Shown here: positions 1 to 64,000 of the stretch, piece by piece
Layout of the letters: every line of letters begins with the position of its first letter
How positions within the stretch are numbered: the stretch's first letter is position 1
Assembly: GCF_041228105.1 (NCBI RefSeq)
Contig: NZ_CP166097.1
Coordinates: forward strand, 1,922,001-1,986,000
DNA from: Pectobacterium aroidearum
GTDB taxonomy: Bacteria > Pseudomonadota > Gammaproteobacteria > Enterobacterales > Enterobacteriaceae
Direction of reading: 5' to 3'
Length of the DNA: 64,000 bases
Translations under genes and position numbers: made by a program
Notes under the pieces: generated by a model
What the model saw: only the letters and a program-made list of their open reading frames with translations
Told to the model about the DNA's origin: nothing
Database searches by the model: none

Positions 1-1
1 G

Positions 2-121
2 ATACGCCAGGGTGTGAGCACTGATGTTGCTGCTACGGCCCGTTTGGATGCTGTGTCGGCAAACGCTGCGTTCAGACCAGTGAAGACTCTGCTACCAGCG
101 GGACGGTGGCCTCATAGATGA
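2..121 (+). CDS. 3' end of a gene cut by the window edge
   Basis: An open frame enters from the window edge and stops with TGA at 119-121. The visible 39 residues are alanine- and arginine-rich, with codon use like the neighbouring element genes. No family can be recognised from so short a tail. It could be the end of a left-flanking element gene or chance coding potential. Confidence 0.35.
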   Translation: MRQGVSTDVAATARLDAVSANAAFRPVKTLLPAGRWPHR

Positions 122-135
122 GGCGCCTCACCACC
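105..135. terminator. Palindromic hairpin after the cut gene
   Basis: GGTGG (105-109) pairs with CCACC (131-135). Within it lies a perfect 12-bp palindrome, TGAGGCGCCTCA (119-130), overlapping the stop codon of the partial gene. There is no following T-run, so this is only a weak terminator candidate and might equally be an operator. Confidence 0.3.
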
Positions 136-223
136 GCGACGGTAAACTTACCTCATGCTGTCATCAGGCTGATTTTCTATTATCTGATAAACCAACTGAA
201 AATGAATATGCGAGGAACCAGAA

Positions 224-775
224 ATGCCGCTGCCGATTTTGGATGGTTGGATCACTATCATATCTTTATTTTTATCTTTATTGGCTGTTAGCATATCGCT
301 TGTGTCATTTGTGTTCACTCGAAGAAGTTGGTTTCAGTCAAATCGACCCATCGTGTCGGCGGCCGTCGAGACTCATGCTGGTGGTAGTGAATCAATTGCC
401 TACAACTTAGTGCTAAGTAACACTGGAACTCGACCTGCTATAAATGTTCGCATTCGCGTTAAAGAGGTTGAGATTGACGCGTGTATATCCGAATGGGTTA
501 AAAATCATAAAAATACGAACGCTATATATTCTAACGTGATGAGGTGTTTCTCGGATGACGGCGAGATTCCATTGCTGTTGAACGGAAAAAGTATGATTAA
601 TTCCTTTGGTTATACCTGCGCTGATGAACAAACGTTTTGGCTATATGGAGTCAGTCTGTCTGTAGAAATCAAATATTGTGATTTGGATGGTCGAAAGTAT
701 AAATCAAAACAAACAATTAGAATTAAAGACTCGGAAGGTTTTGCTGGCGGAATTTGGCAGTCATCAGCTAATTAA
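224..775 (+). CDS. Hypothetical protein with one N-terminal membrane segment
   Basis: A 183-residue protein not recognised as a known family. Residues about 11-31 are strongly hydrophobic and form a single membrane anchor, followed by a basic TRR stop-transfer pattern. The remaining 150 residues are soluble and probably beta-rich. GAGGAACC lies upstream of the ATG as ribosome-binding site. The gene is AT-rich (many ATA and AAT codons) compared with the conjugation genes, which suggests separately acquired cargo. A terminator hairpin follows it. Confidence 0.7.
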   Translation: MPLPILDGWITIISLFLSLLAVSISLVSFVFTRRSWFQSNRPIVSAAVETHAGGSESIAYNLVLSNTGTRPAINVRIRVKEVEIDACISEWVKNHKNTNAIYSNVMRCFSDDGEIPLLLNGKSMINSFGYTCADEQTFWLYGVSLSVEIKYCDLDGRKYKSKQTIRIKDSEGFAGGIWQSSAN

Positions 776-793
776 TATTCAAAACTTGATCAA

Positions 794-836
794 GCTCACT
801 CCATGCTTGCTGCTCTCCGCAGTGAGCATTTTTTTT
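794..836 (+). terminator. Rho-independent terminator of the 224-775 gene
   Basis: GCTCACT (794-800) and AGTGAGC (821-827) are perfect inverted arms, followed at once by a run of eight T. It sits 18 bases after the stop codon of the membrane protein gene, the expected place. From here to 1133 the DNA is AT-rich with no convincing gene; one overlapping open frame has no ribosome-binding site. Confidence 0.75.
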
Positions 837-1145
837 GCCATCTTTAATCCGTCTGAAATACGGGTTATGCTATTTGAAATAAATTTATCCAATTATTCCA
901 GTTTGTCTCTGAGGTATGGGCTGTAGATGGCTTTTATGTTCGTAAGGCCGTTAATTATTAAGTGTCATAATAATGATGTTGGTTGTTTTTCAATTTTTTG
1001 TGAGTGGTTTTTATTAATGGGAAGTGTTCCCATGTTTCATGGGAGGCGATGCTTGTCGGTTTGTAAGTAAAATATAATCAATTCGTTCTGGTGGATAAAT
1101 TATTTTATAAACGTACAGGAATAAAAATACGGCAAGGAGGTGGCG

Positions 1146-2744
1146 ATGTCTGAATGCAAAGGATTGCCGAAAGGGGAACAGAAGAGCAAAAGCGGTAAAG
1201 AGTCGGGGCAGATATCCCGGCTTGATCTGGCATTGACGCTGACTGCCCAGAATACTGAGGCTGAGGTGTGTGACTGGCTTTTATCTACACTGGCATTTTA
1301 CTTGTGGCCCCAGGGAGCGATGCTGGGGTTAGCTGATAGCAGCGGCAGGCAACTCTTGTGCCAAGGCCAGGTGGCAGATGTCCCCGTTGTGATGACGCTT
1401 GATGTGGATGATTTCAGCCATCCATTAGCCTATGCCTTGCATGAGAACAAGGCACACGTCTGGTCATCGTTGAATGGTGGTGCGCGTATTGAGCATCTGG
1501 CTTTTCAGCAGATGCTGTCGGGGTTGGGGGCAGCGTGTGGGCTGTATGCCATACCGGTGTTATCGGATAACGGCACTGTGCTGGGAACACTGGCGCTGCT
1601 GGATACACCAGAGCGTTTACAACAATGGCACGATAGTGGAGAAGGCAAAAAACTGGTTCAGATATTCTGTAATCAGATGGTGCTTTTGCGCCAGCGATCG
1701 GGAGGGTTGCATCAGCAGTCAATGCTTAGCGCTTCTGTCAAACGCGCTCGGGATGAGGCGCGCCATCAGGCGTTGATAAAACGCATGCAGGATGTGCTGA
1801 TCGGTCAGTCGCCATGCATGAGGGTGCTGCAACAGAAGGTCGGACAAGCGGCTGAGCATACGTTGTCGGTGCTGATTCTGGGCGAAACCGGTACAGGCAA
1901 GGATGTGGTGGCTCGCCTGCTGCACCAATGTTCGAGCAGGGGAGATGCGCCGTTTGTGGCAATTAACTGTGCCGCGATCCCCGAGAGTCTGATCGAAAGC
2001 GAGTTGTTCGGTTACCAGAAAGGGGCGTTTTCAGATGCCCTGAGCGACAAGGTTGGTCTGGTGGCGCAGGCCAATGGCGGTACGCTGTTTCTGGATGAGG
2101 TCGGGGATATGCCGCTTGCCATGCAGGCCAAGTTATTGCGGGTGTTAGAGACCCGGTGTTTTCGTCCTCTTGGCGCAGCGCAGGAAGTGCATTCGGATTT
2201 CCGGCTGATTGCTGCTACGCATCACTCGCTGAAAAAGCGCATATCGGACGGTGCGTTCCGCCAGGATCTGTACCACCGGCTATGTCAGTGTGTATTGCAT
2301 GTCGCGCCACTGCGCGAACGTGCAGAGGATATTCCGCTGTTGTGTCGTCACTTCATCGCACTCTGTTGCCGACGGGATCGGAAAGTATCCGTGACGCTGG
2401 AGCCGTCATTCCTGCGTCAGTTAATGCAGTACGGTTTTCCTGGTAACGTACGGGAACTATGCAACCTGCTGGAAGTTGCTTGTGCTCACACCTTATCCGA
2501 CCAGCAGATCACCATGCAGTCACTGCCGCCCGAGGCGCAGAAACGGCTGACAAGTGAACGGGCTCGGGGAGAGGATTTTCAGCACATAGCGGATTTGCGC
2601 CTCGCAGTGCGAGTACGGGAGGCTGCCATCCTGCAAGCAAGGCTACGGCAGTTCGGTGGCGATCGTCAGGCTGCCGCAGATAGTCTGAATATACCCAAGC
2701 GTACGTTCAATCGTAAATGTCTCAGGCAGGGGATCAGGTACTGA
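1146..2744 (+). CDS. GAF-AAA+-Fis sigma-54-type enhancer-binding regulator
   Basis: A 532-residue transcription activator with the classic three-domain plan: a GAF-like sensory region (about 30-180), an AAA+ ATPase (about 215-435) and a Fis-type helix-turn-helix (about 490-530). Walker A is GETGTGKD at residue 246 and Walker B is TLFLDEVGDM near 313. The sigma-54 contact loop, normally GAFTGA, reads GAFSDA (293-298), so contact with sigma-54 RNA polymerase may be altered. The ATG at 1146 is preferred over an in-frame GTG at 1140, because the AAGGAGG ribosome-binding site (1134-1140) overlaps that GTG and is correctly spaced for the ATG. Its target is unknown. It is convergent with the relaxase gene. 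Confidence 0.85.
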   Translation: MSECKGLPKGEQKSKSGKESGQISRLDLALTLTAQNTEAEVCDWLLSTLAFYLWPQGAMLGLADSSGRQLLCQGQVADVPVVMTLDVDDFSHPLAYALHENKAHVWSSLNGGARIEHLAFQQMLSGLGAACGLYAIPVLSDNGTVLGTLALLDTPERLQQWHDSGEGKKLVQIFCNQMVLLRQRSGGLHQQSMLSASVKRARDEARHQALIKRMQDVLIGQSPCMRVLQQKVGQAAEHTLSVLILGETGTGKDVVARLLHQCSSRGDAPFVAINCAAIPESLIESELFGYQKGAFSDALSDKVGLVAQANGGTLFLDEVGDMPLAMQAKLLRVLETRCFRPLGAAQEVHSDFRLIAATHHSLKKRISDGAFRQDLYHRLCQCVLHVAPLRERAEDIPLLCRHFIALCCRRDRKVSVTLEPSFLRQLMQYGFPGNVRELCNLLEVACAHTLSDQQITMQSLPPEAQKRLTSERARGEDFQHIADLRLAVRVREAAILQARLRQFGGDRQAAADSLNIPKRTFNRKCLRQGIRY

Positions 2745-2779
2745 CGCTGATATGTGCAGCGTTGTGCCGGATTGCATGA

Positions 2780-4603
2780 TTAAGCTGACGTGTTCTCCAG
2801 AAGCGTTAAGTATGGATTATTGGGCGGTTGCTCCGAGAAGATGCTCGATGGCTCTGTGAGTAAGTAACCGTGCAACCGCCGAGTCTTTCTTGGCCCGGTC
2901 ACCTGGCATGTCCAGATGTTCAGCCCGCTGGGCTGTTTGCGATGCACCTGCTGCTTCTCGAAGCGCTTTTGAATCCACTGCCAATCCTGTAATCCCTCTT
3001 GTTTTGCCTGGGTGGCAATTGTCGGGTGCTCCTGCGCATAACGCTGGAAAATCCCAGGACTGACAAGATAGACCGTATCGTTCACGGTATGCACCATCGC
3101 TTTGGCGTCGTTGATGATGAGTTTGCGTGATTGAACCCCCTCCCTCAGCCAGACCATAAAGTGTTCGCTCGAAAGCGGTTTGGCTGGTTCTGGTTGGGAT
3201 GGCGTATCCGAGGCCTGTTGCGGTATGGGCTCATCCGTGTCATCAGGTGGTGAGGTGGTGGGTTGTGCAGTGCTCGACGCATTGGAGGATGCTGCTGTGC
3301 TAGGCGCTTCGGCTGGTATCAGCATTGCGAGTATGTCTTCCATGACATCGTGTGGCGCAGTGGGGGATGGTGCTGTTGCAAGAACGGATGTGGGGTGAGC
3401 GGGAGAGGCAGAGACGGCGGGTTCAGGTGCGGGAAGCATCGCGTCGCTGCTATCGGGGGAACTGATATCGATCGTTACCGTTCCTGTGAAAGGATCTGGA
3501 CGCTCGGACGCTTCCCAGATCAACGCCGGAGAGAGCTTCAATAGCGTGAAGCTGTGTGACCAGCCGGATGCGCTGCTGATGGTGGCTTTCCAGATGGCCT
3601 TGCCATCCAGTGTAGGCTGCAGTACGCCATGCTCCTGCAACACGTTGAACACAGCCGTGTTATTGGATGGAATGCCTTCGATCCCCTGTGACAGCAGATG
3701 GGCGCGCAGTTTGTCAGAGACGGTCTTGCTGACCAGCCAAAGTGTGTCCTCTGTCAGCCAACCATCCGAGGCCTGGGGCTGGTTGATTTTCAATTCCTCT
3801 TTGAGCAGGTAACGCAACCCGTCGAGTAGCTTGCGCTGTAGCGCCTGTTTGGGGGCCGCAAGGATGACGCGGTTGGGATTTCCGCCCAGTTCCTGCGCCA
3901 CCGAAGCGCGATCGGCCTGGATGACGAGTTCGCCCAGCATGCCGGCATGTTCGTATTGGCCTGCAAGCGCATACAGCAGCGAAGTCCAGAGGGTAGGGTA
4001 GCTGCTGAGCCAGTCGAGGATGTGGTTATCGAGTATTTGCCGGTAGAGCAAGCCTGTGGCAGCGCCATGAAGGCGATATTCACGGTCATCCCGGTAACGA
4101 AAGCGGTAGGGCTGTTTCAGCGGCCCATGCCAGGGGTGCCAGAGGCTACCATCCTCGTGCTCGATATGCAGATCAACGGCAATCTTGCCGATGTCGTGGA
4201 GCAGGGCAGCATAAGCGATGGCCGCAGTCCAGGCTTCTGATTGAGCGGCTTGATCTTCCGGAGGTGCGCCTGCCGGCAGCAGGTGGGACTGTCGCAGTTT
4301 CAATGCAAAGGCGACGATCTCAAGTCCGTGATCGAGCATGCCGCCATGGTAAGCATGATGATGCGTTTCAGAGGCGGGAAACAACTGTACCAGCTCTGCG
4401 TAGCGCTCCAGAGGCCTGCGGTAAAGTGTGATGAATTGCTTGCGAGAGAGTGAGGTGCGTTGCCAGATATGTTCCAGCAGCTTTTGCCGACGAGGTGTGG
4501 CCAGCAAGGACGCCACGGGTTCTGGCTGGTGCAGCCCTTTTTCTGGCATGACAGGATCAGGTTGGGGGGGCGTGGGCTTTTTTCGCTGGAACAGAGTAAA
4601 CAT
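2780..4603 (-). CDS. traI: MOBH-family conjugative relaxase (TraI-like, TIGR03760)
   Basis: A 607-residue relaxase that would nick the element at oriT and pilot the single strand into the recipient. The N-terminal TraI_2 domain has the MOBH histidine cluster HHAYHGGMLDHGLE (about residues 81-95) and a downstream HD signature, LLHDIGK (about 134-140), which bind metal. A long Pro/Ser/Ala/Thr-rich linker (about 390-475) joins a C-terminal TraI_2_C-like domain. GAGG lies eight bases before the ATG. It is the last gene of the minus-strand conjugation block. About 300 bases of GC-poor, repeat-rich leader (4604-4911) separate it from a divergent membrane protein gene. Confidence 0.9.
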   Translation of the reverse strand: MFTLFQRKKPTPPQPDPVMPEKGLHQPEPVASLLATPRRQKLLEHIWQRTSLSRKQFITLYRRPLERYAELVQLFPASETHHHAYHGGMLDHGLEIVAFALKLRQSHLLPAGAPPEDQAAQSEAWTAAIAYAALLHDIGKIAVDLHIEHEDGSLWHPWHGPLKQPYRFRYRDDREYRLHGAATGLLYRQILDNHILDWLSSYPTLWTSLLYALAGQYEHAGMLGELVIQADRASVAQELGGNPNRVILAAPKQALQRKLLDGLRYLLKEELKINQPQASDGWLTEDTLWLVSKTVSDKLRAHLLSQGIEGIPSNNTAVFNVLQEHGVLQPTLDGKAIWKATISSASGWSHSFTLLKLSPALIWEASERPDPFTGTVTIDISSPDSSDAMLPAPEPAVSASPAHPTSVLATAPSPTAPHDVMEDILAMLIPAEAPSTAASSNASSTAQPTTSPPDDTDEPIPQQASDTPSQPEPAKPLSSEHFMVWLREGVQSRKLIINDAKAMVHTVNDTVYLVSPGIFQRYAQEHPTIATQAKQEGLQDWQWIQKRFEKQQVHRKQPSGLNIWTCQVTGPRKTRRLHGYLLTEPSSIFSEQPPNNPYLTLLENTSA

Positions 4604-4911
4604 TGTGATGCCTCAGGTGCGGGGTAAATGGGCCTTTTCCTTTTCTGGGTAGGGCCTTTCCCCTTGACCCCATTCCATTGCCTTTTATGGGTTTTACCCT
4701 TGTTGGTGCCTTTTGATATAGCGTTGTTTGTCTGTGCCATCGAGTATCAATGCGGCAGGGGGGAGTTCTTTTTGTGTTGGGAATGGGGGGCTATTGAGGA
4801 TGTGAAGACTTTGTTTTGCAGGGAACGTTACTATGAGATTATTTATTTCTGAGGTAATGACATTTTTTCTTTGGTTGGGAAACGGTTTTGTTTAGTTAAC
4901 TGGAAATAAAA
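4604..4911. other. Intergenic leader between relaxase and divergent membrane protein
   Basis: No convincing gene. Read on the relaxase strand it is purine-rich, with repeated AAAAGG and AAAGGCC blocks (about 4625-4690). It could hold relaxase promoter elements. Relaxase leaders are one place to look for oriT, but no oriT motif is recognisable here. Confidence 0.4.
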
Positions 4912-5883
4912 ATGACGAAGGATATTGAACGCGATATCAGTACTATCAGGCGGGAATTGACAGGTTCTGAATTGGATCTGTCACAGCAAAAGGCACGGTC
5001 CCTGAAGTACTATATCCGGGGTATTTATAACGATTTGGTGAAATGGAAGTTTACGCGCCAATATGAACAAGAAGAATCACAGCGCAAGCTTGAGGTTGCC
5101 CTTTGTGTAATTGGTTTAATTGGCGTGTTGCTGGCGATTACCCGCTCAGCGGCGAGTGATATCGATTGGGTACGAGAGCATACTTTGGCATTCCGGCTAT
5201 GGGGAGTGGCCTTGTGCGCTATTTTCGTTGGTGTATCGCTCGAACGATCTTCTCTGGTGAGTTCTCTGTGGCGTTTTACTGTCACGAAGGTGTTGCTATC
5301 AATTGTACTGTCGGGGCTGGTGATCTATGCACGGGGTCAGGCGGGCATTTATGTCAATGCTGTGTTTCATGTTGATGCGTCGGCTTTACCTATTACCCTG
5401 TTGTTTACTACCGGCCTTATGGTATTTAAATTGCTTTTGCCGTTTATAATCTTCGTGGCTGTGATTATATTTTTAGTGAATTTATTCTTTATTCTGGCCT
5501 GGCTCAAGAATAAATTTTATGGTGAGGATTCAGAGTTGTCATTGTTGTTATACCCTGCTCTTTGCGTATTTGTTTCATCCGTCCTTCTTTATCATGGATG
5601 GTTGTGGTCCAGTGATCAATTGAGCGATTCTCGGGTATCTGAAAAAATCTATCTGCTGGCTCATGCACTGGATTTTAATGATTCGCATCAATGTGCGAAT
5701 GTGCCTGCAGATCGGCCAGTGGTTTTTCTTGGTAATGCTCAGGACGCAGTGTTAGTTGCACCTTATCAATTGGAAGACTTTGATTTCGCCACGTTCTTTG
5801 AGGCCTCGGCAAATGTTCCCCGCCAATTTGTGCGGATGCGATGTGAATACAAACCAGCACAGGCGTTTCCAGAAGGGGGGTGA
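4912..5883 (+). CDS. Polytopic membrane protein of unknown function
   Basis: A 323-residue protein with about five hydrophobic segments (near residues 60-78, 92-108, 120-140, 155-200 as a long pair, and 212-232). They are flanked by a charged N-terminal region of about 55 residues and a soluble C-terminal tail of about 85 residues. The family is not recognised. It is AT-richer than the conjugation genes, lies divergent from the relaxase, and is codirectional with the DUF3742 gene 190 bases downstream. A role at the membrane during transfer or entry exclusion is possible but unsupported. Confidence 0.7.
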   Translation: MTKDIERDISTIRRELTGSELDLSQQKARSLKYYIRGIYNDLVKWKFTRQYEQEESQRKLEVALCVIGLIGVLLAITRSAASDIDWVREHTLAFRLWGVALCAIFVGVSLERSSLVSSLWRFTVTKVLLSIVLSGLVIYARGQAGIYVNAVFHVDASALPITLLFTTGLMVFKLLLPFIIFVAVIIFLVNLFFILAWLKNKFYGEDSELSLLLYPALCVFVSSVLLYHGWLWSSDQLSDSRVSEKIYLLAHALDFNDSHQCANVPADRPVVFLGNAQDAVLVAPYQLEDFDFATFFEASANVPRQFVRMRCEYKPAQAFPEGG

Positions 5884-6074
5884 TTGATGCACACTTTGTT
5901 CCTGATTAGTTTATGCACTGTCAGAGCAATAAGCGGGACAGGCGATCTCCGACAGTTGGATATTTGATGTATGGTATTTCTGCTCTAAGCTAAGTAGACA
6001 AGGCGATTTCCGTAACAACATCGTGTTCAATCGCTGTAAGGTGGACTTCCGGTACAAGCGGGTAACGCAGGAAA

Positions 6075-6455
6075 ATGATGACCATGAATAGCACGAGCCA
6101 TAACAGTATTGCAGAACGCTTTGGCCGTTGGCTCGGCAGAGGCTGGCGTGGCTATGTGCGTTGTGAGCAACAGATATCGAGCTGGTTTGTCGATCAGGGG
6201 ATGCCCGTTAAGGTAGCGTTTGCCCTGTTGTGGATTGCCAAACTGGCTCTTCTGGGACTATTGCTTTATGTGGCGTTCTGGTTGGCCCTTTTGCTGATAG
6301 GTCTCTTGCTTGTTGCACAGAGCCGTGGCAACAGAGAGCATGACGATTTGCAGCCAAGCATTGAGTTACGTCATGGTGAGGCTGGATTTGGGTTGTACTC
6401 ATCGGATGGTCATCGAATTGATCCCCATGACCCCAATGATCCGTACGATGATTGA
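6075..6455 (+). CDS. DUF3742 family ICE protein
   Basis: A 126-residue protein matching the DUF3742 pattern of this ICE class: an amphipathic basic N-terminus (AERFGRWLGRGWRGYV), a hydrophobic stretch at about residues 53-82, and an acidic tail rich in D and P (DPHDPNDPYDD). AGGA lies just upstream of three clustered ATGs (6075, 6078, 6084), so the exact start is uncertain. It is convergent with traG, as is usual in these elements. Function unknown. Confidence 0.8.
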   Translation: MMTMNSTSHNSIAERFGRWLGRGWRGYVRCEQQISSWFVDQGMPVKVAFALLWIAKLALLGLLLYVAFWLALLLIGLLLVAQSRGNREHDDLQPSIELRHGEAGFGLYSSDGHRIDPHDPNDPYDD

Positions 6456-6481
6456 TGGCCGTCCGTAAAAGCTTTGAGCCA

Positions 6482-7990
6482 TCAGTGCATCGCTTTGTTT
6501 ACGCCTGATGCTGTGCTGTCTTTTGCATCTTTACTGCCGGTTCCTAGATTCTGTGCAATTGCCCCCGCCTTTACACCAGCCCATCCCAAAGCTGCAATCC
6601 AGAAAGTTGGAAGAACCAGAAACATGGTTCCCATAACGAAGTTCAGCAACATGTCGCCGAAGGTATTGTTCATGCCCATAAGCGGATCAACATTGTTGTG
6701 TGGCCGATTCCAGCCCCATCCCCAACCGTAAAGCGCATCGAGGATCGTACTGTCGATCCAGCGAGCAAGCTGGAACCAGAAATCCACAAAGAACAGCGCA
6801 AACTGCACGATGCTGAGCGTGACAACGGTCTTCAGGTCGTAGGTGCCTACCAGGAGCACCAGAGGGATACAGATCACCAGTGCCATCTTCATTAGTGCAA
6901 GCACCATCGGCAGTGCCTGGCGCACGACGTCCAATGCCGGGAATGCGGCGATCCCTCCAATGGTCATGCCGATGTCGCCTGCAGCACGTGTGACGATATT
7001 CGGTAAGGTTTTGTCGATTTGGCCACCATAATCGGTGTATACACTGCCTTGGTTGAGTTTCTGCTGGCGGGGGGAAGCAAGCGCCCTGATGACTGAGTCA
7101 TCTACCTCTGCACGGCTGATGAATCCTGCCCAGTTGGCGATGCGACTAAGTAGGCTGGGGTCGACCTGTGCCAGCAGGCGCGCACGCAAGCCGTTGCCAC
7201 CATCGCTCCACCACTGGCGGCAACTGGGGTAGCCCGCCCCGCTTGGCACCTGAGCCAGTCCAGCGTCACGAGTGCTGTCATAAGCCCAGCCCTCACGTGG
7301 TGTCTTGGCGCGGTAGGTGTCGTAGAAGCCCCCGGTGCTGACAAAATAGGTCGAGCCGATCCAGGTCACGTCGTGCATTTGTGCTTCATCAAGATCAGGA
7401 CGATTCATGAACAGTTTGGCACGTGCAGGGCCGTAGCAGTCGTGGGTAAAGTCCGCGACTTCCTGAGCCAGCAGGGGATCGTCAATACGGGTGGCATTGA
7501 TCTCCATCCGCATTTGTCGCAGGTCGGTGCCGCATGGGATAGCCGCCACTGATGCTCCAGTGATCGCGCGTGAGAGCGCATGCATGAAGGCCCACCATAC
7601 TGGCACTTTTGCACTCTGGTTGTTGAGGGTGCTGAAGGATTGTGACCAGCCTGTGTCTTCGGGCTGTGGCACGCTGATCTGGCACTGTGCCGAACGCGCC
7701 TGATCGTACCTGATTGTGTTGAGGTCAACATCAATGAACGGGATACCGGCGAACATCACCACCACGATCGCTACCCATACCCGGTTTTCAATGCGCATTG
7801 AAGACAGGACGCCCTTGTTGCCTTCGTCAGCACCCTCGGTACGGGATCTCAACCATTCGTCGATGATGATGGCCACGAAGGGGAGGACGAACACACCGCT
7901 GGAAACCAATACTGCCCAAATGCCGTTGTGGACGACCCAGCTCACCAGGGTCAGGTAATACTCCAGATAATCGGTGGTGAAAAGCGTCAT
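6482..7990 (-). CDS. traG: TraG N-terminal-domain conjugation protein
   Basis: About 502 residues, inner-membrane TraG_N-type protein expected to take part in mating-pair stabilisation or channel assembly. Hydrophobic segments lie near the N-terminus (about 12-35 and 60-80) and in the C-terminal third (a cluster of segments from about 330 to 480). The centre is a soluble periplasmic-type domain with several cysteines. AGGGA lies eight bases before the ATG at 7990; another ATG at 7996 is possible. A longer open frame continues upstream but runs through the neighbouring gene and is not used. Confidence 0.85.
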   Translation of the reverse strand: MTLFTTDYLEYYLTLVSWVVHNGIWAVLVSSGVFVLPFVAIIIDEWLRSRTEGADEGNKGVLSSMRIENRVWVAIVVVMFAGIPFIDVDLNTIRYDQARSAQCQISVPQPEDTGWSQSFSTLNNQSAKVPVWWAFMHALSRAITGASVAAIPCGTDLRQMRMEINATRIDDPLLAQEVADFTHDCYGPARAKLFMNRPDLDEAQMHDVTWIGSTYFVSTGGFYDTYRAKTPREGWAYDSTRDAGLAQVPSGAGYPSCRQWWSDGGNGLRARLLAQVDPSLLSRIANWAGFISRAEVDDSVIRALASPRQQKLNQGSVYTDYGGQIDKTLPNIVTRAAGDIGMTIGGIAAFPALDVVRQALPMVLALMKMALVICIPLVLLVGTYDLKTVVTLSIVQFALFFVDFWFQLARWIDSTILDALYGWGWGWNRPHNNVDPLMGMNNTFGDMLLNFVMGTMFLVLPTFWIAALGWAGVKAGAIAQNLGTGSKDAKDSTASGVNKAMH

Positions 7991-8001
7991 GGTCATATTC
8001 C

Positions 8002-8352
8002 CTATACGTCCTGCACCAACAGGCTGAACTCCAGCACCAGCAATGCCGCAATACCGGAAACTTCGGCGCGAATGAGCCTGCGCCGTGCATCGGGACTGGT
8101 ATCGCGCAGGAGCAGGCGACGGCGCATCCACAGCCAGCCATAAACGGTGGCACCGTACAGGCACACTCGCCACAACAGGAAATAGCTGGCAGCATCGGCC
8201 AGCCAGTGTTCCCAGCCCGCGATGCTGCCAGCAAAGTAGATGCCCAGGACGTTGGCTGTGACGGTGATGACCAGCAATAGCACCATCCAAAGAAGGGCTC
8301 TGGCAGTACGCCAACTGAGCAGACGGTGTGAGCGCAGCCTGGCAAGACTCAT
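8002..8352 (-). CDS. ICE membrane protein (small, conserved position)
   Basis: A 116-residue protein with three hydrophobic segments (about 19-41, 55-72 and 94-112) and arginine-rich loops that fit a cytoplasmic orientation. It overlaps the upstream TIGR03755 gene by four bases (ATGA), so the two are translationally coupled. It sits between TraG and TIGR03755, a position usually held by a small membrane protein in this ICE class. Function unknown. Confidence 0.7.
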   Translation of the reverse strand: MSLARLRSHRLLSWRTARALLWMVLLLVITVTANVLGIYFAGSIAGWEHWLADAASYFLLWRVCLYGATVYGWLWMRRRLLLRDTSPDARRRLIRAEVSGIAALLVLEFSLLVQDV

Positions 8353-9752
8353 GGCGTGCCTCCAGGATGGGGACGCTGCAACTGATCAAGGCGATTAGGT
8401 ACGGGATCGCCTTCATAGATGCCGCGTGAGCCGGCAGCGCGTGCGCTGTGACGCTGGATGATGGCCATCGGCGAGTTGTTGGCAAGTTCGCGGCGCAGTT
8501 CAAGCTCGGTTTTGAGATTGAGAATCTCGCGGTCAAGCGTGTTGCTTTCCTGATCGACGGTGGCGATTGCCAATTGGTTGGCGGCAACGTTTGGCTCTTT
8601 CTTGCCGGTCAGTAGCGTTCGTTGCAGCAGCAGGGCTTTTTCCAGTACCGATGCCAGTGCGACTTCGGAGGCCAGGCGTCGGGCCAGAATGTCTTGATCC
8701 GGTTCGTCACGCAGTGCCTCGATGACGCTGCGGGTGATCGGCAGCGAGGCACTGCCTGCTTCGCGAAGGTTCTCGAATGTGGTGTTGCGGGTTCCCCTGA
8801 CCAGTTCCTGCAGGGCTTCCAGCTTGGTGTCGTATTCGTCCTGGATGACCGGGGTCAGCCCGACGCCTGGCACGGTCTCGGTCTTGGTGCAGCCTTCGCA
8901 GGTGCGCTGTTCCTGCTCGCCCAGCACGCGGGTGGCAAAGTCGATGGCCTGCTGTGGTGATGCCCAGGTCTGGCAGGACAGGCTTTGGCAATTTGCTGTG
9001 TCGATGGATGAGGTGTCGGCCACATTGCGACCATTGACCAGGTTGTAGCCTGCGCGGGTGACATCACTGACGACCTTGATTGACCGCTGACCGGCTCCAC
9101 CTGCGTTGCTGCCACCGACCCACGGCACTCCGTCGTTGCCCCGGTTTTTTTCAGCCTGTTCAATAGCCGAGACGGCATCGGTGCTGGAGACTGCCTGACG
9201 CAGCGCCATACCTTGGGCAATCTGGTTCCAGCCGAGCTGGCCGCCTGCGGTGTCTGCCATGCGCTCCGCCATCGCCTGGCAGGAGAGCTTGGAGCGGTCA
9301 AAGTCCAGTCGAGCCTGCAGAACGCCATTGGTCAGCAGGTTGTAGAGCCCCGGATCGGCCCGCTGGATGATGAGCGCGGGCAATGAGGCGACCGCGCTGG
9401 TGGCGTTCTGGATCACATTGCTCATGATGTTCTGAAAGCCGTTGGTCAGCCCGTTGAGCTGATTCTGGATTGTGGTACTGATGTTCATGTCGCCACAGAT
9501 CAGGTTGCTGTTCCAGCCCACACCGACACCAAGCGAGCGCATGCCGGCCGCACCGCTCATCGACACGGCGTTGCCGCCACCGATGGAGTACATCACCTCA
9601 TCGCCAATGACGGCACCGCTGTTCTGGAACCCTCCGTTCTGTGCCAGTGCCAGACCGCTGTTCAGAGCCAGTACGGCAACCAATAGTGCGGGTTGCCACA
9701 GGCGCGGCGCAGGAATTGAAAACGCTTTCGGGTCGAGCCGTTTCATCATCAT
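8349..9752 (-). CDS. ICE conjugation protein, TIGR03755 (PFL_4711) family
   Basis: A 467-residue exported protein with a signal peptide ending near ALAQN (residue 38). It is rich in glycine, asparagine and glutamine, contains a CEGCTK cysteine pair, and has coiled-coil-like stretches toward the C-terminus. The family is TraH-like in position: part of the periplasmic mating-pair machinery, next to the TraU-like and TraG proteins. It is coupled to the next gene by an ATGA overlap. Confidence 0.85.
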   Translation of the reverse strand: MMMKRLDPKAFSIPAPRLWQPALLVAVLALNSGLALAQNGGFQNSGAVIGDEVMYSIGGGNAVSMSGAAGMRSLGVGVGWNSNLICGDMNISTTIQNQLNGLTNGFQNIMSNVIQNATSAVASLPALIIQRADPGLYNLLTNGVLQARLDFDRSKLSCQAMAERMADTAGGQLGWNQIAQGMALRQAVSSTDAVSAIEQAEKNRGNDGVPWVGGSNAGGAGQRSIKVVSDVTRAGYNLVNGRNVADTSSIDTANCQSLSCQTWASPQQAIDFATRVLGEQEQRTCEGCTKTETVPGVGLTPVIQDEYDTKLEALQELVRGTRNTTFENLREAGSASLPITRSVIEALRDEPDQDILARRLASEVALASVLEKALLLQRTLLTGKKEPNVAANQLAIATVDQESNTLDREILNLKTELELRRELANNSPMAIIQRHSARAAGSRGIYEGDPVPNRLDQLQRPHPGGTP

Positions 9753-9756
9753 GTCC

Positions 9757-10692
9757 TCAGTTGAAATCCACGCTGCCGAGAAAGGTCTGGCCGCGTCGCT
9801 GGCAGCAGCTATAGGGTCGCCAGAGTGCCCAGGCGTAGTCGTCTTGCTGCGCCTGAGCCAGTGATTCTTTATGTGGGAAGACCGTGCAGGAGGAAGACTG
9901 GCGAGGAGCCAGCGCTTGCCATTTTCCGGTCAAGGCATCGCTTTCCATCAATGCGCCTGCCGGCCAGTAACCGTCGCGCGTATTGGCGAGCAGGGGTTGG
10001 TACACGTGCAGTTGCCCTCGGCGGGTCACGATATCGCCCGCCCGCTGGGCGGCCACGGCGCTGGCCTTGTAGCTGTCCACTTGATGCAGAAAACCGCCGC
10101 GTGGATAGACGTTGCCCCACAGGTTCAGTGCGGTGCGTGAACCGATCTCACGCATACCGGGTATCAGCGCCTCGGGATACACCGATTCGGGAATGTTGTA
10201 GCGCCACGCGATGGTATCGAGTGTGCTCAGTAGGTACGGCATGAAGGCGGTGCCGGCACCGTCGCAGATATAGCCTGATGACGAGGCAAACTGACTGAAT
10301 GCCTGGCCGCCAGGGTGGCCTATTACGTCTGCGTTGCGGAAACTGGAGAGATTGTTCTCGTTGCCATGGTTGCTGGTGCCGTCACCACCGCTCTGGGCTG
10401 TGGGGTTGGACATACTCATGGCGCGCACTTCAACCCACGGGTTGTCGCCCGTGTTGCTATAGCTCGATACCACGGCATCGGGAACGTAGTGCCTGACTTT
10501 GACGGAGGTGCGTACCGAACAGCCGAACTTGGTGCAAAGCAGCCAGTAGCAGATCCCGGTGACCCGGTATTCCATACAATCCGGGGATAGCGATGAGGCA
10601 ACGATGGTGGCGGTATTGAGGGCGAACGACGAGCTGGCAGCCGTAAGCAAAACGGCGGCAGTACTGGTGCGCAGGCGGCGTGAGCGTTTCAT
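9757..10692 (-). CDS. TraU-like ICE conjugation protein, TIGR03756 (PFL_4710) family
   Basis: A 311-residue exported, cysteine-rich protein with a signal peptide (about residues 1-24) and the start pattern CMEYRVTGICYWLLC typical of TraU homologues. TraU-type proteins are periplasmic and needed for DNA transfer in F-like systems. Cysteines are spread through the mature protein (for example SSCTVFP and YSCCQRRG), which fits disulfide folding assisted by the thioredoxin-like neighbour. It overlaps the upstream TIGR03757 gene by four bases. Confidence 0.85.
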   Translation of the reverse strand: MKRSRRLRTSTAAVLLTAASSSFALNTATIVASSLSPDCMEYRVTGICYWLLCTKFGCSVRTSVKVRHYVPDAVVSSYSNTGDNPWVEVRAMSMSNPTAQSGGDGTSNHGNENNLSSFRNADVIGHPGGQAFSQFASSSGYICDGAGTAFMPYLLSTLDTIAWRYNIPESVYPEALIPGMREIGSRTALNLWGNVYPRGGFLHQVDSYKASAVAAQRAGDIVTRRGQLHVYQPLLANTRDGYWPAGALMESDALTGKWQALAPRQSSSCTVFPHKESLAQAQQDDYAWALWRPYSCCQRRGQTFLGSVDFN

Positions 10693-11135
10693 GGCTGAGT
10701 TCTCCTGTGCGTGTTGATGAGTTCAACCGCTCTGGCGATGTCGGGTTCGCCATAAACCACATACCGTTGATCAACGATAACGGCGGGCAGGGTGGTGATG
10801 CCCAGGCTCCAGGCATCGACAACGTCCTGATAGGCTTCGTTGATGCGTTGCTGCAGGGCTGTGCCGCCTTCTCTCAGGCGTTGTTGCACGATGATGGCGG
10901 CGCGGGCGGGGTCTTGGGGGAGGTTGGCGGCCAGTTCGGCTTCGATGCGTTGAGCGGCGTCCAACTCAATGACCCGCACAGACGGGTGTTCGACCTGCAC
11001 TGGATGGCGTCGATCAGTAACGACGATGATGTCAGCGGCGAAGGCGTCGGTAGCGAACAGCAACGCGTACAACCAGGCGGTGATGGCGAGTGGCCTCAGC
11101 CTGGGCAAAAGGAATGGAAGGGGATACGTCAGCAT
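10689..11135 (-). CDS. ICE protein, TIGR03757 (PFL_4709) family, thioredoxin-like
   Basis: A 148-residue exported protein with a signal peptide ending near DAFAA. The mature part has the beta-alpha pattern of a thioredoxin fold ending in TTLPAVIVDQRYVVYGEPD, with the conserved cis-proline (LPAVI). No CxxC pair is visible, so redox activity is doubtful. Start chosen at 11135, with a GGTGG-like site upstream and a clean signal peptide, over a frame extending to 11198. The 171 bases from here to the virB4 stop hold no gene. Confidence 0.8.
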   Translation of the reverse strand: MLTYPLPFLLPRLRPLAITAWLYALLFATDAFAADIIVVTDRRHPVQVEHPSVRVIELDAAQRIEAELAANLPQDPARAAIIVQQRLREGGTALQQRINEAYQDVVDAWSLGITTLPAVIVDQRYVVYGEPDIARAVELINTHRRTQP

Positions 11136-11306
11136 GTCGAGCCACCATGTAGTTGCTAATGGTGGTAGTCCACTGCAAAGCCGAGTGGGGCACGACAAAC
11201 AAAAGGAAGCTGACGGTCACCGTATTGATGAGAGGCGTGAGTCGACTACTCTTTCAAGTTGCGCTCGCGTGTATATCCCTTACTGGAGCAGGTCAAATTT
11301 CTGACT

Positions 11307-14168
11307 TCAACCCAGTGCGTGTCCATATGGCAGGGGGGTTATGCCACGCGCATGGTCAATCGTTTCGGCCACTTTGAGTGCGGCATCCAACTCGCCAATG
11401 CCGAACTGCTGCATCAGTTGGTAGCGTTCGGCTTTTTCCTCGGGCTCGGTCTGCGCCAGAGCGAGATAGAGGCTGGGCGGTACGGCACGGAAGAGCACTT
11501 CCAGGTTCTTGGAGAGGATGACGCCTTCGGTGAACTTGCCAGACTCTTTGCGTGCGGACAGCATCAGCGCCTTCTGCGCGGGTGTCAGCTCCCTGAACCT
11601 GGCGATTTTTTCCACCTCGTCGGGTGGCATCGACAGGCAAATCCACCATTCGATCATGTTGAGCATGGGTTCTGCGGCCTTCGGCAGGTCGTCGATGTTC
11701 TGTGTCGCGAGCCAAAACCACGCACCCAACTTGCGCCACATTTTCGTGACCTTCACGACGTAGGGCGAGAGCAAGGGGTTTTTGGTGATGATATGGCCTT
11801 CATCCGTGACGTTGAGGATGGGGCGTCCCAGGAATTGGTCGCGCTCGGCGATGTTGTTGACGGTGTTGATAAGCGAGATATAGGCGATCGACAGTTGTGC
11901 GTTGTAGCCTTCGCGTGCATAGGTCGCCAGGTCGACCAGGGTGATGTCGGCCTCGGGCCAGGGCGTTCCGTCACGGTCGAACATTTCTCCATCGCTGCCC
12001 TGGCAGAACATATCCATCGCGTCGGCCATCTCCAGCAGGCGAGCGCGCCGGATTTCCGGCAGCGTGGTGTCATGACCCCGCTCACGCAGCGCATCGCGCA
12101 CATCGCGGGTTAGCACGGTACGGTTGGCAGCGACGCAGCGCTGAGCGGCGTCCAGAATGCATTGGCGGATCAGAGAGCGGTCAGCCCGGGTCATGCGGGC
12201 TTCTTCCTTGTCTTCACCCCCCGTGATCATCAGGCGTGCCGTGATCTCCAGTTCGCCCAGTACATCGCGTTGTTCGTCGGCCTCGGCTTCCTTGCTCTGC
12301 TGCTCATCATCCAGTTCATCGGCATCGAGTGTCTGTACATCGCTGGGTGTTTCGATGAGTCTGCGGGCATCGGCGAACGGCGCAAGGCTCACACCAGCTC
12401 CGGGGGCGAGCTTGACCCGATTGACGGTCAGTCCCAAGCGCCGGGCTAACTCACAGAACAGACCGAAGGAGTTGCCGGCCTCCACAATGAAGATGCGTGG
12501 ACGATAGATGGCGGTGACTTGATTGAGCAGGTTGTTGAGGGTGGCGCTTTTGCCCGAACCTGTGGGGCCGAACAGGAAAAGGTGCGCGTTCATTTGCCGA
12601 TCCAGGCGGTTGAAGGGGTCGAACGTGATCAGGCCGCCTCCACGATTGAAGACGGTGATGCCTGGATGGCCTGTACCCTGGCTACGTCCCCAGGTTGGCG
12701 AGAGGTTGGCCACATGCTGGGCGAACGTCAGTTGCGTGTACCACTGTTTGCGGTCTTGGGCCGGGTTATACATGCACGGTAGCCAGCGTAGATAGGTGTT
12801 GAGCGGGGCGACTTCGTCCTCTTCGCGCACCGGTTGCAGGCCTGCGCCCAGCATCACGTTTGCCAGTTGAAGGCCCCGACTGTCGAGTTCCGTTTCATTC
12901 CGGCCACGCAAATAGAACGCCAGGCTGGCGCGGTACAGCTTGTGAGAGCTGCCGATCAGCGAGCGTGCCTCTTGCACGTCTGCCAGGGTTTGTTCGGACG
13001 CCAGCGTCTCGCCAACGGCTTTCTTTGCCAGATGATTCAGATGTGCTTCGAGTACATCCTGCGGTGTGGCAACCAGTGTCAGGCACATCATTGTGTCTTC
13101 CGGCATCTGGTCGAACAGGGTGTTGATGGCGTCGCCCTTGCGATTCTCGCCCGTCATGTGACCCACGTTGGGTGGTGTGCGCAGGCGGTCGGTCATCATC
13201 ACCCGATGCGGCATACCATCAAAGTGCCACACGCCCCGGGCCGCATCTGAGCGTGGCTGGCCGAAGAACAGTCTCTGACTGAAATCTCGCCCGGAGGCCA
13301 GCTCGATTTCATCGGCGTCGTGAGTGTCCGGGTAGGCGGTTAACTGGTAGAAACGTTCGCGGTCTTCGGCGCTGGGTCCCAGCAGCGTGGGGTGTGGGTT
13401 GAACCAGCGCAGCAGCCAGTCGTGGATGTGCTGCGCGTTCAGGCGCTGGGTGCGGATGCCTGCGTTGGCCAGACCACCGCTCAGGCGATCACAAACCACA
13501 TTCAAAGCCTGCTCTGGCGTCTGGCCGCGTCGGGCCGTGCTGCCAGTGGTACGGCGATAGACCACCATGCGTACCCGTCGTGTTTGTCCGCGCCAGGGCA
13601 GTCGCGTGACTGTGGCATCCTCGAACAGGCCTCCCGGTTTTGCTACTGCGCGCAGGTGATGGGCCATTGAATGCAGATAGAACTCGGTGAAGCGTGAGTG
13701 CTGCGCACGTGACTGGATGTAGCTATGCAGGGTCTGCAGATACGAGTCAAAGTTGGTCTCGTCCTGAGCGTAGAGTTGCAGTACCCAGGGGTTGTCGTCG
13801 AGCTCGTCGAAGCTGTCCTGCAGCGCGTTCTCCAGCGCATCCCGTGCCTGAGCCAGCCAGGCTGGCTCGCGGCCTTCGGTGCCCAACGGGGTCAGCTCGA
13901 AGAATGCGGCAACCGAGATACCATCTTCCAGCAGCATACTTTGCGATTCGGGCAGGTATTCGACCCAGGGCAGCAACGCGACGAACGATGGCGCAACCTC
14001 GTACAAGGCCTGCTCATCCGCCTGCGTGGCGGGGCGGTTCCCCCTCACTGCGGCACCGGGTTCGGGAATGCCAGCGTGATGCAATGCATCGGTGTGGTGT
14101 TGCCAGCCGTCCGGCTGTTCGTCTTTGGTAGGCACCGTGGGCTTGCGCCAGGGAAGCGACCAGACCAT
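11307..14168 (-). CDS. VirB4/TraC-type conjugative ATPase, TIGR03744 (PFL_4706)
   Basis: A 953-residue cytoplasmic ATPase that powers assembly of the type IV secretion channel. Walker A FGPTGSGKS lies near residue 532, and a Walker B-like VTDEGHII near 790. An acidic insertion (DELDDEQQSKEAEADEQ) lies between them. The N-terminal half is the usual TraC/VirB4 pilus-assembly region. The gene shares one base with the upstream lipoprotein gene (TGATG), so translation is coupled. Confidence 0.92.
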   Translation of the reverse strand: MVWSLPWRKPTVPTKDEQPDGWQHHTDALHHAGIPEPGAAVRGNRPATQADEQALYEVAPSFVALLPWVEYLPESQSMLLEDGISVAAFFELTPLGTEGREPAWLAQARDALENALQDSFDELDDNPWVLQLYAQDETNFDSYLQTLHSYIQSRAQHSRFTEFYLHSMAHHLRAVAKPGGLFEDATVTRLPWRGQTRRVRMVVYRRTTGSTARRGQTPEQALNVVCDRLSGGLANAGIRTQRLNAQHIHDWLLRWFNPHPTLLGPSAEDRERFYQLTAYPDTHDADEIELASGRDFSQRLFFGQPRSDAARGVWHFDGMPHRVMMTDRLRTPPNVGHMTGENRKGDAINTLFDQMPEDTMMCLTLVATPQDVLEAHLNHLAKKAVGETLASEQTLADVQEARSLIGSSHKLYRASLAFYLRGRNETELDSRGLQLANVMLGAGLQPVREEDEVAPLNTYLRWLPCMYNPAQDRKQWYTQLTFAQHVANLSPTWGRSQGTGHPGITVFNRGGGLITFDPFNRLDRQMNAHLFLFGPTGSGKSATLNNLLNQVTAIYRPRIFIVEAGNSFGLFCELARRLGLTVNRVKLAPGAGVSLAPFADARRLIETPSDVQTLDADELDDEQQSKEAEADEQRDVLGELEITARLMITGGEDKEEARMTRADRSLIRQCILDAAQRCVAANRTVLTRDVRDALRERGHDTTLPEIRRARLLEMADAMDMFCQGSDGEMFDRDGTPWPEADITLVDLATYAREGYNAQLSIAYISLINTVNNIAERDQFLGRPILNVTDEGHIITKNPLLSPYVVKVTKMWRKLGAWFWLATQNIDDLPKAAEPMLNMIEWWICLSMPPDEVEKIARFRELTPAQKALMLSARKESGKFTEGVILSKNLEVLFRAVPPSLYLALAQTEPEEKAERYQLMQQFGIGELDAALKVAETIDHARGITPLPYGHALG

Positions 14169-14605
14169 CAGTAATCCTCCGTACGTTCGCCCGGCATCGC
14201 GTACTGCACACGCTGGTAGAGGGGGAAGATGGTCGTGTAACCCGGTACAGGAACCGGGTCCGTCCCCGCCAGATGCGGGAACACGTACATCAGCAGGTCG
14301 GGGTTGGGCAGTCGCTGAAACTGGCTGCGTACTTCATTGGCGGCGGTACGCGTGTAGTGTGCCTGTTCTGCTGGGGCCGCTCGTACATCCGCATGGCTGA
14401 GTGGACGGCGCAAGCTCTGACGGGCATCGAGCAGTTGTCGATAAGCCATCTGCCCCACTCGACCCCCATTGCTGCTTTCTTGCTGCCAGATCTCCTGCAT
14501 GGTTTGGCCGCCATGGGGTAACAGGTCTTCTTTGCTCGTGGCGCAGCCGGTCAATACGATCACGGATAGCATGATTGCCAGCGGTTTAGTCCAGTTCGAG
14601 CGCAT
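14168..14605 (-). CDS. Conjugal transfer lipoprotein, TIGR03751 family
   Basis: A 145-residue lipoprotein. The signal sequence ends in the lipobox LTGC, so the mature protein begins at that cysteine (about residue 21) and is probably anchored in the outer membrane like VirB7/TraV. Start at 14605 is supported by AGGAGA seven bases upstream. It overlaps the upstream TIGR03752 gene by 20 bases and touches virB4. Confidence 0.85.
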   Translation of the reverse strand: MRSNWTKPLAIMLSVIVLTGCATSKEDLLPHGGQTMQEIWQQESSNGGRVGQMAYRQLLDARQSLRRPLSHADVRAAPAEQAHYTRTAANEVRSQFQRLPNPDLLMYVFPHLAGTDPVPVPGYTTIFPLYQRVQYAMPGERTEDY

Positions 14606-15992
14606 GGCTTTCTCCTGTGCGATGGTCGACTTTGCGACCTTCAGGCTCGTAGTCGATGGCGAGGGGTTTTTCGAGGTGGACGGCGACATGTGCGCCTGGT
14701 TTCACATAGACCGCTGCGAATGCCTGTCCATAGAGCTTGTTGACCCAGTCCGACATGTCGCGCACACCGCCTGCGAGAATACGGCCCACAGCCTCGTTGC
14801 CGCTGATGCCCACCGTACCGATGGAGCCGTCGGCACCGGCGTAGGACATCTGACCGCTGTCCGAATCGATGAGCGATGCCGCGCCTGCGCCCGCAGCGGT
14901 GATCAGCGCCTGTGTGCCGAGATATTGCTGGGCATTACTGCGGCGCTCGCCGGACACGCACGGGATGCCGTAGGGATCGCTGATCCATCCCAGGCCGTTC
15001 TGATCATTGTTTTGTTGATTACTGCGTTCGCTGTCTTCCGGAAGGGTGCGGATGGTGCCGTCATGGAAAACGAAGGTGATGGAGCGAACTTGCCCCCTGA
15101 CGCATGAGAGTGTCCAGTCGCCGGAGGCGGTGCCGCTGAATACCGCTCCTGCCACATCAGGGATATCGATGCCGTTGGCCGTGAGGTTGTCGGAGCCGAC
15201 CAGAATCTTGAAGGGGTAGGGGTCATTGACGGTGCCATCGATTGGCACGCGACCGATCAGCGCGGTCATCGCGACAGAGCCCATCAGCGTTGAATTGGTC
15301 GGTACGGTGTAGACGGTTCTGGCAGTTTTGACGCCAGCAGCCCTGGCTCCCGCATCGGTGATAGGGTTGGCCGTGGTTTCCAGCGTCTTCTGAGCGGGCC
15401 CGAAACGTGTCGGAAAGCTCGGCGCAGCGTTGCCATGACGACCCTCAGTCTGCCTGGCATCATCAGGCTCTACCCAGCGGATTGTGGCCTCGTCGCTGAA
15501 TCCTTCCGCATCCCCGCCTTGCAGGCCGAGGCCGACAGGCAGGTCGCCATGGCCGCCGCTGCCCATGCTGTCCAGCCGCCGTTGCAAATCTGCCAGCAGA
15601 CCCTCGGTCTGCTGGCGCTCGCTGCTGAGTTGTTCCTGATCGCGGCGCAGGTTGGTTCGCTCGGACTCCAGTGCAGTGCTGATGCGCTGGTCAATGGCGC
15701 TTTCGCGCTGGCGCAAACGCTGGTTCTCTTCTCGCTGTGCCCGGTTGTCGGTGGTGGCGGTTTGCAGCTCGGTGCGCAGTTGCCGGACCTGGGCCACCAG
15801 GGTCGCGACGGTATCACGTGGTGTGTCCCCTTCGATGCCCAGCGCCTTCATTTCCTCTGGGGTGAGCTGGCTGTCCGTCTTTGTCGAGGCAGGGGACTGT
15901 GTGTCGCCACCAGAGAACATGCGGATGCTAACGAACAGGACCAGCAGTGCGACGGGGATCATCAGCCATTTCAGCAGACCGTTACTGCGCAT
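14586..15992 (-). CDS. TraB/VirB10-like channel protein, TIGR03752 (PFL_4705)
   Basis: A 468-residue bitopic protein: short cytoplasmic N-terminus, one membrane segment (about residues 8-25), a long coiled coil (about 55-145), then a beta-rich periplasmic domain. This is the TraB/VirB10 plan: a rod linking inner and outer membranes in the core channel. GGAGGTG lies five bases before the ATG at 15992, and a longer upstream frame is rejected. It overlaps the TIGR03749 gene by 11 bases. Confidence 0.88.
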   Translation of the reverse strand: MRSNGLLKWLMIPVALLVLFVSIRMFSGGDTQSPASTKTDSQLTPEEMKALGIEGDTPRDTVATLVAQVRQLRTELQTATTDNRAQREENQRLRQRESAIDQRISTALESERTNLRRDQEQLSSERQQTEGLLADLQRRLDSMGSGGHGDLPVGLGLQGGDAEGFSDEATIRWVEPDDARQTEGRHGNAAPSFPTRFGPAQKTLETTANPITDAGARAAGVKTARTVYTVPTNSTLMGSVAMTALIGRVPIDGTVNDPYPFKILVGSDNLTANGIDIPDVAGAVFSGTASGDWTLSCVRGQVRSITFVFHDGTIRTLPEDSERSNQQNNDQNGLGWISDPYGIPCVSGERRSNAQQYLGTQALITAAGAGAASLIDSDSGQMSYAGADGSIGTVGISGNEAVGRILAGGVRDMSDWVNKLYGQAFAAVYVKPGAHVAVHLEKPLAIDYEPEGRKVDHRTGESHALELD

Positions 15993-16884
15993 GCTGCACC
16001 TCCGTCGTCGGGTTTGTCGTAGTTTGCACGTGCCTGGCGGGATCGAAGCGTTGGATGGCGGGTAGCAGTGACTGTGATAGCCCATGCTTGCGGGTGACCA
16101 GATACAGCACGGTGGTGTCTTCGGGGGTGCCGCGTGGGCCAAGCGTCGGATGCTGGAACGTGGCGGTGAGGAAGTTGCCCTGAAGTGTGCGCGGGTCGAG
16201 TTCGATCCAGCCCCCCTCCATATGGGTCAGCTGCACGGCAGTAACCCACTGGTCTTCCAGTCGCCATGATGCCAGCGCGGTCGCCTGAACAGGCAGCGTC
16301 GGCAGTAAGGTGTCGAGTGGCAGGTCGCGGCGCAGGTTCACGCGCACAATGCCGGGTCCAGGTTCAACGGTACGCAGTGGTGCGTACAGGTTCTGTGCTG
16401 CGTAGCGCGTCAGTACCACGGCCACGGGGGTTTCACGTCGCGCCGGCCTGTCCTGTTCTGTGATGGCGGCGTCGGTTTCGCTGTCCCGTTGCTGGCCGTA
16501 GCGCGGTGGCGTGATATTGCCCTCAACGATGCGTACCGGCTCAAGCGCCGGCTCACCGTCTTTGGCGGGGGAGGCTGCAATGTCGAGCAGAATCAGCGTG
16601 CCGCTGTCAGCGTCCTGCAACTGCAATCGGGTGGGTTCGATGGACTCACTGGCTCGCAGGTAAATTGCCCCCCCTGCGCTCTGCACGCGCAGCCGATCGC
16701 CAACGCTGGCCGGGACGCCGACACGGATGTTGCGATCCACAAACACAATGCGTTCCTGTCCGACCGTAAGGGGAACGGCAAGCGGCAGTCGCTCCCAGCG
16801 CAGGATCTCCACGGCATGGGCAACGGGCGTCAGCATCAGGGTCAACAGCCCCAGCCAGATAAGACTGAGAGGGTGGTGCTTCAT
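15982..16884 (-). CDS. TraK/VirB9-like channel protein, TIGR03749 (PFL_4704)
   Basis: A 300-residue exported protein with a signal peptide ending at AHA-VE (residue 24). The mature part is beta-rich, as expected for the TraK/VirB9 outer-membrane-complex component that partners the VirB10-like and lipoprotein subunits encoded just downstream. It is coupled to TIGR03746 by a four-base overlap. Confidence 0.85.
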   Translation of the reverse strand: MKHHPLSLIWLGLLTLMLTPVAHAVEILRWERLPLAVPLTVGQERIVFVDRNIRVGVPASVGDRLRVQSAGGAIYLRASESIEPTRLQLQDADSGTLILLDIAASPAKDGEPALEPVRIVEGNITPPRYGQQRDSETDAAITEQDRPARRETPVAVVLTRYAAQNLYAPLRTVEPGPGIVRVNLRRDLPLDTLLPTLPVQATALASWRLEDQWVTAVQLTHMEGGWIELDPRTLQGNFLTATFQHPTLGPRGTPEDTTVLYLVTRKHGLSQSLLPAIQRFDPARHVQTTTNPTTEVQHAQ

Positions 16885-17561
16885 GGGGTTTCTCCCTGTG
16901 TACCCAGACCGCCACGACTCGGTGGCTCCGGTGTGGGGGTTGTGATGCGTTGCGGAGCACCGTCATAGCAGTCGAGCACGAGGCCAAACGGATTACGGGC
17001 TGGATCGACATCGGCACGTGCGACTTTCACCGGGTAACGCACCAGGGCGCGTTTGACCTGTTCCGGGCCGTGGTACTCGTCGGCGCTGAGGTCGAGGGTC
17101 ACCACCCAGTCACTATTGGATATTGTGCGCACCCGTGTGGTGGGGTTGTCGCCATAGCCGCGCCCTGGGATTTCGTAGACACCGCGTACGCGCTGCCGTA
17201 GTTCTCCAGTACTGCGGCGATAGTCGTAATCCGCCTGCAGAAAGGCACGGCATGCTGGGGTGAGGTACGGCGACAATGCATGCAGGTTGCGTGCGTAGTC
17301 CTCTTCCCCATTGGTTGGCCAGCGGTTGAGTTGCTGGAATACATAGAAGGTGAAAGCGTAGACCGACTCGGGAGGCACCTCCCACCAGGCACGTGCGCTC
17401 CCCGAGCGCAGGTCGGGCGGTACGTGAATGGTCAGGTCACGCGGTGCGCTCCACCAACCGGCCCCCATCACCAGTGATACCAGAAGTAATGCACTTGCAC
17501 CGATACGAAGGGTCTTGATGTGTGCCTGTAGATGTGTGACTTCGTTCTTGAATCGGCTCAT
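16881..17561 (-). CDS. TraE/VirB8-like protein, TIGR03746 (PFL_4703)
   Basis: A 226-residue bitopic protein with a membrane anchor at about residues 20-38, followed by a periplasmic domain containing FTFYVFQQLNRW. By family and position it is the TraE/VirB8-type assembly factor. The C-terminus is proline- and glycine-rich. It overlaps the upstream TIGR03750 gene by four bases. Confidence 0.85.
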   Translation of the reverse strand: MSRFKNEVTHLQAHIKTLRIGASALLLVSLVMGAGWWSAPRDLTIHVPPDLRSGSARAWWEVPPESVYAFTFYVFQQLNRWPTNGEEDYARNLHALSPYLTPACRAFLQADYDYRRSTGELRQRVRGVYEIPGRGYGDNPTTRVRTISNSDWVVTLDLSADEYHGPEQVKRALVRYPVKVARADVDPARNPFGLVLDCYDGAPQRITTPTPEPPSRGGLGTQGETP

Positions 17562-17956
17562 CGCGTTGTCCTTCTATTCGACCAGAAGCCTGAGTGCGTG
17601 ATCAGCCGGTGTCCGCCGACCCAGCCTGTAAGCAGCGGATAGCGGGTCGTGATGTGCCATTGCAACTGGCGGTACAACCAGGTGTCGGGGCGACCGCGCT
17701 TCTGTCGTCGCAGGAAGCCGCCACCAACGAACACGCCGCAGGCGATGCCCAGCACAATGCAGGTCGGTGCCAGAGCGATGGTTGAAAGTAGCCAGGACAG
17801 CGGGATGCCGATGAGCAACCCGGCGCTACCGGACAGGCCACAGCAGATCCACAGCTCATCGGCTGTCAGACCGCGCACCACCACCGGATGCCGATTGAGC
17901 CGATGCGGCAGGAACGTGACGGTGCCGTCTGCGCGGATATGAGGATGCGCTGACAT
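17558..17956 (-). CDS. TraL-like inner-membrane protein, TIGR03750
   Basis: A 132-residue protein with two adjacent membrane segments (about residues 34-55 and 60-80) followed by a basic, aromatic C-terminus containing KRGRPDTWLYR. This is the plan of TraL/VirB3-type subunits that recruit the VirB4 ATPase. Tightly packed in the conjugation operon, 12 bases after the TIGR03745 gene. Confidence 0.85.
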   Translation of the reverse strand: MSAHPHIRADGTVTFLPHRLNRHPVVVRGLTADELWICCGLSGSAGLLIGIPLSWLLSTIALAPTCIVLGIACGVFVGGGFLRRQKRGRPDTWLYRQLQWHITTRYPLLTGWVGGHRLITHSGFWSNRRTTR

Positions 17957-17968
17957 GTCCAGCCCCTC

Positions 17969-18328
17969 TCACAAAATGCCGGTAGCTTCGGTCAGCAGCC
18001 AGATGCCGATCACCAGCAGTACGGCCCCAACCGCAACCGTCAGGCCGAACTGGCCCCAGGTTTTCTTGCCGTTGTGGATCTCGGCGTAGGTGCCGTACGC
18101 GTGATAGCACACACCGATGAACATGCTGGCTACTACCAGAAGCGCGACCAACAGGACGATGTCGTAGCCGTAGTTGCGGATGGTTTCCATAATGCCGCCA
18201 CCGGTGCCTCGCGATGGGTTTTCCAGTTGCGGCAATCCCTGTGCGAATGACAGTGAGGGCAAGGTGGTCAGGCTCAAAGCCAGCGCGACGCGCTGAACGA
18301 GGCGAGTGGGAGAGTGGTGGTATTTCAT
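17969..18328 (-). CDS. ICE membrane protein, TIGR03745 family (pilin-like)
   Basis: A 119-residue protein with a cleavable signal peptide ending near SFAQ (residue 30), then two membrane segments (about 53-75 and 92-112) separated by a short charged loop (HNGKKTW). This resembles VirB2/TraA prepilins in architecture and gene order, although the family is formally uncharacterised. Confidence 0.82.
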   Translation of the reverse strand: MKYHHSPTRLVQRVALALSLTTLPSLSFAQGLPQLENPSRGTGGGIMETIRNYGYDIVLLVALLVVASMFIGVCYHAYGTYAEIHNGKKTWGQFGLTVAVGAVLLVIGIWLLTEATGIL

Positions 18329-18346
18329 GGGGTTGATCCTTTCTGG

Positions 18347-18580
18347 TTACGAGAGGAGGAAAAACGTCAGCACGAGGTACATCGCGAGAAAGCGCACGAT
18401 GACACCGAGGAACTGACGCTGGTTGAGTTGGTTCTCGGCCCAGCCGACGTAGGCGGTACGGATGGCCCATGCGCCCCATAGCAGCAGAACAGCGAACACG
18501 ATGCCGATCAGGACAGTGGACATGGCTGCAGGTGTGATAGTGCTGTTTGCCTGGAAGGCGCTGATCTGTGCGGCAGTCAT
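18347..18580 (-). CDS. ICE membrane protein, TIGR03758 / DUF3262 family
   Basis: A 77-residue protein with two membrane segments (about residues 20-42 and 58-76). It matches the small PFL_4701-type protein always found between RAQPRD and TIGR03745 in this ICE class. It may be a pilin-like or channel subunit. The ATG overlaps the stop of the RAQPRD gene. Confidence 0.85.
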   Translation of the reverse strand: MTAAQISAFQANSTITPAAMSTVLIGIVFAVLLLWGAWAIRTAYVGWAENQLNQRQFLGVIVRFLAMYLVLTFFLLS

Positions 18581-18957
18581 GGCTGGCCTTCTGGGGGGAC
18601 GTTGCTGTGCTCGGATACCGATTCCTGGCGGTAGTGACTGCTCAGCTCGGTGGTGTCGCGCGGCTGGGCGCGGGACGGCGACAGATGGAACTGGATGCCT
18701 GTGCGTACACGCGCTAAATCATCGAGCAACCGGGGGTAGTTGAAGTGATAGCGTTCGCCTGATACTGTGGGAGTTCTGGATGCGCTTTGCACAACGAAGT
18801 GCTCTAGTGCGTCTAGCTGGCGCAGTGCGGCCGCCAGTTCTTGACGCTGGGCTGGCGTGTCGGCATGGGCAGTCAATGGACAGCCCTGCATCAGAGCGGC
18901 GGAGAGAAAAATGAGCGCGCTGTAGTGCGCAGCGCGAAGTCGGGTAGGATGCACCAT
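18577..18957 (-). CDS. RAQPRD family ICE protein (TIGR01690)
   Basis: A 126-residue exported protein bearing the family's name motif RAQPRD near the C-terminus, and a signal peptide ending around THAD. Start at 18957 is favoured by GAGGA eight bases upstream; a frame nine codons longer is possible. Function unknown, but it is a hallmark of PFGI-1-type transfer regions. It is the first gene of the sub-operon that runs to the relaxase. Confidence 0.88.
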   Translation of the reverse strand: MVHPTRLRAAHYSALIFLSAALMQGCPLTAHADTPAQRQELAAALRQLDALEHFVVQSASRTPTVSGERYHFNYPRLLDDLARVRTGIQFHLSPSRAQPRDTTELSSHYRQESVSEHSNVPPEGQP

Positions 18958-19465
18958 TGCACTATTCCTCGATTCGATCAGCAATGTGGTGATCGTGACG
19001 AAGTAGGCGCTTCAGGGCTGCAAACAATCGGAACTGCGGAGCTGCCGTATTATTTTCGATAACTTAAAATAATGTAATTAGCATCACTTCGAGACCAGTT
19101 TCCTTTTGGGGGATGGTATGGTGCTCTTAAGTATTACGTTTCGGGATGTTTTTATAAAATTTTTATTGTTTTGACCTCACTATTTCAGAGTCAAATGAGG
19201 GAGAGGGTTAATTTTTTTATAATTGCTATGTTGTTTGATGGTTTTTACTGAATCGTCCCATTCTAATTTACTTGGTTTGGATGGTCTCAGTGATGTGTGT
19301 GGTGAACTAATTGATAGGGGAGTTGTGAATTGGTTTGTTCAATTCGTATTGGGTGAAAAAATTTTGCTGGGGCGATAATGGGGGCGTGGAATTGTAAATA
19401 GGCTAACGATTGAGATGGGTTTTATCTAAATTTTAATCTTACTTAAATATTTTAGTGGGTGGGTT
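18958..19465. other. AT-rich gap upstream of the nuclease-like gene
   Basis: About 500 bases with a sharp drop in GC compared with the conjugation genes on either side. No open frame with a credible start was found. It probably holds the promoter of the plus-strand gene that follows and the minus-strand promoter of the RAQPRD operon. Neither could be placed with confidence. Confidence 0.5.
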
Positions 19466-20449
19466 ATGGGTCCTGTGATTGGTCGTCGCTCTATTGATGA
19501 TGTTGTTCGTGATTTTGGTGTTTTGGTTGGTAACTTTGAGAAGTTGCTTTCTGAGTCAGGGTCAAAAACAAATATAAAAAGTACAAAGCTGGGGAAGTAC
19601 CAGAAGATGCTGGATGACTTATCTGGTATGGAAAACCGCGAGCTGTCGGGGTTGATTGGTATTGTTAATAGATATCTTGCTATGAATAGCCTTTTTTCTC
19701 ATGAATCAGGAGTGTCTATTAATAACGATAAGTTGATGAAGATTCTGGAAGGGGATGCAAAAATTCATGATGCTAATGAAGGTTATAATGACGACTTCTT
19801 TGAACTTTCTATGGCTATCAGATTTGCAGTTACCTTCAAAGCGAATGACTATCCTTCCGATATTGATTTAACCACAGTGTGTGATGTTATCGCTGGTAAA
19901 GAGTACGCTATTGAGTGCAAATATTTGCATAGTCTTAGAGGTCTAAGAGATAATGTTGCAAAGGCTATAGATCAAGCTAAAAAAAGAGTTGATGGTGGGT
20001 TGGCAAAACTTGGAATTGTTGCGTTGGATTTATCTAATGTATGTGATAATGATAAGATCTGGGATTTTAGTCAGGATGTCTTTTCTTCGTTTCTAAAGTC
20101 TTATGGAAAAATGGCGAATAAAGGTTTTTTCTCTAATCAGATTAGAGAAGATGGAGTTTTGAGTTCTATAATTTCTGATGGGAATTTTTCTAAGTTGCTA
20201 AATGGTTATATTTCCCACGAGGCTGACTCGGTTTTTTATAGTGAATTTGGCAAGAGGGAGTTTGATAAGCTAAATCGAGATGTGATTGCCATAATTTATC
20301 AGACGAGCAATTGTTTTTGTTTTGAATTGGATAGTGAGGTTATTCCTGTGCCTTTTAGGTCGATGGGCTATTATGTTAATCCAGAGTTGCCAAGGTTGCA
20401 TTATTTTGCTACGAAAGGGATGCTTAATAACCTAGCTTCAGGTATTTAA
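19466..20449 (+). CDS. Probable PD-(D/E)XK-fold nuclease, orphan cargo gene
   Basis: A 327-residue protein not recognised as a named family. The central region fits a restriction-endonuclease-like core: an acidic helix residue E113 (DDFFELSMAIRF), D140, then E150-C-K152 in a hydrophobic strand (YAIECKYL), and Q170 in the next helix (KAIDQAKK). This D-X9-ExK pattern with a following glutamine is typical of the Mrr/REase superfamily. A helical N-terminal region (1-105) and a C-terminal region (200-327) flank it. There is no methyltransferase beside it. It is strongly AT-rich, on the opposite strand to the transfer operon, and inserted between TIGR03747 and RAQPRD. A defence role is inferred. 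Confidence 0.6.
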   Translation: MGPVIGRRSIDDVVRDFGVLVGNFEKLLSESGSKTNIKSTKLGKYQKMLDDLSGMENRELSGLIGIVNRYLAMNSLFSHESGVSINNDKLMKILEGDAKIHDANEGYNDDFFELSMAIRFAVTFKANDYPSDIDLTTVCDVIAGKEYAIECKYLHSLRGLRDNVAKAIDQAKKRVDGGLAKLGIVALDLSNVCDNDKIWDFSQDVFSSFLKSYGKMANKGFFSNQIREDGVLSSIISDGNFSKLLNGYISHEADSVFYSEFGKREFDKLNRDVIAIIYQTSNCFCFELDSEVIPVPFRSMGYYVNPELPRLHYFATKGMLNNLASGI

Positions 20450-20457
20450 CTTTAAAA

Positions 20458-21207
20458 CTACAAGTATTTCTTGAAACTACTCGCCGTCAGCGCCACAGCG
20501 ACGCCCAGCAATGCAGCGCCGGGCAGCAGAATCATCAGCGGATGCACCGATACCGGCAGTGCCAGATAGGCTACCCAGGGCAGTACAGCCAGCGGCAGTA
20601 ACGCGGCTTTTGCCCTGTGGTAAACGAATCCTGATTCCCGACCCGCCCCAAACCTGCGCACATCGCGCCGCACCAGACCATCAACCAGGCCCACAAACAC
20701 AGCCATGACAATGAGCGGCAATGTCAGTACCAGTACCAGCAAACGCACCATGAACGTCAGTGTGGTGAAGGCTGCGGCGATCAGATAGTTTTCTGACCAC
20801 ACATAGGCTTGGCTTACGAAGTAGCGGAAGTCGCGTCTGGGTGTCTGGCTGGGAGTACGCGCATGCTCGGCGGTCTGCTTCATGCGTTCAAGTAGTCCGG
20901 TCTTGATGAACATCCATTCATAGCCGGTGTCGATGAGCTGGTGTGCCGTGCGGCCCGGCTCCTGCACGATGACGCTGCGGGTAAAGTTATTCGACAGGTG
21001 TCCCAATTCGTACTGAAGCATCGCCTGCGAGTGTTGCCAGCCCTGGTCTTTCCAGAAAAGATGCATGCCTGCGCATTCCACGATGATTGAAATCAGCAAT
21101 GAGCCAATCAGTACACCCACTAACCTGAATGGCAAGGTGATGACACTGGCCAGCAGGCTTTTCCGGCGTGTCTGCTGATGTTGTGCCGTAGCTGCTGGAT
21201 CGCTCAT
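20458..21207 (-). CDS. ICE membrane protein, TIGR03747 (PFL_4697)
   Basis: A 249-residue protein with membrane segments near residues 20-45, 140-175 and 200-240. It follows traD with a four-base overlap, as in related ICEs where this protein accompanies the coupling protein. Its role may be TraD support or surface exclusion; neither is established for the family. Confidence 0.85.
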   Translation of the reverse strand: MSDPAATAQHQQTRRKSLLASVITLPFRLVGVLIGSLLISIIVECAGMHLFWKDQGWQHSQAMLQYELGHLSNNFTRSVIVQEPGRTAHQLIDTGYEWMFIKTGLLERMKQTAEHARTPSQTPRRDFRYFVSQAYVWSENYLIAAAFTTLTFMVRLLVLVLTLPLIVMAVFVGLVDGLVRRDVRRFGAGRESGFVYHRAKAALLPLAVLPWVAYLALPVSVHPLMILLPGAALLGVAVALTASSFKKYL

Positions 21208-23363
21208 GGCGCTTTACTCTCGTCGATAATAGGGTCGGCATCCTCATCAAGCAGTTCAGGCGGTAGCGCTTGCTTCTGTAGCATAGGTGAGCCCTGGTTC
21301 TGCCACCATTGACTGGTATCGGTGTAGCTTTGACGCATGTAACCTGCCAATTGCTGAAGATCGGTTGGCATGATTTCATCTGGATCGGGGGCGGGCAGGG
21401 GCATGCGGACTTTCCACAGGTTGCCACCCTGTAGCAGTGCAAAGCATTGCCCTTTTGGAAGTTGAACAACGTGTGACGGCTCAATCATCGGCACACTCGA
21501 CATGCTGATGCGATCCTGTGTGTTGCTGGTGAAATCGGTTTTGGTGTAGATGTCTGAACTGTCGGTTGCGCCGCTGACCACCGTGGTGGTGTAGACCTCC
21601 ACCTTGGGCAATTGCTTGGTGAGCAGTTCGGCGGTGGCTGTCTCGCGCACGCGCAGCATGAACAGGTTATTGAAATTTCCGACGACTTGACCTGCTTTGG
21701 CGCGATTGCCAATGCGTGCTTCGATATCGCTCAGGGTTTGAGTGTAGGCGGTGACCTGGATGCCGGCACCGCCACCTTTGTTGATCATCGGGATGAATTC
21801 ATTGCCCATCAACTCATTGAATTCATCGGCATGAACGTTGATTGGTACTTTGGTGTCTGCCGATGCACCGGGCAGGCCGTCGTCGATACCGAATTTGTAG
21901 ATGTGTCCGGTCACAGAGACCATATCGCTGAACATCGAGTTGCCCACTGCGGCGGCGACTTCGGCATCAGACAGCGCATCGAGCCCGACGTAGACTACCG
22001 CACGTTTCCTGATGATTTGCATCCAGTCGAAAATCGGCCTGGGGTCACTCAGATCCGAATAGTTCGGTGCCAGCAATTGGGCGATTTTGCCGCTGGTGAG
22101 TTTTTCAAGTAGGGGCAGCAAGCTGGCGACGATCTTGTCGAAATAGGTCTTGTCGTAGCGAACCGCCGATCTCAGGCCATCCAGTACGGGGTCGTAGTTA
22201 CGGGCCTGACTGAGGTATTGCTCAAGGGCAACCACGCGCTTTTCGCGGCCGATCATGTTCCTGGGAATATTCTTCTCGTTGAGCTTGGCTTCAATCTGAA
22301 CGATGACTTCCCAGGCCTTGGGTTCCGTTCTGGCGAAGTAGTGCTGGGCGTATTCGATGAACAAGGCGTCGATATTGATGACGTGGCGCTGGATCAGCAT
22401 ATAGTCTGGTCGTTGCCCCAGTTCAATCAACGCCCTGGCGATGATGTTGACGAATCGCCAGGCAAATTCCCGGAAGGCCGCACTGTTTCCCTCTCCCGAT
22501 AGCTGGCCCGAGATACGCGTCGCGACCTCGGAAATTCGCCCGAAACGGCCTACTGCGTTGTAACGGGCGCTGATCTCCGGCCACCCCAGATGGAACACGT
22601 AGAACGCGTTCTCTCTGCCTGCGCGTCTTGCCTCGACGAACATCCTCTTGAGCAGATCTGCGTCTCCTTTAGGGTCGAAAACAATGACCACTTCATGCTC
22701 GCCGAGGTGATTCTTTCGACGAATGTCCTGGGTGATGAACAATTCGGCCAGCCGCGTTTTACCCACGCGTGTGGTGCCCAGAACGAGTGAGTGGCCAACG
22801 CGTTCACCTAGCGGCAGGCTGACATCAACTTCCTCCGGTTCGATGCCATGCAGGCGCGGCAAGCCGCCAACAGGCGGTAATGGCCGTACTGGATTGAGCG
22901 GGATATCCCAGGTTGTGAGGCGGGGCAGTAGCGACAGCGGAAAGGGTGCGAATTCCAGCCGTTCCTCCAGGTGTCGTGCCAACTGGTAGGCGGGTGTCGG
23001 CTCCACATAGCGCCTGAACTCGGGCCGGTAGGTCTGCATCAATCTGTGGGTGTGCTTTTGTTCCCAGCGAAACCCTTTGCCAATGAACAAGCGTTGTTGG
23101 CTGACAGGCACATTCCTGCTCGTCATCACGTAACGTGGCAGGCGACGGATATCGCGGCGGTAGCGCAGGATCACCTGCGCATCGCGCCAGCGCAGTACGC
23201 CAAAAAAACCGAATGCCAGTGCGCTACCGATGCCGATGTCCGGACTCAGCGCGAGCGACCACGGTGCTGCCACGCACAGCAGCGCGGCTCCGGCACAAAC
23301 GGCAACGGTGTAGAGCTCCACAGGAGGGCGCAGCAGTACCTCGACCGGCTGAGTCTGTGCCAT
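21204..23363 (-). CDS. traD: Type IV coupling protein TraD (SXT TraD-like, TIGR03743)
   Basis: A 719-residue coupling ATPase that would bring the relaxase-DNA complex to the secretion channel. Two N-terminal membrane segments (about 20-60) precede a large cytoplasmic ATPase. Walker A is GTTRVGKTRLAE near residue 196 (P-loop form GxxRxGKT), and a Walker B-like VIVFDPKGD follows. Start at 23363, immediately after the stop of the upstream gene; a frame running further upstream lies inside that gene and is not used. Confidence 0.9.
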   Translation of the reverse strand: MAQTQPVEVLLRPPVELYTVAVCAGAALLCVAAPWSLALSPDIGIGSALAFGFFGVLRWRDAQVILRYRRDIRRLPRYVMTSRNVPVSQQRLFIGKGFRWEQKHTHRLMQTYRPEFRRYVEPTPAYQLARHLEERLEFAPFPLSLLPRLTTWDIPLNPVRPLPPVGGLPRLHGIEPEEVDVSLPLGERVGHSLVLGTTRVGKTRLAELFITQDIRRKNHLGEHEVVIVFDPKGDADLLKRMFVEARRAGRENAFYVFHLGWPEISARYNAVGRFGRISEVATRISGQLSGEGNSAAFREFAWRFVNIIARALIELGQRPDYMLIQRHVINIDALFIEYAQHYFARTEPKAWEVIVQIEAKLNEKNIPRNMIGREKRVVALEQYLSQARNYDPVLDGLRSAVRYDKTYFDKIVASLLPLLEKLTSGKIAQLLAPNYSDLSDPRPIFDWMQIIRKRAVVYVGLDALSDAEVAAAVGNSMFSDMVSVTGHIYKFGIDDGLPGASADTKVPINVHADEFNELMGNEFIPMINKGGGAGIQVTAYTQTLSDIEARIGNRAKAGQVVGNFNNLFMLRVRETATAELLTKQLPKVEVYTTTVVSGATDSSDIYTKTDFTSNTQDRISMSSVPMIEPSHVVQLPKGQCFALLQGGNLWKVRMPLPAPDPDEIMPTDLQQLAGYMRQSYTDTSQWWQNQGSPMLQKQALPPELLDEDADPIIDESKAP

Positions 23364-23367
23364 CGTG

Positions 23368-23907
23368 TTATTGCTCAATACCCGTGCTGGTGATGAGCAC
23401 GGGGTAATGGCGCAGGCCAAGGCGTTCGGCCAGGTCATCGGCGGCAACGGGTGCAAGCTGCAGGCCCGGCGCGGCTGCGCGCAGGCGTACCAGACCGTCC
23501 TCAGTCTCTACGTTGACGACCAGACCGACGGCACCACGCTCGCGCAATGATGCGCCCTGGCGTTGCAGCCACACATGCGATGCTTCATCGTCGCCGACCA
23601 GGAAGAACGGCTGCAGGCCAGGAGCGTCAATGATCCGGCGTGCTACGGTGCCGGGTGTGAGTTTCGGGCTACGCACTGGCAGCATGTCCGCTTCGGTGGC
23701 TGGATTGACCTGCACCGAGGGGAGTGCAATAGGGGGGCGTGGCGTACCAGGTGAACGTGCCTGAAGGCTTAGCGCTTCGTAGTACGGCAGGGCGGATGCC
23801 CCGCCCAGGTCTTTCACCACGATGGGCGGTTGTGCCGCGTGCAGCAACGGCGGTACGGTGGTGAGGGGCAGGAGCAGGCCGTATACGGCAGCGATATGAG
23901 GCATCAT
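23368..23907 (-). CDS. ICE protein, TIGR03765 (PFL_4695)
   Basis: A 179-residue exported protein with a signal peptide ending near LHAAQ (residue 25). It matches the conserved PFL_4695 family that precedes traD in these elements. The C-terminal half (ITSTGIEQ end, VVNVETEDGLVRLR) is compact alpha/beta. AGGAG lies eight bases upstream of tandem ATGs. Function unknown. A much longer upstream frame is an artefact overlapping two genes. Confidence 0.85.
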   Translation of the reverse strand: MMPHIAAVYGLLLPLTTVPPLLHAAQPPIVVKDLGGASALPYYEALSLQARSPGTPRPPIALPSVQVNPATEADMLPVRSPKLTPGTVARRIIDAPGLQPFFLVGDDEASHVWLQRQGASLRERGAVGLVVNVETEDGLVRLRAAAPGLQLAPVAADDLAERLGLRHYPVLITSTGIEQ

Positions 23908-24497
23908 GGGGAGGTCTCCTTGCTGATAGTCGTGGCGAACAATTGCTGTTGTGGCCCTAATACGCGCTGAAGGTGCTGCGACACACTGCGGCGGTAGCGT
24001 GCCGCCGGAGCACCTCCAGCGGGTCGGTGGTAGCGACCAATCGCCAGCAGCCAGTCTTCGCCGGGTGTGTGCTGCTCTTTGAGGATCTGCGCAGCGATAG
24101 CCAGGTTGTTGTACGGATCGAGTAATTCGCAGGGCTGGCGGTAGCGGTGCTTCTGCCAACCGAGATTGATCTGCCCCAGGCCCACGTCGATGCGGGTAGG
24201 TGGTACGTCTTGCAGCGCCTGATGCACTCCTGCGCAGGCTTGCGCCTGGCTGGCATATCGGCGTGACTGGCCGGCGACATTCAGAGACCACGGCCACGGC
24301 ACGATGCGCTCTCTCTGGTACACGCCACTTTCCTGCAACGCCACGGCATACAGGACGACGGAGGGAATCCCTGCGCGTTGAGCGGCCAACTGGTAGGCGG
24401 GAGGAGGGATTTCTTGCGCCTGCGCCAGGTTGGTCAGCAGCAGGTACACCAGTAGTACATTCAGGCGCTGCATGGCGTTCAGGGCTGGCGTTGCCAT
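23904..24497 (-). CDS. Lytic transglycosylase (SLT family) of the conjugation system
   Basis: A 197-residue exported peptidoglycan hydrolase that would open the cell wall for the channel. The signal peptide covers about residues 1-28. The SLT domain shows the catalytic glutamate in VALQESGVYQ and the conserved GLGQINLGW motif, with a downstream AIGRYHRP like the family's ARYNSG box. Start is uncertain: 24497 or the ATG at 24473. It is the counterpart of VirB1/PilT. Confidence 0.88.
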   Translation of the reverse strand: MATPALNAMQRLNVLLVYLLLTNLAQAQEIPPPAYQLAAQRAGIPSVVLYAVALQESGVYQRERIVPWPWSLNVAGQSRRYASQAQACAGVHQALQDVPPTRIDVGLGQINLGWQKHRYRQPCELLDPYNNLAIAAQILKEQHTPGEDWLLAIGRYHRPAGGAPAARYRRSVSQHLQRVLGPQQQLFATTISKETSP

Positions 24498-25195
24498 TGA
24501 CCATTGATCTGTCTGAGACTGGCAGGCAGTTCTCCGGGCATGCCCAGAGACAACCAGCGGCCGGCATCGTGGTTCAGGGTGATGGTGCCGTTACGCACCC
24601 GTACAGGGTCGATCCGGGCACGCTTGGCCCAATCGCGGATACGCGCATCGTCTTGCCGCGAGCCGACCATGTACAGGTCGAATTCAGTACCCGACGCTTG
24701 CAGGCGCTGTACGTGCTCGGTGCATGAAAGGCAGTCTTCTTTGATGAACACTGCCGTGCGGCCGCTGCCGGTCATTGCGTTGCTGTTGGGGGCGGCATCC
24801 GGCAGGTTCACCCGCTGCATGCCAGGATTCAGCCTTTGCCAGGCTTCATCATAAGCGCGTTGATAGGCCAGCAGCTTTTCAACGCGATGTGCTTCTGCCT
24901 GTACTTGCAGTTCGGCATAGCGTTGCCGTTCGTCGTCACTGCGTGCCTCGATGCCCAATGCTGATAGTGGGTCGAGGTTGGGTGAGTATGTGCCGAGTGG
25001 CCCCTCCATGAGTTCGCGGTAACGCTGCCATTCTTCGGTGTTCAGGCCCCAGTCCTGGGCCAGGTGCGCGTCTCGGTGCTGTTCGACCCGAGTCGGTACG
25101 ATACGAGACTCCATAGTGGTGGGCTGCTGTGCCATCGTGGGGAGTGGAAGGGCGGTCACCGCAGCAGCGATAAGGATCGTCATCAGGCGTTTCAT
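24479..25195 (-). CDS. ICE protein, TIGR03759 (PFL_4693)
   Basis: A 238-residue exported protein with a signal peptide ending at TMAQ. The mature N-terminal part is helical (LNTEEWQRYRELMEGPLG, conserved in the family). The C-terminal part is thioredoxin-like with a CLSC (CxxC) pair in IKEDCLSCTEHV, so a disulfide role in the periplasm is likely. Start at 25195 is supported by GGAG six bases before it; an ATG at 25207 is the alternative. Confidence 0.85.
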   Translation of the reverse strand: MKRLMTILIAAAVTALPLPTMAQQPTTMESRIVPTRVEQHRDAHLAQDWGLNTEEWQRYRELMEGPLGTYSPNLDPLSALGIEARSDDERQRYAELQVQAEAHRVEKLLAYQRAYDEAWQRLNPGMQRVNLPDAAPNSNAMTGSGRTAVFIKEDCLSCTEHVQRLQASGTEFDLYMVGSRQDDARIRDWAKRARIDPVRVRNGTITLNHDAGRWLSLGMPGELPASLRQINGQWQRQP

Positions 25196-25206
25196 GGTCT
25201 TCTCCA

Positions 25207-25857
25207 TCAGGGGATCGCCAGGCGGCGCGTCTGTCCAGCGCGGCTGAAAATTGCGGTGTCACCCTCAATGGCATCCAGTCGCCACTGGCCCACGGTTTCG
25301 CCGAGCGACACAAGCTGGATTTGTGTGGATGACAGCTTTCCGCTGGCAGGTGCCAGCGAGACCATGCGTTGTCCCGCACGCAGCTCCAGACCCAAGATGC
25401 GGAACGGGAATGGCATGTTCCTGGGCGCTGTCGCTGCAGGGTTGGCAGTGCTGTGGGTGGTTGGCGGGCTTGGACGGGCAACGTCCTGTTGAGACTTGAG
25501 CCGTTCAAGCTCGTCACGAAGGGTTTGCACGGCTTGTGTGGAAGCCTGGTTTTCCTGCATCTGCTCGATTTGAGCGAGGCGATTTTCCAGATTCTGCTGT
25601 AATTCCCGTAGGGCTGTAGCGCTGGCAGGGAGAGTGTGCGTTTGAAGTACCTGCATGCTATCAGCCAGCTCTGCCATGCTTGCTTCCAGTACGTGAACTT
25701 GCCGCACGCTGGCATCCACCTGTTCACGTTCAGCAAGGTTGGCTATCGCGCGATAGCTCTGGCTGATAAAAACAGTGAGCACACTCAACCACGCATAGAT
25801 CAGGAACCAGGAGACAGCGGTTGCCGTGCGCTTCAGCCTCGTAGGTGCGTTGTTCAT
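25207..25857 (-). CDS. Membrane-anchored coiled-coil protein, possibly PilP/PilO-like
   Basis: A 216-residue protein with one membrane segment (about residues 13-33), a long coiled coil (about 45-120), a Pro/Thr/Ala linker, and a compact beta-rich C-terminal domain (about 150-216). The plan resembles pilus-assembly or TraB-like scaffold proteins, but no family was recognised with certainty. GGAGGTC precedes the ATG. It overlaps the PilL-like gene by four bases, placing it in the transfer operon. Confidence 0.65.
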   Translation of the reverse strand: MNNAPTRLKRTATAVSWFLIYAWLSVLTVFISQSYRAIANLAEREQVDASVRQVHVLEASMAELADSMQVLQTHTLPASATALRELQQNLENRLAQIEQMQENQASTQAVQTLRDELERLKSQQDVARPSPPTTHSTANPAATAPRNMPFPFRILGLELRAGQRMVSLAPASGKLSSTQIQLVSLGETVGQWRLDAIEGDTAIFSRAGQTRRLAIP

Positions 25858-26423
25858 GGTTGACCTCCTGCGGACAGGGCCGCTTTACCTGCCTTGGCGG
25901 CCGGGAGGTCGCTGGAAACTGCACCGACCTTGCTATCTGTGCTGGCGCGTACAAAGCACACCTGCCGCACTCGGTCATCGACCTGCATATCCCATGCTGA
26001 GCCAGTCAGGGTCAGCAGAGCGTCGCGTAGGGTCATGGGCCCCATGTGCAGGTGTGCGGCGGGGAGCGGAAGTGAATACAGTTCAATGAGGGTTTGTGCT
26101 GTTTCACAGAGCTGGTAACCGCTGCGTTTGAGCACATGCCGCAGGCCATCACCGACGGTGGCACGGGCGTCTTCGGGTATTGCCACGTCAATTACCTGTA
26201 GCAGCAGGTCGCGTTGCGCCGCATTGGGTGCCAGTTCAACAAGGGTATAGCGCCCGTAGCGCACGATTGGGATGAAGTCCGGCGTCGCGTCGGGAACCGG
26301 GGAGACCGTTTTAATGGGCGGTGAGGGGGGCGGGGCAGTGGTTGTTGTGCATCCGCTGCTCAATGCTGCAATGATCAGCAGGTGACTGACGAACAACTGC
26401 CGGGTTGAATGTGTGGGTGACAT
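25854..26423 (-). CDS. PilL N-terminal-like lipoprotein, TIGR03748
   Basis: A 189-residue lipoprotein with lipobox SSGC near residue 24. The domain containing RYGRYTLVELAP and GDGLRHVLKRSGYQLC matches the TIGR03748 (conjugative PilL) family. In PAPI-1 relatives, pilL begins a type IVB pilus cluster; no further pil genes follow here. It is probably the first gene of the minus-strand transfer operon, since no gene lies immediately upstream. Confidence 0.85.
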   Translation of the reverse strand: MSPTHSTRQLFVSHLLIIAALSSGCTTTTAPPPSPPIKTVSPVPDATPDFIPIVRYGRYTLVELAPNAAQRDLLLQVIDVAIPEDARATVGDGLRHVLKRSGYQLCETAQTLIELYSLPLPAAHLHMGPMTLRDALLTLTGSAWDMQVDDRVRQVCFVRASTDSKVGAVSSDLPAAKAGKAALSAGGQP

Positions 26424-27110
26424 GGTTCAGCTCTCTGTTGCGATGAGCTGCTACCTTCGTCTGAGGCGTGGGTTTGATCAGCAAAGAATGCGGATTGGGT
26501 GCCTTCCTATTTTGCGTCGTTGCCGCAGACGAAGTAGAGGGGGATTTTCTGTTTGACGATGATTCCAGCTCTGCAATTCTCTGAACTACGCTAGGGCCTG
26601 ATGCAGTAGTTTTATCAATCGGTGAGGCGAGTTCAGCATATGCTGGTGTTTTCCGGAACTTGACCCAATTGCAGCGGCAGGCAAGGAAATTCGGCTCATC
26701 GAGGACGATGAGTTGGTGCGGATTTTCCGTCACTGTCACCTGGATCATCTGGAGGCGGAGGGACTGGAAGACGGCGCCATTCCGTTGGCGATCCTCATGC
26801 AACCGGTGCCCGTATATTTGGGAGTTACTGGAACAGGTAAACCGTTTATGAAGGTAGCCCCACCGCTCCCTTATAATCACCATGGTCTGACTAAATTGGA
26901 GTGGTAATATGCAAATTTATTTAGGTGGAAGTAACAAAAATCTGAACGGAATTCTATAATGTCTGTGATAGGTCAAGAGCGGACATCCAGAAATAGCTGC
27001 GTTAAGCCCGAGGTGGTTGTCATCAACCTCTCGTAGACAGTGTCAAATCGCAATTATTTCTCCGCATTTGAGATGTATTGACGTCTAGGAGTCCGTTCAG
27101 GAGCTGAGAA
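26424..27110. other. Gap upstream of the transfer operon with a possible gene remnant
   Basis: No intact gene is supported. On the plus strand an open stretch (about 26619-26908) has plausible coding composition, encodes an acidic segment (IEDDELVRIFRHCHLDHLEA), and stops at a TAA. Directly after it, GGAGTGGTA and an ATG at 26910 start a 16-codon frame that soon ends. This looks like the decayed junction of two consecutive genes. The family is unknown. The transfer operon promoter should also lie here. Confidence 0.35.
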
Positions 27111-27952
27111 ATGGAAATTCACCACTACACAAAAGCATCTACCCTTCCATTAATCCTTCAAAGTGGCAAGATCCGGTTCACAAGAGCTGATCACTTGGAT
27201 GACCTCGCGGAGATGCCTTTTGAAACATTTCACCTGTCGCGGCAGGCTTACTTTGTAAGCTCCTGGGTGAAATCAACTGTTGAAAAATCAGGGCAGTGGT
27301 ACCGGTATGCAGATCAACACCGAGGCGTTCGCTTGAGCTTCAATAGCTCCCCATTTCCGGTGAATAAATTGCAACTTGAGCTTAGCCGCCCATATAAAAC
27401 CAAGGACGGCGAATTAAAGAAGGTGGGACTTAAACTCAATGATGCGCCAGCACCATTTACAAAAAAACAATGTTTGGCAAGGGCTTTGTGCTTATGCCAT
27501 GGGCTGACGAGGAATCCTTCGGTGGCGAAATTCTATATGTCGAAGATCCTTCCGCCTATTTGAAGCAGTTCGTTCGCTCAAATCCAGAGATAACTGAGAT
27601 TACTGGAGGCTCTAGGTTATGCCGGATAAAGTCCGCGCACTGGGAAGATCAATCTGAGCTTCGGTTTACTCTAATGGCCATTCGAGGACCAGAGCTCATC
27701 TATGAAGATAATCCTGATGAGTATGAGCATGAGCTCCTCAACCTCATGGAAAAATGGTATACCTTGGAAACAGGAGCCCCACCGCCAGAGCTGCCTTTCA
27801 TTGATCTGCCGATAGGCACTTCAATGCTTAATCACATGACATTAACGTTGGGATCAAGTATTAACGAGAAAGATCGCGAAGTTGTATTGCAGGCCATCCA
27901 ACGCTATGCCCCTAATACCTTAGTTTTAGAAAGCGCGGTACTGATCCGGTGA
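27111..27952 (+). pseudogene. DUF2971-like protein, reading frame split at an A7 run
   Basis: Two overlapping frames (27111-27563 and 27470-27952) make one protein of about 280 residues when joined. The N-terminal half has the DUF2971 opening (HHYTKASTLPLILQSGKIRFT); the second frame supplies the rest (LMPWADEESFGGEILYV and AHWEDQSELRFTL). The switch point is a run of seven A (27461-27467) in the context A AAA AAA C, and one extra A would restore the frame. It may be a broken gene, a phase-variable homopolymer or a minus-one programmed frameshift site. DUF2971 genes are common cargo near defence genes, but their function is unknown. Confidence 0.65.
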
Positions 27953-28101
27953 TTTCGAAAAACTGCCAAAAAATGATAGACAGGTCTGGAACGATTGCAG
28001 TCACGCGCCAAGCAGAGACGAATTCTACTGAAGTAGTATATTTTTTAGGCTTAAATCATATAGCGCAGACATAAAAATAATGCGTGAATTTCGAGGGCCT
28101 C

Positions 28102-28905
28102 ATGCTAGAAAATTATGAATTAATGGAGGAGCGATTTGTTGCATTTATTGATATCCTTGGCTTCAAGGAAATAATCAGAGGCATAGAAGAGCGCAACTCA
28201 AAAGATGACCTGATTTTTATGAAAATAAGGTCAGTTTTAAACTTCCTGGATGAAGAGACTTATGAGCCAAACTATGCTACAGACCTTCCAATATACGAAG
28301 AAACGAAAGACGGCCTGATAGAAAGAGAGCTTGGAGATCCAAGGCTAACATACATTTCCGACTGCATAATAATATCGGCTCAGCCAACTATGGATGGTTT
28401 TAAAGGGTTATCAAGGAAAATTCATAAGATAACCGCTGACTTAGCTTCCGATGGCATATTTTGCAGGGGCGCTATTACTAAAGGGAAATTATTCCACAAG
28501 GAACGGGTGATTTTTGGTAGCTCATATATTCGAGCTTTCACGCTTGAAGAGGAGCTTGCAGTTTTTCCTAGGGTAATCATAGATCCAGAAATTATGAATT
28601 TCTTTTCCATAAAAGAAGGGCAAATGCCATTGGCTCCTGCTTTTTATGGGCTTGATATTGACGGCTTTTATTATCAGCGCTATTGGACATGGTTTTTATA
28701 TCCGCCGCATGCTGGTGCGTATTATTCATATTTATACCGAGTGCGTGGGCACATTGACGAAAACCTTGAAAAGTTTAAAGATTCGCCTCGCATCTTAGAA
28801 AAATATCAATGGCTTGATCGAGAGTTCAATAGCTTAATTTCTTGGTGGCAAGAGTTGGGACTAATGAAGTTAACGGAACATGAGAACATACTAATGCGCA
28901 AATGA
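28102..28905 (+). CDS. Hypothetical protein with class III nucleotide-cyclase-like pattern
   Basis: A 267-residue cytosolic protein. Three blocks in order recall class III cyclase catalytic domains: FVAFIDILGF with D17 (first metal aspartate position), TYISDCIIIS with D87 (second), and CRGAITKGKL (121-130) followed by VIFGSSYIRAFTLEEE, like the RIGIHTG and GxxVNxAARLE segments. A C-terminal helical region of about 85 residues follows. GAGGG lies five bases before the ATG at 28102; a GTG at 28084 is the alternative. The gene is AT-rich and stands beside the split DUF2971 gene, with no obvious effector gene. Cyclase activity is inferred only. Confidence 0.55.
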   Translation: MLENYELMEERFVAFIDILGFKEIIRGIEERNSKDDLIFMKIRSVLNFLDEETYEPNYATDLPIYEETKDGLIERELGDPRLTYISDCIIISAQPTMDGFKGLSRKIHKITADLASDGIFCRGAITKGKLFHKERVIFGSSYIRAFTLEEELAVFPRVIIDPEIMNFFSIKEGQMPLAPAFYGLDIDGFYYQRYWTWFLYPPHAGAYYSYLYRVRGHIDENLEKFKDSPRILEKYQWLDREFNSLISWWQELGLMKLTEHENILMRK

Positions 28906-29320
28906 GTCGCTTCTCGGATTTGTCAGAGAACTTCCGCTAGCCCTTACGATACATCTATCGTAAGGCGACTATGGGTTGAATCCGCAGCCAGAAGCGGACG
29001 TTGCTCTTAACATCTCCAATTTCAGGCTGGGAGCAACTGCTAGACCTGCATATTGTAAATTGTCGTTTTTGTCGAGATCGGACATATAGTGGGCAGTCCA
29101 ATAAGGAAATCTCCTCCTCCTGAAACCACTCCATAGCTTTGATTGCTGCGGCAGCGGATAGATTCCAGTGACTGCAATAAGGTCGAAAGCAAGCATCTTA
29201 CTTTGCATCTGGTGTTGTGCCTTCTTTGTTTTAAATGGTGCGCGAAGGAATGGGTTGCGATGACGAACAATCCCGTTGTCTCTGGGCAGTTTTCATTGCC
29301 ACAGCGCAACGTGTCATGTG
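28906..29320. other. Gap between convergent genes
   Basis: About 410 bases between the cyclase-like gene and the terminator of the helicase operon. CTTACGATA-CATC-TATCGTAAG (about 28942-28963) is a 9-bp inverted repeat that probably terminates the plus-strand gene. Small open frames here lack ribosome-binding sites and recognisable products. Confidence 0.5.
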
Positions 29321-29350
29321 AAAAAGCCGACGTCCTTGCGGGACGCCGGC
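29321..29350 (-). terminator. Rho-independent terminator of the helicase operon
   Basis: On the minus strand, GCCGGCGTCC-CGCA-AGGACGTCGGC forms a GC-rich stem-loop followed directly by TTTTT. It lies 11 bases beyond the helicase stop codon, so it ends transcription of the 29-42 kb block. Confidence 0.85.
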
Positions 29351-29361
29351 AGACAGGAACA

Positions 29362-31641
29362 TCAGGCTGCGACAAGTTGCCGGGCCAGGGCGACTTCAAT
29401 AGAGTCTCCATCTTGATTAAGTACATCCAATCCTGATTCAGGAACGTCTCCCGACGTGCTCTGAGAGACCAGAATCTTCTTCGCCATCAGCGCCAGGCAC
29501 GTCATTTGCGACGTGGCCGCATACCCCAGGTAGATCACCTTCACAGGCTGCTTCTGGCCGATACGCCAGGAGCGTCGTGCGGCCTGCTGCAGTGTGTACA
29601 CGTTGTACCCTGATTGCATGAACACAATCGTGGGGAACTCCAGAAGATCCAGCCCTGTTTTGACAAGCTCCGGGTTGGTGATGAGGACATCGATGCCACG
29701 GTCGAGCTGTTCTGCAATCCAGTCTTCACGGCGGCTGGCATCGACGCTGGCGCGCAATACCGCAACCCGAAAACCTTCTTGCTCCAACAGCATTTTCAGC
29801 CTGCTGGTGGTATCTCGCGTGCCTGTGTAGACGGAATAGGCCAGGATCTTGCGCCCCTCTGCTTTCTCCTGCTTGCAGATGTCGATCAGTTCCCGCTCTT
29901 TAGGCATCACCTGCAGCTCGTTGAACTGGGCCTGGGTGAATGCCAGTACCTCTCGCGTACGCGGGTGGCGCACGGTTTCGGTACGAAAGCAGCAGTCAGA
30001 CCAGGCCAGCAGCACATTGAGCACCACGCCCAGCAAGGTGGTGTCCCGCTTACGCAGGGCTTCCTTGAGCTGACTCGTCAGGCTGGCAGCGAGCTTGCTG
30101 TAGGTATCACTTTGCTCGGCATCCATCTCGACTTCCCTGAACTCTTCGTCATATGGGGGCAGTACGCCACCAATATCCCGGAGTTTGAGGAAAATCGTGA
30201 AGGGCAGAACGCAGCGCAGCACGCCCTTGGGGCCGAACCCTGGCGCTTTAACGGTTCTGACGGTGACCTTCGAGCCTCTTGCGGTCTTGTGGGCCGGGCC
30301 GTCGCTCTCGGAATAGATGTCCTTGAGGACGCCATGATCCCGCATGAATGCCATGGCCGCAGCGTTCATGCTGCCACTGGTACTGGGTCGGTAGCCGTCT
30401 TCGATCATACGTCCGGGCAATGCTCGGAACAGCAGATAGAAGAGATCGGAAGCGTAGCCTCCCATCAGCGTGCCGGTGAGCAGCAACGTTTTGCGGGTTT
30501 TGGCCGCAATCACGCCCATGGCCTGACCTTGCGCGGAACCGCCTGTCTTGTACTCGTGGGCTTCGTCGGCGATGAGCAAATCGAACGTGCTTTGCGGCAG
30601 ATACCGCTTCACGAATTCGCTGGGTTGATAGCCGCCCTCACCGAAGCCGAACTCCATACTCGACATGGCGCGTTCCATGCGCTGAGCCTGCCGGTCTGAA
30701 AAGACCAACTCCCCCCGGTTGTCCATCAGATTGATGAACTGGTGGAAGTTGTCCCCAAGCATCGAGGCCAGGAATGAATCGCCAAAGGTCTTCATCAGCT
30801 TGGCGGCTGTGGCTTCACCAATGGTCGGAATGCGTTTTAGCGCCCGCAGTACTGCTGCGGATTGATCGCTGCCTGACAAACTGCGTGGTCGCATCAGTGT
30901 CCAGAGGGCACTTTTGCAAACGCCACACTTGCGACGCACTTCCTCAGCATCGAGTTCCAGTGCGCTGACAGGCTCGCCATCAAGGGTGTGAACCATGGTG
31001 CCGCAGTGTGGGCAAAGCCCAACGGTGCCGTGACGGGTGCGTTTGCGAACGAATGCAGGCTTCCAGTGGAAGCCCATTCGCATGCGCACACGGCCAATGA
31101 TGAAAAATTCCTGTCCATCGGCTGGCACGTTCAGTTGCTCGCGCAGCTTGATCAGTTTGAGCAGCGTGTCCGGGCCGTTGAGCACCCAGACTTTGGCTCC
31201 CGTGACGGTTTCGAGAATCTCCCGCCGCCATTTGTAGACCAGGTGCGGTGGGCTGAGCACGAGTGTGCGGCGATAGCCTTCCGCATTGAGTACCGCCGCC
31301 AGCGCGATGCCGACAGTGGTTTTTCCTGTCCCCATCTCACCATTGACGATGGCCGCGCGCTCGCCCTGATTGACGAGCAACTCGGCCGCTGCATGCACGA
31401 CCTCAGCCTGGGCGGGGAACAACTGTCGCTTGAGACTGGCAAGAATGCGTTGTCGGTTTGCACGTGGCACACCTTTGTAGACCGGTGGATTGGCCCGGTT
31501 GAGAGAGTCGAGCAATTCATCCCCGAACTCGCTGACGAAATCCTGCATGCTGATGGAGAGTTCGTCGTTCGCAGGGCCGAACAGATCATCGGTTTCGGGT
31601 GATTGCGTGACGGCAGGGGCCGCTTCAATTTGTATGCTCAT
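29362..31641 (-). CDS. SNF2-type DEAD/DEAH helicase of the ICE
   Basis: A 759-residue superfamily 2 ATPase. Walker A is GEMGTGKTT (101-109), the Walker B box is DEAH within LIADEAHEYKTG (about 355), and the C-terminal helicase domain ends with SWRIGQKQPVKV (about 695), the SNF2 'WRIGQ' motif. A zinc-ribbon-like insert with two CxxC pairs (CPHC and CGVC, about 207-245) lies in the first domain. It is the last gene of the minus-strand block, downstream of the DUF6094 methyltransferase. Function in these ICEs is unproven; DNA remodelling or protection of incoming DNA is plausible. Confidence 0.85.
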   Translation of the reverse strand: MSIQIEAAPAVTQSPETDDLFGPANDELSISMQDFVSEFGDELLDSLNRANPPVYKGVPRANRQRILASLKRQLFPAQAEVVHAAAELLVNQGERAAIVNGEMGTGKTTVGIALAAVLNAEGYRRTLVLSPPHLVYKWRREILETVTGAKVWVLNGPDTLLKLIKLREQLNVPADGQEFFIIGRVRMRMGFHWKPAFVRKRTRHGTVGLCPHCGTMVHTLDGEPVSALELDAEEVRRKCGVCKSALWTLMRPRSLSGSDQSAAVLRALKRIPTIGEATAAKLMKTFGDSFLASMLGDNFHQFINLMDNRGELVFSDRQAQRMERAMSSMEFGFGEGGYQPSEFVKRYLPQSTFDLLIADEAHEYKTGGSAQGQAMGVIAAKTRKTLLLTGTLMGGYASDLFYLLFRALPGRMIEDGYRPSTSGSMNAAAMAFMRDHGVLKDIYSESDGPAHKTARGSKVTVRTVKAPGFGPKGVLRCVLPFTIFLKLRDIGGVLPPYDEEFREVEMDAEQSDTYSKLAASLTSQLKEALRKRDTTLLGVVLNVLLAWSDCCFRTETVRHPRTREVLAFTQAQFNELQVMPKERELIDICKQEKAEGRKILAYSVYTGTRDTTSRLKMLLEQEGFRVAVLRASVDASRREDWIAEQLDRGIDVLITNPELVKTGLDLLEFPTIVFMQSGYNVYTLQQAARRSWRIGQKQPVKVIYLGYAATSQMTCLALMAKKILVSQSTSGDVPESGLDVLNQDGDSIEVALARQLVAA

Positions 31642-31659
31642 GGTGATGCTCCAAAAAAT

Positions 31660-31693
31660 GGGGCATGCACCGCCCAGGGGCGATGTATGCCCC
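31660..31693 (-). promoter_or_regulatory. Terminator-like leader hairpin before the helicase
   Basis: GGGGCAT (31660-31666) pairs with ATGCCCC (31687-31693), with a further inner stem. On the minus strand the hairpin is followed by six T and, at once, by GGAG and the helicase ATG. It looks like an intrinsic terminator or attenuator placed against a ribosome-binding site. Confidence 0.6.
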
Positions 31694-31776
31694 GATGGGT
31701 AAGAGAAATGAGCTGGTGTTGAACTCGGGTTCAGTGGCCAGCAGTGTGTAGGTGGTACTGCTTCCCCTTGCAGGGA

Positions 31777-32886
31777 TCAATGGATGGTGAGAATCCGTCC
31801 CAGCATGGCTGAGTTAGGAGACAGGTCCCATGCTCTGATGACGGGCACGAACTTATCGGTGAGAATGCGCGTTTCGGCGATTGAACCGTCATCGCGTTCG
31901 CAATACTCGGTGCTCGTTGCTTTCTGCTTGTAGGTGTCGCCCTTGACGGCAAGTGTGCGGCCGCTTTGGGACTGCACGACGCCGGAGATCGCACCCGCTG
32001 CCAGGGCCAATGCCAGGTGCCATTCAGATAAAGCACGAGCAGGCGCGCGCAGCGACTGCTGCGCGGCACCGAGGTGAGTCTCGAACGCTGGCCACAAACC
32101 TCGCAGACGCTGTACTTCTTCGGCGAACTGCATCGGCTCCATGCTGATGCGATAAAAATGCTCGGGTTCGGCCTGGGTGCCTGGCACGATATAGGGAAGC
32201 GACGTCCACTCGGGCGGCAATTCCTCTACGTCCTGTTCTCCCTGCCCGATTTGCAACAACCGGGCGCGGGTGGACTTCACGTCTTCACTCGCCAGATCGC
32301 GCTGGCGAGCACGACGACCAAATAGCACCACTTGTTTGAATTGTGTATCTACCGCACGGAAGATACGCAGATCGGCGAAGTGGCGCGTGAGCCAGCCCAC
32401 CATTTCCTGGTCGAGCACATAGAACGGAATGATGAAAATGAGAATGCCGTGGTACTGCAGCAAGGGCAGTGTCCGCTGGTAGAACAGCTTTTCCAGTCGG
32501 GGCCGGCCCTTACCGTCGTAGCCGATGTTGCCGTTGGCATCTCTGGATAAGTCGCCGTACGGTGGATTGAGCCAAAGCAAACCGAATGCCTGACGCGAGA
32601 TGAGAGTATCCATCAGGTCGGCATGGATGCAGTGATCGACCAACAACCGTGCATGGCTGGCGCGCTCCTGATCGTACTCGACAGCGTACGAACGGGTGTG
32701 ATCAAGCCCGAGGGCATGGGCGGCTTCGGCAATCGCAACGCCTTCGCCGGCACAAGGGTCAATAATGCACATGGGCTCATCGCTGGGAGCCAGTGCGGCG
32801 AGTGTCCGTTCGAGCGTGGACTCATCGGTAGGGTAATAGCCATTTTTGGCAAAATTTCTGGCGAGCCGGGGAAACATGAGTGCCAT
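31777..32886 (-). CDS. DUF6094-type adenine-specific DNA methyltransferase
   Basis: A 369-residue class I methyltransferase. The SAM-binding motif I is DPCAGEG (43-49) and the catalytic motif IV is NPPY (107-110), as in N6-adenine methyltransferases. It carries a long C-terminal extension. AGGAG six bases before 32886 fixes the start; a longer upstream frame is rejected. It has no cognate endonuclease and lies immediately upstream of the SNF2-type helicase, a pairing conserved in this ICE class. An anti-restriction or epigenetic role is inferred. Confidence 0.8.
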   Translation of the reverse strand: MALMFPRLARNFAKNGYYPTDESTLERTLAALAPSDEPMCIIDPCAGEGVAIAEAAHALGLDHTRSYAVEYDQERASHARLLVDHCIHADLMDTLISRQAFGLLWLNPPYGDLSRDANGNIGYDGKGRPRLEKLFYQRTLPLLQYHGILIFIIPFYVLDQEMVGWLTRHFADLRIFRAVDTQFKQVVLFGRRARQRDLASEDVKSTRARLLQIGQGEQDVEELPPEWTSLPYIVPGTQAEPEHFYRISMEPMQFAEEVQRLRGLWPAFETHLGAAQQSLRAPARALSEWHLALALAAGAISGVVQSQSGRTLAVKGDTYKQKATSTEYCERDDGSIAETRILTDKFVPVIRAWDLSPNSAMLGRILTIH

Positions 32887-32920
32887 AGGGATCTCCTGTC
32901 TGGCGATGATGAAAGAACGT

Positions 32921-32946
32921 GCAGGTGCCTGGTAAGGTGCGCCTGC
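32921..32946 (-). promoter_or_regulatory. Leader hairpin before the DUF6094 methyltransferase
   Basis: GCAGGTGC (32921-32928) pairs with GCGCCTGC (32939-32946) with one wobble. On the minus strand it is followed by a T-rich stretch (ACGTTCTTTC) and then AGGAG and the ATG. It belongs to the recurring hairpin series of this block. Confidence 0.5.
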
Positions 32947-32956
32947 CGTGAAATGA

Positions 32957-33604
32957 TCAGACCACCGCGTGCGGTGTCCAGATCTGTGACGGATAGGGAT
33001 AGGCCGTGAGAACGCCGTTACGAATAAGCTCGCCCAGCGCATCGGTGAGTGCTGGCACGTCCAGTCCAAGGCGAAAGCCCTGCAGCGGCCCGAGAGCGAC
33101 CGGTAGCTCATGGAGCATGTCGCGGCTGCTCAGTAACTCCAGCACGGGCGTTTGCCAGTGGTCGAGCAGTGGCAGCGGACATGTATCTTTGACGAGTTGC
33201 CACAAGCGAACGGTCGGTTCAGCAGCAGAGCGCGGCAGTAGCGCCAGTGCGCTGGCTGTGCTCTTGTCAGGGCAGATGCAACGCTGGTCGAACAGCCACA
33301 GATTGGTGAGCGATCCAAACAGCGTGCGGCGATAGTTGCGGGTCAGACGCTTTTCAAGGCGCTCGACCGAAGGGATGAACACAGGTACGGAGCCGCCGTG
33401 CTCTGTGATGAGGTGAAACTGGTTCAGTCCATCGTCATCGCGGCCCAGTGTGAGTCGGGCGATAAATTGCTGGATAGCAGTATCCCGCGCCCAGATTGAG
33501 ACAAAGACCAGATCGCCATTCTCGCGGCAGACGCAGGCATCGACCATCAGGTCAGTACATTCGTCGATGCGGAACAACGGTTGCTGTAATGAAGATTCGG
33601 GCAT
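32957..33604 (-). CDS. Conserved ICE hypothetical protein
   Basis: A 215-residue soluble protein with no recognised domain. It starts at 33604, with GAGGA seven bases upstream. Composition and codon use match neighbouring ICE genes. Cysteines at VDACVCREN and CICPDK are the only motif-like features. It lies between the methyltransferase and another small conserved protein. Function unknown. Confidence 0.7.
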   Translation of the reverse strand: MPESSLQQPLFRIDECTDLMVDACVCRENGDLVFVSIWARDTAIQQFIARLTLGRDDDGLNQFHLITEHGGSVPVFIPSVERLEKRLTRNYRRTLFGSLTNLWLFDQRCICPDKSTASALALLPRSAAEPTVRLWQLVKDTCPLPLLDHWQTPVLELLSSRDMLHELPVALGPLQGFRLGLDVPALTDALGELIRNGVLTAYPYPSQIWTPHAVV

Positions 33605-33629
33605 GGTGGTGTCCTCAATAAAAAATTGA

Positions 33630-33662
33630 GGGGCAACACCACCCTTGGGGCCGTGTTGCCCC
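33630..33662 (-). promoter_or_regulatory. Terminator-like leader hairpin with 10-bp perfect stem
   Basis: GGGGCAACAC (33630-33639) pairs perfectly with GTGTTGCCCC (33653-33662). On the minus strand it is followed within four bases by TTTTTT, then GAGGA and the ATG at 33604. It is the clearest example of the hairpin series. Confidence 0.7.
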
Positions 33663-33687
33663 AAGGGGATGAAAGCGCGTGAGCCGT

Positions 33688-34029
33688 TCAGCTTTCACGT
33701 TCGGCGAACGAACCGTCAGCCTGATGAATGACTACACGGTTGCCGACATTGTTTTCGGCATCACGCAGAACTTCGCTGAACATGCTCTCGGGCACGGTGA
33801 TCTGAAAATGCAGCAACACGGCACGGTAGTAATCCAGGCCATGGCCAAATGGATCACGCTCTTGCAGGTTGCTGTACAGATAGATGTCGTGTTCGTCACA
33901 CGTGTCTTCCTCGATCGGTTCTTCCGGTTTCTCAATGACGAGAAAGAAGTACTGCATCGGGCGATCCCAGCCGAGGTAGAGAGTGGTGGGAAAACCCAGG
34001 TGAGAGGTAGTGAAGTAGTGCCGACTCAT
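33688..34029 (-). CDS. Conserved ICE hypothetical protein
   Basis: A 113-residue acidic protein (MSRHYFTTSHLGFPTTL start) without a recognised domain. A GGAGCC ribosome-binding site lies upstream of the ATG at 34029. An acidic segment EEPIEEDTCDEHD spans about residues 35-47. The longer frame upstream covers a hairpin and a stop-flanking region and is rejected. Function unknown. Confidence 0.65.
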   Translation of the reverse strand: MSRHYFTTSHLGFPTTLYLGWDRPMQYFFLVIEKPEEPIEEDTCDEHDIYLYSNLQERDPFGHGLDYYRAVLLHFQITVPESMFSEVLRDAENNVGNRVVIHQADGSFAERES

Positions 34030-34053
34030 GGTGAGGCTCCTGAAATGAAAGGA

Positions 34054-34084
34054 CCGGGAACCTCCCTTGCGGGGAAGACCCCGG
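34054..34084 (-). promoter_or_regulatory. Leader hairpin before the 113-residue protein
   Basis: CCGGG (34054-34058) pairs with CCCGG (34080-34084), enclosing an inner CCC-TTGC-GGG stem. On the minus strand it is followed by TCCTTTCATTTC and then the ribosome-binding site. Part of the hairpin series; the U-tract is imperfect. Confidence 0.45.
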
Positions 34085-34132
34085 CGGGTGGATAAATACC
34101 GCATCAGCGGCGTGGAGATCGACGGTTGGCGT

Positions 34133-34477
34133 TCAATACTCGCTGCAACCAGCCGGACAGCAATTCGGATCAAGACCGTGTGTGCAATAGCCGTTTTCAG
34201 CATTCCAGTCCTGGGTCTCCTGCCTTTCAGCGGGCGTTGCATAATCCCATTCCCGTGCTATTGACAGCGCCTGTGCACGCAGGTGCTCGGGTAGTTGATC
34301 AACATGCTGGTCAATTGATGAGCTCAGGAGAACAATGTAATGGTCGTAAGCCAGCCCGCAGTACCTGCTAGCCTCTGTGGCTGCTGTTTTGCAGACAACC
34401 TGCCAGGCTTGTTCATCCAGTACGATGCGGGCATTTCCGTCAGCGTGCGAGAAAGAGGTTGTATCGTTTGTGAACAT
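34133..34477 (-). CDS. Conserved ICE hypothetical protein with cysteine-rich tail
   Basis: A 114-residue protein ending in a cysteine cluster (YCTHGLDPNCCPAGCSEY), possibly metal-binding. The start at 34477 has GGAG nine bases upstream. The N-terminal part is helical (EQAWQVVCKTAATEASRYCG). Function unknown. It lies between DUF3275 and the 113-residue protein in the same operon. Confidence 0.65.
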   Translation of the reverse strand: MFTNDTTSFSHADGNARIVLDEQAWQVVCKTAATEASRYCGLAYDHYIVLLSSSIDQHVDQLPEHLRAQALSIAREWDYATPAERQETQDWNAENGYCTHGLDPNCCPAGCSEY

Positions 34478-34500
34478 GATGGTGTGCTCCAGAAAGAAAT

Positions 34501-34531
34501 CGGAGTCCTCCCCCAGGGAGGCGGGGCTCCG
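34501..34531 (-). promoter_or_regulatory. Leader hairpin before the cysteine-tail protein
   Basis: CGGAG (34501-34505) pairs with CTCCG (34527-34531), with an inner CTCCC/GGGAG stem. On the minus strand it is followed by ATTTCTTTCT and then GGAG and the ATG at 34477. Confidence 0.55.
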
Positions 34532-34569
34532 GTGGGTGGGGAAAAATGCGGCAGCAGTGACAGGATGAA

Positions 34570-35244
34570 TCAGGTCGCCAGAGATTCTGGCTGGCGGTTC
34601 CACTGCTGGGCCGTGGCGTCGAACGCATAGCTCAACTGGCTCAACCGCGCGACTTGCAGGCGCAACGTGCGGCGGTCAATGGTTGCGTCCAGCTTCACCG
34701 ATTCACCCAGCGGCCAGAGGATGCCGAACAATGCAGCATCATCGCTATCGGGATTGTCCGAGGCCGCTACAGTCGCGGAGGGTGCATCGACGCTGAATGG
34801 CGTGGTGTCGACCAGTGGGTCCTGGGTGGCTTGTACAGGGGCAGGCCTGGCCTTGGATTTGGACGTTGCGGTTGGCGTGGGTACGGGTTGAGTACCCGAT
34901 TCCTCATCAAGCGGATCGACATCCTGCGTGGCGAAGGCGCGAGCCTCTGCTTTGCTGAGTTTGTCGATACCAGACAAGGTCATGCCATCCAGGTTGGCCC
35001 GGATCTCGAATCGCATGCCGTCGCCGACAGGATAGGCTTTCGGATAAATATATCGAATCGCAAATTCACCCTCATACTTTCCTTCGGGATACTGCTCCAG
35101 TTCGGGATCTTTGACATGGAACAGCCCAAGGTGAGTGGTGAGACGACCGACTGTGAACCGGCCGTTACGACCGGATATTGTGCGGATTGCGAGTTGGCCG
35201 CGAACGATAATGGGGGGAGTGGATTGAACGGCTGCTGTAGCCAT
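34570..35244 (-). CDS. DUF3275 family ICE protein
   Basis: A 224-residue protein. Residues 1-95 form the DUF3275 core (IIVRGQLAIRTISGRNGRFTVGRL start). A Pro/Ala/Thr/Ser-rich linker (about 110-160) leads to a conserved C-terminal segment (DDAALFGILWPLGESVKLDATI). DUF3275 proteins recur beside STY4534-type genes in this ICE class; their function is unknown, and the beta-rich N-terminal half could bind DNA. Confidence 0.82.
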   Translation of the reverse strand: MATAAVQSTPPIIVRGQLAIRTISGRNGRFTVGRLTTHLGLFHVKDPELEQYPEGKYEGEFAIRYIYPKAYPVGDGMRFEIRANLDGMTLSGIDKLSKAEARAFATQDVDPLDEESGTQPVPTPTATSKSKARPAPVQATQDPLVDTTPFSVDAPSATVAASDNPDSDDAALFGILWPLGESVKLDATIDRRTLRLQVARLSQLSYAFDATAQQWNRQPESLAT

Positions 35245-35294
35245 GGATAATCTCCTGGGATGCGTTGTACTACCGATAACCTTGGGAAAAGAGA

Positions 35295-35317
35295 CAAGAC
35301 CCCAATGTGAGGTCTTG
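35295..35317 (-). promoter_or_regulatory. Leader hairpin before DUF3275
   Basis: CAAGACC (35295-35301) pairs with GGTCTTG (35311-35317). On the minus strand it is followed by TCTCTTTTCCC. It sits 50 bases upstream of the DUF3275 ATG and just after the stop of the STY4534-like gene. Confidence 0.55.
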
Positions 35318-35326
35318 CCGATCGGC

Positions 35327-36247
35327 TTAGCGTGAAGTGACGAGAGCGGGCTCTTCTTCTACCGAGGATTGCGCTTCAGGTTCGGTTGTACCGGGCGTCG
35401 TAGGCGGCATATCCACGCTGTTATCAGACCTTTCTGACGCAGTGGATACCGCTGTAGCATGCTCGGAAGAGGGAGCCTGGTTGGCAGTGGGATAGACCAA
35501 TTGGCCATCGATCTTGATCAGGCCAATATGGATCAGTTTGGACTCCAGACTCGCAGCCGGCTCGCCGGCATGCTCGCCCTTCGTGCGAAGGTACGGATCA
35601 GCTTTCATGTCGTTGAGACGAAAGGCCACCAGTACCTTGCGCTCAGCCTCGACGGCCTGCACGCAACGGCGCACCAGATGTTGAGCCTCCGGTGTGGTCA
35701 CGATGGTGTTGATGTACCGGTATTCCGGTTCTTCGACAGGCCCGGCCAGCGCACCGATGGTGCATGCGAGGAACGGGTCACCCTTCTTCGGTGTGACGTC
35801 TTTGGGCCGATTGAGGTAGCCAATGCCCCGAGTGACCAACTCGTACTGTTCGATTATTTGCAGTGCGGCAGGGGCGATCAGTTCAGCTTTCAGGAGCCGT
35901 CCCTTGAGACTGGCTGCCGGTTCACCCTTGCGCTCACCGCTGGGGCGAATGAATGCATCACTCCACAGATCCCCCAGCCGGAACTTGATCATCGGACGCT
36001 GCTTTGGATCATCAATGCCGACATAGTGTTCGACCAGTTTTTTAGCCTCGGCACCTGTGACTTTGACATCAAAATAGCGGGTGGTCGGTTCTTGGGACGA
36101 GCCGACCAGCGCTGCGATGGTGCAGGCCAGGAAGGGTTGAGCACGTCGGCCACCCCGCACGGGAACTTCCCGTACGCGTTGCAGACGACCGTAACCTTCG
36201 GTGTGCAGATCGAAATAGGCCTTTTCGCCTGAAGTAGAATGAGTCAT
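35327..36247 (-). CDS. STY4534 family ICE replication-associated protein, duplicated domain
   Basis: A 306-residue protein of the DUF3577/STY4534 type. The domain occurs twice: the signature PFLACTI-ALxG followed by a YxD/N-V strand appears at about residues 37-70 and again at about 158-190, and the tail signature GEPAASLxxxL also occurs twice. The C-terminal 60 residues are Ser/Thr/Pro/Glu-rich and disordered. GGAGAT seven bases upstream fixes the start at 36247. These proteins are linked to replication of SPI-7-like elements by family name; the biochemical role is unknown. Confidence 0.8.
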   Translation of the reverse strand: MTHSTSGEKAYFDLHTEGYGRLQRVREVPVRGGRRAQPFLACTIAALVGSSQEPTTRYFDVKVTGAEAKKLVEHYVGIDDPKQRPMIKFRLGDLWSDAFIRPSGERKGEPAASLKGRLLKAELIAPAALQIIEQYELVTRGIGYLNRPKDVTPKKGDPFLACTIGALAGPVEEPEYRYINTIVTTPEAQHLVRRCVQAVEAERKVLVAFRLNDMKADPYLRTKGEHAGEPAASLESKLIHIGLIKIDGQLVYPTANQAPSSEHATAVSTASERSDNSVDMPPTTPGTTEPEAQSSVEEEPALVTSR

Positions 36248-36276
36248 GGTGAAATCTCCATTGAAAATGAAGCGGA

Positions 36277-36307
36277 GACACACCAGGCCCGATGGCGGGG
36301 GTGTGTC
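36277..36307 (-). promoter_or_regulatory. Leader hairpin before STY4534-like gene
   Basis: GACACACC (36277-36284) pairs perfectly with GGTGTGTC (36300-36307). On the minus strand it is followed by TCCGCTTCATTTTC and then GGAG and the ATG. The remaining bases up to the divergent hns-like gene (36308-36624) hold no further gene. Confidence 0.6.
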
Positions 36308-36624
36308 ACCCCGCGATGGGTTGATAAGGCGAATGCATCCACTACCGGTAGAAGCCGGTGGTCGTCCGCGCGAGGATGCTGTGCGAACTGGCTTGGTCAT
36401 GCGGTTTTTGCCGCACCGCAACCTTGGAGACCGTGGTTGCGTGGCATGTCGCTGACAACGTCAGCAAAACATGCAGACAGAATGCCCGTGCCTCAATGCC
36501 GGCGCGACGAGAAATATGAACTGGAGTCGTTCCCTATTTTCGAGATGCCATTCCTCTGGAAATGGCTGTCGTGGTACAAACGCGTACTTAACGACTTTCT
36601 GCATCACCCATGGAGGGAGAAATA

Positions 36625-36948
36625 ATGTCGATTGATTTGCAGGCGCTGTCCGCAGCCGAATTGAAGAACCTGATCGCATCCGCACAGGATCAACTGGTCA
36701 AGGGAGAACGTGAACGCATCAAGGCTGTTCGCGAGAAAATTCTGCAGTTGCTGGAAGGTGAAAATCTGGAGCTGGAGCAGGTCTTCCCGAACTCGAAGCC
36801 GAGTCCTCGGGTAAAAAATCCTGTGGCTCCCAAATATGCACATCCCGACAACCCAGGCCTGACCTGGAGTGGTCGAGGTAAGCAGCCGAACTGGTTCAAA
36901 GAGGCGCTCGCGGCAGGCAAAACGCAGGCGCAGTTATTGCTGCCCTAG
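36625..36948 (+). CDS. H-NS family nucleoid-associated protein
   Basis: A 107-residue protein with the H-NS plan: an N-terminal coiled-coil oligomerisation region (about 5-55), a linker, and a C-terminal DNA-binding domain with TWSGRGKQPNWFKEALAAGK, the AT-hook-like pattern of the Bv3F/H-NS type. AGGGAG six bases before the ATG at 36625 is preferred over an ATG at 36610. It is a lone plus-strand gene divergent from the STY4534-like gene. An element-encoded silencer that lowers the fitness cost of carriage is a known role for such proteins. Confidence 0.88.
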   Translation: MSIDLQALSAAELKNLIASAQDQLVKGERERIKAVREKILQLLEGENLELEQVFPNSKPSPRVKNPVAPKYAHPDNPGLTWSGRGKQPNWFKEALAAGKTQAQLLLP

Positions 36949-37013
36949 TCGTTATCCAAAGTGGCACCTGATCAGCACAGACCCAAGACAATCAGGTTTC
37001 CCTGCGGCGCGAT

Positions 37014-37856
37014 TTAATCACCGCAAAAACAGGCCACCGCATCTTCGGTTGAATCGAACAGATCACCCTGATTTGCGGCGAAGCGCGCCAGATCGGCATA
37101 GCTGGGACCGTCAATACGAAACCGTGTGCCACTGGCTTTGCTGGCCAGATTCAGTGATTCCATGCGTATCCACCATATGGCAGCTTCCGGTCTGGCCTTG
37201 ATGAGGGCCAGTCGCTGTCCCTGTGGCTTGAGGAAGCACAAATCACAGTTGCCTTCGAGTGTGCGGCCTTTCACGGTCAAGAGTTCCAGATCGAAAGGTT
37301 GCGCCTGCCAGAACGCACTGACCTCGTATACGCTGATGTTTGCATCGGCCAATGGCATGCACATCATTTCATGGCTTGATTCCGTGGAGTGACCGCGTGC
37401 CCGAATTTTGGCGACACGCCGTTGCTCGTCGGCGCGGATGCCAATGAATTGATCCCATTCCGCCCAACCAAGACTGCGCAGGTATTTATGCATCGGCCGA
37501 ATTTTCAGGCTGGTGGTGCAGCCGCGAGCAACGGGATTGGGCAGGTATTGGCGTTTACGGATCAACGCCTCGAAAGGCTCACCCTGACGGCTGGCCGTCG
37601 TGAAATCGACCCGTGTGAACCCTGGTGCAGCGTCCTGATATTCGAGCCAGTGGATGGAGGTTTTCCAATGTGTGGCGCAGTCACGCACGAAGCGCAGGGT
37701 AGCCTCTACTTCTTTGCCCGTGTTGGCGAAGCAGACTATGGTATCGGCAGGCAGGCCGCAGTTGGCCTGTAAAACGCGCCACAGCATATAGGCACTGGTG
37801 CGGCCACCGGAAAAACTGATGCAGGTCGGGGAGTCAATCTTGAACGGGTCGCGCAT
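37014..37856 (-). CDS. PAPS reductase-like (PP-loop) protein
   Basis: A 280-residue protein of the phosphoadenosine phosphosulfate reductase / DndC-like PP-loop superfamily. The nucleotide-binding motif is SFSGGRTSAYML (15-26). Cysteines near the C-terminus (NCDLCFLKP and ACFCGD) could bind a metal cluster. The original leader has been split by the IS element inserted 107 bases upstream of the start. In ICEs such proteins may take part in DNA modification; sulfate assimilation is unlikely in this context. Confidence 0.75.
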   Translation of the reverse strand: MRDPFKIDSPTCISFSGGRTSAYMLWRVLQANCGLPADTIVCFANTGKEVEATLRFVRDCATHWKTSIHWLEYQDAAPGFTRVDFTTASRQGEPFEALIRKRQYLPNPVARGCTTSLKIRPMHKYLRSLGWAEWDQFIGIRADEQRRVAKIRARGHSTESSHEMMCMPLADANISVYEVSAFWQAQPFDLELLTVKGRTLEGNCDLCFLKPQGQRLALIKARPEAAIWWIRMESLNLASKASGTRFRIDGPSYADLARFAANQGDLFDSTEDAVACFCGD

Positions 37857-37953
37857 GGGGGTGTCTCCAGGGGATCGCTGGCGGAATGGCCCGTCGTGGG
37901 CTGAGACGCATGCGTGTCAGCGGTGGAGGTGCTGGCGCGATAGGAAAGAAGCC

Positions 37954-37963
37954 CCCATGAGGG
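37954..37963 (+). repeat. Target-site duplication, left copy
   Basis: CCCATGAGGG at 37954-37963 is repeated exactly at 39244-39253, immediately outside the two ends of the insertion sequence. A 10-bp duplication fits the IS4 family and shows that the insertion is recent. Confidence 0.9.
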
Positions 37964-39243
37964 CTGACGGTTCCCCATAAATAAAGACAGGCATAGAAGG
38001 TTGTGATCTACTTAGTGTTCCACCAAAAAGTAAGGTCACGCCTCTATGCCTGCTTCACAAGTTTGCCATAAATTTTTTAGCCAGTCCCTGAACTCACTCC
38101 ATCAGTACCGTAAAATGCTCTGCTCGATATGACCGTTGCACTGACGCGTGGCGCATCGCTCTCTCTGACCAGCATCGGCAGGTATCTGCCAGGACCGGCA
38201 CGGGTTAAGCACAAGATTAAGCGTGTTGACCGCCATCTCAACAGTGACCTGATGTTTAGCGATGTCCCCGCTGTTTATCAGAAGCTTGTATCCCGCCTCA
38301 CCTGCAGCCTTTCATTATGCGTTATTGCCGTGGACTGGAGCGGCTATCCGTCATCGGAGCTCAGCGTTTTGCGGGCGAGTCTACTGTGCGATGGAAGAGC
38401 TATCCCGCTGATGAGTAAAGTCATTTCCTCTCAATACCAGAACAACGCTACCGTTCAGAACGATTTTCTCGATCAGATGGCTGCCGCCATCGGCAAAGAT
38501 AAGCAGGTCATTGTTGTGACTGATGCAGGCTTTCGCAGCAGTTGGTTTCACCACATTCGCTCTCTGGGCTGGCATTTTGTCGGACGTATCAGAGGTCGCC
38601 TTTATTTTCAGATAATCGGGGATGAGGAATGGAAAATGGCGCGGGATATTACGTCAAGAGCGAAGTCATGCTATCTGGGATTTGGGCGACTGGCACGCAA
38701 CGCCAGCCGTGACTGCCTCGGGCATTTCTATACCGTGCATAAGCGGGCAACGGGCAGGAAAGGTAACCAGTGCTTCCCTAAAACGGACAAGATGTATCGT
38801 AAAAGCGCGCGTGAACCGTGGCTGCTTTTTACCAGCCTGATGGGATATAAACCACGTGAGATAGTTAAAATTTACAGTCGCCGTATGCAGATAGAGCAGA
38901 ATTTTAGAGATGAGAAAAGTGAGCGCTATGGACTGGGGCTTAGGGCAAGTAAAAGTCGGGGCGAAAAGCGAATATCAGTGCTCTGCCTGATAGCGACACT
39001 CTACAGCATCATCATGTGGCTAACGGGTTATTATCTTGAAAGCAAAGGAATAAATAGATGGTTTCAGGCGAACAGTGAGAAATCTCGGAGGGTGTTGTCG
39101 TATCTGACATTGAGTGAAAATGTCATCCGTCAATCACCGAGGATCCTGTCGAGGATGAACCCCGACAGGGTATACGACGATATGGCGAGAGCCTATCGAA
39201 ACATCATCATGGTGTATTGATGATGTTTCTGGGGATCTCTCAG
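37964..39243 (+). mobile_element. IS10-like insertion sequence (IS4 family), 1,280 bp
   Basis: The left end CTGACGGTTCCCCATAA and the inverted right end CTGAGAGATCCCCAGAA match at 13 of 17 positions; the right end equals the IS10 terminus over its first 13 bases. Ten-base direct repeats flank both ends. One transposase gene fills the element. The insertion split a stem-loop, AGCCCCC-ATGA-GGGGGCT, that formed part of the leader of the PAPS-reductase-like gene. Confidence 0.92.
38129..39220 (+). CDS. IS10-type DDE transposase, N-terminus in another frame
   Basis: A 363-residue transposase similar to IS10 transposase along its length. The IS4-family Y2R3E6K box reads YSRRMQIEQNFRDEK, and the first two catalytic aspartates lie in VIAVDWSG and VVTDAGF. 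The expected first 27 residues are encoded at 38046-38129 in another frame (from MPASQV), which ends in TGA overlapping the ATG at 38129. One added A in the AAAA run at 38112-38115 would fuse them. The transposase is therefore shortened, or made by frameshifting or re-initiation. Confidence 0.85.
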   Translation: MTVALTRGASLSLTSIGRYLPGPARVKHKIKRVDRHLNSDLMFSDVPAVYQKLVSRLTCSLSLCVIAVDWSGYPSSELSVLRASLLCDGRAIPLMSKVISSQYQNNATVQNDFLDQMAAAIGKDKQVIVVTDAGFRSSWFHHIRSLGWHFVGRIRGRLYFQIIGDEEWKMARDITSRAKSCYLGFGRLARNASRDCLGHFYTVHKRATGRKGNQCFPKTDKMYRKSAREPWLLFTSLMGYKPREIVKIYSRRMQIEQNFRDEKSERYGLGLRASKSRGEKRISVLCLIATLYSIIMWLTGYYLESKGINRWFQANSEKSRRVLSYLTLSENVIRQSPRILSRMNPDRVYDDMARAYRNIIMVY

Positions 39244-39253
39244 CCCATGAGGG
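39244..39253 (+). repeat. Target-site duplication, right copy
   Basis: CCCATGAGGG, identical to 37954-37963. Removing the IS and one copy restores the perfect hairpin AGCCCCC-ATGA-GGGGGCT. Confidence 0.9.
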
Positions 39254-39271
39254 GGCTATGGAGGACGAGGC

Positions 39272-39637
39272 TCAGTTGCTATCGGGGCTTGTCGCGACAA
39301 CTTGCAGGAAAATCTGTGTTGCGGTAGCGGACACTTCGAGATCACCAGCACCATCCAGGATGCCGGTAAACACCCTGTCGCCAGGTTCGAAAAACTCACC
39401 AAAATCATCGCCACCGAACTCAGCGCGTGAACGCTCCCACCAGTCGTCGAAGGGCGCAACGTCAGGGTTGCAGCCAATTGCGTAGGCGATCAGCTTTTGA
39501 CGCCCATCGGGATGGCGTTCACCATGCTCGGCGAGCCAGTAAACACCCTGATCCTTGACCAGGATGATGCGGCACTGATTGGCAACAGCCTCGGCGATGA
39601 CGGGCCGCAATTCGGCTCCTTTGAAGCGTAAAGTCAT
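39272..39637 (-). CDS. DUF3085 family ICE protein
   Basis: A 121-residue protein starting MTLRFKGAELRPVIAEA, which matches DUF3085. It is compact, acidic (FGGDDFGEFFEPGDRVF) and without recognised catalytic residues. It is conserved in the same block as DUF3275 and STY4534-like genes. Its stop lies 29 bases from the right end of the IS. Function unknown. Confidence 0.78.
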   Translation of the reverse strand: MTLRFKGAELRPVIAEAVANQCRIILVKDQGVYWLAEHGERHPDGRQKLIAYAIGCNPDVAPFDDWWERSRAEFGGDDFGEFFEPGDRVFTGILDGAGDLEVSATATQIFLQVVATSPDSN

Positions 39638-39664
39638 ACAAGTTACTCCTGAGAGGATGGTATG

Positions 39665-39695
39665 CCGGGCAACACAGTGAAGAAGTGTTGTCCGG
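39665..39695 (-). promoter_or_regulatory. Leader hairpin before DUF3085
   Basis: CCGGGCAACAC (39665-39675) pairs with GTGTTGTCCGG (39685-39695) over 11 bp with one wobble. No clear T-run follows on the minus strand. Downstream come AGGAG and the DUF3085 ATG. Confidence 0.6.
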
Positions 39696-39784
39696 GGCGG
39701 GGGATTGGTGCGTATCCCAGTCGAGGTGCGATAAGTAAACGATGCTGGTCAGATAACCACCGTATAGACGGGTTGTCTGTCGCG

Positions 39785-40582
39785 TCATGACTTGCGTCGC
39801 AGCGGCTTTTGAATGGTGCGCACACGTATGCGACGCCAACTGCCATCGTCGATCAGCCTGAACAGTACGTCTCCGAGGGTATCGAAGAACACACCGTCAA
39901 CCCGTTCAACCAACTCTCCATCGTGGCTCAGCACTACGGCATAGAGGTCGTCGGCGCGTTCGTATTGCACAGTGACGCGGCCATTGAATTTCGCCGTGCT
40001 TGTGTTGAAGCTGATAGCCGGTGGTGTAGCGATGATGTCCTTGGGCAGTGGATCAACCCAGGTGAAATCCCGCGCACCCGCATCAACCAGCAGGTGCGTA
40101 ATCCGACGAAAACCATCCGGTGCCGGCAGCTCCTCCAGTTGCCTGATCAGTTCCTGTAACTCCGGGCAGCGGGGTTGCGGGATCGGAAGCTTGGCGGGGG
40201 CGGAGCCGAGGACATACGTCTGGAGCTTGTAGGGCTTGCCATCAGCGGTGTATTTGGTGCGCTCTTCGGGGGTGTCTGCGCGAAGACCGTCGAAGCGATG
40301 CCGTGCGTAGGGTTCGACCTGCACCCTGGCTCCTTCGTCTGGATCTTCGGTCACGAGCGTCCGGTCAAGCACGGCGAACTCGATTCGGCCCGTCTTGACG
40401 ACAATGGCATCCTCCGTCCTGGCGATGATCTTTCCTTCAAAAGGCTTGGGATCAATGTGAAAGCCCAGTGTCGACACCTTGGGCTGGCCGTCAAAAATTT
40501 TGAACCTGAAACTGCGGGCATTGGAAGGAACGTGGTCACGCACCAATGACTGCATCTGATTGCGAATGGTTTGATGATCCAT
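39785..40582 (-). CDS. Conserved ICE hypothetical protein
   Basis: A 265-residue soluble protein without a recognised domain. It is beta-rich in its first half (KIFDGQPKVSTLGFHIDPKPF, IIARTEDAIVVKTGRIEFAVLD) and in its C-terminal third (GRVTVQYERADDLYAVVLSHDGELVERVDGV). Codon use matches the block. It lies between the cytosine methyltransferase and DUF3085, with its own hairpin leader. Function unknown. Confidence 0.68.
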   Translation of the reverse strand: MDHQTIRNQMQSLVRDHVPSNARSFRFKIFDGQPKVSTLGFHIDPKPFEGKIIARTEDAIVVKTGRIEFAVLDRTLVTEDPDEGARVQVEPYARHRFDGLRADTPEERTKYTADGKPYKLQTYVLGSAPAKLPIPQPRCPELQELIRQLEELPAPDGFRRITHLLVDAGARDFTWVDPLPKDIIATPPAISFNTSTAKFNGRVTVQYERADDLYAVVLSHDGELVERVDGVFFDTLGDVLFRLIDDGSWRRIRVRTIQKPLRRKS

Positions 40583-40594
40583 GGGAAAGTCTCC

Positions 40595-40633
40595 AAAAAA
40601 AGGAGCTCCCCAGCCACAAGGGAGGAGAGCCCC
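40595..40633 (-). promoter_or_regulatory. Terminator-like leader before the 265-residue protein
   Basis: A GC-rich inverted region (CTCCC at 40606-40610 with GGGAG at 40620-40624, and weaker outer pairing) is followed on the minus strand by seven T and then directly by GGAG and the ATG at 40582. It has the same arrangement as the hairpins at 31660 and 33630, though with a weaker stem. Confidence 0.45.
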
Positions 40634-40815
40634 TATGGGTGGAATGAGAAAATAGCGAAAGCCAACACACCGTCGGCGTGTCGCAGTCTTGATGGCCTTG
40701 ACTGCCTGGGATGTTGCCAGCTACGCCGGCGAACATGTATTCAGCATGACGTGGCAACGGTGCGTGTGTGTGGAACAACACGCATCAGGACGTGCCCGTA
40801 TTGGTTAGCGCGATG

Positions 40816-42249
40816 TCACCCGGGTGTCTGCAATGCCTGGAGCAGACGCTGACCCAGCCAGGCTACGCATGGTACGGCCATAGAATTGCCGATCGCTTTG
40901 TAGCGGGGGGTATCAGCAGCAGGTTTGCCGCCGCGATATGGCACCAGCGTCCAGCCATCCGGCATGCCCTGCAAGCGTTCGCATTCGACGGGCATGAGCC
41001 GCCTGACCCTCCATTGCTGCCAGTTTTCTCCATTATGCTCAAGCGGCGTGTAATGGAAGTGCGCGTCAGGCGGGGTGACGCTGAACACGGTTGGCATGCC
41101 CTGACCGGGCTTTCCGCCGCTGGCGAGCAGCGTGCCAGCGATCTGCCCGTGACCCGATTCCAGGCGCAGTTCGCCACGCCCGTTCTGTGCAAAGGCGATG
41201 GCAGGCCAGGCCCTGGTCCGCAATGTCGGGGTGACGTCTTTTACGGCATCCGCGCCATAGTCCTGAGCGGTAAAGGCCATCATCGGGATACCTTTGTTGG
41301 CACCATCTTCCCTGTAGTCTTTGCCATGCGTTGCCGGGTTCAGTGTATGGCTGAGGGGGCCTGCCATCGACTGCACCAGGAAGTTCTCGGTGCAGATGTC
41401 ATGTTTGGAACCGGCTGCCATCAGGCAGGCCGCCACGTTGACTGGCCCTGTACCGCCAGCGAAACTGAATGTCGTGACCACCTTGTCATAGGGGCTCAGT
41501 CCGGCATAGTCGCTTGCTGTCGCAGGGCCTGCTCCAGCAGCGCGGGCAGCTTCTTGCCACGGCGAGCTGCTCGCATAAGAATGCCCGCGCACGCTGTCGC
41601 GCTCAAAAAGTACTTCGCAGGGATCGAGGTCGTCTCGACCACTTGCCACAAGAAACACACGCTTGCGGCGCTGGGCGACACCGAAGTGTTGGGCGTCGAG
41701 CACCCGCCACGCGAGGCGACGGCGGGGTCCAGACACGTGACCTGCGTGCGCCCATTTTTCCCCTGGCGGGTTGAGCGCATGGCTTTCTCCGGCCAGTGCG
41801 CCCAGCAGGCAGCCAAAGGCGTTGGAGCGGTCACTGAGCACGCCAGGGACGTTTTCCCAGACGATCGTGGTGGGGGACTGATGATTTTTGAGACGGATTT
41901 GGTCGATGACATTGGCAAGCTCCACGTAGCTGAGGGTTAAGGCACCGCGAGGGTCGTTCAGTCCCCGTCGTGCGCCGGCAATGCTGAACGCCTGGCAAGG
42001 TGTCCCGCCAACCAGAATATCTGGGGCGATGACCTCGCCAGCGTGTACCTGGTTGGCGATGTGCGTCATGTCGCCGAGGTTGGGCACATGGGGGTAGCGG
42101 TGTGCGAGCACGGCACACGGGAAAGGGTCGATTTCCGAAAACCAGGCGGCTTTCATACCCAGTGGTTCCCAGGCGAGGCTGACTGCCTCGATGCCACTGC
42201 AGACGCTGCCGAATTGCAGTACATGGGGTGTTGTAGGTTGCATGTTCAT
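40816..42249 (-). CDS. DNA cytosine-5 methyltransferase
   Basis: A 477-residue C5 methyltransferase. Motif I is FGSVCSGIEA (13-22), motif IV with the catalytic cysteine is GTPCQ (82-86), motif VI is ENV (about 126-128), motif VIII is QRRKRVF, and motif X is AIGNSMAVPCV near the C-terminus, so the enzyme looks intact. It methylates cytosine in a site set by the variable region between VIII and X. No endonuclease gene adjoins it, so it is an orphan, probably serving anti-restriction. AGGAGA before 42249 fixes the start. Confidence 0.9.
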   Translation of the reverse strand: MNMQPTTPHVLQFGSVCSGIEAVSLAWEPLGMKAAWFSEIDPFPCAVLAHRYPHVPNLGDMTHIANQVHAGEVIAPDILVGGTPCQAFSIAGARRGLNDPRGALTLSYVELANVIDQIRLKNHQSPTTIVWENVPGVLSDRSNAFGCLLGALAGESHALNPPGEKWAHAGHVSGPRRRLAWRVLDAQHFGVAQRRKRVFLVASGRDDLDPCEVLFERDSVRGHSYASSSPWQEAARAAGAGPATASDYAGLSPYDKVVTTFSFAGGTGPVNVAACLMAAGSKHDICTENFLVQSMAGPLSHTLNPATHGKDYREDGANKGIPMMAFTAQDYGADAVKDVTPTLRTRAWPAIAFAQNGRGELRLESGHGQIAGTLLASGGKPGQGMPTVFSVTPPDAHFHYTPLEHNGENWQQWRVRRLMPVECERLQGMPDGWTLVPYRGGKPAADTPRYKAIGNSMAVPCVAWLGQRLLQALQTPG

Positions 42250-42776
42250 AGGGTCTCCTGTTTTTTGGTTCAGGGCCACAGGCCCAACCTTGTGTGTCGT
42301 AAATCAGGAGAAAAAGTGTCGGGGACCTGTTGGCCTCCGACTTGGTAGGAATAAACCACCTGTGGGCTGTTTCAGGATGTGGTCGTCGTCAAAACCATTC
42401 ACTGTCGCAGCAATCGCACCCGGCCGTTATCGTGGTTGTGGCCGGAATCCTCTGGCATGTATCCACACACAAAGGGAGCCCAGTTTTTCGCCGTTGGGCG
42501 CGGCAACGAATACCGTCATCCCCGAAGGGTTTCCTGATGTCTGGCCTCTCAAACAAGGCATCAGGAAACCCTTCAAGGAAGGCGGAAGTACCGGAGAAGA
42601 GGGAAAGCGTCTGGTGCGATCCGTGGACGAGTTGCCCTCTGCCTCGCTGCCTGAGCATAGCGAAGTGCGCACTGTTTAGTAGAAGGCTTGGTGCGCGGGG
42701 ATTCCCGCATGGGCGCGGGGGGGGGGGAGCCATGTCATCACTGAAGATGTGGCATGGCTTTTGGGTTCAGGGCGGT
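42250..42776. other. Gene-free regulatory gap upstream of the cytosine methyltransferase
   Basis: More than 500 bases between topB and the methyltransferase without a credible gene. It holds a perfect 16-bp inverted repeat (42524-42574) and a run of 11 G (42717-42727). Candidate contents are a promoter, a replication or transfer site, or a decayed gene. Confidence 0.5.
42524..42574. repeat. Perfect 16-bp inverted repeat with 19-base loop
   Basis: GAAGGGTTTCCTGATG (42524-42539) is the exact reverse complement of CATCAGGAAACCCTTC (42559-42574). The stem is too long and too weakly GC-biased for an ordinary terminator, and no T-run follows. It is more like a protein binding site or a strand-specific structure. 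Confidence 0.85.
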
Positions 42777-44789
42777 TCAGGATGCCCGTGTGCTGCTGTT
42801 ACGTTTGCGCGGCATAGCACGTTTGTGTTTGCCGTTGTCGATAGGCTGAGAGCCTTTGCAGTCAGGATAGCGAGGGCAAGACCAGAATGGCCCGCTTTTG
42901 CCAGTACGCTGACGCATAGCGGTGCCGCATTCTGGGCATGCAGGTCCCTGTGGCACCTTGATAGACAGCGATGCACCTCGATACTGCTGTACCAACTGCG
43001 TGATCCAGGCTGACTGCTTGTCGATGAAGACATCAAGAGTGAGCTGACCGGCTTCGATCATGTCCAGCGCCTGTTCCCAGATGGCGGTCATGCCGGGATC
43101 GGCAATGGCACCGGGAACGGCGTCGATGAGTGTGAAGGCCGCATCGGAGGCACGTACCGAACGGCCTTTCTTCTGCAGGTAGCCACGGTCAAGCAATCCT
43201 TTGATGATATTGGCGCGAGTTGCCTCAGTGCCGATACCCGTGGTGTCCTTCAGCTTTTGCTTCAGGCGTGGATCGGCAACCAATTTAGCAACGCCCTTCA
43301 TCGCTTTGACCAGTTCGCCCTGGGTATAAGGACGTGGCGGCGATGTCTTGAGCGCTTTGCAGTCGATTCCAGTGGTCTGGCAAGACAAACCTTCATGCAG
43401 CGCTGGCAGAACCTGGCTGCGCGGAGTGGTCTCGCCATCATCGTCTGGCCTGGGCTCAGCGAGTACCTGCCGCCACCCGATGACGACGACCTGCTTGCCG
43501 ACAGCCTGTAGCGTTTCACCCGCACAGGATAAGCGTGCAGTGGTGCGGTCAAACTCATGTTGCGGCAGAAACTGCGCCAGATAGTGGGCACGGATCAGCA
43601 TATAGACTGCCCGTTCCTTGTCACTCATTGCCTTAAGGTTGGCGGGTTCGAGCGTGGGAATGATGCCGTGGTGCGCCGTGACTTTGCTGTCGTTCCATAC
43701 ACGTGAGCGCTGGTTGCGGTCTAGCTTGTCAACGAGCGGTCGCAGGCCAGGATCGGTTTTGAGAAGACTGTCGAGTACGGTGGGCACCTCGGCGAACATG
43801 CTGTCGGGCAGATAGCCGGAGTCTGAGCGCGGATACGTCGTCGCTTTGTGAGTTTCGTACAGTGCCTGAGCGATTTCCAGGGTTTCCTGCACGTCCAGGC
43901 CCAACTGTTTTGAGCAGATTTCTTGCAGCGTGCCCAGATCGAAGGGTAACGGTGGGCCTTCACGCATGCGTTCAGTTTCGACGGACGTGATCTGGGCGCT
44001 ACCAGCCGAACGCATGCGCTCTACTGCCTGCCGGGCTATGGGCTCCTGCAGGCAGCGGCCGGCATCGTCTGTTGCTGTATCTGGTGCAAGCCAGGCTGCA
44101 GTGAAAGATTGACCTGCGCTCGATAGTACGGTCTCGACTGCCCAGAACGGTACAGAGACAAAGCATGCGATCTCGCGGTCGCGATCGACAACCAGTTTCA
44201 GCGTTGGGGTTTGTACCCGGCCCACGGAGAGGACGCCATCGTAACCGGCCTGCCGCCCCATAACGGTGAACAGGCGACTGAGATTCATGCCAATCAGCCA
44301 GTCTGCGCGGGAACGGGCCAAGGCCGAGAAGTACATCGGCATGGTTTCGCTTGATGGCCTGAGCGTTGCCAGTGCTTTGCGGATCGACGCGTCATTTAAT
44401 GCCGATAACCAGAGCCGCTGGATGGGGCCGCGATAACCGCACAGTTCGATGATCTCACGTGCGATCAACTCGCCTTCCCTGTCAGCATCCGTTGCGATGA
44501 CCAGTTCGCTTGCCTTGCTCAGAAGGTCTTTGACGACGTTGAACTGCGAGGCGGTCTTGGATTTGACGTCGACGCGCCAGCGCTCAGGGATAATGGGCAA
44601 TTGCTCGATAGACCAGCGTTTGTACTGCTCGCCATAGGCATCGGGCGGTGCTGCTTCAACGAGATGACCGATGCACCAGGTTATGGTGATACCTGAACCG
44701 GTGAGGCAACCCTTGCCTCGTTGGGTAGCCCCCAGTACACGTCCGATATCTTTGCCCTGGGAGGGCTTCTCGCACAGAAATAGCTTCAT
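42777..44789 (-). CDS. topB: DNA topoisomerase III (ICE type)
   Basis: A 670-residue type IA topoisomerase. The N-terminal TOPRIM domain has DADREGELIA (about 98-107). The active-site tyrosine is in TTYPRSDSGYL (about residue 317). A C-terminal zinc finger (CPECG and CPRYPDC, about 622-650) and a basic tail follow. It would decatenate or relax element DNA during replication and transfer, as TraE of RP4 does. Element-borne topB is a fixed part of this ICE class. The 163 bases upstream hold no other gene. Confidence 0.93.
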   Translation of the reverse strand: MKLFLCEKPSQGKDIGRVLGATQRGKGCLTGSGITITWCIGHLVEAAPPDAYGEQYKRWSIEQLPIIPERWRVDVKSKTASQFNVVKDLLSKASELVIATDADREGELIAREIIELCGYRGPIQRLWLSALNDASIRKALATLRPSSETMPMYFSALARSRADWLIGMNLSRLFTVMGRQAGYDGVLSVGRVQTPTLKLVVDRDREIACFVSVPFWAVETVLSSAGQSFTAAWLAPDTATDDAGRCLQEPIARQAVERMRSAGSAQITSVETERMREGPPLPFDLGTLQEICSKQLGLDVQETLEIAQALYETHKATTYPRSDSGYLPDSMFAEVPTVLDSLLKTDPGLRPLVDKLDRNQRSRVWNDSKVTAHHGIIPTLEPANLKAMSDKERAVYMLIRAHYLAQFLPQHEFDRTTARLSCAGETLQAVGKQVVVIGWRQVLAEPRPDDDGETTPRSQVLPALHEGLSCQTTGIDCKALKTSPPRPYTQGELVKAMKGVAKLVADPRLKQKLKDTTGIGTEATRANIIKGLLDRGYLQKKGRSVRASDAAFTLIDAVPGAIADPGMTAIWEQALDMIEAGQLTLDVFIDKQSAWITQLVQQYRGASLSIKVPQGPACPECGTAMRQRTGKSGPFWSCPRYPDCKGSQPIDNGKHKRAMPRKRNSSTRAS

Positions 44790-44952
44790 GGAATTCTCTC
44801 GGCACGTGAATCATGCTGTCGAGTATTCCCGGCTGGAGATTTTAAAATGATAAAGAATGCGGATTACGAGCCAACGTATTGGTGTCGCAAGGCAGGTATT
44901 ATGCTGGTGTTTTTAGTATGCTGGATTTATTGCGCAACGCAGTGGGGAAGGT

Positions 44953-47900
44953 TTGAATAATTTAGTGGTTATCCCTCCTGATAATTATCGGGAGTTTCGA
45001 AGTCGAATTCTATCTAGAATTGCGGCAGAAGAAAAACGACAGGTTGATATAAATCAGCCAATGCATCCTCTTCGGGAGTTAAGGCAGGCAATCGCTGCTT
45101 ACCAGCAACATTTGGCCTTCTATGGCGAGTCGATGTTGGCAGAGGACGTGGCTGTTGAATCCCATCTGCGCAGAGCATTACGTATCCCAAACCACGTATC
45201 CTTGCGGCCTTCAAAAATTGAAATCATCAGGCAGTATCTGATGTGCTTTCTGCCGTTGTCGATGGTGCTGCATCGGGCCAGAAAGTTTCTTCATTATGCG
45301 GGTTCGTTCTGCGGAAGAAGTCTGGTCTATTCGGTACATGTGAAGCGGACACTCACAGATAGCCATTACTACAGCCGATCGTTTGATTTCGTCATGCGCA
45401 AACTGGAACTGCCCAATACATTCGAGGCGTTCCGAGGCATGCGAGAGCTGGATATAGACTGGATGCAGTCATATTGCTGTTTGGGCGTTCAGCAAAAATT
45501 GCAGATGGATAAATCCCATGCAGTATTGCCCGGGCGGCAGGTTAATGGCGCACGAGTTCTGACGTTGGTGCGACAAGGGATCGTCCAGCGAGTGGAGGAT
45601 CTCTCCTGGCTTCCTGAGCGTCCAAGTTGGTTGAGTCGTTACGAGCAACCGTCATTGGAAGAACAGCTACGCTTCAAGGAATTGGTAGTGCTGTTGCGCA
45701 AAGCGGGTGTCCCAGCCGAGAAAATTGCCCGTCAGGTGGATGTCGACCTATCGCATCGAAATGTTGAGTGGCTGACTGAGAATCTCGAACAACTGGACTG
45801 TGATAGCGAGGGGCTCGGGGTGCTTTTTGAGCACATGGCACGGCATGTGTTGTTTACTCAACCGCAGCGTTGGCGCTTTCTGCTGCAGGTACTCAAGATC
45901 CGCCGTGCTGTCGATCTGGTGCGCTTTGATCGTTTACTGGGGGGCCATCAGACTTGCAGTGCTGAGTTCGCCCTGGCATTGCTGACGGCCGGAGCTGATA
46001 TTGATGGGTTGGTTGCTTGCCAAAAATTGATACTGGAAACGGGTGAGATGGATGATCTCACTCCGGTCACTGCCAGACTCAATGTGTTGCTGTCGGCACC
46101 TTGGCTTTTTACCTTCGAGCAATTGGCTAGCGCCGAGGATTACCTGCTGCTGGAGCTGGATTTGTCAGCTTACTTGCAGGTGCTGCAGGAATATGGATTT
46201 TCAACTGCCGCTGCCGTACTGGCCTTTCAGGGCAGTTATCGGCAGCTTAGAGCAGAATCGCTGTCGCGTTGGCTGGCTATTGCGGCCTTGCCGGGCGTAG
46301 GACAGACGCCGTCAACCGTGGCCAAATGGCTGCAAAGAGCAGCCTCTGGCGGGTATGCGGACGCCTTTGAATACATGCAGCAGTCAGGGGAATTGCAGAC
46401 GTTTGCGCACTTGCGCCAGGTGACCAAGGTGGCCTCCCTCGGCACTACGCTGCTGTCCTATCTACGTGAAGATCGCGGACTTGTCGGGCTACCTGTCCTA
46501 CTGAAGTGGTTTTACAACTATGCACCTGGTATCAAGGATGTACACCTTGGGGTAGGGATCGACGCCATCAAGCGTGTGCTGTTGGATGATGCCTTTACCC
46601 GTTGTGACTTCACGCTGATGGCAGGCAATCGCACTTGTGTAGAATCGTTGCTAAGCCATTATGTGGAGCAGAAGATAGGCCGCTATCCCTATCAGGCCGA
46701 GGATGAGCAGAAGACGAGTTACCTGCAATGCAGCAGTGACCTTCGCCATGAGCTGGTAGAGCGTTTTGCTCCTTGTATAAAGCGCATGCTGGGGCTGACC
46801 GATGGTGTGCTTCTGGATAGCCTGATGCCATACCTTGAAGCACCACTTGTTCAGCTTGAGGGAGAGGTTGATAGCTTGCGGTTACTGCTGAATGATCTGC
46901 TTGCTGGCCGTGGGCCTTCAACAGTGACATTAAGCCAACAGCAAGCCGAGCTTGTTGCCCTGGTGTATCGCACCAGTGCTTCTACCATTCGCCAGCTTTG
47001 GCCATGTCTGCAGTCGCGGGAGACGGATGTACCTTCTAGCTTGCTGGAAGCAAGCTATCCAATGACGTGGATGCGCACTGAGTTACAGGTAGAAGGTGAT
47101 GTCGATTCGCGAGGGCTTGATGCACTTGCTAGAGCATTGGTATTTGCTGCTCGCTTCTCGTCTTGCATTGCACAAGATGAGCATGAGGCTTGCCGGCATT
47201 TGAGTCCAAAGCGTTTGGGAGATAGTGCTGCCGATGTTTGGTCGTTGGCACCACATCTTGGCGTGTTGCTAGCTATCTGTCATGCCGATGAAAATGTTGC
47301 TGTGTGGCTTAAAGAAGGAGAGGAAAGGCTAAGGACAATGGCACAGGCGGGCTCGGAGATCGTTCTGCTATTGGATTCACTGCGTGCGTTGTTTGATGTG
47401 GATATCGGCGATGCTCTGGATGTCCACATTGCGCCCTTCGTTGCTGGATTGAGCAGTAGCGCTGTGGCGGTGCTGGGCTCGCGTCTTGATGCTCGCTGGC
47501 AGATAGACGAAGGTGCTCCTGATCAACGACTGTCAGAGGCGATAGCTCGAACTAGGGTATTGGTTTTAAAAAAATTTGGACGCTGGAGTGAGTTACAGCG
47601 CAGGCGCGTGGTTCATGAGGGGGAGAGTCAGACGGGTAGCCAGATGGTTGCCTGCGTTTCTAAATCACCCGCGGCGTTCTTTGCCAAGATGTCAGCTGGT
47701 ATTTGTACCGGGAACAATACGCGGATGTGGGAGGAGTCCCGACATGTACACATGCTTGTGTTTGCACCAGGCGATAAGCGCATTGCCGGAATGGCATTGT
47801 TGTATTTCGAGCGGATAGGGAGCTTTGATAAAGCGGGATTTACATTGGTGATCCGTGCCATTAATCCGATCGGGGATGTGTTTGCTGCCCACAGTGTGTC

Positions 47901-48243
47901 ATCGATTGTGGATGGCTACTTTGATGCAGCCATACGCATCGCTCAGGATGCTGGATGTGTCATGGTCGCGTTTCCGTCTCCGACCGGCATGCACCTGATG
48001 TCAAATCGCAAGGATATCGAGGATGACATCAAGACGCGCTATATCGGCCGTTCTCGTAGGATGTATCGCTATGACACTGAGGATGCTGGAGAGGATTGGC
48101 GAACTGAGCCGCGTCAGATAACCACGAATTTCTACGCCTACGAAGAGGGGGTGAACCTAGTCAACGAACTGTATGTGATCTGGCGGGCACAGGAGCCCGC
48201 ACAAGAGGTGGATGATGTGCGGGTAGTTGCAACGCAGAGCTAG
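44953..48243 (+). CDS. Large (1,096 residue) cargo protein of unknown function
   Basis: A 1,096-residue protein without transmembrane segments and with no recognised enzymatic motif in its first 880 residues, which are predicted largely helical and leucine-rich, suggesting a repeat-like scaffold. The C-terminal 200 residues differ: they contain AAFFAKMSAGICTGNNTRMW, MLVFAPGDKRIAGMALLYFE and a YEEG end, a mixed alpha/beta pattern loosely like an acyltransferase (GNAT) or a cysteine/histidine catalytic domain. It starts at TTG 44953 after a GGGGAAGG site; the start is uncertain. Its TAG stop shares CTAG with the stop of the convergent neighbour. Probable defence or interaction cargo, by context. 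Confidence 0.6.
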   Translation: MNNLVVIPPDNYREFRSRILSRIAAEEKRQVDINQPMHPLRELRQAIAAYQQHLAFYGESMLAEDVAVESHLRRALRIPNHVSLRPSKIEIIRQYLMCFLPLSMVLHRARKFLHYAGSFCGRSLVYSVHVKRTLTDSHYYSRSFDFVMRKLELPNTFEAFRGMRELDIDWMQSYCCLGVQQKLQMDKSHAVLPGRQVNGARVLTLVRQGIVQRVEDLSWLPERPSWLSRYEQPSLEEQLRFKELVVLLRKAGVPAEKIARQVDVDLSHRNVEWLTENLEQLDCDSEGLGVLFEHMARHVLFTQPQRWRFLLQVLKIRRAVDLVRFDRLLGGHQTCSAEFALALLTAGADIDGLVACQKLILETGEMDDLTPVTARLNVLLSAPWLFTFEQLASAEDYLLLELDLSAYLQVLQEYGFSTAAAVLAFQGSYRQLRAESLSRWLAIAALPGVGQTPSTVAKWLQRAASGGYADAFEYMQQSGELQTFAHLRQVTKVASLGTTLLSYLREDRGLVGLPVLLKWFYNYAPGIKDVHLGVGIDAIKRVLLDDAFTRCDFTLMAGNRTCVESLLSHYVEQKIGRYPYQAEDEQKTSYLQCSSDLRHELVERFAPCIKRMLGLTDGVLLDSLMPYLEAPLVQLEGEVDSLRLLLNDLLAGRGPSTVTLSQQQAELVALVYRTSASTIRQLWPCLQSRETDVPSSLLEASYPMTWMRTELQVEGDVDSRGLDALARALVFAARFSSCIAQDEHEACRHLSPKRLGDSAADVWSLAPHLGVLLAICHADENVAVWLKEGEERLRTMAQAGSEIVLLLDSLRALFDVDIGDALDVHIAPFVAGLSSSAVAVLGSRLDARWQIDEGAPDQRLSEAIARTRVLVLKKFGRWSELQRRRVVHEGESQTGSQMVACVSKSPAAFFAKMSAGICTGNNTRMWEESRHVHMLVFAPGDKRIAGMALLYFERIGSFDKAGFTLVIRAINPIGDVFAAHSVSSIVDGYFDAAIRIAQDAGCVMVAFPSPTGMHLMSNRKDIEDDIKTRYIGRSRRMYRYDTEDAGEDWRTEPRQITTNFYAYEEGVNLVNELYVIWRAQEPAQEVDDVRVVATQS

Positions 48244-49013
48244 CGGCGGGTAAGCCTATTTTGCAACAAAAACCAGCACATGTTTAGTGCGAAGGATCGA
48301 CCCAGTCGGGTCATCTGGTTTTCTGGTATACCAACTGGGCGATGGGCTCCGGGACTCAGGAAGCTGAATACACCTGCCAGCCCTTTTTCTTCTTCTAAAG
48401 TGATTTCTGCACTTTCACGCAGGAAACGGAGAACCTCGCCCCATTTGGCTGCATTATAGGTTGGTGTTGGCTCCATTCCTTCTGCAACTTCGGCTGCAAT
48501 ATCGACTGCCAGAGTTTCCAGTGCGATACGAGCATTGGTCAGTGATGCGTTGTAGTCAGGAGGAGAGGAGCGAAAGCGCTGATCGGAATCTCTGATTTTG
48601 GCGATGATGTCTTCCCAGCGTGGTAAACCACATTGTCGTAGTGCTTCCATCAGGTCGTCTTCCATTGGGGATGCATCGGCAATGGAGGGATCACCTTGAG
48701 TCAATTGTTGATCATGGATGATGTAGCCATCAAGCACGAGACATTGGCTGAGATCATGCATTCGTTCGTCGAAGAGGACCTTGGGTGATATAGCTGCTCG
48801 TAGATTTTTTGTTGTTGCAATGATTTCCTGCAATATCGATAACAGAATCGCGTCACTCATATTTTGAAAGGCGTGAATCAGATTAAGCAGTAATTGTTGT
48901 GAATATAGATTCTGATGGTCAACATTGTTCTTGCCCAAAAGGGCGATAGAGACAGAGATGTCCTGTATTGCCAAAAACTGGGCAAGAGAGTGTCGTGTAC
49001 GCTGACTTATCAT
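48240..49013 (-). CDS. Probable Abi_C/HEPN-like cargo protein
   Basis: A 257-residue protein. The C-terminal 110 residues (YNASLTNARIALETLAVDIA onward, with LRFLRESAEITLEEEKGLAG and GAHRPVGIPE) resemble the abortive-infection C-terminal domain: an all-helical, HEPN-like fold with a conserved Gly-Ala/His loop. The N-terminal half is helical and not recognised. Start at ATG 49013; no strong ribosome-binding site is visible. It ends tail-to-tail with the 1,096-residue gene. A toxin or RNase role is inferred from the domain pattern. Confidence 0.55.
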   Translation of the reverse strand: MISQRTRHSLAQFLAIQDISVSIALLGKNNVDHQNLYSQQLLLNLIHAFQNMSDAILLSILQEIIATTKNLRAAISPKVLFDERMHDLSQCLVLDGYIIHDQQLTQGDPSIADASPMEDDLMEALRQCGLPRWEDIIAKIRDSDQRFRSSPPDYNASLTNARIALETLAVDIAAEVAEGMEPTPTYNAAKWGEVLRFLRESAEITLEEEKGLAGVFSFLSPGAHRPVGIPENQMTRLGRSFALNMCWFLLQNRLTRR

Positions 49014-49255
49014 AATGGCTACCGGAAATGGTGAATTGAACAATTATGCCAATCTTTGGTTAATGAATCACCATCGTCGTTCAGCCTCAAGGTGTTTCAA
49101 GAGTACGACTACGGCGGCTTCTGCCCCGGGAAATGTCTATACTGGGCGCGGCTCGCTTATGCAGTCAGCTTCTTGCGCTGGCGCGCGCGAAACGCAGTAG
49201 ACGTCAGTGGAATAGGGGACGACCACTTTCTGGGATCGTCACGAAGTGCGATGTG

Positions 49256-49657
49256 TTACTCGGTCTGTGGCCCCGGATCTGCTGGCCCTGACTTGGGGCT
49301 CAGGGTGATGGCCTCGATTCGGTAAGGGAGGATGCCAACGCTGCGTGCATTGACCCGGTAAGTCGTGCGCGGGTTGTTGTTCTCATCGGCCCAGTCGTCG
49401 CGCTCCACACGTCCGCCAACCACGACCCGCATGCCTTTCTGGAACAGTCCAGAGAATTGCTCCGCATCACGATGCCACCAGTCAACTGGCCGCCAGAAAC
49501 CGCCACGATCTTCAAAGGCACCGCTCTTGCCGGGGACGGGGTTGTCGAAGTAGACGTTCAGACGCAACACCCGACGTGGTTCTTCGTTGCCGTTGGGGTA
49601 CTCGTGGAATTCTGGCGCAGAGCCGATATTTCCCTCGCCACTGAAATGTGTACTCAT
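49256..49657 (-). CDS. ssb: Single-stranded DNA-binding protein of the ICE
   Basis: A 133-residue OB-fold protein starting MSTHFSGEGNIGSAPEF, with the SSB-type pattern FWRPVDWWHRDAEQFSGLFQKGMRVVVGGRVER. The usual acidic DIPF tail is missing; the C-terminus ends GPADPGPQTE. It would coat the transferred strand or replication intermediates and lies at the start of the replication block. A 61-base gap separates it from the DUF3158 gene. Confidence 0.9.
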   Translation of the reverse strand: MSTHFSGEGNIGSAPEFHEYPNGNEEPRRVLRLNVYFDNPVPGKSGAFEDRGGFWRPVDWWHRDAEQFSGLFQKGMRVVVGGRVERDDWADENNNPRTTYRVNARSVGILPYRIEAITLSPKSGPADPGPQTE

Positions 49658-49718
49658 GTCTATGACTCCTGTTTGATGTGAAATGCCCGTATTGGAAAGA
49701 CAATGCCGGTTGAAACCG

Positions 49719-50279
49719 TCAACGGTGTTGTGCCGATGCCTGATGTTTCATGTGGTCTCCCCCTGTATGGGGCTGGTTTAGATCTGCCTGATGGCCTGTC
49801 CGGCGCAGATAAATATCGTCGGCATGGGCCACTTTGCTGGCGCAGTCCCTGGCCTGGCGTGCGAGTGTGTGCAACAGGCTAATCTGCATGTTCAGCACGG
49901 CACGCTGGACTTCTATTGCGTGTAAATCGCCGATGAGTCCGGGTGGCGTAGCCGGATTGGCCATCATCTTCTGCCACAGGGCTACGCCCATACTGCTGCG
50001 ATCGAGGTTGCGCCAGCGCAGAAAGGTGGTGCCTGCGCCAGTGGTTTGCTGGGCCAGTTGCGTGGGTAGCAGGTTGAAGGGATGGCTGCGTGCCTGTGCC
50101 AGAACCTGTCGTTGCGCCAGCACGATCAGGTTGTCGCGCAGTGCCTCGCATTGGCTGGCCCAGACTTCGAGTGCCCCTTTACCTTTAAAAGGTTTTAAAA
50201 GGCCTTTTAGGTAGCCTGCATGTCCCAACTGCTGGAAGGCGGTCTGTTCCAGCAGGGTGAAACGTGTCGATGCGCTCAT
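49719..50279 (-). CDS. DUF3158 family ICE protein
   Basis: A 186-residue protein with a TAFQQLGHAGYLKGLLKPFKGKG start and a helical body, matching DUF3158. It overlaps the TIGR03761 gene by four bases. Found in the conserved ssb-DUF3158-TIGR03761 order of PFGI-1-like elements; function unknown, probably in element replication or DNA handling. Confidence 0.85.
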   Translation of the reverse strand: MSASTRFTLLEQTAFQQLGHAGYLKGLLKPFKGKGALEVWASQCEALRDNLIVLAQRQVLAQARSHPFNLLPTQLAQQTTGAGTTFLRWRNLDRSSMGVALWQKMMANPATPPGLIGDLHAIEVQRAVLNMQISLLHTLARQARDCASKVAHADDIYLRRTGHQADLNQPHTGGDHMKHQASAQHR

Positions 50280-51094
50280 GCGTGGTCATCCTCGCTATCC
50301 TGTGCCTCTTCAGTTGGGTTTCCACTGGTGTTGGCATGGACATCAGCAGGTTCGTCTGCGTGTGAGGGTGTTTGATGTGTGGTGCCTGAATGCGCCATGT
50401 TCGTTTGTCCACGCCGGATCAAGGGTGGTGCGAAGCGTGAACGACGCGTGCCTTCGAGCACGTCCTGCGGCAGTTCTCCGTATTTTTCCACTGCGGCACG
50501 GGCTGCGGCATTGTTGGCAGCAAAGTCGTCGCGCCGGGTGCCGGAGTAGCGGTATTGCTGCGCCAGACTGAAGAGACTGCGCAGGGCATGGGCTCCGTCG
50601 TTGAGCCAGCGTTCAAGGGTTGAGCGGTCAATCAGTGCGGTGTGGTGGGCCAGGATCAGGCGGCGGGCAAGATCGTCGTAGTCGGCCAGTAAATAGACCG
50701 CCATAAAGCCCAGTTGCGAGGAGACGAATAGCGGCAGCTTGACGGGTTGCACATTCATGTTTTCACCAATACTCAGCGCGGGTGGTACGTCAGCCAGTGC
50801 TTGATCCACTTGTTGGCGCAAGTTCTGGAGCTGTTCTTTGGTGAGCGACAGCTTGTCTTCAATGCGCAGCATCCACCAGTCGGAGTAGGGATCGTCCTGC
50901 TCGGCACCGCGCTTGAGCTTGTTCATGATGGAGACAAATCCGTTCAGGCCGACGATGCCGGGTTTTCCTTCTGCGGCTGCGCGTCCGTGCCAGATACGCG
51001 ACGCGTGGTGGGTATGCAGGGTCAGTGACATCGCACTGCGCAATGACCCCAGGTTCAATTGCAAGGATTCGGTGGCATTGTTTTCGTTGGACAT
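50276..51094 (-). CDS. ICE protein, TIGR03761 (PFL_4669)
   Basis: A 272-residue protein with LNLGSLRSAMSLTLHTHHASRIWHGR near the N-terminus, the family signature. The last 50 residues are acidic and disordered. It lies directly downstream of the 34-bp repeat region and the replication gene, so it is probably cotranscribed from a promoter in that gap. Function unknown. Confidence 0.85.
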   Translation of the reverse strand: MSNENNATESLQLNLGSLRSAMSLTLHTHHASRIWHGRAAAEGKPGIVGLNGFVSIMNKLKRGAEQDDPYSDWWMLRIEDKLSLTKEQLQNLRQQVDQALADVPPALSIGENMNVQPVKLPLFVSSQLGFMAVYLLADYDDLARRLILAHHTALIDRSTLERWLNDGAHALRSLFSLAQQYRYSGTRRDDFAANNAAARAAVEKYGELPQDVLEGTRRSRFAPPLIRRGQTNMAHSGTTHQTPSHADEPADVHANTSGNPTEEAQDSEDDHA

Positions 51095-51212
51095 GGTGAT
51101 GACTCTCGGTAGTGAAACGAGTCGCCAGCTTCGGCTGTAACAGGAAGGCCGTCAGTCATGAAACCGCACTGCTGGTCAGCCTGTTTTGCGAAGCGCCTGA
51201 CTGCCTGCGAGG

Positions 51213-51246
51213 GAAGGTTGTGTGTGCAGCTATACCCGGGGTATAG
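51213..51246. repeat. 34-bp direct repeat, copy 1, with perfect palindrome
   Basis: A 34-base unit beginning GAAGGTTGTGTGTGCAG and ending in the palindrome CTATACCC-G-GGGTATAG. It is 32 of 34 bases identical to the copy at 51311-51344, with starts 98 bases apart. It is a likely binding site for a replication or regulatory protein, or iteron-like DNA. Confidence 0.85.
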
Positions 51247-51310
51247 GCGACGGTGGACGTCAGTGGACGATATATGGCTATTTTTGTGTGAGTCGTGTGC
51301 GTCTCATCTG

Positions 51311-51344
51311 GAAGGCTGTGTGTGCAGCTATACCCAGGGTATAG
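51311..51344. repeat. 34-bp direct repeat, copy 2
   Basis: A 34-base unit beginning GAAGGCTGTGTGTGCAG and ending in CTATACCC-A-GGGTATAG, in the same orientation as copy 1. It ends 31 bases from the stop of the STY4528-family gene. The A/T spacer between the copies (ATATATGGCTATTTTTG) is easily melted. Confidence 0.85.
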
Positions 51345-51374
51345 ACAACCATGGATGGTGATGGATAGGCCGAC

Positions 51375-52589
51375 TCAGGGGGCATCCAGCAATTTGCGCA
51401 GTCGTGCCAGATGGGCCAGTGCGACATCTCTGTTCGCCGCAGGCGGCTGCGGTGGGATGGGGGCTTCACGTGGTTTGGTGGCGGGCGTTGTTTGTGTGTT
51501 GTCCTTCTGCCCAGCCCAGGCTCGGAAATCACCGCGCAGGGCTTTCTGGATGATGCCAAACAGATAGCCTGCGGGGTTGCGAATGGTGGTTGTCGTGCAG
51601 CGGGCATCCCATTCGTCAAGGACGGATTGGTGCAAACTGGGCTCAACCGACTGCAATGCGGCCAGCGCACCGGATTGCTGCTCAGCCTTGAGTGCCATAA
51701 AGCGCTCCGGGAAATGCAGCATCCCAAGTTCTTGCGCACGCGGTACTGTAAGTACTTTTTTATTATTTTCTTTTATATGTACTGTACTGATGTTCTTCGG
51801 ATTCCGAAGTGGGTTGATTTTGCTGGCGCTCAGGCCTGATTTGGAATCCGAAGTCAGGTCGCCATTATTCCGAAGAGGGGGCGTTATCCCTTCTTCGGAA
51901 TCGTGATCGTTCATATCCTGTGGGTAACGTGAATCCATGCGCCAGCCCTGTGCGGCCAGACGCTGTGTCAGCACCTGCAATCGGGTTGGCAGTACCTGGC
52001 CGCTGAGCATCGAATCCTGGGACATCTCCTGTAGCGTATACACACCGACACGTTGGACAGACTTGCTGGCATGGACCAGAGACTGGCTGACCAACGCCAG
52101 GTAGTCGGCGTCAAGCTGGATTGCCTCATAGGGAGTGAGCGGTTCATCGTGCAGGACATAGAGGTTGCCCAGAATGCGGCCTGTGCGTGAATCACGTCTG
52201 CGCCTGACCAGGCTGATCCATCGGGTCAGGCGCAGCATCGTCAGGGTGCGTGCGACCGTTTCGTGAGACGCTCTGGCCGCGCACGGCATGGAGGCAAGCC
52301 AGGGGGCGAGTTGATCGTACGTGGGCATCGCGGTAATACCATCCTCTGCAAGCATCAGCCGGAAAACTTGCCAGCCGTTGCGTTCAAGCGGGGTCAGCCG
52401 TCCGTCCATCAGTAGTGCCCGTGGCACACTGTCATGGTGATTGCCGCTGAAGAGGAAACCATCCGTTGCCGCAGGCGATGAGGCAGATTGAACCGGCTTC
52501 GCAGATTGCGGTTGCAGATGGGAGAAAGCCTGGTCGAACAGCTCATTCAGCCGGATGGGGCCGTTCGTGCGTGGCTGGCCTCCTGCCAT
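51375..52589 (-). CDS. STY4528 family pathogenicity-island replication protein
   Basis: A 404-residue protein named by similarity to SPI-7 STY4528. Residues about 60-130 carry a winged-helix-like region (ERNGWQVFRLML and YDQLAPWLASMP). The basic middle and the C-terminal helical domain contain EWDARCTTTTIRNPAGYLFGIIQKALRGDFRAW, a segment common in replication initiators. The two 34-bp repeats lie immediately downstream, compatible with an origin. It shares one base with the DUF2857 gene. Confidence 0.85.
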   Translation of the reverse strand: MAGGQPRTNGPIRLNELFDQAFSHLQPQSAKPVQSASSPAATDGFLFSGNHHDSVPRALLMDGRLTPLERNGWQVFRLMLAEDGITAMPTYDQLAPWLASMPCAARASHETVARTLTMLRLTRWISLVRRRRDSRTGRILGNLYVLHDEPLTPYEAIQLDADYLALVSQSLVHASKSVQRVGVYTLQEMSQDSMLSGQVLPTRLQVLTQRLAAQGWRMDSRYPQDMNDHDSEEGITPPLRNNGDLTSDSKSGLSASKINPLRNPKNISTVHIKENNKKVLTVPRAQELGMLHFPERFMALKAEQQSGALAALQSVEPSLHQSVLDEWDARCTTTTIRNPAGYLFGIIQKALRGDFRAWAGQKDNTQTTPATKPREAPIPPQPPAANRDVALAHLARLRKLLDAP

Positions 52590-53149
52590 CAGGTCTGTCC
52601 TTCATCAATCCATCCGCGTATGGCACTCCAGATAACGGACAAAGGCAGATCTGTAGCTTCGGCGAGATCTGCTGCGATACCCAGCATATCCATATCATCA
52701 TTGAGTGCCACTTTCTGTGATTTAACTGCAGCAGACCAGCTGTGCCACAGATTGGTATCCTGCTCTTCGGTCAGAACCGGATGGCGGCCTTTCCTTTTTG
52801 GCAATCCGATCACACTGCGGCGCAACGCGATTTCCTGATGGGTGAGCCCGAAGAACTTACTGATAAGTTCGGTACTGGCCCCCAGGCGCAGAAGCCGGTC
52901 AATTCTGGCGACTTCTTCGGTTACACCATCGACCTGATGCAGTAGCCGACGCAGCACATCGCGGTTGACCACGACGGAGCACCAGGACACGTTGGCGTTG
53001 GCCAGCACACTTGCCATGGCAGGATGTTTCAGTGCATCGAGGTCAGTGTCATCAAATCCCATGGACTTGGCTCTGCGCAATTGACCATTGCGCAGATCAT
53101 GCAGTGCTTGTGCGATGACAGCCTGATTGAGAGGGTGTGGACCGGTCAT
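52589..53149 (-). CDS. DUF2857 family ICE protein
   Basis: A 186-residue protein with a DUF2857 pattern, including LRLGASTELISKFFGLTHQEIALRR, a helix-turn-helix-like element around residues 90-115, so DNA binding is likely. AGGAG lies seven bases before the ATG at 53149; a second start at 53164 overlaps the parB stop (ATGA). Found next to parB and STY4528 in related islands, possibly as a regulator of replication or transfer. Confidence 0.82.
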   Translation of the reverse strand: MTGPHPLNQAVIAQALHDLRNGQLRRAKSMGFDDTDLDALKHPAMASVLANANVSWCSVVVNRDVLRRLLHQVDGVTEEVARIDRLLRLGASTELISKFFGLTHQEIALRRSVIGLPKRKGRHPVLTEEQDTNLWHSWSAAVKSQKVALNDDMDMLGIAADLAEATDLPLSVIWSAIRGWIDEGQT

Positions 53150-53160
53150 GGTTGTGCTCC

Positions 53161-54885
53161 TCATGATCCGGGAATGACGTCGCCGTCATCCTGTGTGCCG
53201 TTCTCAATGTCGATCAGCCTGCGGGTCAGCCGTAGCAATCGGAACAGCTTCACCAGTGCGCTGTCATTGAGCCGCTGTGGTGCATCGTTTGCGTCATTGC
53301 TTGCGTCCAGTATCCCCTGCAATAAATGCCCGAGTAGCCCAAACCGGATCGAAGACGCGGTATCTGAAAGCGGATGTGTGGCGTGCAGATAGGGGGCGCT
53401 CAGGGCGTGCAGCAGCGCCAGCACCATGGATGCTGACGTATCTGTGTTGACACGGTCATCGGCGCATTTGCAACTGAATCCGATGCCATTTTCGTAGGGC
53501 TCAATAGCATCTTGCGCACCGACTTCATGGGCGATTTCTGCGGCAAACTGCGCAATATGGGTGCGTAGTCGAGAAGGTTCATCCAGCGATGCCTCAATGT
53601 GCCAGATATCGGTGATCGGATACAGGCTATCGGCCTGGATAGGGATGGATTGCAAGACATTGCGTTCGAAGTCCGGCAGGGTCTCGCCAGTATGGCCGGC
53701 GACCAGCCGTTGAATCGACTGCAGCCGTTCGGTTGTGGCAGCAGGAGAAACAACATGCTGTTGCAGTAGCGCGGCATGCTCATCGTTTCCTGCCGCAGAT
53801 TTGTCTTGTGAGGTGCGGCCAACAGGTTCAGACGGGGGCGATCCCGGTTGTGCAGACGCCTTGTCGGTCGTTGATGGTTCGATGTTCCTGGGCGACGTGG
53901 ATTCCGATGTAACTCCGGGCGGCGTTACGGGTAATGGCGTCTTCTCTTGCAGCGTAGATGCCCCAGGTTCAGCCGATGGTGCTTCGTTGCTGAGTAACTG
54001 CCAACGCCGATCGGTGTCGGTGATCTCGAATGCCAGCGTGTCGTATTCCATCTCCAGCAGATCGGCCATTTGTCCAATCAACTCATCCTGTACGCGCTGG
54101 ACACTGAAATTGCCCGGTGTGCTGTCGAACATCACCAACACATCCTGGAACAAGGTGGTGAAGTCGATGTGGTGGTGCGTGTTGGTGCTGCGAGCGGACC
54201 AGGCCCGTTCAGCAGCACGCCGCAGGCTGGTCAACTGCTCGACCTGATGCCTTCCCAGCCCGGCATAAAGCACGGTAGGGATGGCCGGAAGCAAGTATTG
54301 AATGGCCTCTTGCATGCGACTGATATGGGGCTGGGGTACTGGGTAGCCATCGGCCTTGAGGCGGCGGGCCAGCTCTGACTGTGACAGTGATTTCCCGGTC
54401 TCTTCTTCATAAAGCTCCCGTGCTTTATTGACGCCCAGGGCACGTTCAATAAATGACAGGCCACCGTGCAGCTCGTTCTCAGCCAGATGCCCTGTCAATG
54501 CGATGATTTCACCGCGTTCCGGCCATGGGCGGAACAGGCATGGAATGCGGAAAAAGCGTTCGTCCCTGGTCTCAGTCCAGAGCTCGCGCAGAATCGACAG
54601 TCTGGTATTGCCCCCGTTGCGAATGATATAGCCCTTTGCCCCTGGTCGCTGAGTGATGGAAGGCGGGGAGTCGAGTCCGCGCTCGCGTATTGAGGCTTTG
54701 ATATCGTCGTAGAGCGGGTTGCGGGTCAGTCGTGGATCGAGTTCATAGGGTGACAATTCGTCGAGTGTGATAACCATCGCGGTTTCCGCAATAGGTGCGC
54801 TTAACACTCCGGTAATCGGTGCTTTGCTCGCGAAGCCTTCGCTCAGTAGCTTGTTGGTCAGGTCTTGTACGGAAATATCAGGCAT
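53161..54885 (-). CDS. parB: ParB family partition protein of the ICE (TIGR03764)
   Basis: A 574-residue ParB-like protein. The ParB/Srx core covers about residues 35-150, with the phosphate-binding element RNGGNTRLSI (89-98). A helix-turn-helix follows (about 160-195, SLSQSELARRLKADGYP). A long Pro/Ser/Thr linker (about 330-400) leads to an ICE-specific C-terminal domain. GGGAGG six bases upstream fixes the start at 54885. It overlaps the HicA-like gene by eight bases. With ParA it would stabilise the excised element. Confidence 0.88.
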   Translation of the reverse strand: MPDISVQDLTNKLLSEGFASKAPITGVLSAPIAETAMVITLDELSPYELDPRLTRNPLYDDIKASIRERGLDSPPSITQRPGAKGYIIRNGGNTRLSILRELWTETRDERFFRIPCLFRPWPERGEIIALTGHLAENELHGGLSFIERALGVNKARELYEEETGKSLSQSELARRLKADGYPVPQPHISRMQEAIQYLLPAIPTVLYAGLGRHQVEQLTSLRRAAERAWSARSTNTHHHIDFTTLFQDVLVMFDSTPGNFSVQRVQDELIGQMADLLEMEYDTLAFEITDTDRRWQLLSNEAPSAEPGASTLQEKTPLPVTPPGVTSESTSPRNIEPSTTDKASAQPGSPPSEPVGRTSQDKSAAGNDEHAALLQQHVVSPAATTERLQSIQRLVAGHTGETLPDFERNVLQSIPIQADSLYPITDIWHIEASLDEPSRLRTHIAQFAAEIAHEVGAQDAIEPYENGIGFSCKCADDRVNTDTSASMVLALLHALSAPYLHATHPLSDTASSIRFGLLGHLLQGILDASNDANDAPQRLNDSALVKLFRLLRLTRRLIDIENGTQDDGDVIPGS

Positions 54886-55138
54886 GGCGGCCTCCCTTGT
54901 CAGGAGAGGATTGGTCAGTGGCAAACTGGTTCTGCGTACGTCGGAGCAAGGCGCGTGCATTGCGTCCGGCGCGGTAGTCGCTGGCCGTAGAACTGGTGAA
55001 AATAGGAGGCATGCCCGGTTTGGTGAACTTCAGATGCCCACCAGAGGTACGCACAACCTCCCAGCCTTCTTGCAGCGCGTATTCAATCAGCGGTAGTAAC
55101 TGCTTGTGGCCTTTAGCCAGTTCACGGGCATTTGACAT
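54878..55138 (-). CDS. HicA-like protein between parA and parB
   Basis: An 86-residue protein with the HicA/YcfA fold pattern: LQEGWEVVRTSGGHLKF, where the conserved catalytic-type histidine (H35) follows a Gly-Gly pair. No HicB antitoxin gene adjoins it. It overlaps parA by 17 bases and parB by eight, so all three are translationally coupled. It may be a toxin whose partner is elsewhere, or a partition or RNA-binding accessory. Start at 55138 has GGAGGG at good spacing. Confidence 0.72.
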   Translation of the reverse strand: MSNARELAKGHKQLLPLIEYALQEGWEVVRTSGGHLKFTKPGMPPIFTSSTASDYRAGRNARALLRRTQNQFATDQSSPDKGGRHA

Positions 55139-55985
55139 GGGCATGCCCTCCGCTGGTTTTTCCTGTGACCAGTGCGAACTGCTCACGCCACTGGGGCAGT
55201 AATTCGGTTGCCAGGCTGCACATGATTTCTCGCGCAGAGCGGGTCTGGCGACCGTAAGGCCTGGTACGCTCAACACGATGCGCTGGCAGACCGCGAGTCG
55301 CCGCACGGGGAAACGCTTCAATTGCTGGTATCTCGGTGTCCAGAATGTGGATGCCCGCTTGCTCCTGAAAAACCAGACGCAGGGTTTTCTGGATCATGCG
55401 GGCATTGGACGACACGGCTGGCACGCGATTGATCAGCAGGTGTAGAGGTGGGGGCGTAATGCCCAGATTACGGTAAGGTGCGATGTCCTCGACCAGTTGC
55501 AGGGTTCCCCGATGTAGCTCACGGGCAGTGAGTATTTCTGGCGTGACGGGTGAAATGGCCTGTTGTGATGCCAGTAATGCCATCTCCAGCAAGACTGTGC
55601 GTGCACCCTGCGTGTCAATGACAACGAGGTCGTAGTGTGGCTGGAACACAGGCAATAAGTTGCGCAGCCTCAGCCTGCCGTCTGGAGCGTGAAGTAGCAG
55701 TGTGTGCAACTGGCGATGTTCATCGTTGGATAGCACAACATCCAGACGCTCAATGGCGGTACGGGAGACAATTTTCCCCTGATCCTGTTCATTGAACGCC
55801 AGTAGTTCATAGATGCCGCCAGCGGCATGGTTGCTCAACTCATAGTAAGAGGACAGTGTGGGTTGCATGTCCAGATCGAGTAGGAGTACGCGGAATCCGG
55901 CATCGGCAACGAAACTTCCTAGGTTGGCAGCAATGGTTGTTTTACCCACGCCACCTTTTGTTGAAATAACAGAAATCACTTGCAT
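55122..55985 (-). CDS. parA: ParA family partition ATPase
   Basis: A 287-residue Soj/ParA-type ATPase. The deviant Walker A is KGGVGKTT (10-17), with the A' box DLDMQP and the Walker B region VVIDTQGA (about 120). It would position the excised element for segregation and, by analogy with PAPI-1 Soj, may be needed for maintenance. It is the second gene after AlpA at one end of the element. Confidence 0.92.
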   Translation of the reverse strand: MQVISVISTKGGVGKTTIAANLGSFVADAGFRVLLLDLDMQPTLSSYYELSNHAAGGIYELLAFNEQDQGKIVSRTAIERLDVVLSNDEHRQLHTLLLHAPDGRLRLRNLLPVFQPHYDLVVIDTQGARTVLLEMALLASQQAISPVTPEILTARELHRGTLQLVEDIAPYRNLGITPPPLHLLINRVPAVSSNARMIQKTLRLVFQEQAGIHILDTEIPAIEAFPRAATRGLPAHRVERTRPYGRQTRSAREIMCSLATELLPQWREQFALVTGKTSGGHAHVKCP

Positions 55986-56018
55986 GGTCTGCTCCTGGTA
56001 ATTGGCGACTGGGAGCAG

Positions 56019-56231
56019 TCAGGCTCGTTCTTTGAGGCGATCAGTGATCCACTGATCAATTTCGGCAGAGTCCCATCCCACGGCGCGCACGCCAAGACGC
56101 AGCGCCTTGGGAAACTTTCCCTCTTTCATCAAGTTATAAATATGGGCTCTTTTAAAGCCGGTTTTGGCTTCAACTTCAGCTCGGCGCAGGATGCGACGCT
56201 CTGGAACGGGAACAGTGTTCTGTTGGAACAT
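56019..56231 (-). CDS. AlpA family DNA-binding regulator
   Basis: A 70-residue AlpA/MerR-like winged-helix protein with RRAEVEAKTGFKRAHIYNLM (about 16-35) and a GWDSAEIDQWI end, the AlpA signature. AlpA-type proteins often activate excision. AAGGAG eight bases before the ATG at 56231 is preferred over a GTG at 56240. It is the leading gene of the replication block. Confidence 0.9.
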   Translation of the reverse strand: MFQQNTVPVPERRILRRAEVEAKTGFKRAHIYNLMKEGKFPKALRLGVRAVGWDSAEIDQWITDRLKERA

Positions 56232-56610
56232 GACAGTCACTCCTTAATGCTTGGTAGCGCTTATTGAGGGTGACTGCCATTAAATAGACACCATCGATAA
56301 GCCACATCAAACAATAGGGACGAGCGGGTCACCGCTTTCTTGTCGCAACAAGCACGACCTTTGATTTAAACCAATATCTGCTTGCCCCAAAAGTGACAAT
56401 ATTGGTTATCACTTCCGACCAATAAAGCATGCATCTGATCAAACCTTTCAATGCATAAAAATGAGCAGCCAAAATATTTTGGTTGTTGTTTGTCTGTAGA
56501 CGAAAAATGTCTGAGATTGATTTTTGTTGGATGTTGACACGCGCTTCAAGCCCTGGGAGCTATACGGGTTCGTTCACTAAAGCTGTGTGGCAAGGATTTT
56601 TATGCAATAG
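56232..56610. promoter_or_regulatory. Upstream region of alpA with inverted repeat
   Basis: No gene is supported. AACCAATAT (56369-56377) and ATATTGGTT (56399-56407) are perfect 9-bp inverted repeats, and a related ACCAATAA lies at 56418. They are candidate operators for AlpA, ParA or ParB and for the operon promoter. The region may contain the ICE end, but no duplicated att sequence is visible. Confidence 0.45.
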
Positions 56611-56652
56611 AAGGACTGTTTTTTGTCATGAAAGTGACAAAAACAGTCCTTT
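56611..56652. terminator. Bidirectional terminator after the LysR gene
   Basis: AAGGACTGTTTTTTGTCA pairs with TGACAAAAACAGTCCTT, a 17-bp stem with a one-base bulge. T-rich flanks are present on both strands. It lies 16 bases past the LysR stop codon and would also insulate the alpA operon. Confidence 0.85.
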
Positions 56653-56667
56653 TGTTTCATTGTGGTG

Positions 56668-57594
56668 TCACAGTGTTCGGGTCGGTGGGGCGTGCGGCAA
56701 AGTTGGCATTTCTCCGATTGCGATAGCCCGGTTGATAAATCGAACCAGCTCTGCTGAGCGTTCTCTTTCTGCTGTTACGACAAACGTAGCTGTGCTGGGA
56801 ATATTGTCTGCTACTTCGCGGATAATGACATTTGGATGGTTATAGAGAGCAATTTGGGATGCCAGCCCGAGACCGATTCCATAGCCTGCTGCAACTAACA
56901 TGATCATGGGCTCATGCCCTGAAACATATTCGGCAATGTTTGGTGTAGGGAGTGACGGATTGCTGAACAAATGTCGAGTCAGGTTATATCCACCAGTGCA
57001 CTGTTCGGGGTGGCAAAGCACTAGCGGATAGCGAAGTATCTCGGCGTCAGAGATTTTTTCTTGTGAGAGTAACGGGTGATGAGTTGGGATTGCAATGGCT
57101 GGGCGCTCAGTCCATACAACCTCTTTGAGATACCCCGGTATGATTGAATTATCGACAGTAAAACCAACATCGATTTGATCGTGACTGATTGCAAGTAACA
57201 TCTCGCTGACGGTCATTTCCGTGATCCTAATCTCGGTGCTAGGTTCCTCCTCACGACAACGAGCGAGCAGTTTTGTCAGCCTTGGTGGAGCCAGGCTGTC
57301 TGCAAGTCCAATACGCAGCCGACCACGGTAGCCTTGCGAGGCTGAGTTAACCCGTGTTTGAGCGTTCTCTATAAAGGCAATGATGCGTTGAGCCTCTTCA
57401 CGAAACACTTCGCCTGGCCAGGTCAGCCTGATACGTCCTTTGGACCGATGAAGCAGTTGTACCCCCAGATGGCTCTCCAGTTCCTTGATGGCTCGTGATA
57501 AAGGTGATGGTTCGATATGAACTCTGGCTGCAGCTCGGGTGAAACTTTGTTCTTCTGCAACGATCAGGAAATACCGCAGGTAGCGTATCCTCAT
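56668..57594 (-). CDS. LysR family transcriptional regulator
   Basis: A 308-residue regulator with an N-terminal winged helix-turn-helix (RYLRYFLIVAEEQSFTRAAARVHIEPSPLSRAIKELE region) and a substrate-binding effector domain. AAGGAG upstream of the ATG at 57594 fixes the start, in preference to a frame starting at 57618. No divergent target gene lies upstream, so its regulon is not evident. It may mark the last gene of the ICE or the first of its host-side flank. Confidence 0.88.
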   Translation of the reverse strand: MRIRYLRYFLIVAEEQSFTRAAARVHIEPSPLSRAIKELESHLGVQLLHRSKGRIRLTWPGEVFREEAQRIIAFIENAQTRVNSASQGYRGRLRIGLADSLAPPRLTKLLARCREEEPSTEIRITEMTVSEMLLAISHDQIDVGFTVDNSIIPGYLKEVVWTERPAIAIPTHHPLLSQEKISDAEILRYPLVLCHPEQCTGGYNLTRHLFSNPSLPTPNIAEYVSGHEPMIMLVAAGYGIGLGLASQIALYNHPNVIIREVADNIPSTATFVVTAERERSAELVRFINRAIAIGEMPTLPHAPPTRTL

Positions 57595-57981
57595 ATTTTC
57601 ATACTCCTTTCTTTCCATTGGGTATTGATTCCTTTAGGAAGGTTCCGCCACGCGAATAGGACTCATTCATGTATTTTGGCTGTCTTTTGTGGGGCACTCC
57701 ACGCTGAAATGCAGCCTCAATTGGTTGTGAGGGTGTAGGGCATTTCAATAGCTTGCTGAGCCGAGTTTTTCTTAGGGCAGGTGTGGAAAACGAGCAGATC
57801 AACCCGGCTGTGAAGCATCGCTAATGCTAAGGCTGCTTCTTATGGGGTTTTGTTCACACATTGCGTGTTTCTGTCTCTGGATGTAGTGGGGGGAACTGAT
57901 GAGATCTGGCGCTTGCTTGTGGTTGGGGCCGCTTGGAAAACGGAAAATATCCTACGCGAAGCCTGCTTTTTGTACAGACTA
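57595..57981. other. Gap upstream of LysR
   Basis: About 390 bases without a supported gene. It should contain the LysR promoter and may contain the element boundary. Short open frames here lack convincing start signals. Confidence 0.45.
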
Positions 57982-58385
57982 CTATCCACTAAGCGTAACT
58001 GTCCGGTATTTACCCTGTCCCAGCTTGAGGTTTGTTCGCCAGACGTAATCCCCGCTCAGATTTATGTACTCCCATCCCAGTAGGGACAGATGAGCAATAA
58101 ATTCTTTATTTACCGGGAGTCCTTTTCGCTTCAGAGAATCTATGGCTCTTTCTATATATACAGTATTCCACAGTGGGATCGCCGCAGTCAGCAATGTCAG
58201 ACCGCTAGCCTTGGTTTTCCAAGCCCCGATCTTTGATTTCCCCCAATCGGTGCATAAAGACGCTTCGCGCAAGGGCATTGTGTGCCTCACCTTTATTCAA
58301 CCCTGCCTGAACTCGTCGACGCAGTGAAGGATCTCGGAACCAGTCCAGCATAAATAATGACCTTTCGATGCGGCCTCTCCCCCCA
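57982..58385 (-). pseudogene. Relic of a Tn3 family transposase (tnpA) C-terminal part
   Basis: Reading on the minus strand from about 58385, one frame encodes [20 protein letters not shown] and [16 protein letters not shown], then breaks near 58215. Another frame continues [20 protein letters not shown] and FIAHLSLLGWEYINLSGDYVW. These are consecutive parts of Tn3 transposase with a small deletion and frameshift. It is a dead fragment, possibly left by an earlier rearrangement at the ICE-chromosome junction. Confidence 0.8.
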
Positions 58386-58697
58386 GAGATTTACTATAGC
58401 GACAGACATTCAGATTTATTTCTGCGATCCTCAATCTCCCTAGCAACGTGGCTCAAATGAAAATACGAACAGATTGCTCAGACAATATTTTCCAAAAGGA
58501 ACTGACTTATCAGTTCACAGCCAGCAAAGACTTATCAGTGTTGCCAGACAGCTCAACGAAAGACCGAGAAAAACGCTAGACTATGAACCACCCGCAGAGC
58601 GGTTCAATAAGTGTGTTGCATCCATCGGTTGAACTCACAGCCATAAGCAGACATCTGGTAATTAATTTGAGAACAGCTGGGCATAAAATTCTCTACC
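58386..58697. other. Gap between the Tn3 relic and dsdX
   Basis: About 310 AT-rich bases without a supported gene. No terminal inverted repeat of a Tn3 element and no dsdX terminator could be identified. Confidence 0.45.
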
Positions 58698-60035
58698 TTA
58701 GATAACGTACGAAAGCAGAAGCGTACATCCCAGCGCTACTACTGATGCAATAAGCGTGGCCGAGGTATAGTAACGGAACGTTTCACTGAGCGTTGCGCCA
58801 CAATATTGTTTAACAAGCCAGAATAATGAGTCAGTAACGATAGTGCAGCCAATCGCGCCTGATCCGATGGCTATCGCCATAATTTCAGGGCTCACGCCAG
58901 GGTACATTGGCAGCATGGGGCCCACGATGCCGGTTGCCCCCATCATGGCAACGGTTGCCGATCCTACGGCCGCGTGAAGAATCAGCGCAATTAACCAGGC
59001 CAGCACTAACGGGTGCATATGAAGGTTTGAAAGAATATCAGCAAGCGCTTGTGCAAGACCGCTCTCTTTGAGAACACCGTTAAAAGCGCCTCCTGCCCCG
59101 ATGATTAACAGAATATTTGCGATTGAGCCGAAGCAGTTTTCTGTACTGGTCAGCAACGTTCCCATACTCTCGTTGCGACGCAGGCCAAGCGTGTAGTAAG
59201 CCACAAGTACAGCAATAAACAGGGCGGTGATAGGATTCCCAATGAAGGACATGATGCGCATTGCACCACCTTCAGCCGGAAGATAAATTTCGGCAAGGGT
59301 TTTAATCAGCATCAATCCGATGGGCAGCATCACCGCAAAAAGCGATGTGCTTAGCGAAGGGAGCGTGTGCTCTTCGCGCAGGACGAGGCCAGAAAATGCC
59401 TCTGGCACCGGCTTGAACGGGACTTTTTTTCCAAGAAACCTCAGGAACAGGCATCCACCGACCAGCGAGGCCGCCAGGCCGACGAGTAAACCGTAAACGA
59501 TCACCGTACCGACATCTGCGCCAAGCTTGTTTGTGACGAAAAGTGCAGCAGGGTGAGGCGGAACGACACAGTGTACGGCCATCAGCGCGGTACAAAGCGG
59601 AATGGCAAGCTTAAGCAAAGATGCGTTTGTTTTGCGTGCCACCGAGAATGCCAGCGGGATCAGCAGCACCACGCCCACCTCCACAAACAGCGTTATACCG
59701 CATATCAGGCCGACCAGCACCATAATGACATCGGCTGACAGCCAGCGGCTTTTCTCAAGGGTGAGACCAATCCGTTCTGCTGCCCCCGATATCTCCATCA
59801 TTTTTCCCAGGATGGTTCCCAGCCCAATCACTGCCGCGAGAAAGCCCAGCGTTCCGCCAATACCGTTTTCGATAGCGGCTACCATATTCCGGGGATCCAT
59901 TCCCGTCAGCGTGCCGACAAAGAAGCTTGCCAACAGAAGCGCAAGGAAGGGGTGCAGCCGGTATTTAACGATGGTGACCACAATAATAATTATGCTGAGC
60001 AGCAGTACGGTTACAGTCCAGAACGGGGTCATCAT
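58698..60035 (-). CDS. dsdX: D-serine transporter DsdX (GntP family)
   Basis: A 445-residue permease with 11-14 hydrophobic segments across its length, the full length of DsdX/GntP gluconate-type symporters. It would import D-serine with protons. Conserved stretches include HCVVPPHPAALFV and AVGSATVAMMGATGIVGP. AGGAAAC precedes the ATG. It is divergent from dsdC, as in Escherichia coli, but dsdA does not follow it here. Confidence 0.9.
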   Translation of the reverse strand: MMTPFWTVTVLLLSIIIIVVTIVKYRLHPFLALLLASFFVGTLTGMDPRNMVAAIENGIGGTLGFLAAVIGLGTILGKMMEISGAAERIGLTLEKSRWLSADVIMVLVGLICGITLFVEVGVVLLIPLAFSVARKTNASLLKLAIPLCTALMAVHCVVPPHPAALFVTNKLGADVGTVIVYGLLVGLAASLVGGCLFLRFLGKKVPFKPVPEAFSGLVLREEHTLPSLSTSLFAVMLPIGLMLIKTLAEIYLPAEGGAMRIMSFIGNPITALFIAVLVAYYTLGLRRNESMGTLLTSTENCFGSIANILLIIGAGGAFNGVLKESGLAQALADILSNLHMHPLVLAWLIALILHAAVGSATVAMMGATGIVGPMLPMYPGVSPEIMAIAIGSGAIGCTIVTDSLFWLVKQYCGATLSETFRYYTSATLIASVVALGCTLLLSYVI

Positions 60036-60153
60036 AATAGTTTCCTGACATGATTATTGTCCCGTCATTGGATAAAAAATGACATGCTTTGACAAACGAT
60101 GAATTGTTGCTTTAACGTGAGTCATATTGCATTAAAGGCGTGATCTCTGTCAT

Positions 60154-60168
60154 TTACTATCATAGTAA
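60154..60168. promoter_or_regulatory. Probable DsdC operator and dsdC promoter
   Basis: TTACTAT-C-ATAGTAA (60154-60168) is a perfect 7-bp inverted repeat of LysR-box type in the dsdX-dsdC gap. A TATAAT at 60174-60179 fits a dsdC minus-10 box with a weak minus-35. DsdC in relatives activates dsdX with D-serine and controls its own gene. Confidence 0.6.
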
Positions 60169-60238
60169 GTGCTTATAATGCGATTTTATTCATGTGTAAT
60201 GCCATGATGTGGTTGCTCAAAAAAAGGAAGGTGGCGTA

Positions 60239-61165
60239 ATGAATGGTATTGAAAAGCTGATAAGAAACCGTCCACTCACCGGCGCACAGCTTTCCCGTAT
60301 GTATACGTTTGAAACCGCCGCGCGGCATGAGTCGTTTGCGCTGGCTGCAGAAGAGCTTTCGCTGAGCCCCAGCGCCATCAGTCACCAGATTAACCAACTG
60401 GAACAGGAACTGGGGATCCAGCTGTTTGCGCGCTCCCACCGCAAAGTTTCCCTGACGACAGAAGGCAGGAGAGTATTCTGGACGGTAAAAGCTTCACTGG
60501 ACGCCCTCAATCGCGAGCTGCTTGATATCAAGAATCAGGAACTGTCAGGCACCCTTACTATCTACTCCCGTCCCTCGATCGCGCAGTGCTGGCTCGTCCC
60601 CGCCCTGGGGGACTTTGCACGACAATATCCCGCCATCGCGCTGAATATCCTGACCGGCAATGAGTCCGTTAATTTTCAGCAGGGGGGCATCGATCTGGCT
60701 ATTTACTACGATGACATGACTCCCGGGAACCTCGCACAGCATTTTCTAATGGATGAATCCATTCTGCCGGTCTGCAGCCCCGACTATGCCCGGTGGTTTA
60801 ACCTGTCTGATAATCCTGCGGCCCTTAATCTCTGCACCCTGCTGCACGACAGGCAGGCTTGGAGCTGTGATTCAGGGCACGGTGAGTGGGACAACTGGGC
60901 GGACAGCTTTGGCATAACGCTGCCGGAAGCGGCAGGCATGAGCTTTGACCGTTCAGATCTGGCCGTTATTGCAGCTATTAATCACGTTGGGCTGGCAATG
61001 GGACGTCGCCGTCTCGTACAGAACCGTCTTGATCGTGGAGAACTCGTCTCCCCGTTTGGTGCAATGACGAAAAAATGCGAGCAGCATTATTATGTCTCTA
61101 CGCTTTCAAACCGCCAGTGGCCCAAGATCGAGGCATTCATTGCATGGCTTAAGTCCCGGACATAG
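60239..61165 (+). CDS. dsdC: D-serine operon activator DsdC (LysR family)
   Basis: A 308-residue regulator closely like E. coli DsdC: FETAARHESFALAAEELSLSPSAISHQINQLE forms the helix-turn-helix, and the effector domain includes YSRPSIAQCWLVPALGDFARQYP. The start at 60239 follows AAGGAAGG. It is intact, divergent from dsdX, and ends four bases from the end of a decayed second dsdC copy on the other strand. Confidence 0.92.
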   Translation: MNGIEKLIRNRPLTGAQLSRMYTFETAARHESFALAAEELSLSPSAISHQINQLEQELGIQLFARSHRKVSLTTEGRRVFWTVKASLDALNRELLDIKNQELSGTLTIYSRPSIAQCWLVPALGDFARQYPAIALNILTGNESVNFQQGGIDLAIYYDDMTPGNLAQHFLMDESILPVCSPDYARWFNLSDNPAALNLCTLLHDRQAWSCDSGHGEWDNWADSFGITLPEAAGMSFDRSDLAVIAAINHVGLAMGRRRLVQNRLDRGELVSPFGAMTKKCEQHYYVSTLSNRQWPKIEAFIAWLKSRT

Positions 61166-61168
61166 TTT

Positions 61169-62029
61169 TCAGCTGTTTTGCTCTGCGTCAGCCGTTTCTT
61201 TAAGCCATCGGGTGAAGGCTTTTACTTTGGGCCACCGCCTGTCGGCGTGCGTGCTGATATAGTAGCGCTGGCTGCATTTCAACTCTAATTCCGGAAAGGG
61301 CATTATCAGTTCACCTGTGTCAAACTTATGCCTGAGCAACCGCTTGCTCGGCCTGATCGAACTGAGCCTGCGCTGAGGAAATATCGACACCATAATGCTG
61401 CGCCCAGAGTTTCCATTCGTCATCGCCTGAATCGGTGCTCCAGGCTTTCCTGTCGTGAAGCAGATGACAGGAAGCAAGGTTTTCCGGCTGCCCCGCGAGC
61501 TGCCAGTGCCGGGCATACTCCGGACTGCATACCGGAATAATGATTTCGTCCATCAGGTGCTCCTGATGAAAACGGCCGTGACTGGCATCGTCAAAGCTTA
61601 CAGACAGATCCACGCCCATACCGGTGCAAATCGATATCCTCGTTCCCCGTGTAAATCACCAGATCAATAAGCGGATACGGCCGAGCCAGGACTGCGCAAA
61701 TAATGGTCTACAGTAAACGGTCAGACGCCCGCTGACCCCTCATTTTTGATGCCTAGCAGATCCTTATTCAAATAGTCCAGTGATGTGCTCATCGCGGCAA
61801 AAATTCGCTCACCTTCTGCGGTCAGCTCAACTTTACGGTGCGAAGGGCTGAGCAACCTCATTCCCAGCTCTCTTTCACGCTGGTTTATCCGGTGACTGAC
61901 CGCACTCGGCGTCAGGGAAAGCTCGGCTGCAGCTTCTGAGAACGACGCGCACCTGGCCGCGACTTCGAAGGTATAAAGCCTGTCCAACTGACCTCCGTTA
62001 ATTTCATGCAACCGATTTCCCATTCGCAA
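61169..62029 (-). pseudogene. Decayed second dsdC-like gene
   Basis: Three minus-strand fragments in different frames follow the order of a DsdC protein: LDRLYTFEVAARCASFSEAA (from 62029), YSRP-like remnants and the segment HLMDEIIIPVCSPEYARHW (61326-61619), and a C-terminal part ELELKCSQRYYISTHADRRWPKVKAF (61169-61516). At least two frameshifts separate them. It is divergent from dsdA, as if it were the original dsdC of a dsdC-dsdA unit. Confidence 0.85.
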
Positions 62030-62261
62030 TACCTCCGCTCAGCGTTTATCTGAAAATTATACCGATAACATCATGAATAAATGGGATTATATTAGAAATT
62101 AATGATGCCCATTTTATCTGTACAAATCCGATCGGAAGCCGCGCTTTGTGTTAAATGAGTTCATGTGAAGATGAAAATCCATCGTTTGTCAGCGCACCGG
62201 GGGTGTTATGTAATTGCGCCCGGAATACAAATCGCGTATTTCAAACAAAAGGTCTGTCAGT
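62030..62261. other. Upstream part of the decayed dsdC / dsdA gap
   Basis: AT-rich (about 62040-62130), with no gene visible. It would contain the original divergent dsdC and dsdA promoters. Confidence 0.4.
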
Positions 62262-62384
62262 ATGGCCCTCTACTTTGTATTTCTGCTAACACTGGTGCCC
62301 GTCCTGACGCTTGCTACCGGTGTTGCCGCTTTGATTTTGCTTTATTCCCTCGCGATCAATGCAGGGCTGAAGTTTAAATCTTAA
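62262..62384 (+). CDS. Possible 40-residue membrane small protein
   Basis: A short frame encoding MALYFVFLLTLVPVLTLATG and a further hydrophobic half (VAALILLYSLAINAGLKFKS), with a basic end. It is a classic single-span or hairpin membrane peptide. AAGG lies about ten bases upstream. It is located 132 bases before dsdA and in the same direction. It may be a leader peptide, a real small protein or chance. Confidence 0.4.
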   Translation: MALYFVFLLTLVPVLTLATGVAALILLYSLAINAGLKFKS

Positions 62385-62516
62385 AAATGGACTGATTAAC
62401 AGGGACGTTTTACAACCGCCTCCACCGCTGCCTGAAACGCTTTTCAGTCTGAATAAGGAGTGCGGGGAAAAAACGCACTGTAGCCCACGTACCCGAACCA
62501 CAGTTGAGAGTGCACC

Positions 62517-63836
62517 ATGACCGAATTCAATAAAGACATTCTTTCATTGCCTGTCGTTACCGAGCTGCAGTCCCTGCGCGCTACATTCTGGCTGAATCCT
62601 GGAGTCAAAACGGCTGAAGAAGGCCTTAAGCGCGTTGGACTGACGATTGCTGATACTGAGGATGCCGAAGCCCGGCTGCAACGCTTCGCGCCGCTGCTTG
62701 CAAAGGCCTTTCCTGAGACGGCCGCGACTGCTGGTATCATCGAGTCTGACATGATCCGGGCACCTCACATGCAGGCTGAGCTCGAAAAGGCAGGCGCAAT
62801 ACAGGGTAACCTCTGGATTAAAAAAGACAGCCATCTTCCTATTTCCGGTTCGATAAAGGCGCGGGGCGGCATTTATGAAGTACTGGCCCACGCTGAAAAA
62901 CTGGCTCTCGAAGCCGGCCTGCTCACCACGACGGATGATTATGCCGTACTGCTCTCTTCTGAGTTCCAGCAGTTTTTCAGCCAGCATAAGATAGCCGTCG
63001 GCTCTACGGGCAATCTCGGGCTTTCCATTGGCATCATGAGTGCCAGGCTAGGCTTGCACGTGACCGTGCATATGTCTGCAGACGCACGCCAGTGGAAAAA
63101 AGATAGACTCCGTTCGCACGGAGTGGAAGTCATGGAATACGAGCAGGATTACGGCGTTGCCGTCGAACTGGGGCGCAAGGCTGCGGAGTCCGATCCCGCC
63201 TGCTTTTTTATTGATGATGAGAATTCCCGGACGCTGTTCCTCGGCTATTCCGTGGCCGGGCTGCGACTACGCAGCCAGCTGCAGGCGAAGGGCATTACCG
63301 TGGACGCCAGTCATCCCCTGTTTGTATACCTGCCCTGTGGCGTAGGCGGAGGACCGGGCGGCGTTGCGTTCGGCCTGAAGCTTGCCTTCGGAGATCACGT
63401 GCACTGCTTTTTTGCAGAGCCCACGCACTCGCCCTGCATGTTGCTGGGCATGAGTACCGGCCTGCACGACGCCATTTCGGTACAGGACATCGGGATTGAT
63501 AACAGGACTGCAGCAGATGGTCTCGCAGTCGGTCGCGCGTCCGGATTTGTCGGCCGGGCAATGGAACAGCTTATCGATGGCTGCTATACGCTGAGCGATG
63601 AGTTGATGTATGACTATCTCGCTATGCTGGACCGTACGGAAGGCCTGCGGCTCGAACCCTCGGCGCTGGCCGGTATGAGTGGACCCCAGTATGTCACGTC
63701 GAATATTTCTTATCAGAAACGCCTTGGGCTTTCCGTGACCGCTATGGCTGATGCCACCCATCTGGTCTGGGCAACTGGTGGCGGGATGGTGCCTGAGAAA
63801 GAAATGCAGCAGTACCTTGCGAAAGGAAAGCGCTGA
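62517..63836 (+). CDS. dsdA: D-serine ammonia-lyase (dehydratase)
   Basis: A 439-residue pyridoxal-phosphate enzyme that deaminates D-serine to pyruvate and ammonia. The PLP lysine is in [10 protein letters not shown] (K114). The phosphate-binding glycine loop is [10 protein letters not shown] (about residues 276-285). Length and sequence match enterobacterial DsdA throughout, so it looks functional. It is separated from dsdX by two dsdC copies; expression would depend on the surviving DsdC or on the region upstream. The 164 bases after it hold nothing recognised. Confidence 0.93.
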
Positions 63837-64000
63837 GGACCGGCACACGCCTTACCTGTATCCGGGTTTTCATATCCGAACCAGCCCCGGCGCTACGGCT
63901 TATCGCTGCGCCAGCACTGATTATTTAACTGTTAAACGGTACGATGAAACCCGATCCCCGCAAAAAATCCCGCTCCACAAAGATTATCCCTCTGATACTC

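Follow-up and report, generated by a model that had tools for sequence, protein, structure and literature searches.

Candidate translation switches formed by hairpins ahead of ribosome-binding sites in an ICE DNA-processing block of Pectobacterium aroidearum

Locus and conserved hairpins

The window analysed was a stretch of 64,000 nt from Pectobacterium aroidearum (GCF_041228105.1, NZ_CP166097.1, positions 1,922,001 to 1,986,000, forward strand), and the block under study comprised the minus-strand genes of the DNA-processing region of an integrative and conjugative element (ICE) at window positions 31660 to 40633. Six of these genes, coding for the helicase, the 215-aa, 113-aa and 114-aa proteins, the DUF3577 (STY4534-family) protein and the 265-aa protein, are termed the core genes. 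GC-rich stem-loops had been claimed before at least eight minus-strand genes in a sequence-only reading of this DNA, and stems were present before nine, together with the reported runs of T6, T6 and T7 near 31660, 33630 and 40606. The stem at 40606, ahead of the 265-aa gene, belongs to that gene itself and is strong, so the description of this gene as a weaker case did not hold. The features are listed in Table 1, where P1 denotes the hairpin of a core gene.

Table 1. Positions in the window of hairpins, ribosome-binding sites (RBS), radC RNA matches and the insertion sequence (IS)
Feature	Position	Strand	Remark
Helicase RBS (SD and spacer)	31642..31653	-	Alternative partner of the 3' strand
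Helicase hairpin P1	31660..31693	-	3' strand 31659-31671 can also pair with the RBS
DUF6094 hairpin	32921..32947	-	Plain; 3' strand without complementarity to the RBS
215-aa gene RBS	33605..33617	-	
215-aa gene hairpin P1	33630..33662	-	3' strand 33627-33643 complementary to the RBS in the window
113-aa gene RBS	34030..34041	-	
113-aa gene hairpin P1	34054..34084	-	3' strand 34054-34066 complementary to the RBS
114-aa gene RBS	34481..34492	-	
114-aa gene hairpin P1	34501..34531	-	3' strand 34499-34508
DUF3275 hairpin	35293..35319	-	Terminator-like in the window and some relatives; no special RBS pairing
DUF3577 gene RBS	36248..36260	-	
DUF3577/STY4534-family gene hairpin P1	36272..36314	-	3' strand 36274-36286 complementary to the RBS; just downstream of radC RNA
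radC RNA (RF01754)	36335..36483	-	107.8 bits
IS	37964..39243	+	Transposase ORF 38129-39220; 10-bp target duplication on both sides
DUF3085 hairpin	39665..39695	-	Most relatives have a U-run after it; no special RBS pairing
265-aa gene RBS	40583..40595	-	
265-aa gene hairpin P1	40602..40633	-	Overlaps the poorly matched 3' end of the radC RNA match
radC RNA (RF01754)	40605..40747	-	65.2 bits

The fold energy of the roughly 60 to 65 nt ahead of each Shine-Dalgarno sequence (SD) was compared with 300 dinucleotide shuffles, and seven of the nine gaps folded better than their shuffles at p<0.02: the helicase, 215-aa and DUF3577 gaps (p<0.004 each), DUF3085 (p=0.003), 265-aa (0.007), DUF3275 (0.013) and DUF6094 (0.017). 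The folds of the 113-aa (0.053) and 114-aa (0.11) gaps were weaker, and the gap of the PAPS-reductase-like gene gave p=0.073. Of 93 host genes taken for comparison from sixteen 20-kb stretches of this genome, 1.1% reached the helicase, 215-aa, DUF3577 and DUF3085 stems in z-score, 13% the 113-aa stem and 27% the 114-aa stem.

Related loci (383 found, 80 kept) provided the orthologues. Rows from tblastn were dropped if they lay on the minus strand of the locus, began after residue 30 or fell less than 200 nt from the locus end, which left 58/75 rows for DUF3577, 40/52 for DUF3085, 48/49 for the 265-aa gene and 10/11 for the PAPS gene; identical rows were merged and similar rows clustered before the tests. 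The co-evolution sets also lost rows in which no SD or hairpin could be called (113-aa 1/18, 114-aa 2/27, DUF3275 1/44). The stems recurred across ICEclc-family loci, the two hairpin strands co-evolved in eight of the nine genes by orthologue clusters, and P1 was the best conserved feature of the gaps, with its base a median of 20 to 22 nt from the ATG in all six core genes. A home-made tree-based covariation test, taken as underpowered, returned no helix pair; its sole pair was non-canonical, with the two positions 3 nt apart. The stems ahead of the nine genes are real, and a regular design ahead of ribosome-binding sites that the encoded proteins do not explain, as the earlier reading had proposed, was borne out.

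Searches of Rfam over the window and six related loci showed that only the radC RNA (RF01754) reaches its gathering score, and neither a riboswitch nor a conserved ligand-binding aptamer was present among the Rfam families there. Both matches in the window lie ahead of the DUF3577 and 265-aa genes, the other gaps of the window did not match RF01754, and each of the 20 ICE-bearing genomes searched contained the radC RNA. With the E limit set at 10, the window gave three further sub-threshold matches, including Mu-gpT-DE in the DUF6094 gap, taken as chance (17.9 bits against a cut-off of 49). The candidate switch elements themselves are absent from Rfam.

Complementarity of the hairpin 3' strand to the ribosome-binding site

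In the six core genes, the 3' strand of P1 is also complementary to the ribosome-binding site of the same gene. The letters vary between genes, yet each 3' strand fits its own site. In the window alone, pairing with the own site gave -15.0 against -11.7 with those of the other genes (p=0.021). Among near ICE lineages with at least four core genes, a cross-gene swap favoured the own site in 15/15 (mean -4.0 kcal/mol), with p<0.05 in 10/15, the p-values here and below being optimistic as ICE lineages are related. Against the 93 host ribosome-binding sites, the own site ranked in the best 5% in 36 of 78 core clusters and in 0 of 57 control clusters. The same swap gave a mean difference of -0.07 for three other block genes in eight lineages, p=0.87 for 57 host hairpin genes and p=0.16 for 31 opposite-strand ORFs.

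More distant relatives showed the same preference. In 15 distant ICE loci, whose genes were picked by stem only, the own site paired better in 15/15 (mean -2.6; p<=0.05 in 9/15). Some of the selected ORFs are probably not genes, the helicase start of L143 was misplaced in this set, and for L142 and L145-L147 the selection did not include the helicase. The pooled distant elements (n=104) gave -12.9 for the own site against -10.2 for the others (p<2e-4). In 14 clusters of deep helicase orthologues, with identities of about 52-68% and near types included, the values were -12.3 against -9.5 (p=1e-4), and the 11 distant clusters alone gave p=0.001; 4/14 paired with their own site no better than average. 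This deep set consisted of 21 hand-picked loci of 42, the window and 10 further loci; it omitted four loci in which no start could be called, two whose start was misplaced, L092, which holds a partial gene, L133, which nearly duplicates L130, and 13 near-type loci (L083, L111-L122).

The strength of the pairing differed between genes and between scores. For the 215-aa gene it was weak in most relatives (2/21 clusters in the best 5%), and for the 114-aa gene the rank was only 0.118 in the window and the pairing strong in relatives (8/13 clusters). Within-gene co-evolution of the pairing was significant for two of six genes (265-aa, p=0.0012; 113-aa, p=0.0066) and not for the helicase (0.15), 114-aa (0.23), 215-aa (0.51) or DUF3577 (0.93) genes. 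A blunt first score, the single-sequence three-strand score, was significant in three of the six window genes (p=0 in 100 shuffles for 215-aa, 113-aa and DUF3577) and not in the helicase (0.21), 114-aa (0.21) or 265-aa (0.57) genes. Plain sequence likeness of the 5' arm to the ribosome-binding site was weak (11/15, median p 0.21). The sequence-only reading, which concerned the stems and T-runs, had missed that each 3' strand is complementary to the site of its own gene.

P1 is disrupted by the predicted fold with a closed ribosome-binding site in 38-57% of the core clusters and in 0-15% of the control clusters; in the 265-aa gene of the window, P1 is retained in the best such predicted fold. 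Both folds were very stable in 94-100% of core orthologues, 77-92% of control orthologues and 6% of host genes, and this measure is not specific; the predicted preference for the closed fold was about equal in host genes. A scan for the whole design returned 9 matches at 99 window starts, namely five block genes and four apparently chance matches, with the 114-aa gene missed, and 4 matches at 281 host starts.

Termination, processing and protein binding as explanations

The corresponding block of ICEclc was mapped as one long polycistronic mRNA by Northern analysis, RT-PCR and tiling array (PMC2892462). The correspondence rests on the coordinates of locus L035. Mapping of the ICEclc ORFs by offset alone was not unique (four loci tied at 5/17), and L035 was accepted on the grounds that ORFs 68241 and 68987 agree to within 2 nt, the helicase and the next gene share an 11-nt shift and the gap between them is 138 nt, against 139 bp reported; under this mapping the identity of ORFs 81655, 83350 and 84835 is tentative at best.

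The stems had been read as possible serial terminators that would need antitermination or separate control of each gene, with RNA-processing or stability elements as the alternative. Intrinsic terminators combined with antitermination or partial readthrough could grade expression along the operon, and the ICEclc array signal does fall from 5' to 3' along the transcript (PMC2892462), while 18 kb of the window held 24 terminator-like sites against 15.6 in shuffles. Runs of at least four U after the stem, counted in clusters by back-calculation from fractions, were commonest at the helicase (9/14) and DUF3085 (10/15) genes, occurred in part at the 265-aa (5/13), DUF3577 (3/8), DUF3275 (5/20) and 114-aa (3/13) genes and were scarce at the 113-aa (1/9), 215-aa (1/21) and DUF6094 (1/22) genes. 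Comparison with homologous ICEs, which had been suggested as a check, thus found the stems conserved and the U-tracts mostly not: a conserved U-tract, as expected of an intrinsic terminator, was lacking at the 215-aa, DUF6094, 113-aa and 114-aa genes and partly present at the helicase and DUF3085 genes. In ICEclc the block is traversed by an 8.5 kb band on Northern analysis and by links from RT-PCR (PMC2892462), both matches to the NusG domain in the genome fall outside the window, and terminators would leave the pairing with ribosome-binding sites unexplained. Serial termination is therefore very improbable, and most stems, judged by these alignments, are not conserved terminators despite the resemblance.

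The stems of the DUF6094, DUF3275 and DUF3085 genes are ordinary and in part terminator-like, as is the hairpin that the IS interrupted. The IS did break a hairpin, as had been reported, and is flanked by a 10-bp target duplication (37954-37963 and 39244-39253). This hairpin was taken for another of the ribosome-binding-site type; it comes after the DUF3085 stop, stands some 93 nt upstream of the following start in L002, a relative in which it is intact, and is followed by at least four T in 5/5 further relatives examined, so that it looks like a 3' terminator. Termination is likely there and possible at the DUF3275 and DUF3085 stems.

Alternatively, P1 alone may matter, by keeping the ribosome-binding site clear, shielding a processed 5' end or being cut by a nuclease, so that the polycistronic mRNA is split into units. 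The conservation of P1 and the constant distance of its base from the ATG fit such a role, and the authors of the ICEclc studies suspect that the long transcript is cleaved and processed (PMC2892462) and that processing takes place at three gaps (PMC9286271). This explanation is rather unlikely, since it does not predict the match of the 3' strand to its own ribosome-binding site, which other hairpins of the block and host hairpins do not show. Binding of the stems by a CsrA- or ProQ-type protein is more doubtful still and would be surprising. Genes of the CsrA family are found on plasmids, on phages and on ICEs of Legionella (PMC7366521), and the host genome carries one CsrA and one ProQ; both lie outside the window, and Pfam searches of 30 window proteins, many without any match, returned no RNA-binding regulator. 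No common loop motif was noticed, the flank motif TCA[AT]CC occurred in only 10/104 distant elements, and such binding would not require gene-specific letters. Action of the host CsrA on the leaders is possible.

Proposed switch and comparison with known systems

The hairpins look like individual translation switches because their 3' strand can pair instead with the gene's own ribosome-binding site; a strand complementary to that site and possessing another partner is what a switch calls for. At least six genes of the block probably each bear their own cis-acting two-state element of translational control, as far as sequence comparison can tell. In state A, P1 would form with its base ending about 20-22 nt before the start codon, which would leave the ribosome-binding site open and probably just enough room for a 30S subunit. 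State B would instead have the 3' strand of P1 paired with that gene's SD and spacer, closing the site, and the 5' half could refold into a shorter hairpin. Both states presumably form in cells and would control translation. More speculatively, the choice may be made by folding during transcription, with P1 complete before the ribosome-binding site is made, or by ribosome capture or a shared factor. The first reading was thus partly confirmed in its observations and partly supported in its interpretation, and its suggestion that each gene may have its own control stands as a possibility.

For ICEclc, read coverage and reporter output disagreed, and its authors proposed post-transcriptional regulation (PMC9286271). 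A tentative extension is a translational regulon, operating in the ICEclc family and in more distant ICE branches, in which many genes of the DNA-processing block share one RNA-switch design with gene-specific letters and one signal opens their ribosome-binding sites together. The signal might then be ribosome supply, folding time or an RNA-binding factor, and the regulon would form a checkpoint one level below the bistable decision on transcription. The proposed switches would give a very common ICE family a further, conserved level of post-transcriptional control. The elements would also provide natural sets of ribosome-binding-site switches built on one plan with different letters. Among the top-ranked literature matches, judged by title or abstract opening and with thin coverage of subscription journals, no description of this design was present.

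Expression platforms of translational riboswitches and attenuators use anti-SD and anti-anti-SD strands, with hairpins that exclude each other and of which one conceals the SD. The present elements are proposed to share this arrangement and differ in that no aptamer or leader peptide was recognised and many copies with gene-specific letters occur per operon. Intrinsic terminators are similar in the GC-rich stem and in the U-run after some copies, whereas here the U-run is unconserved at most genes and the block is read through in ICEclc. The radC RNA (Weinberg et al. 2010, PMC2864571) is located ahead of two of the core genes, DUF3577 and 265-aa, but is a separate, longer structure without a match to the other elements. 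Type I toxin mRNAs such as aapA3 (PMC6733600) likewise have short, metastable hairpins able to sequester the SD, and folding during transcription has been proposed to play a role there; that system is a single toxin mRNA with an antisense RNA, whereas the present elements, for which no antisense RNA is known, stand ahead of several internal cistrons of an ICE operon.

Stems preceding the block genes

The genome from which the window comes is a single contig of 5.28 Mb, and the element in the window belongs with the ICEclc family. The proteins of its minus-strand DNA-processing block were 99-100% identical to Pectobacterium zantedeschiae counterparts. Pfam domains in the block were DUF6094, DUF3275, DUF3577, DUF3085 and PAPS-reductase-like, and the 306-aa DUF3577 protein was assigned to the STY4534 family of ICE replication proteins (NCBIfam). 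Helicase relatives were encoded in 383 public genome stretches; the best 80 loci (81-100% identity) were kept, and these were, going by record title, Beta- and Gammaproteobacterial nearly throughout. An identical 91-nt helicase leader was common to eight loci (L035 and seven further) in differing host genera, suggesting that one ICE spread recently. The 1096-aa ORF (table below) is perhaps cargo.

The GC-rich stems proposed by the sequence-only reading were borne out, as 7 of 9 gaps folded better than shuffled sequence (p<0.02) and the arms of the stem before the Shine-Dalgarno sequence (P1) co-evolved in 8 of 9 genes when strands were swapped between orthologues. The p-values were <2e-4 for the 215-aa, 265-aa, DUF6094, DUF3275 and DUF3085 genes, 0.0008 for the 113-aa, 0.012 for the 114-aa and 0.033 for the DUF3577 gene. 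The helicase arms, nearly invariant, gave p=0.64 in this swap. The IS did split a hairpin, as had been claimed, one lying after the DUF3085 stop rather than before a ribosome-binding site (RBS). Among 5426 E. coli genomes, 18 carried stretches of 93-99 nt that resembled the IS end (~87-89% identity) and were unannotated there. All 20 ICE-bearing genomes in the search had the radC RNA, at 2-17 copies per genome, and none of 14 control genomes did.

Features of the block and its surroundings
Feature	Position	Strand	3' strand of P1	RBS partner	Description
Helicase gene			GGTGCATGCCCCA	TGGAGCATCACC
215-aa gene			GGTGGTGTTGCCCCTCA	TGAGGACACCACC
DUF6094 gene					plain hairpin
DUF3275 gene					hairpin, terminator-like in part of relatives
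DUF3085 gene					hairpin, terminator-like in part of relatives
Hairpin	29326-29350	-			strong, terminator-like (10 pairs, T5), directly downstream of helicase stop
radC RNA	36335-36483	-			directly before DUF3577 RBS element
H-NS-like gene (PF00816)	36610-36948	+			between PAPS-reductase-like gene and radC RNA of DUF3577 gene, opposite strand
PAPS-reductase-like gene	37014-37900	-
IS end	37964-38062
radC RNA	40605-40747	-			directly before 265-aa RBS element
1096-aa ORF	44953-48243	+			large ORF within element, strand opposite to block

Complementarity of the stem to its own ribosome-binding site

In six core genes (helicase, 215-aa, 113-aa, 114-aa, DUF3577 and 265-aa), the 3' strand of P1 can pair with the same gene's Shine-Dalgarno sequence and spacer. 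Because the pairing letters vary from gene to gene, exchanging RBSs between genes serves as a test. Own pairing beat exchanged pairing in 15 of 15 near lineages (mean -4.0 kcal/mol), with p<0.05 in 10 and p=0.08-0.21 in the remaining five; for the three control genes (DUF6094, DUF3275, DUF3085) the mean difference was -0.07 (8 lineages, 6 slightly negative; p 0.17-1.0). Against 93 host RBSs, own pairing ranked in the best 5% in 36 of 78 core clusters (helicase 11/14, 114-aa 8/13, DUF3577 5/8, 265-aa 6/13, 113-aa 4/9, 215-aa 2/21) versus 0 of 57 control clusters. Of the six genes taken singly, only the 265-aa and 113-aa genes showed significant co-evolution of the RBS pairing; a tree-based covariation test found no helix pair, the single-sequence three-strand score was significant in three of the six window genes, and likeness between 5' arm and RBS was weak at sequence level. 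Upstream of the PAPS-reductase-like gene, a TCGTCTCCG stretch in L009 and L014, two related loci, was by eye complementary to the gene's own RBS.

Helicase orthologues at ~52-68% identity kept the same plan in different letters. Own pairing beat exchanged pairing among helicase orthologues (p=1e-4, 14 clusters), being no better than average in 4 of the 14. In 15 distant loci with such an orthologue, where genes were picked solely by a stem before the Shine-Dalgarno sequence, own pairing was stronger in all 15 (p<=0.05 in 9), and the pooled elements (n=104) gave -12.9 versus -10.2 kcal/mol exchanged (p<2e-4). The corresponding values were -6.9 and -7.2 kcal/mol for 57 host genes with similar stems (p=0.87), and 31 opposite-strand ORFs from the same loci gave p=0.16. 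The plan also precedes genes missing from the window, e.g. in related loci L009 (6309 and 9575), L035 (6516), L026 (1723) and L004 (884). The serial, gene-specific RBS complementarity is real; it is conserved even in distant ICEs, and controls of three kinds bear out its specificity. Of the 104 elements in the distant loci, 10 carried TCA[AT]CC within 25 nt on the 5' side of the stem and 12 carried it between P1 and the Shine-Dalgarno sequence, compared with 0 of 57 host genes; it is perhaps an unstructured ribosome standby region.

Proposed translational switch, termination and the ICEclc transcript

The reading that best accounts for the complementarity is its candidate use as a translational switch. 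P1, when formed, would leave the RBS open, and its 3' strand, once released, would close it. The median distance from stem base to ATG was 20-22 nt in all six core genes, close to where a 30S footprint should end, and 25-30 in controls. Predicted folds were mutually exclusive in 38-57% of core clusters versus 0-15% of control clusters, and the predicted stability of both folds did not separate core from control genes. The predicted closed-fold preference was about the same in host genes, so prediction does not tell the dominant state; since RNA polymerase has finished P1 by the time it reaches the RBS, co-transcriptional folding could favour opening.

The sequence-only reading had offered serial termination as one reading of the stems, with RNA processing or stability as the alternative. 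U-runs after the stem were poorly conserved at most block genes, and the ICEclc report (PMC2892462) maps ORFs 68241-81655 as one 14.5 kb mRNA; most of the block stems are probably not terminators. With L035 as stand-in for the ICEclc sequence, gene ends at 68239 and 68985 fit ORFs 68241 and 68987, the helicase end at 74425 fits ORF74436, and the gap from helicase to next gene is 138 nt versus the 139 bp reported (PMC2892462). The ICEclc report joins the genes by RT-PCR except between 73676 and 74436 (PMC2892462), a break with which the hairpin after the helicase stop coincides if ORF74436 is the helicase. It also describes a band of 8.5 kb that reaches from ORF81655 to ORF74436 (PMC2892462); in L035 coordinates, such a helicase-ending mRNA would span DUF3275, the 114-aa gene, a 135-aa gene, the 215-aa gene, DUF6094 and the helicase.
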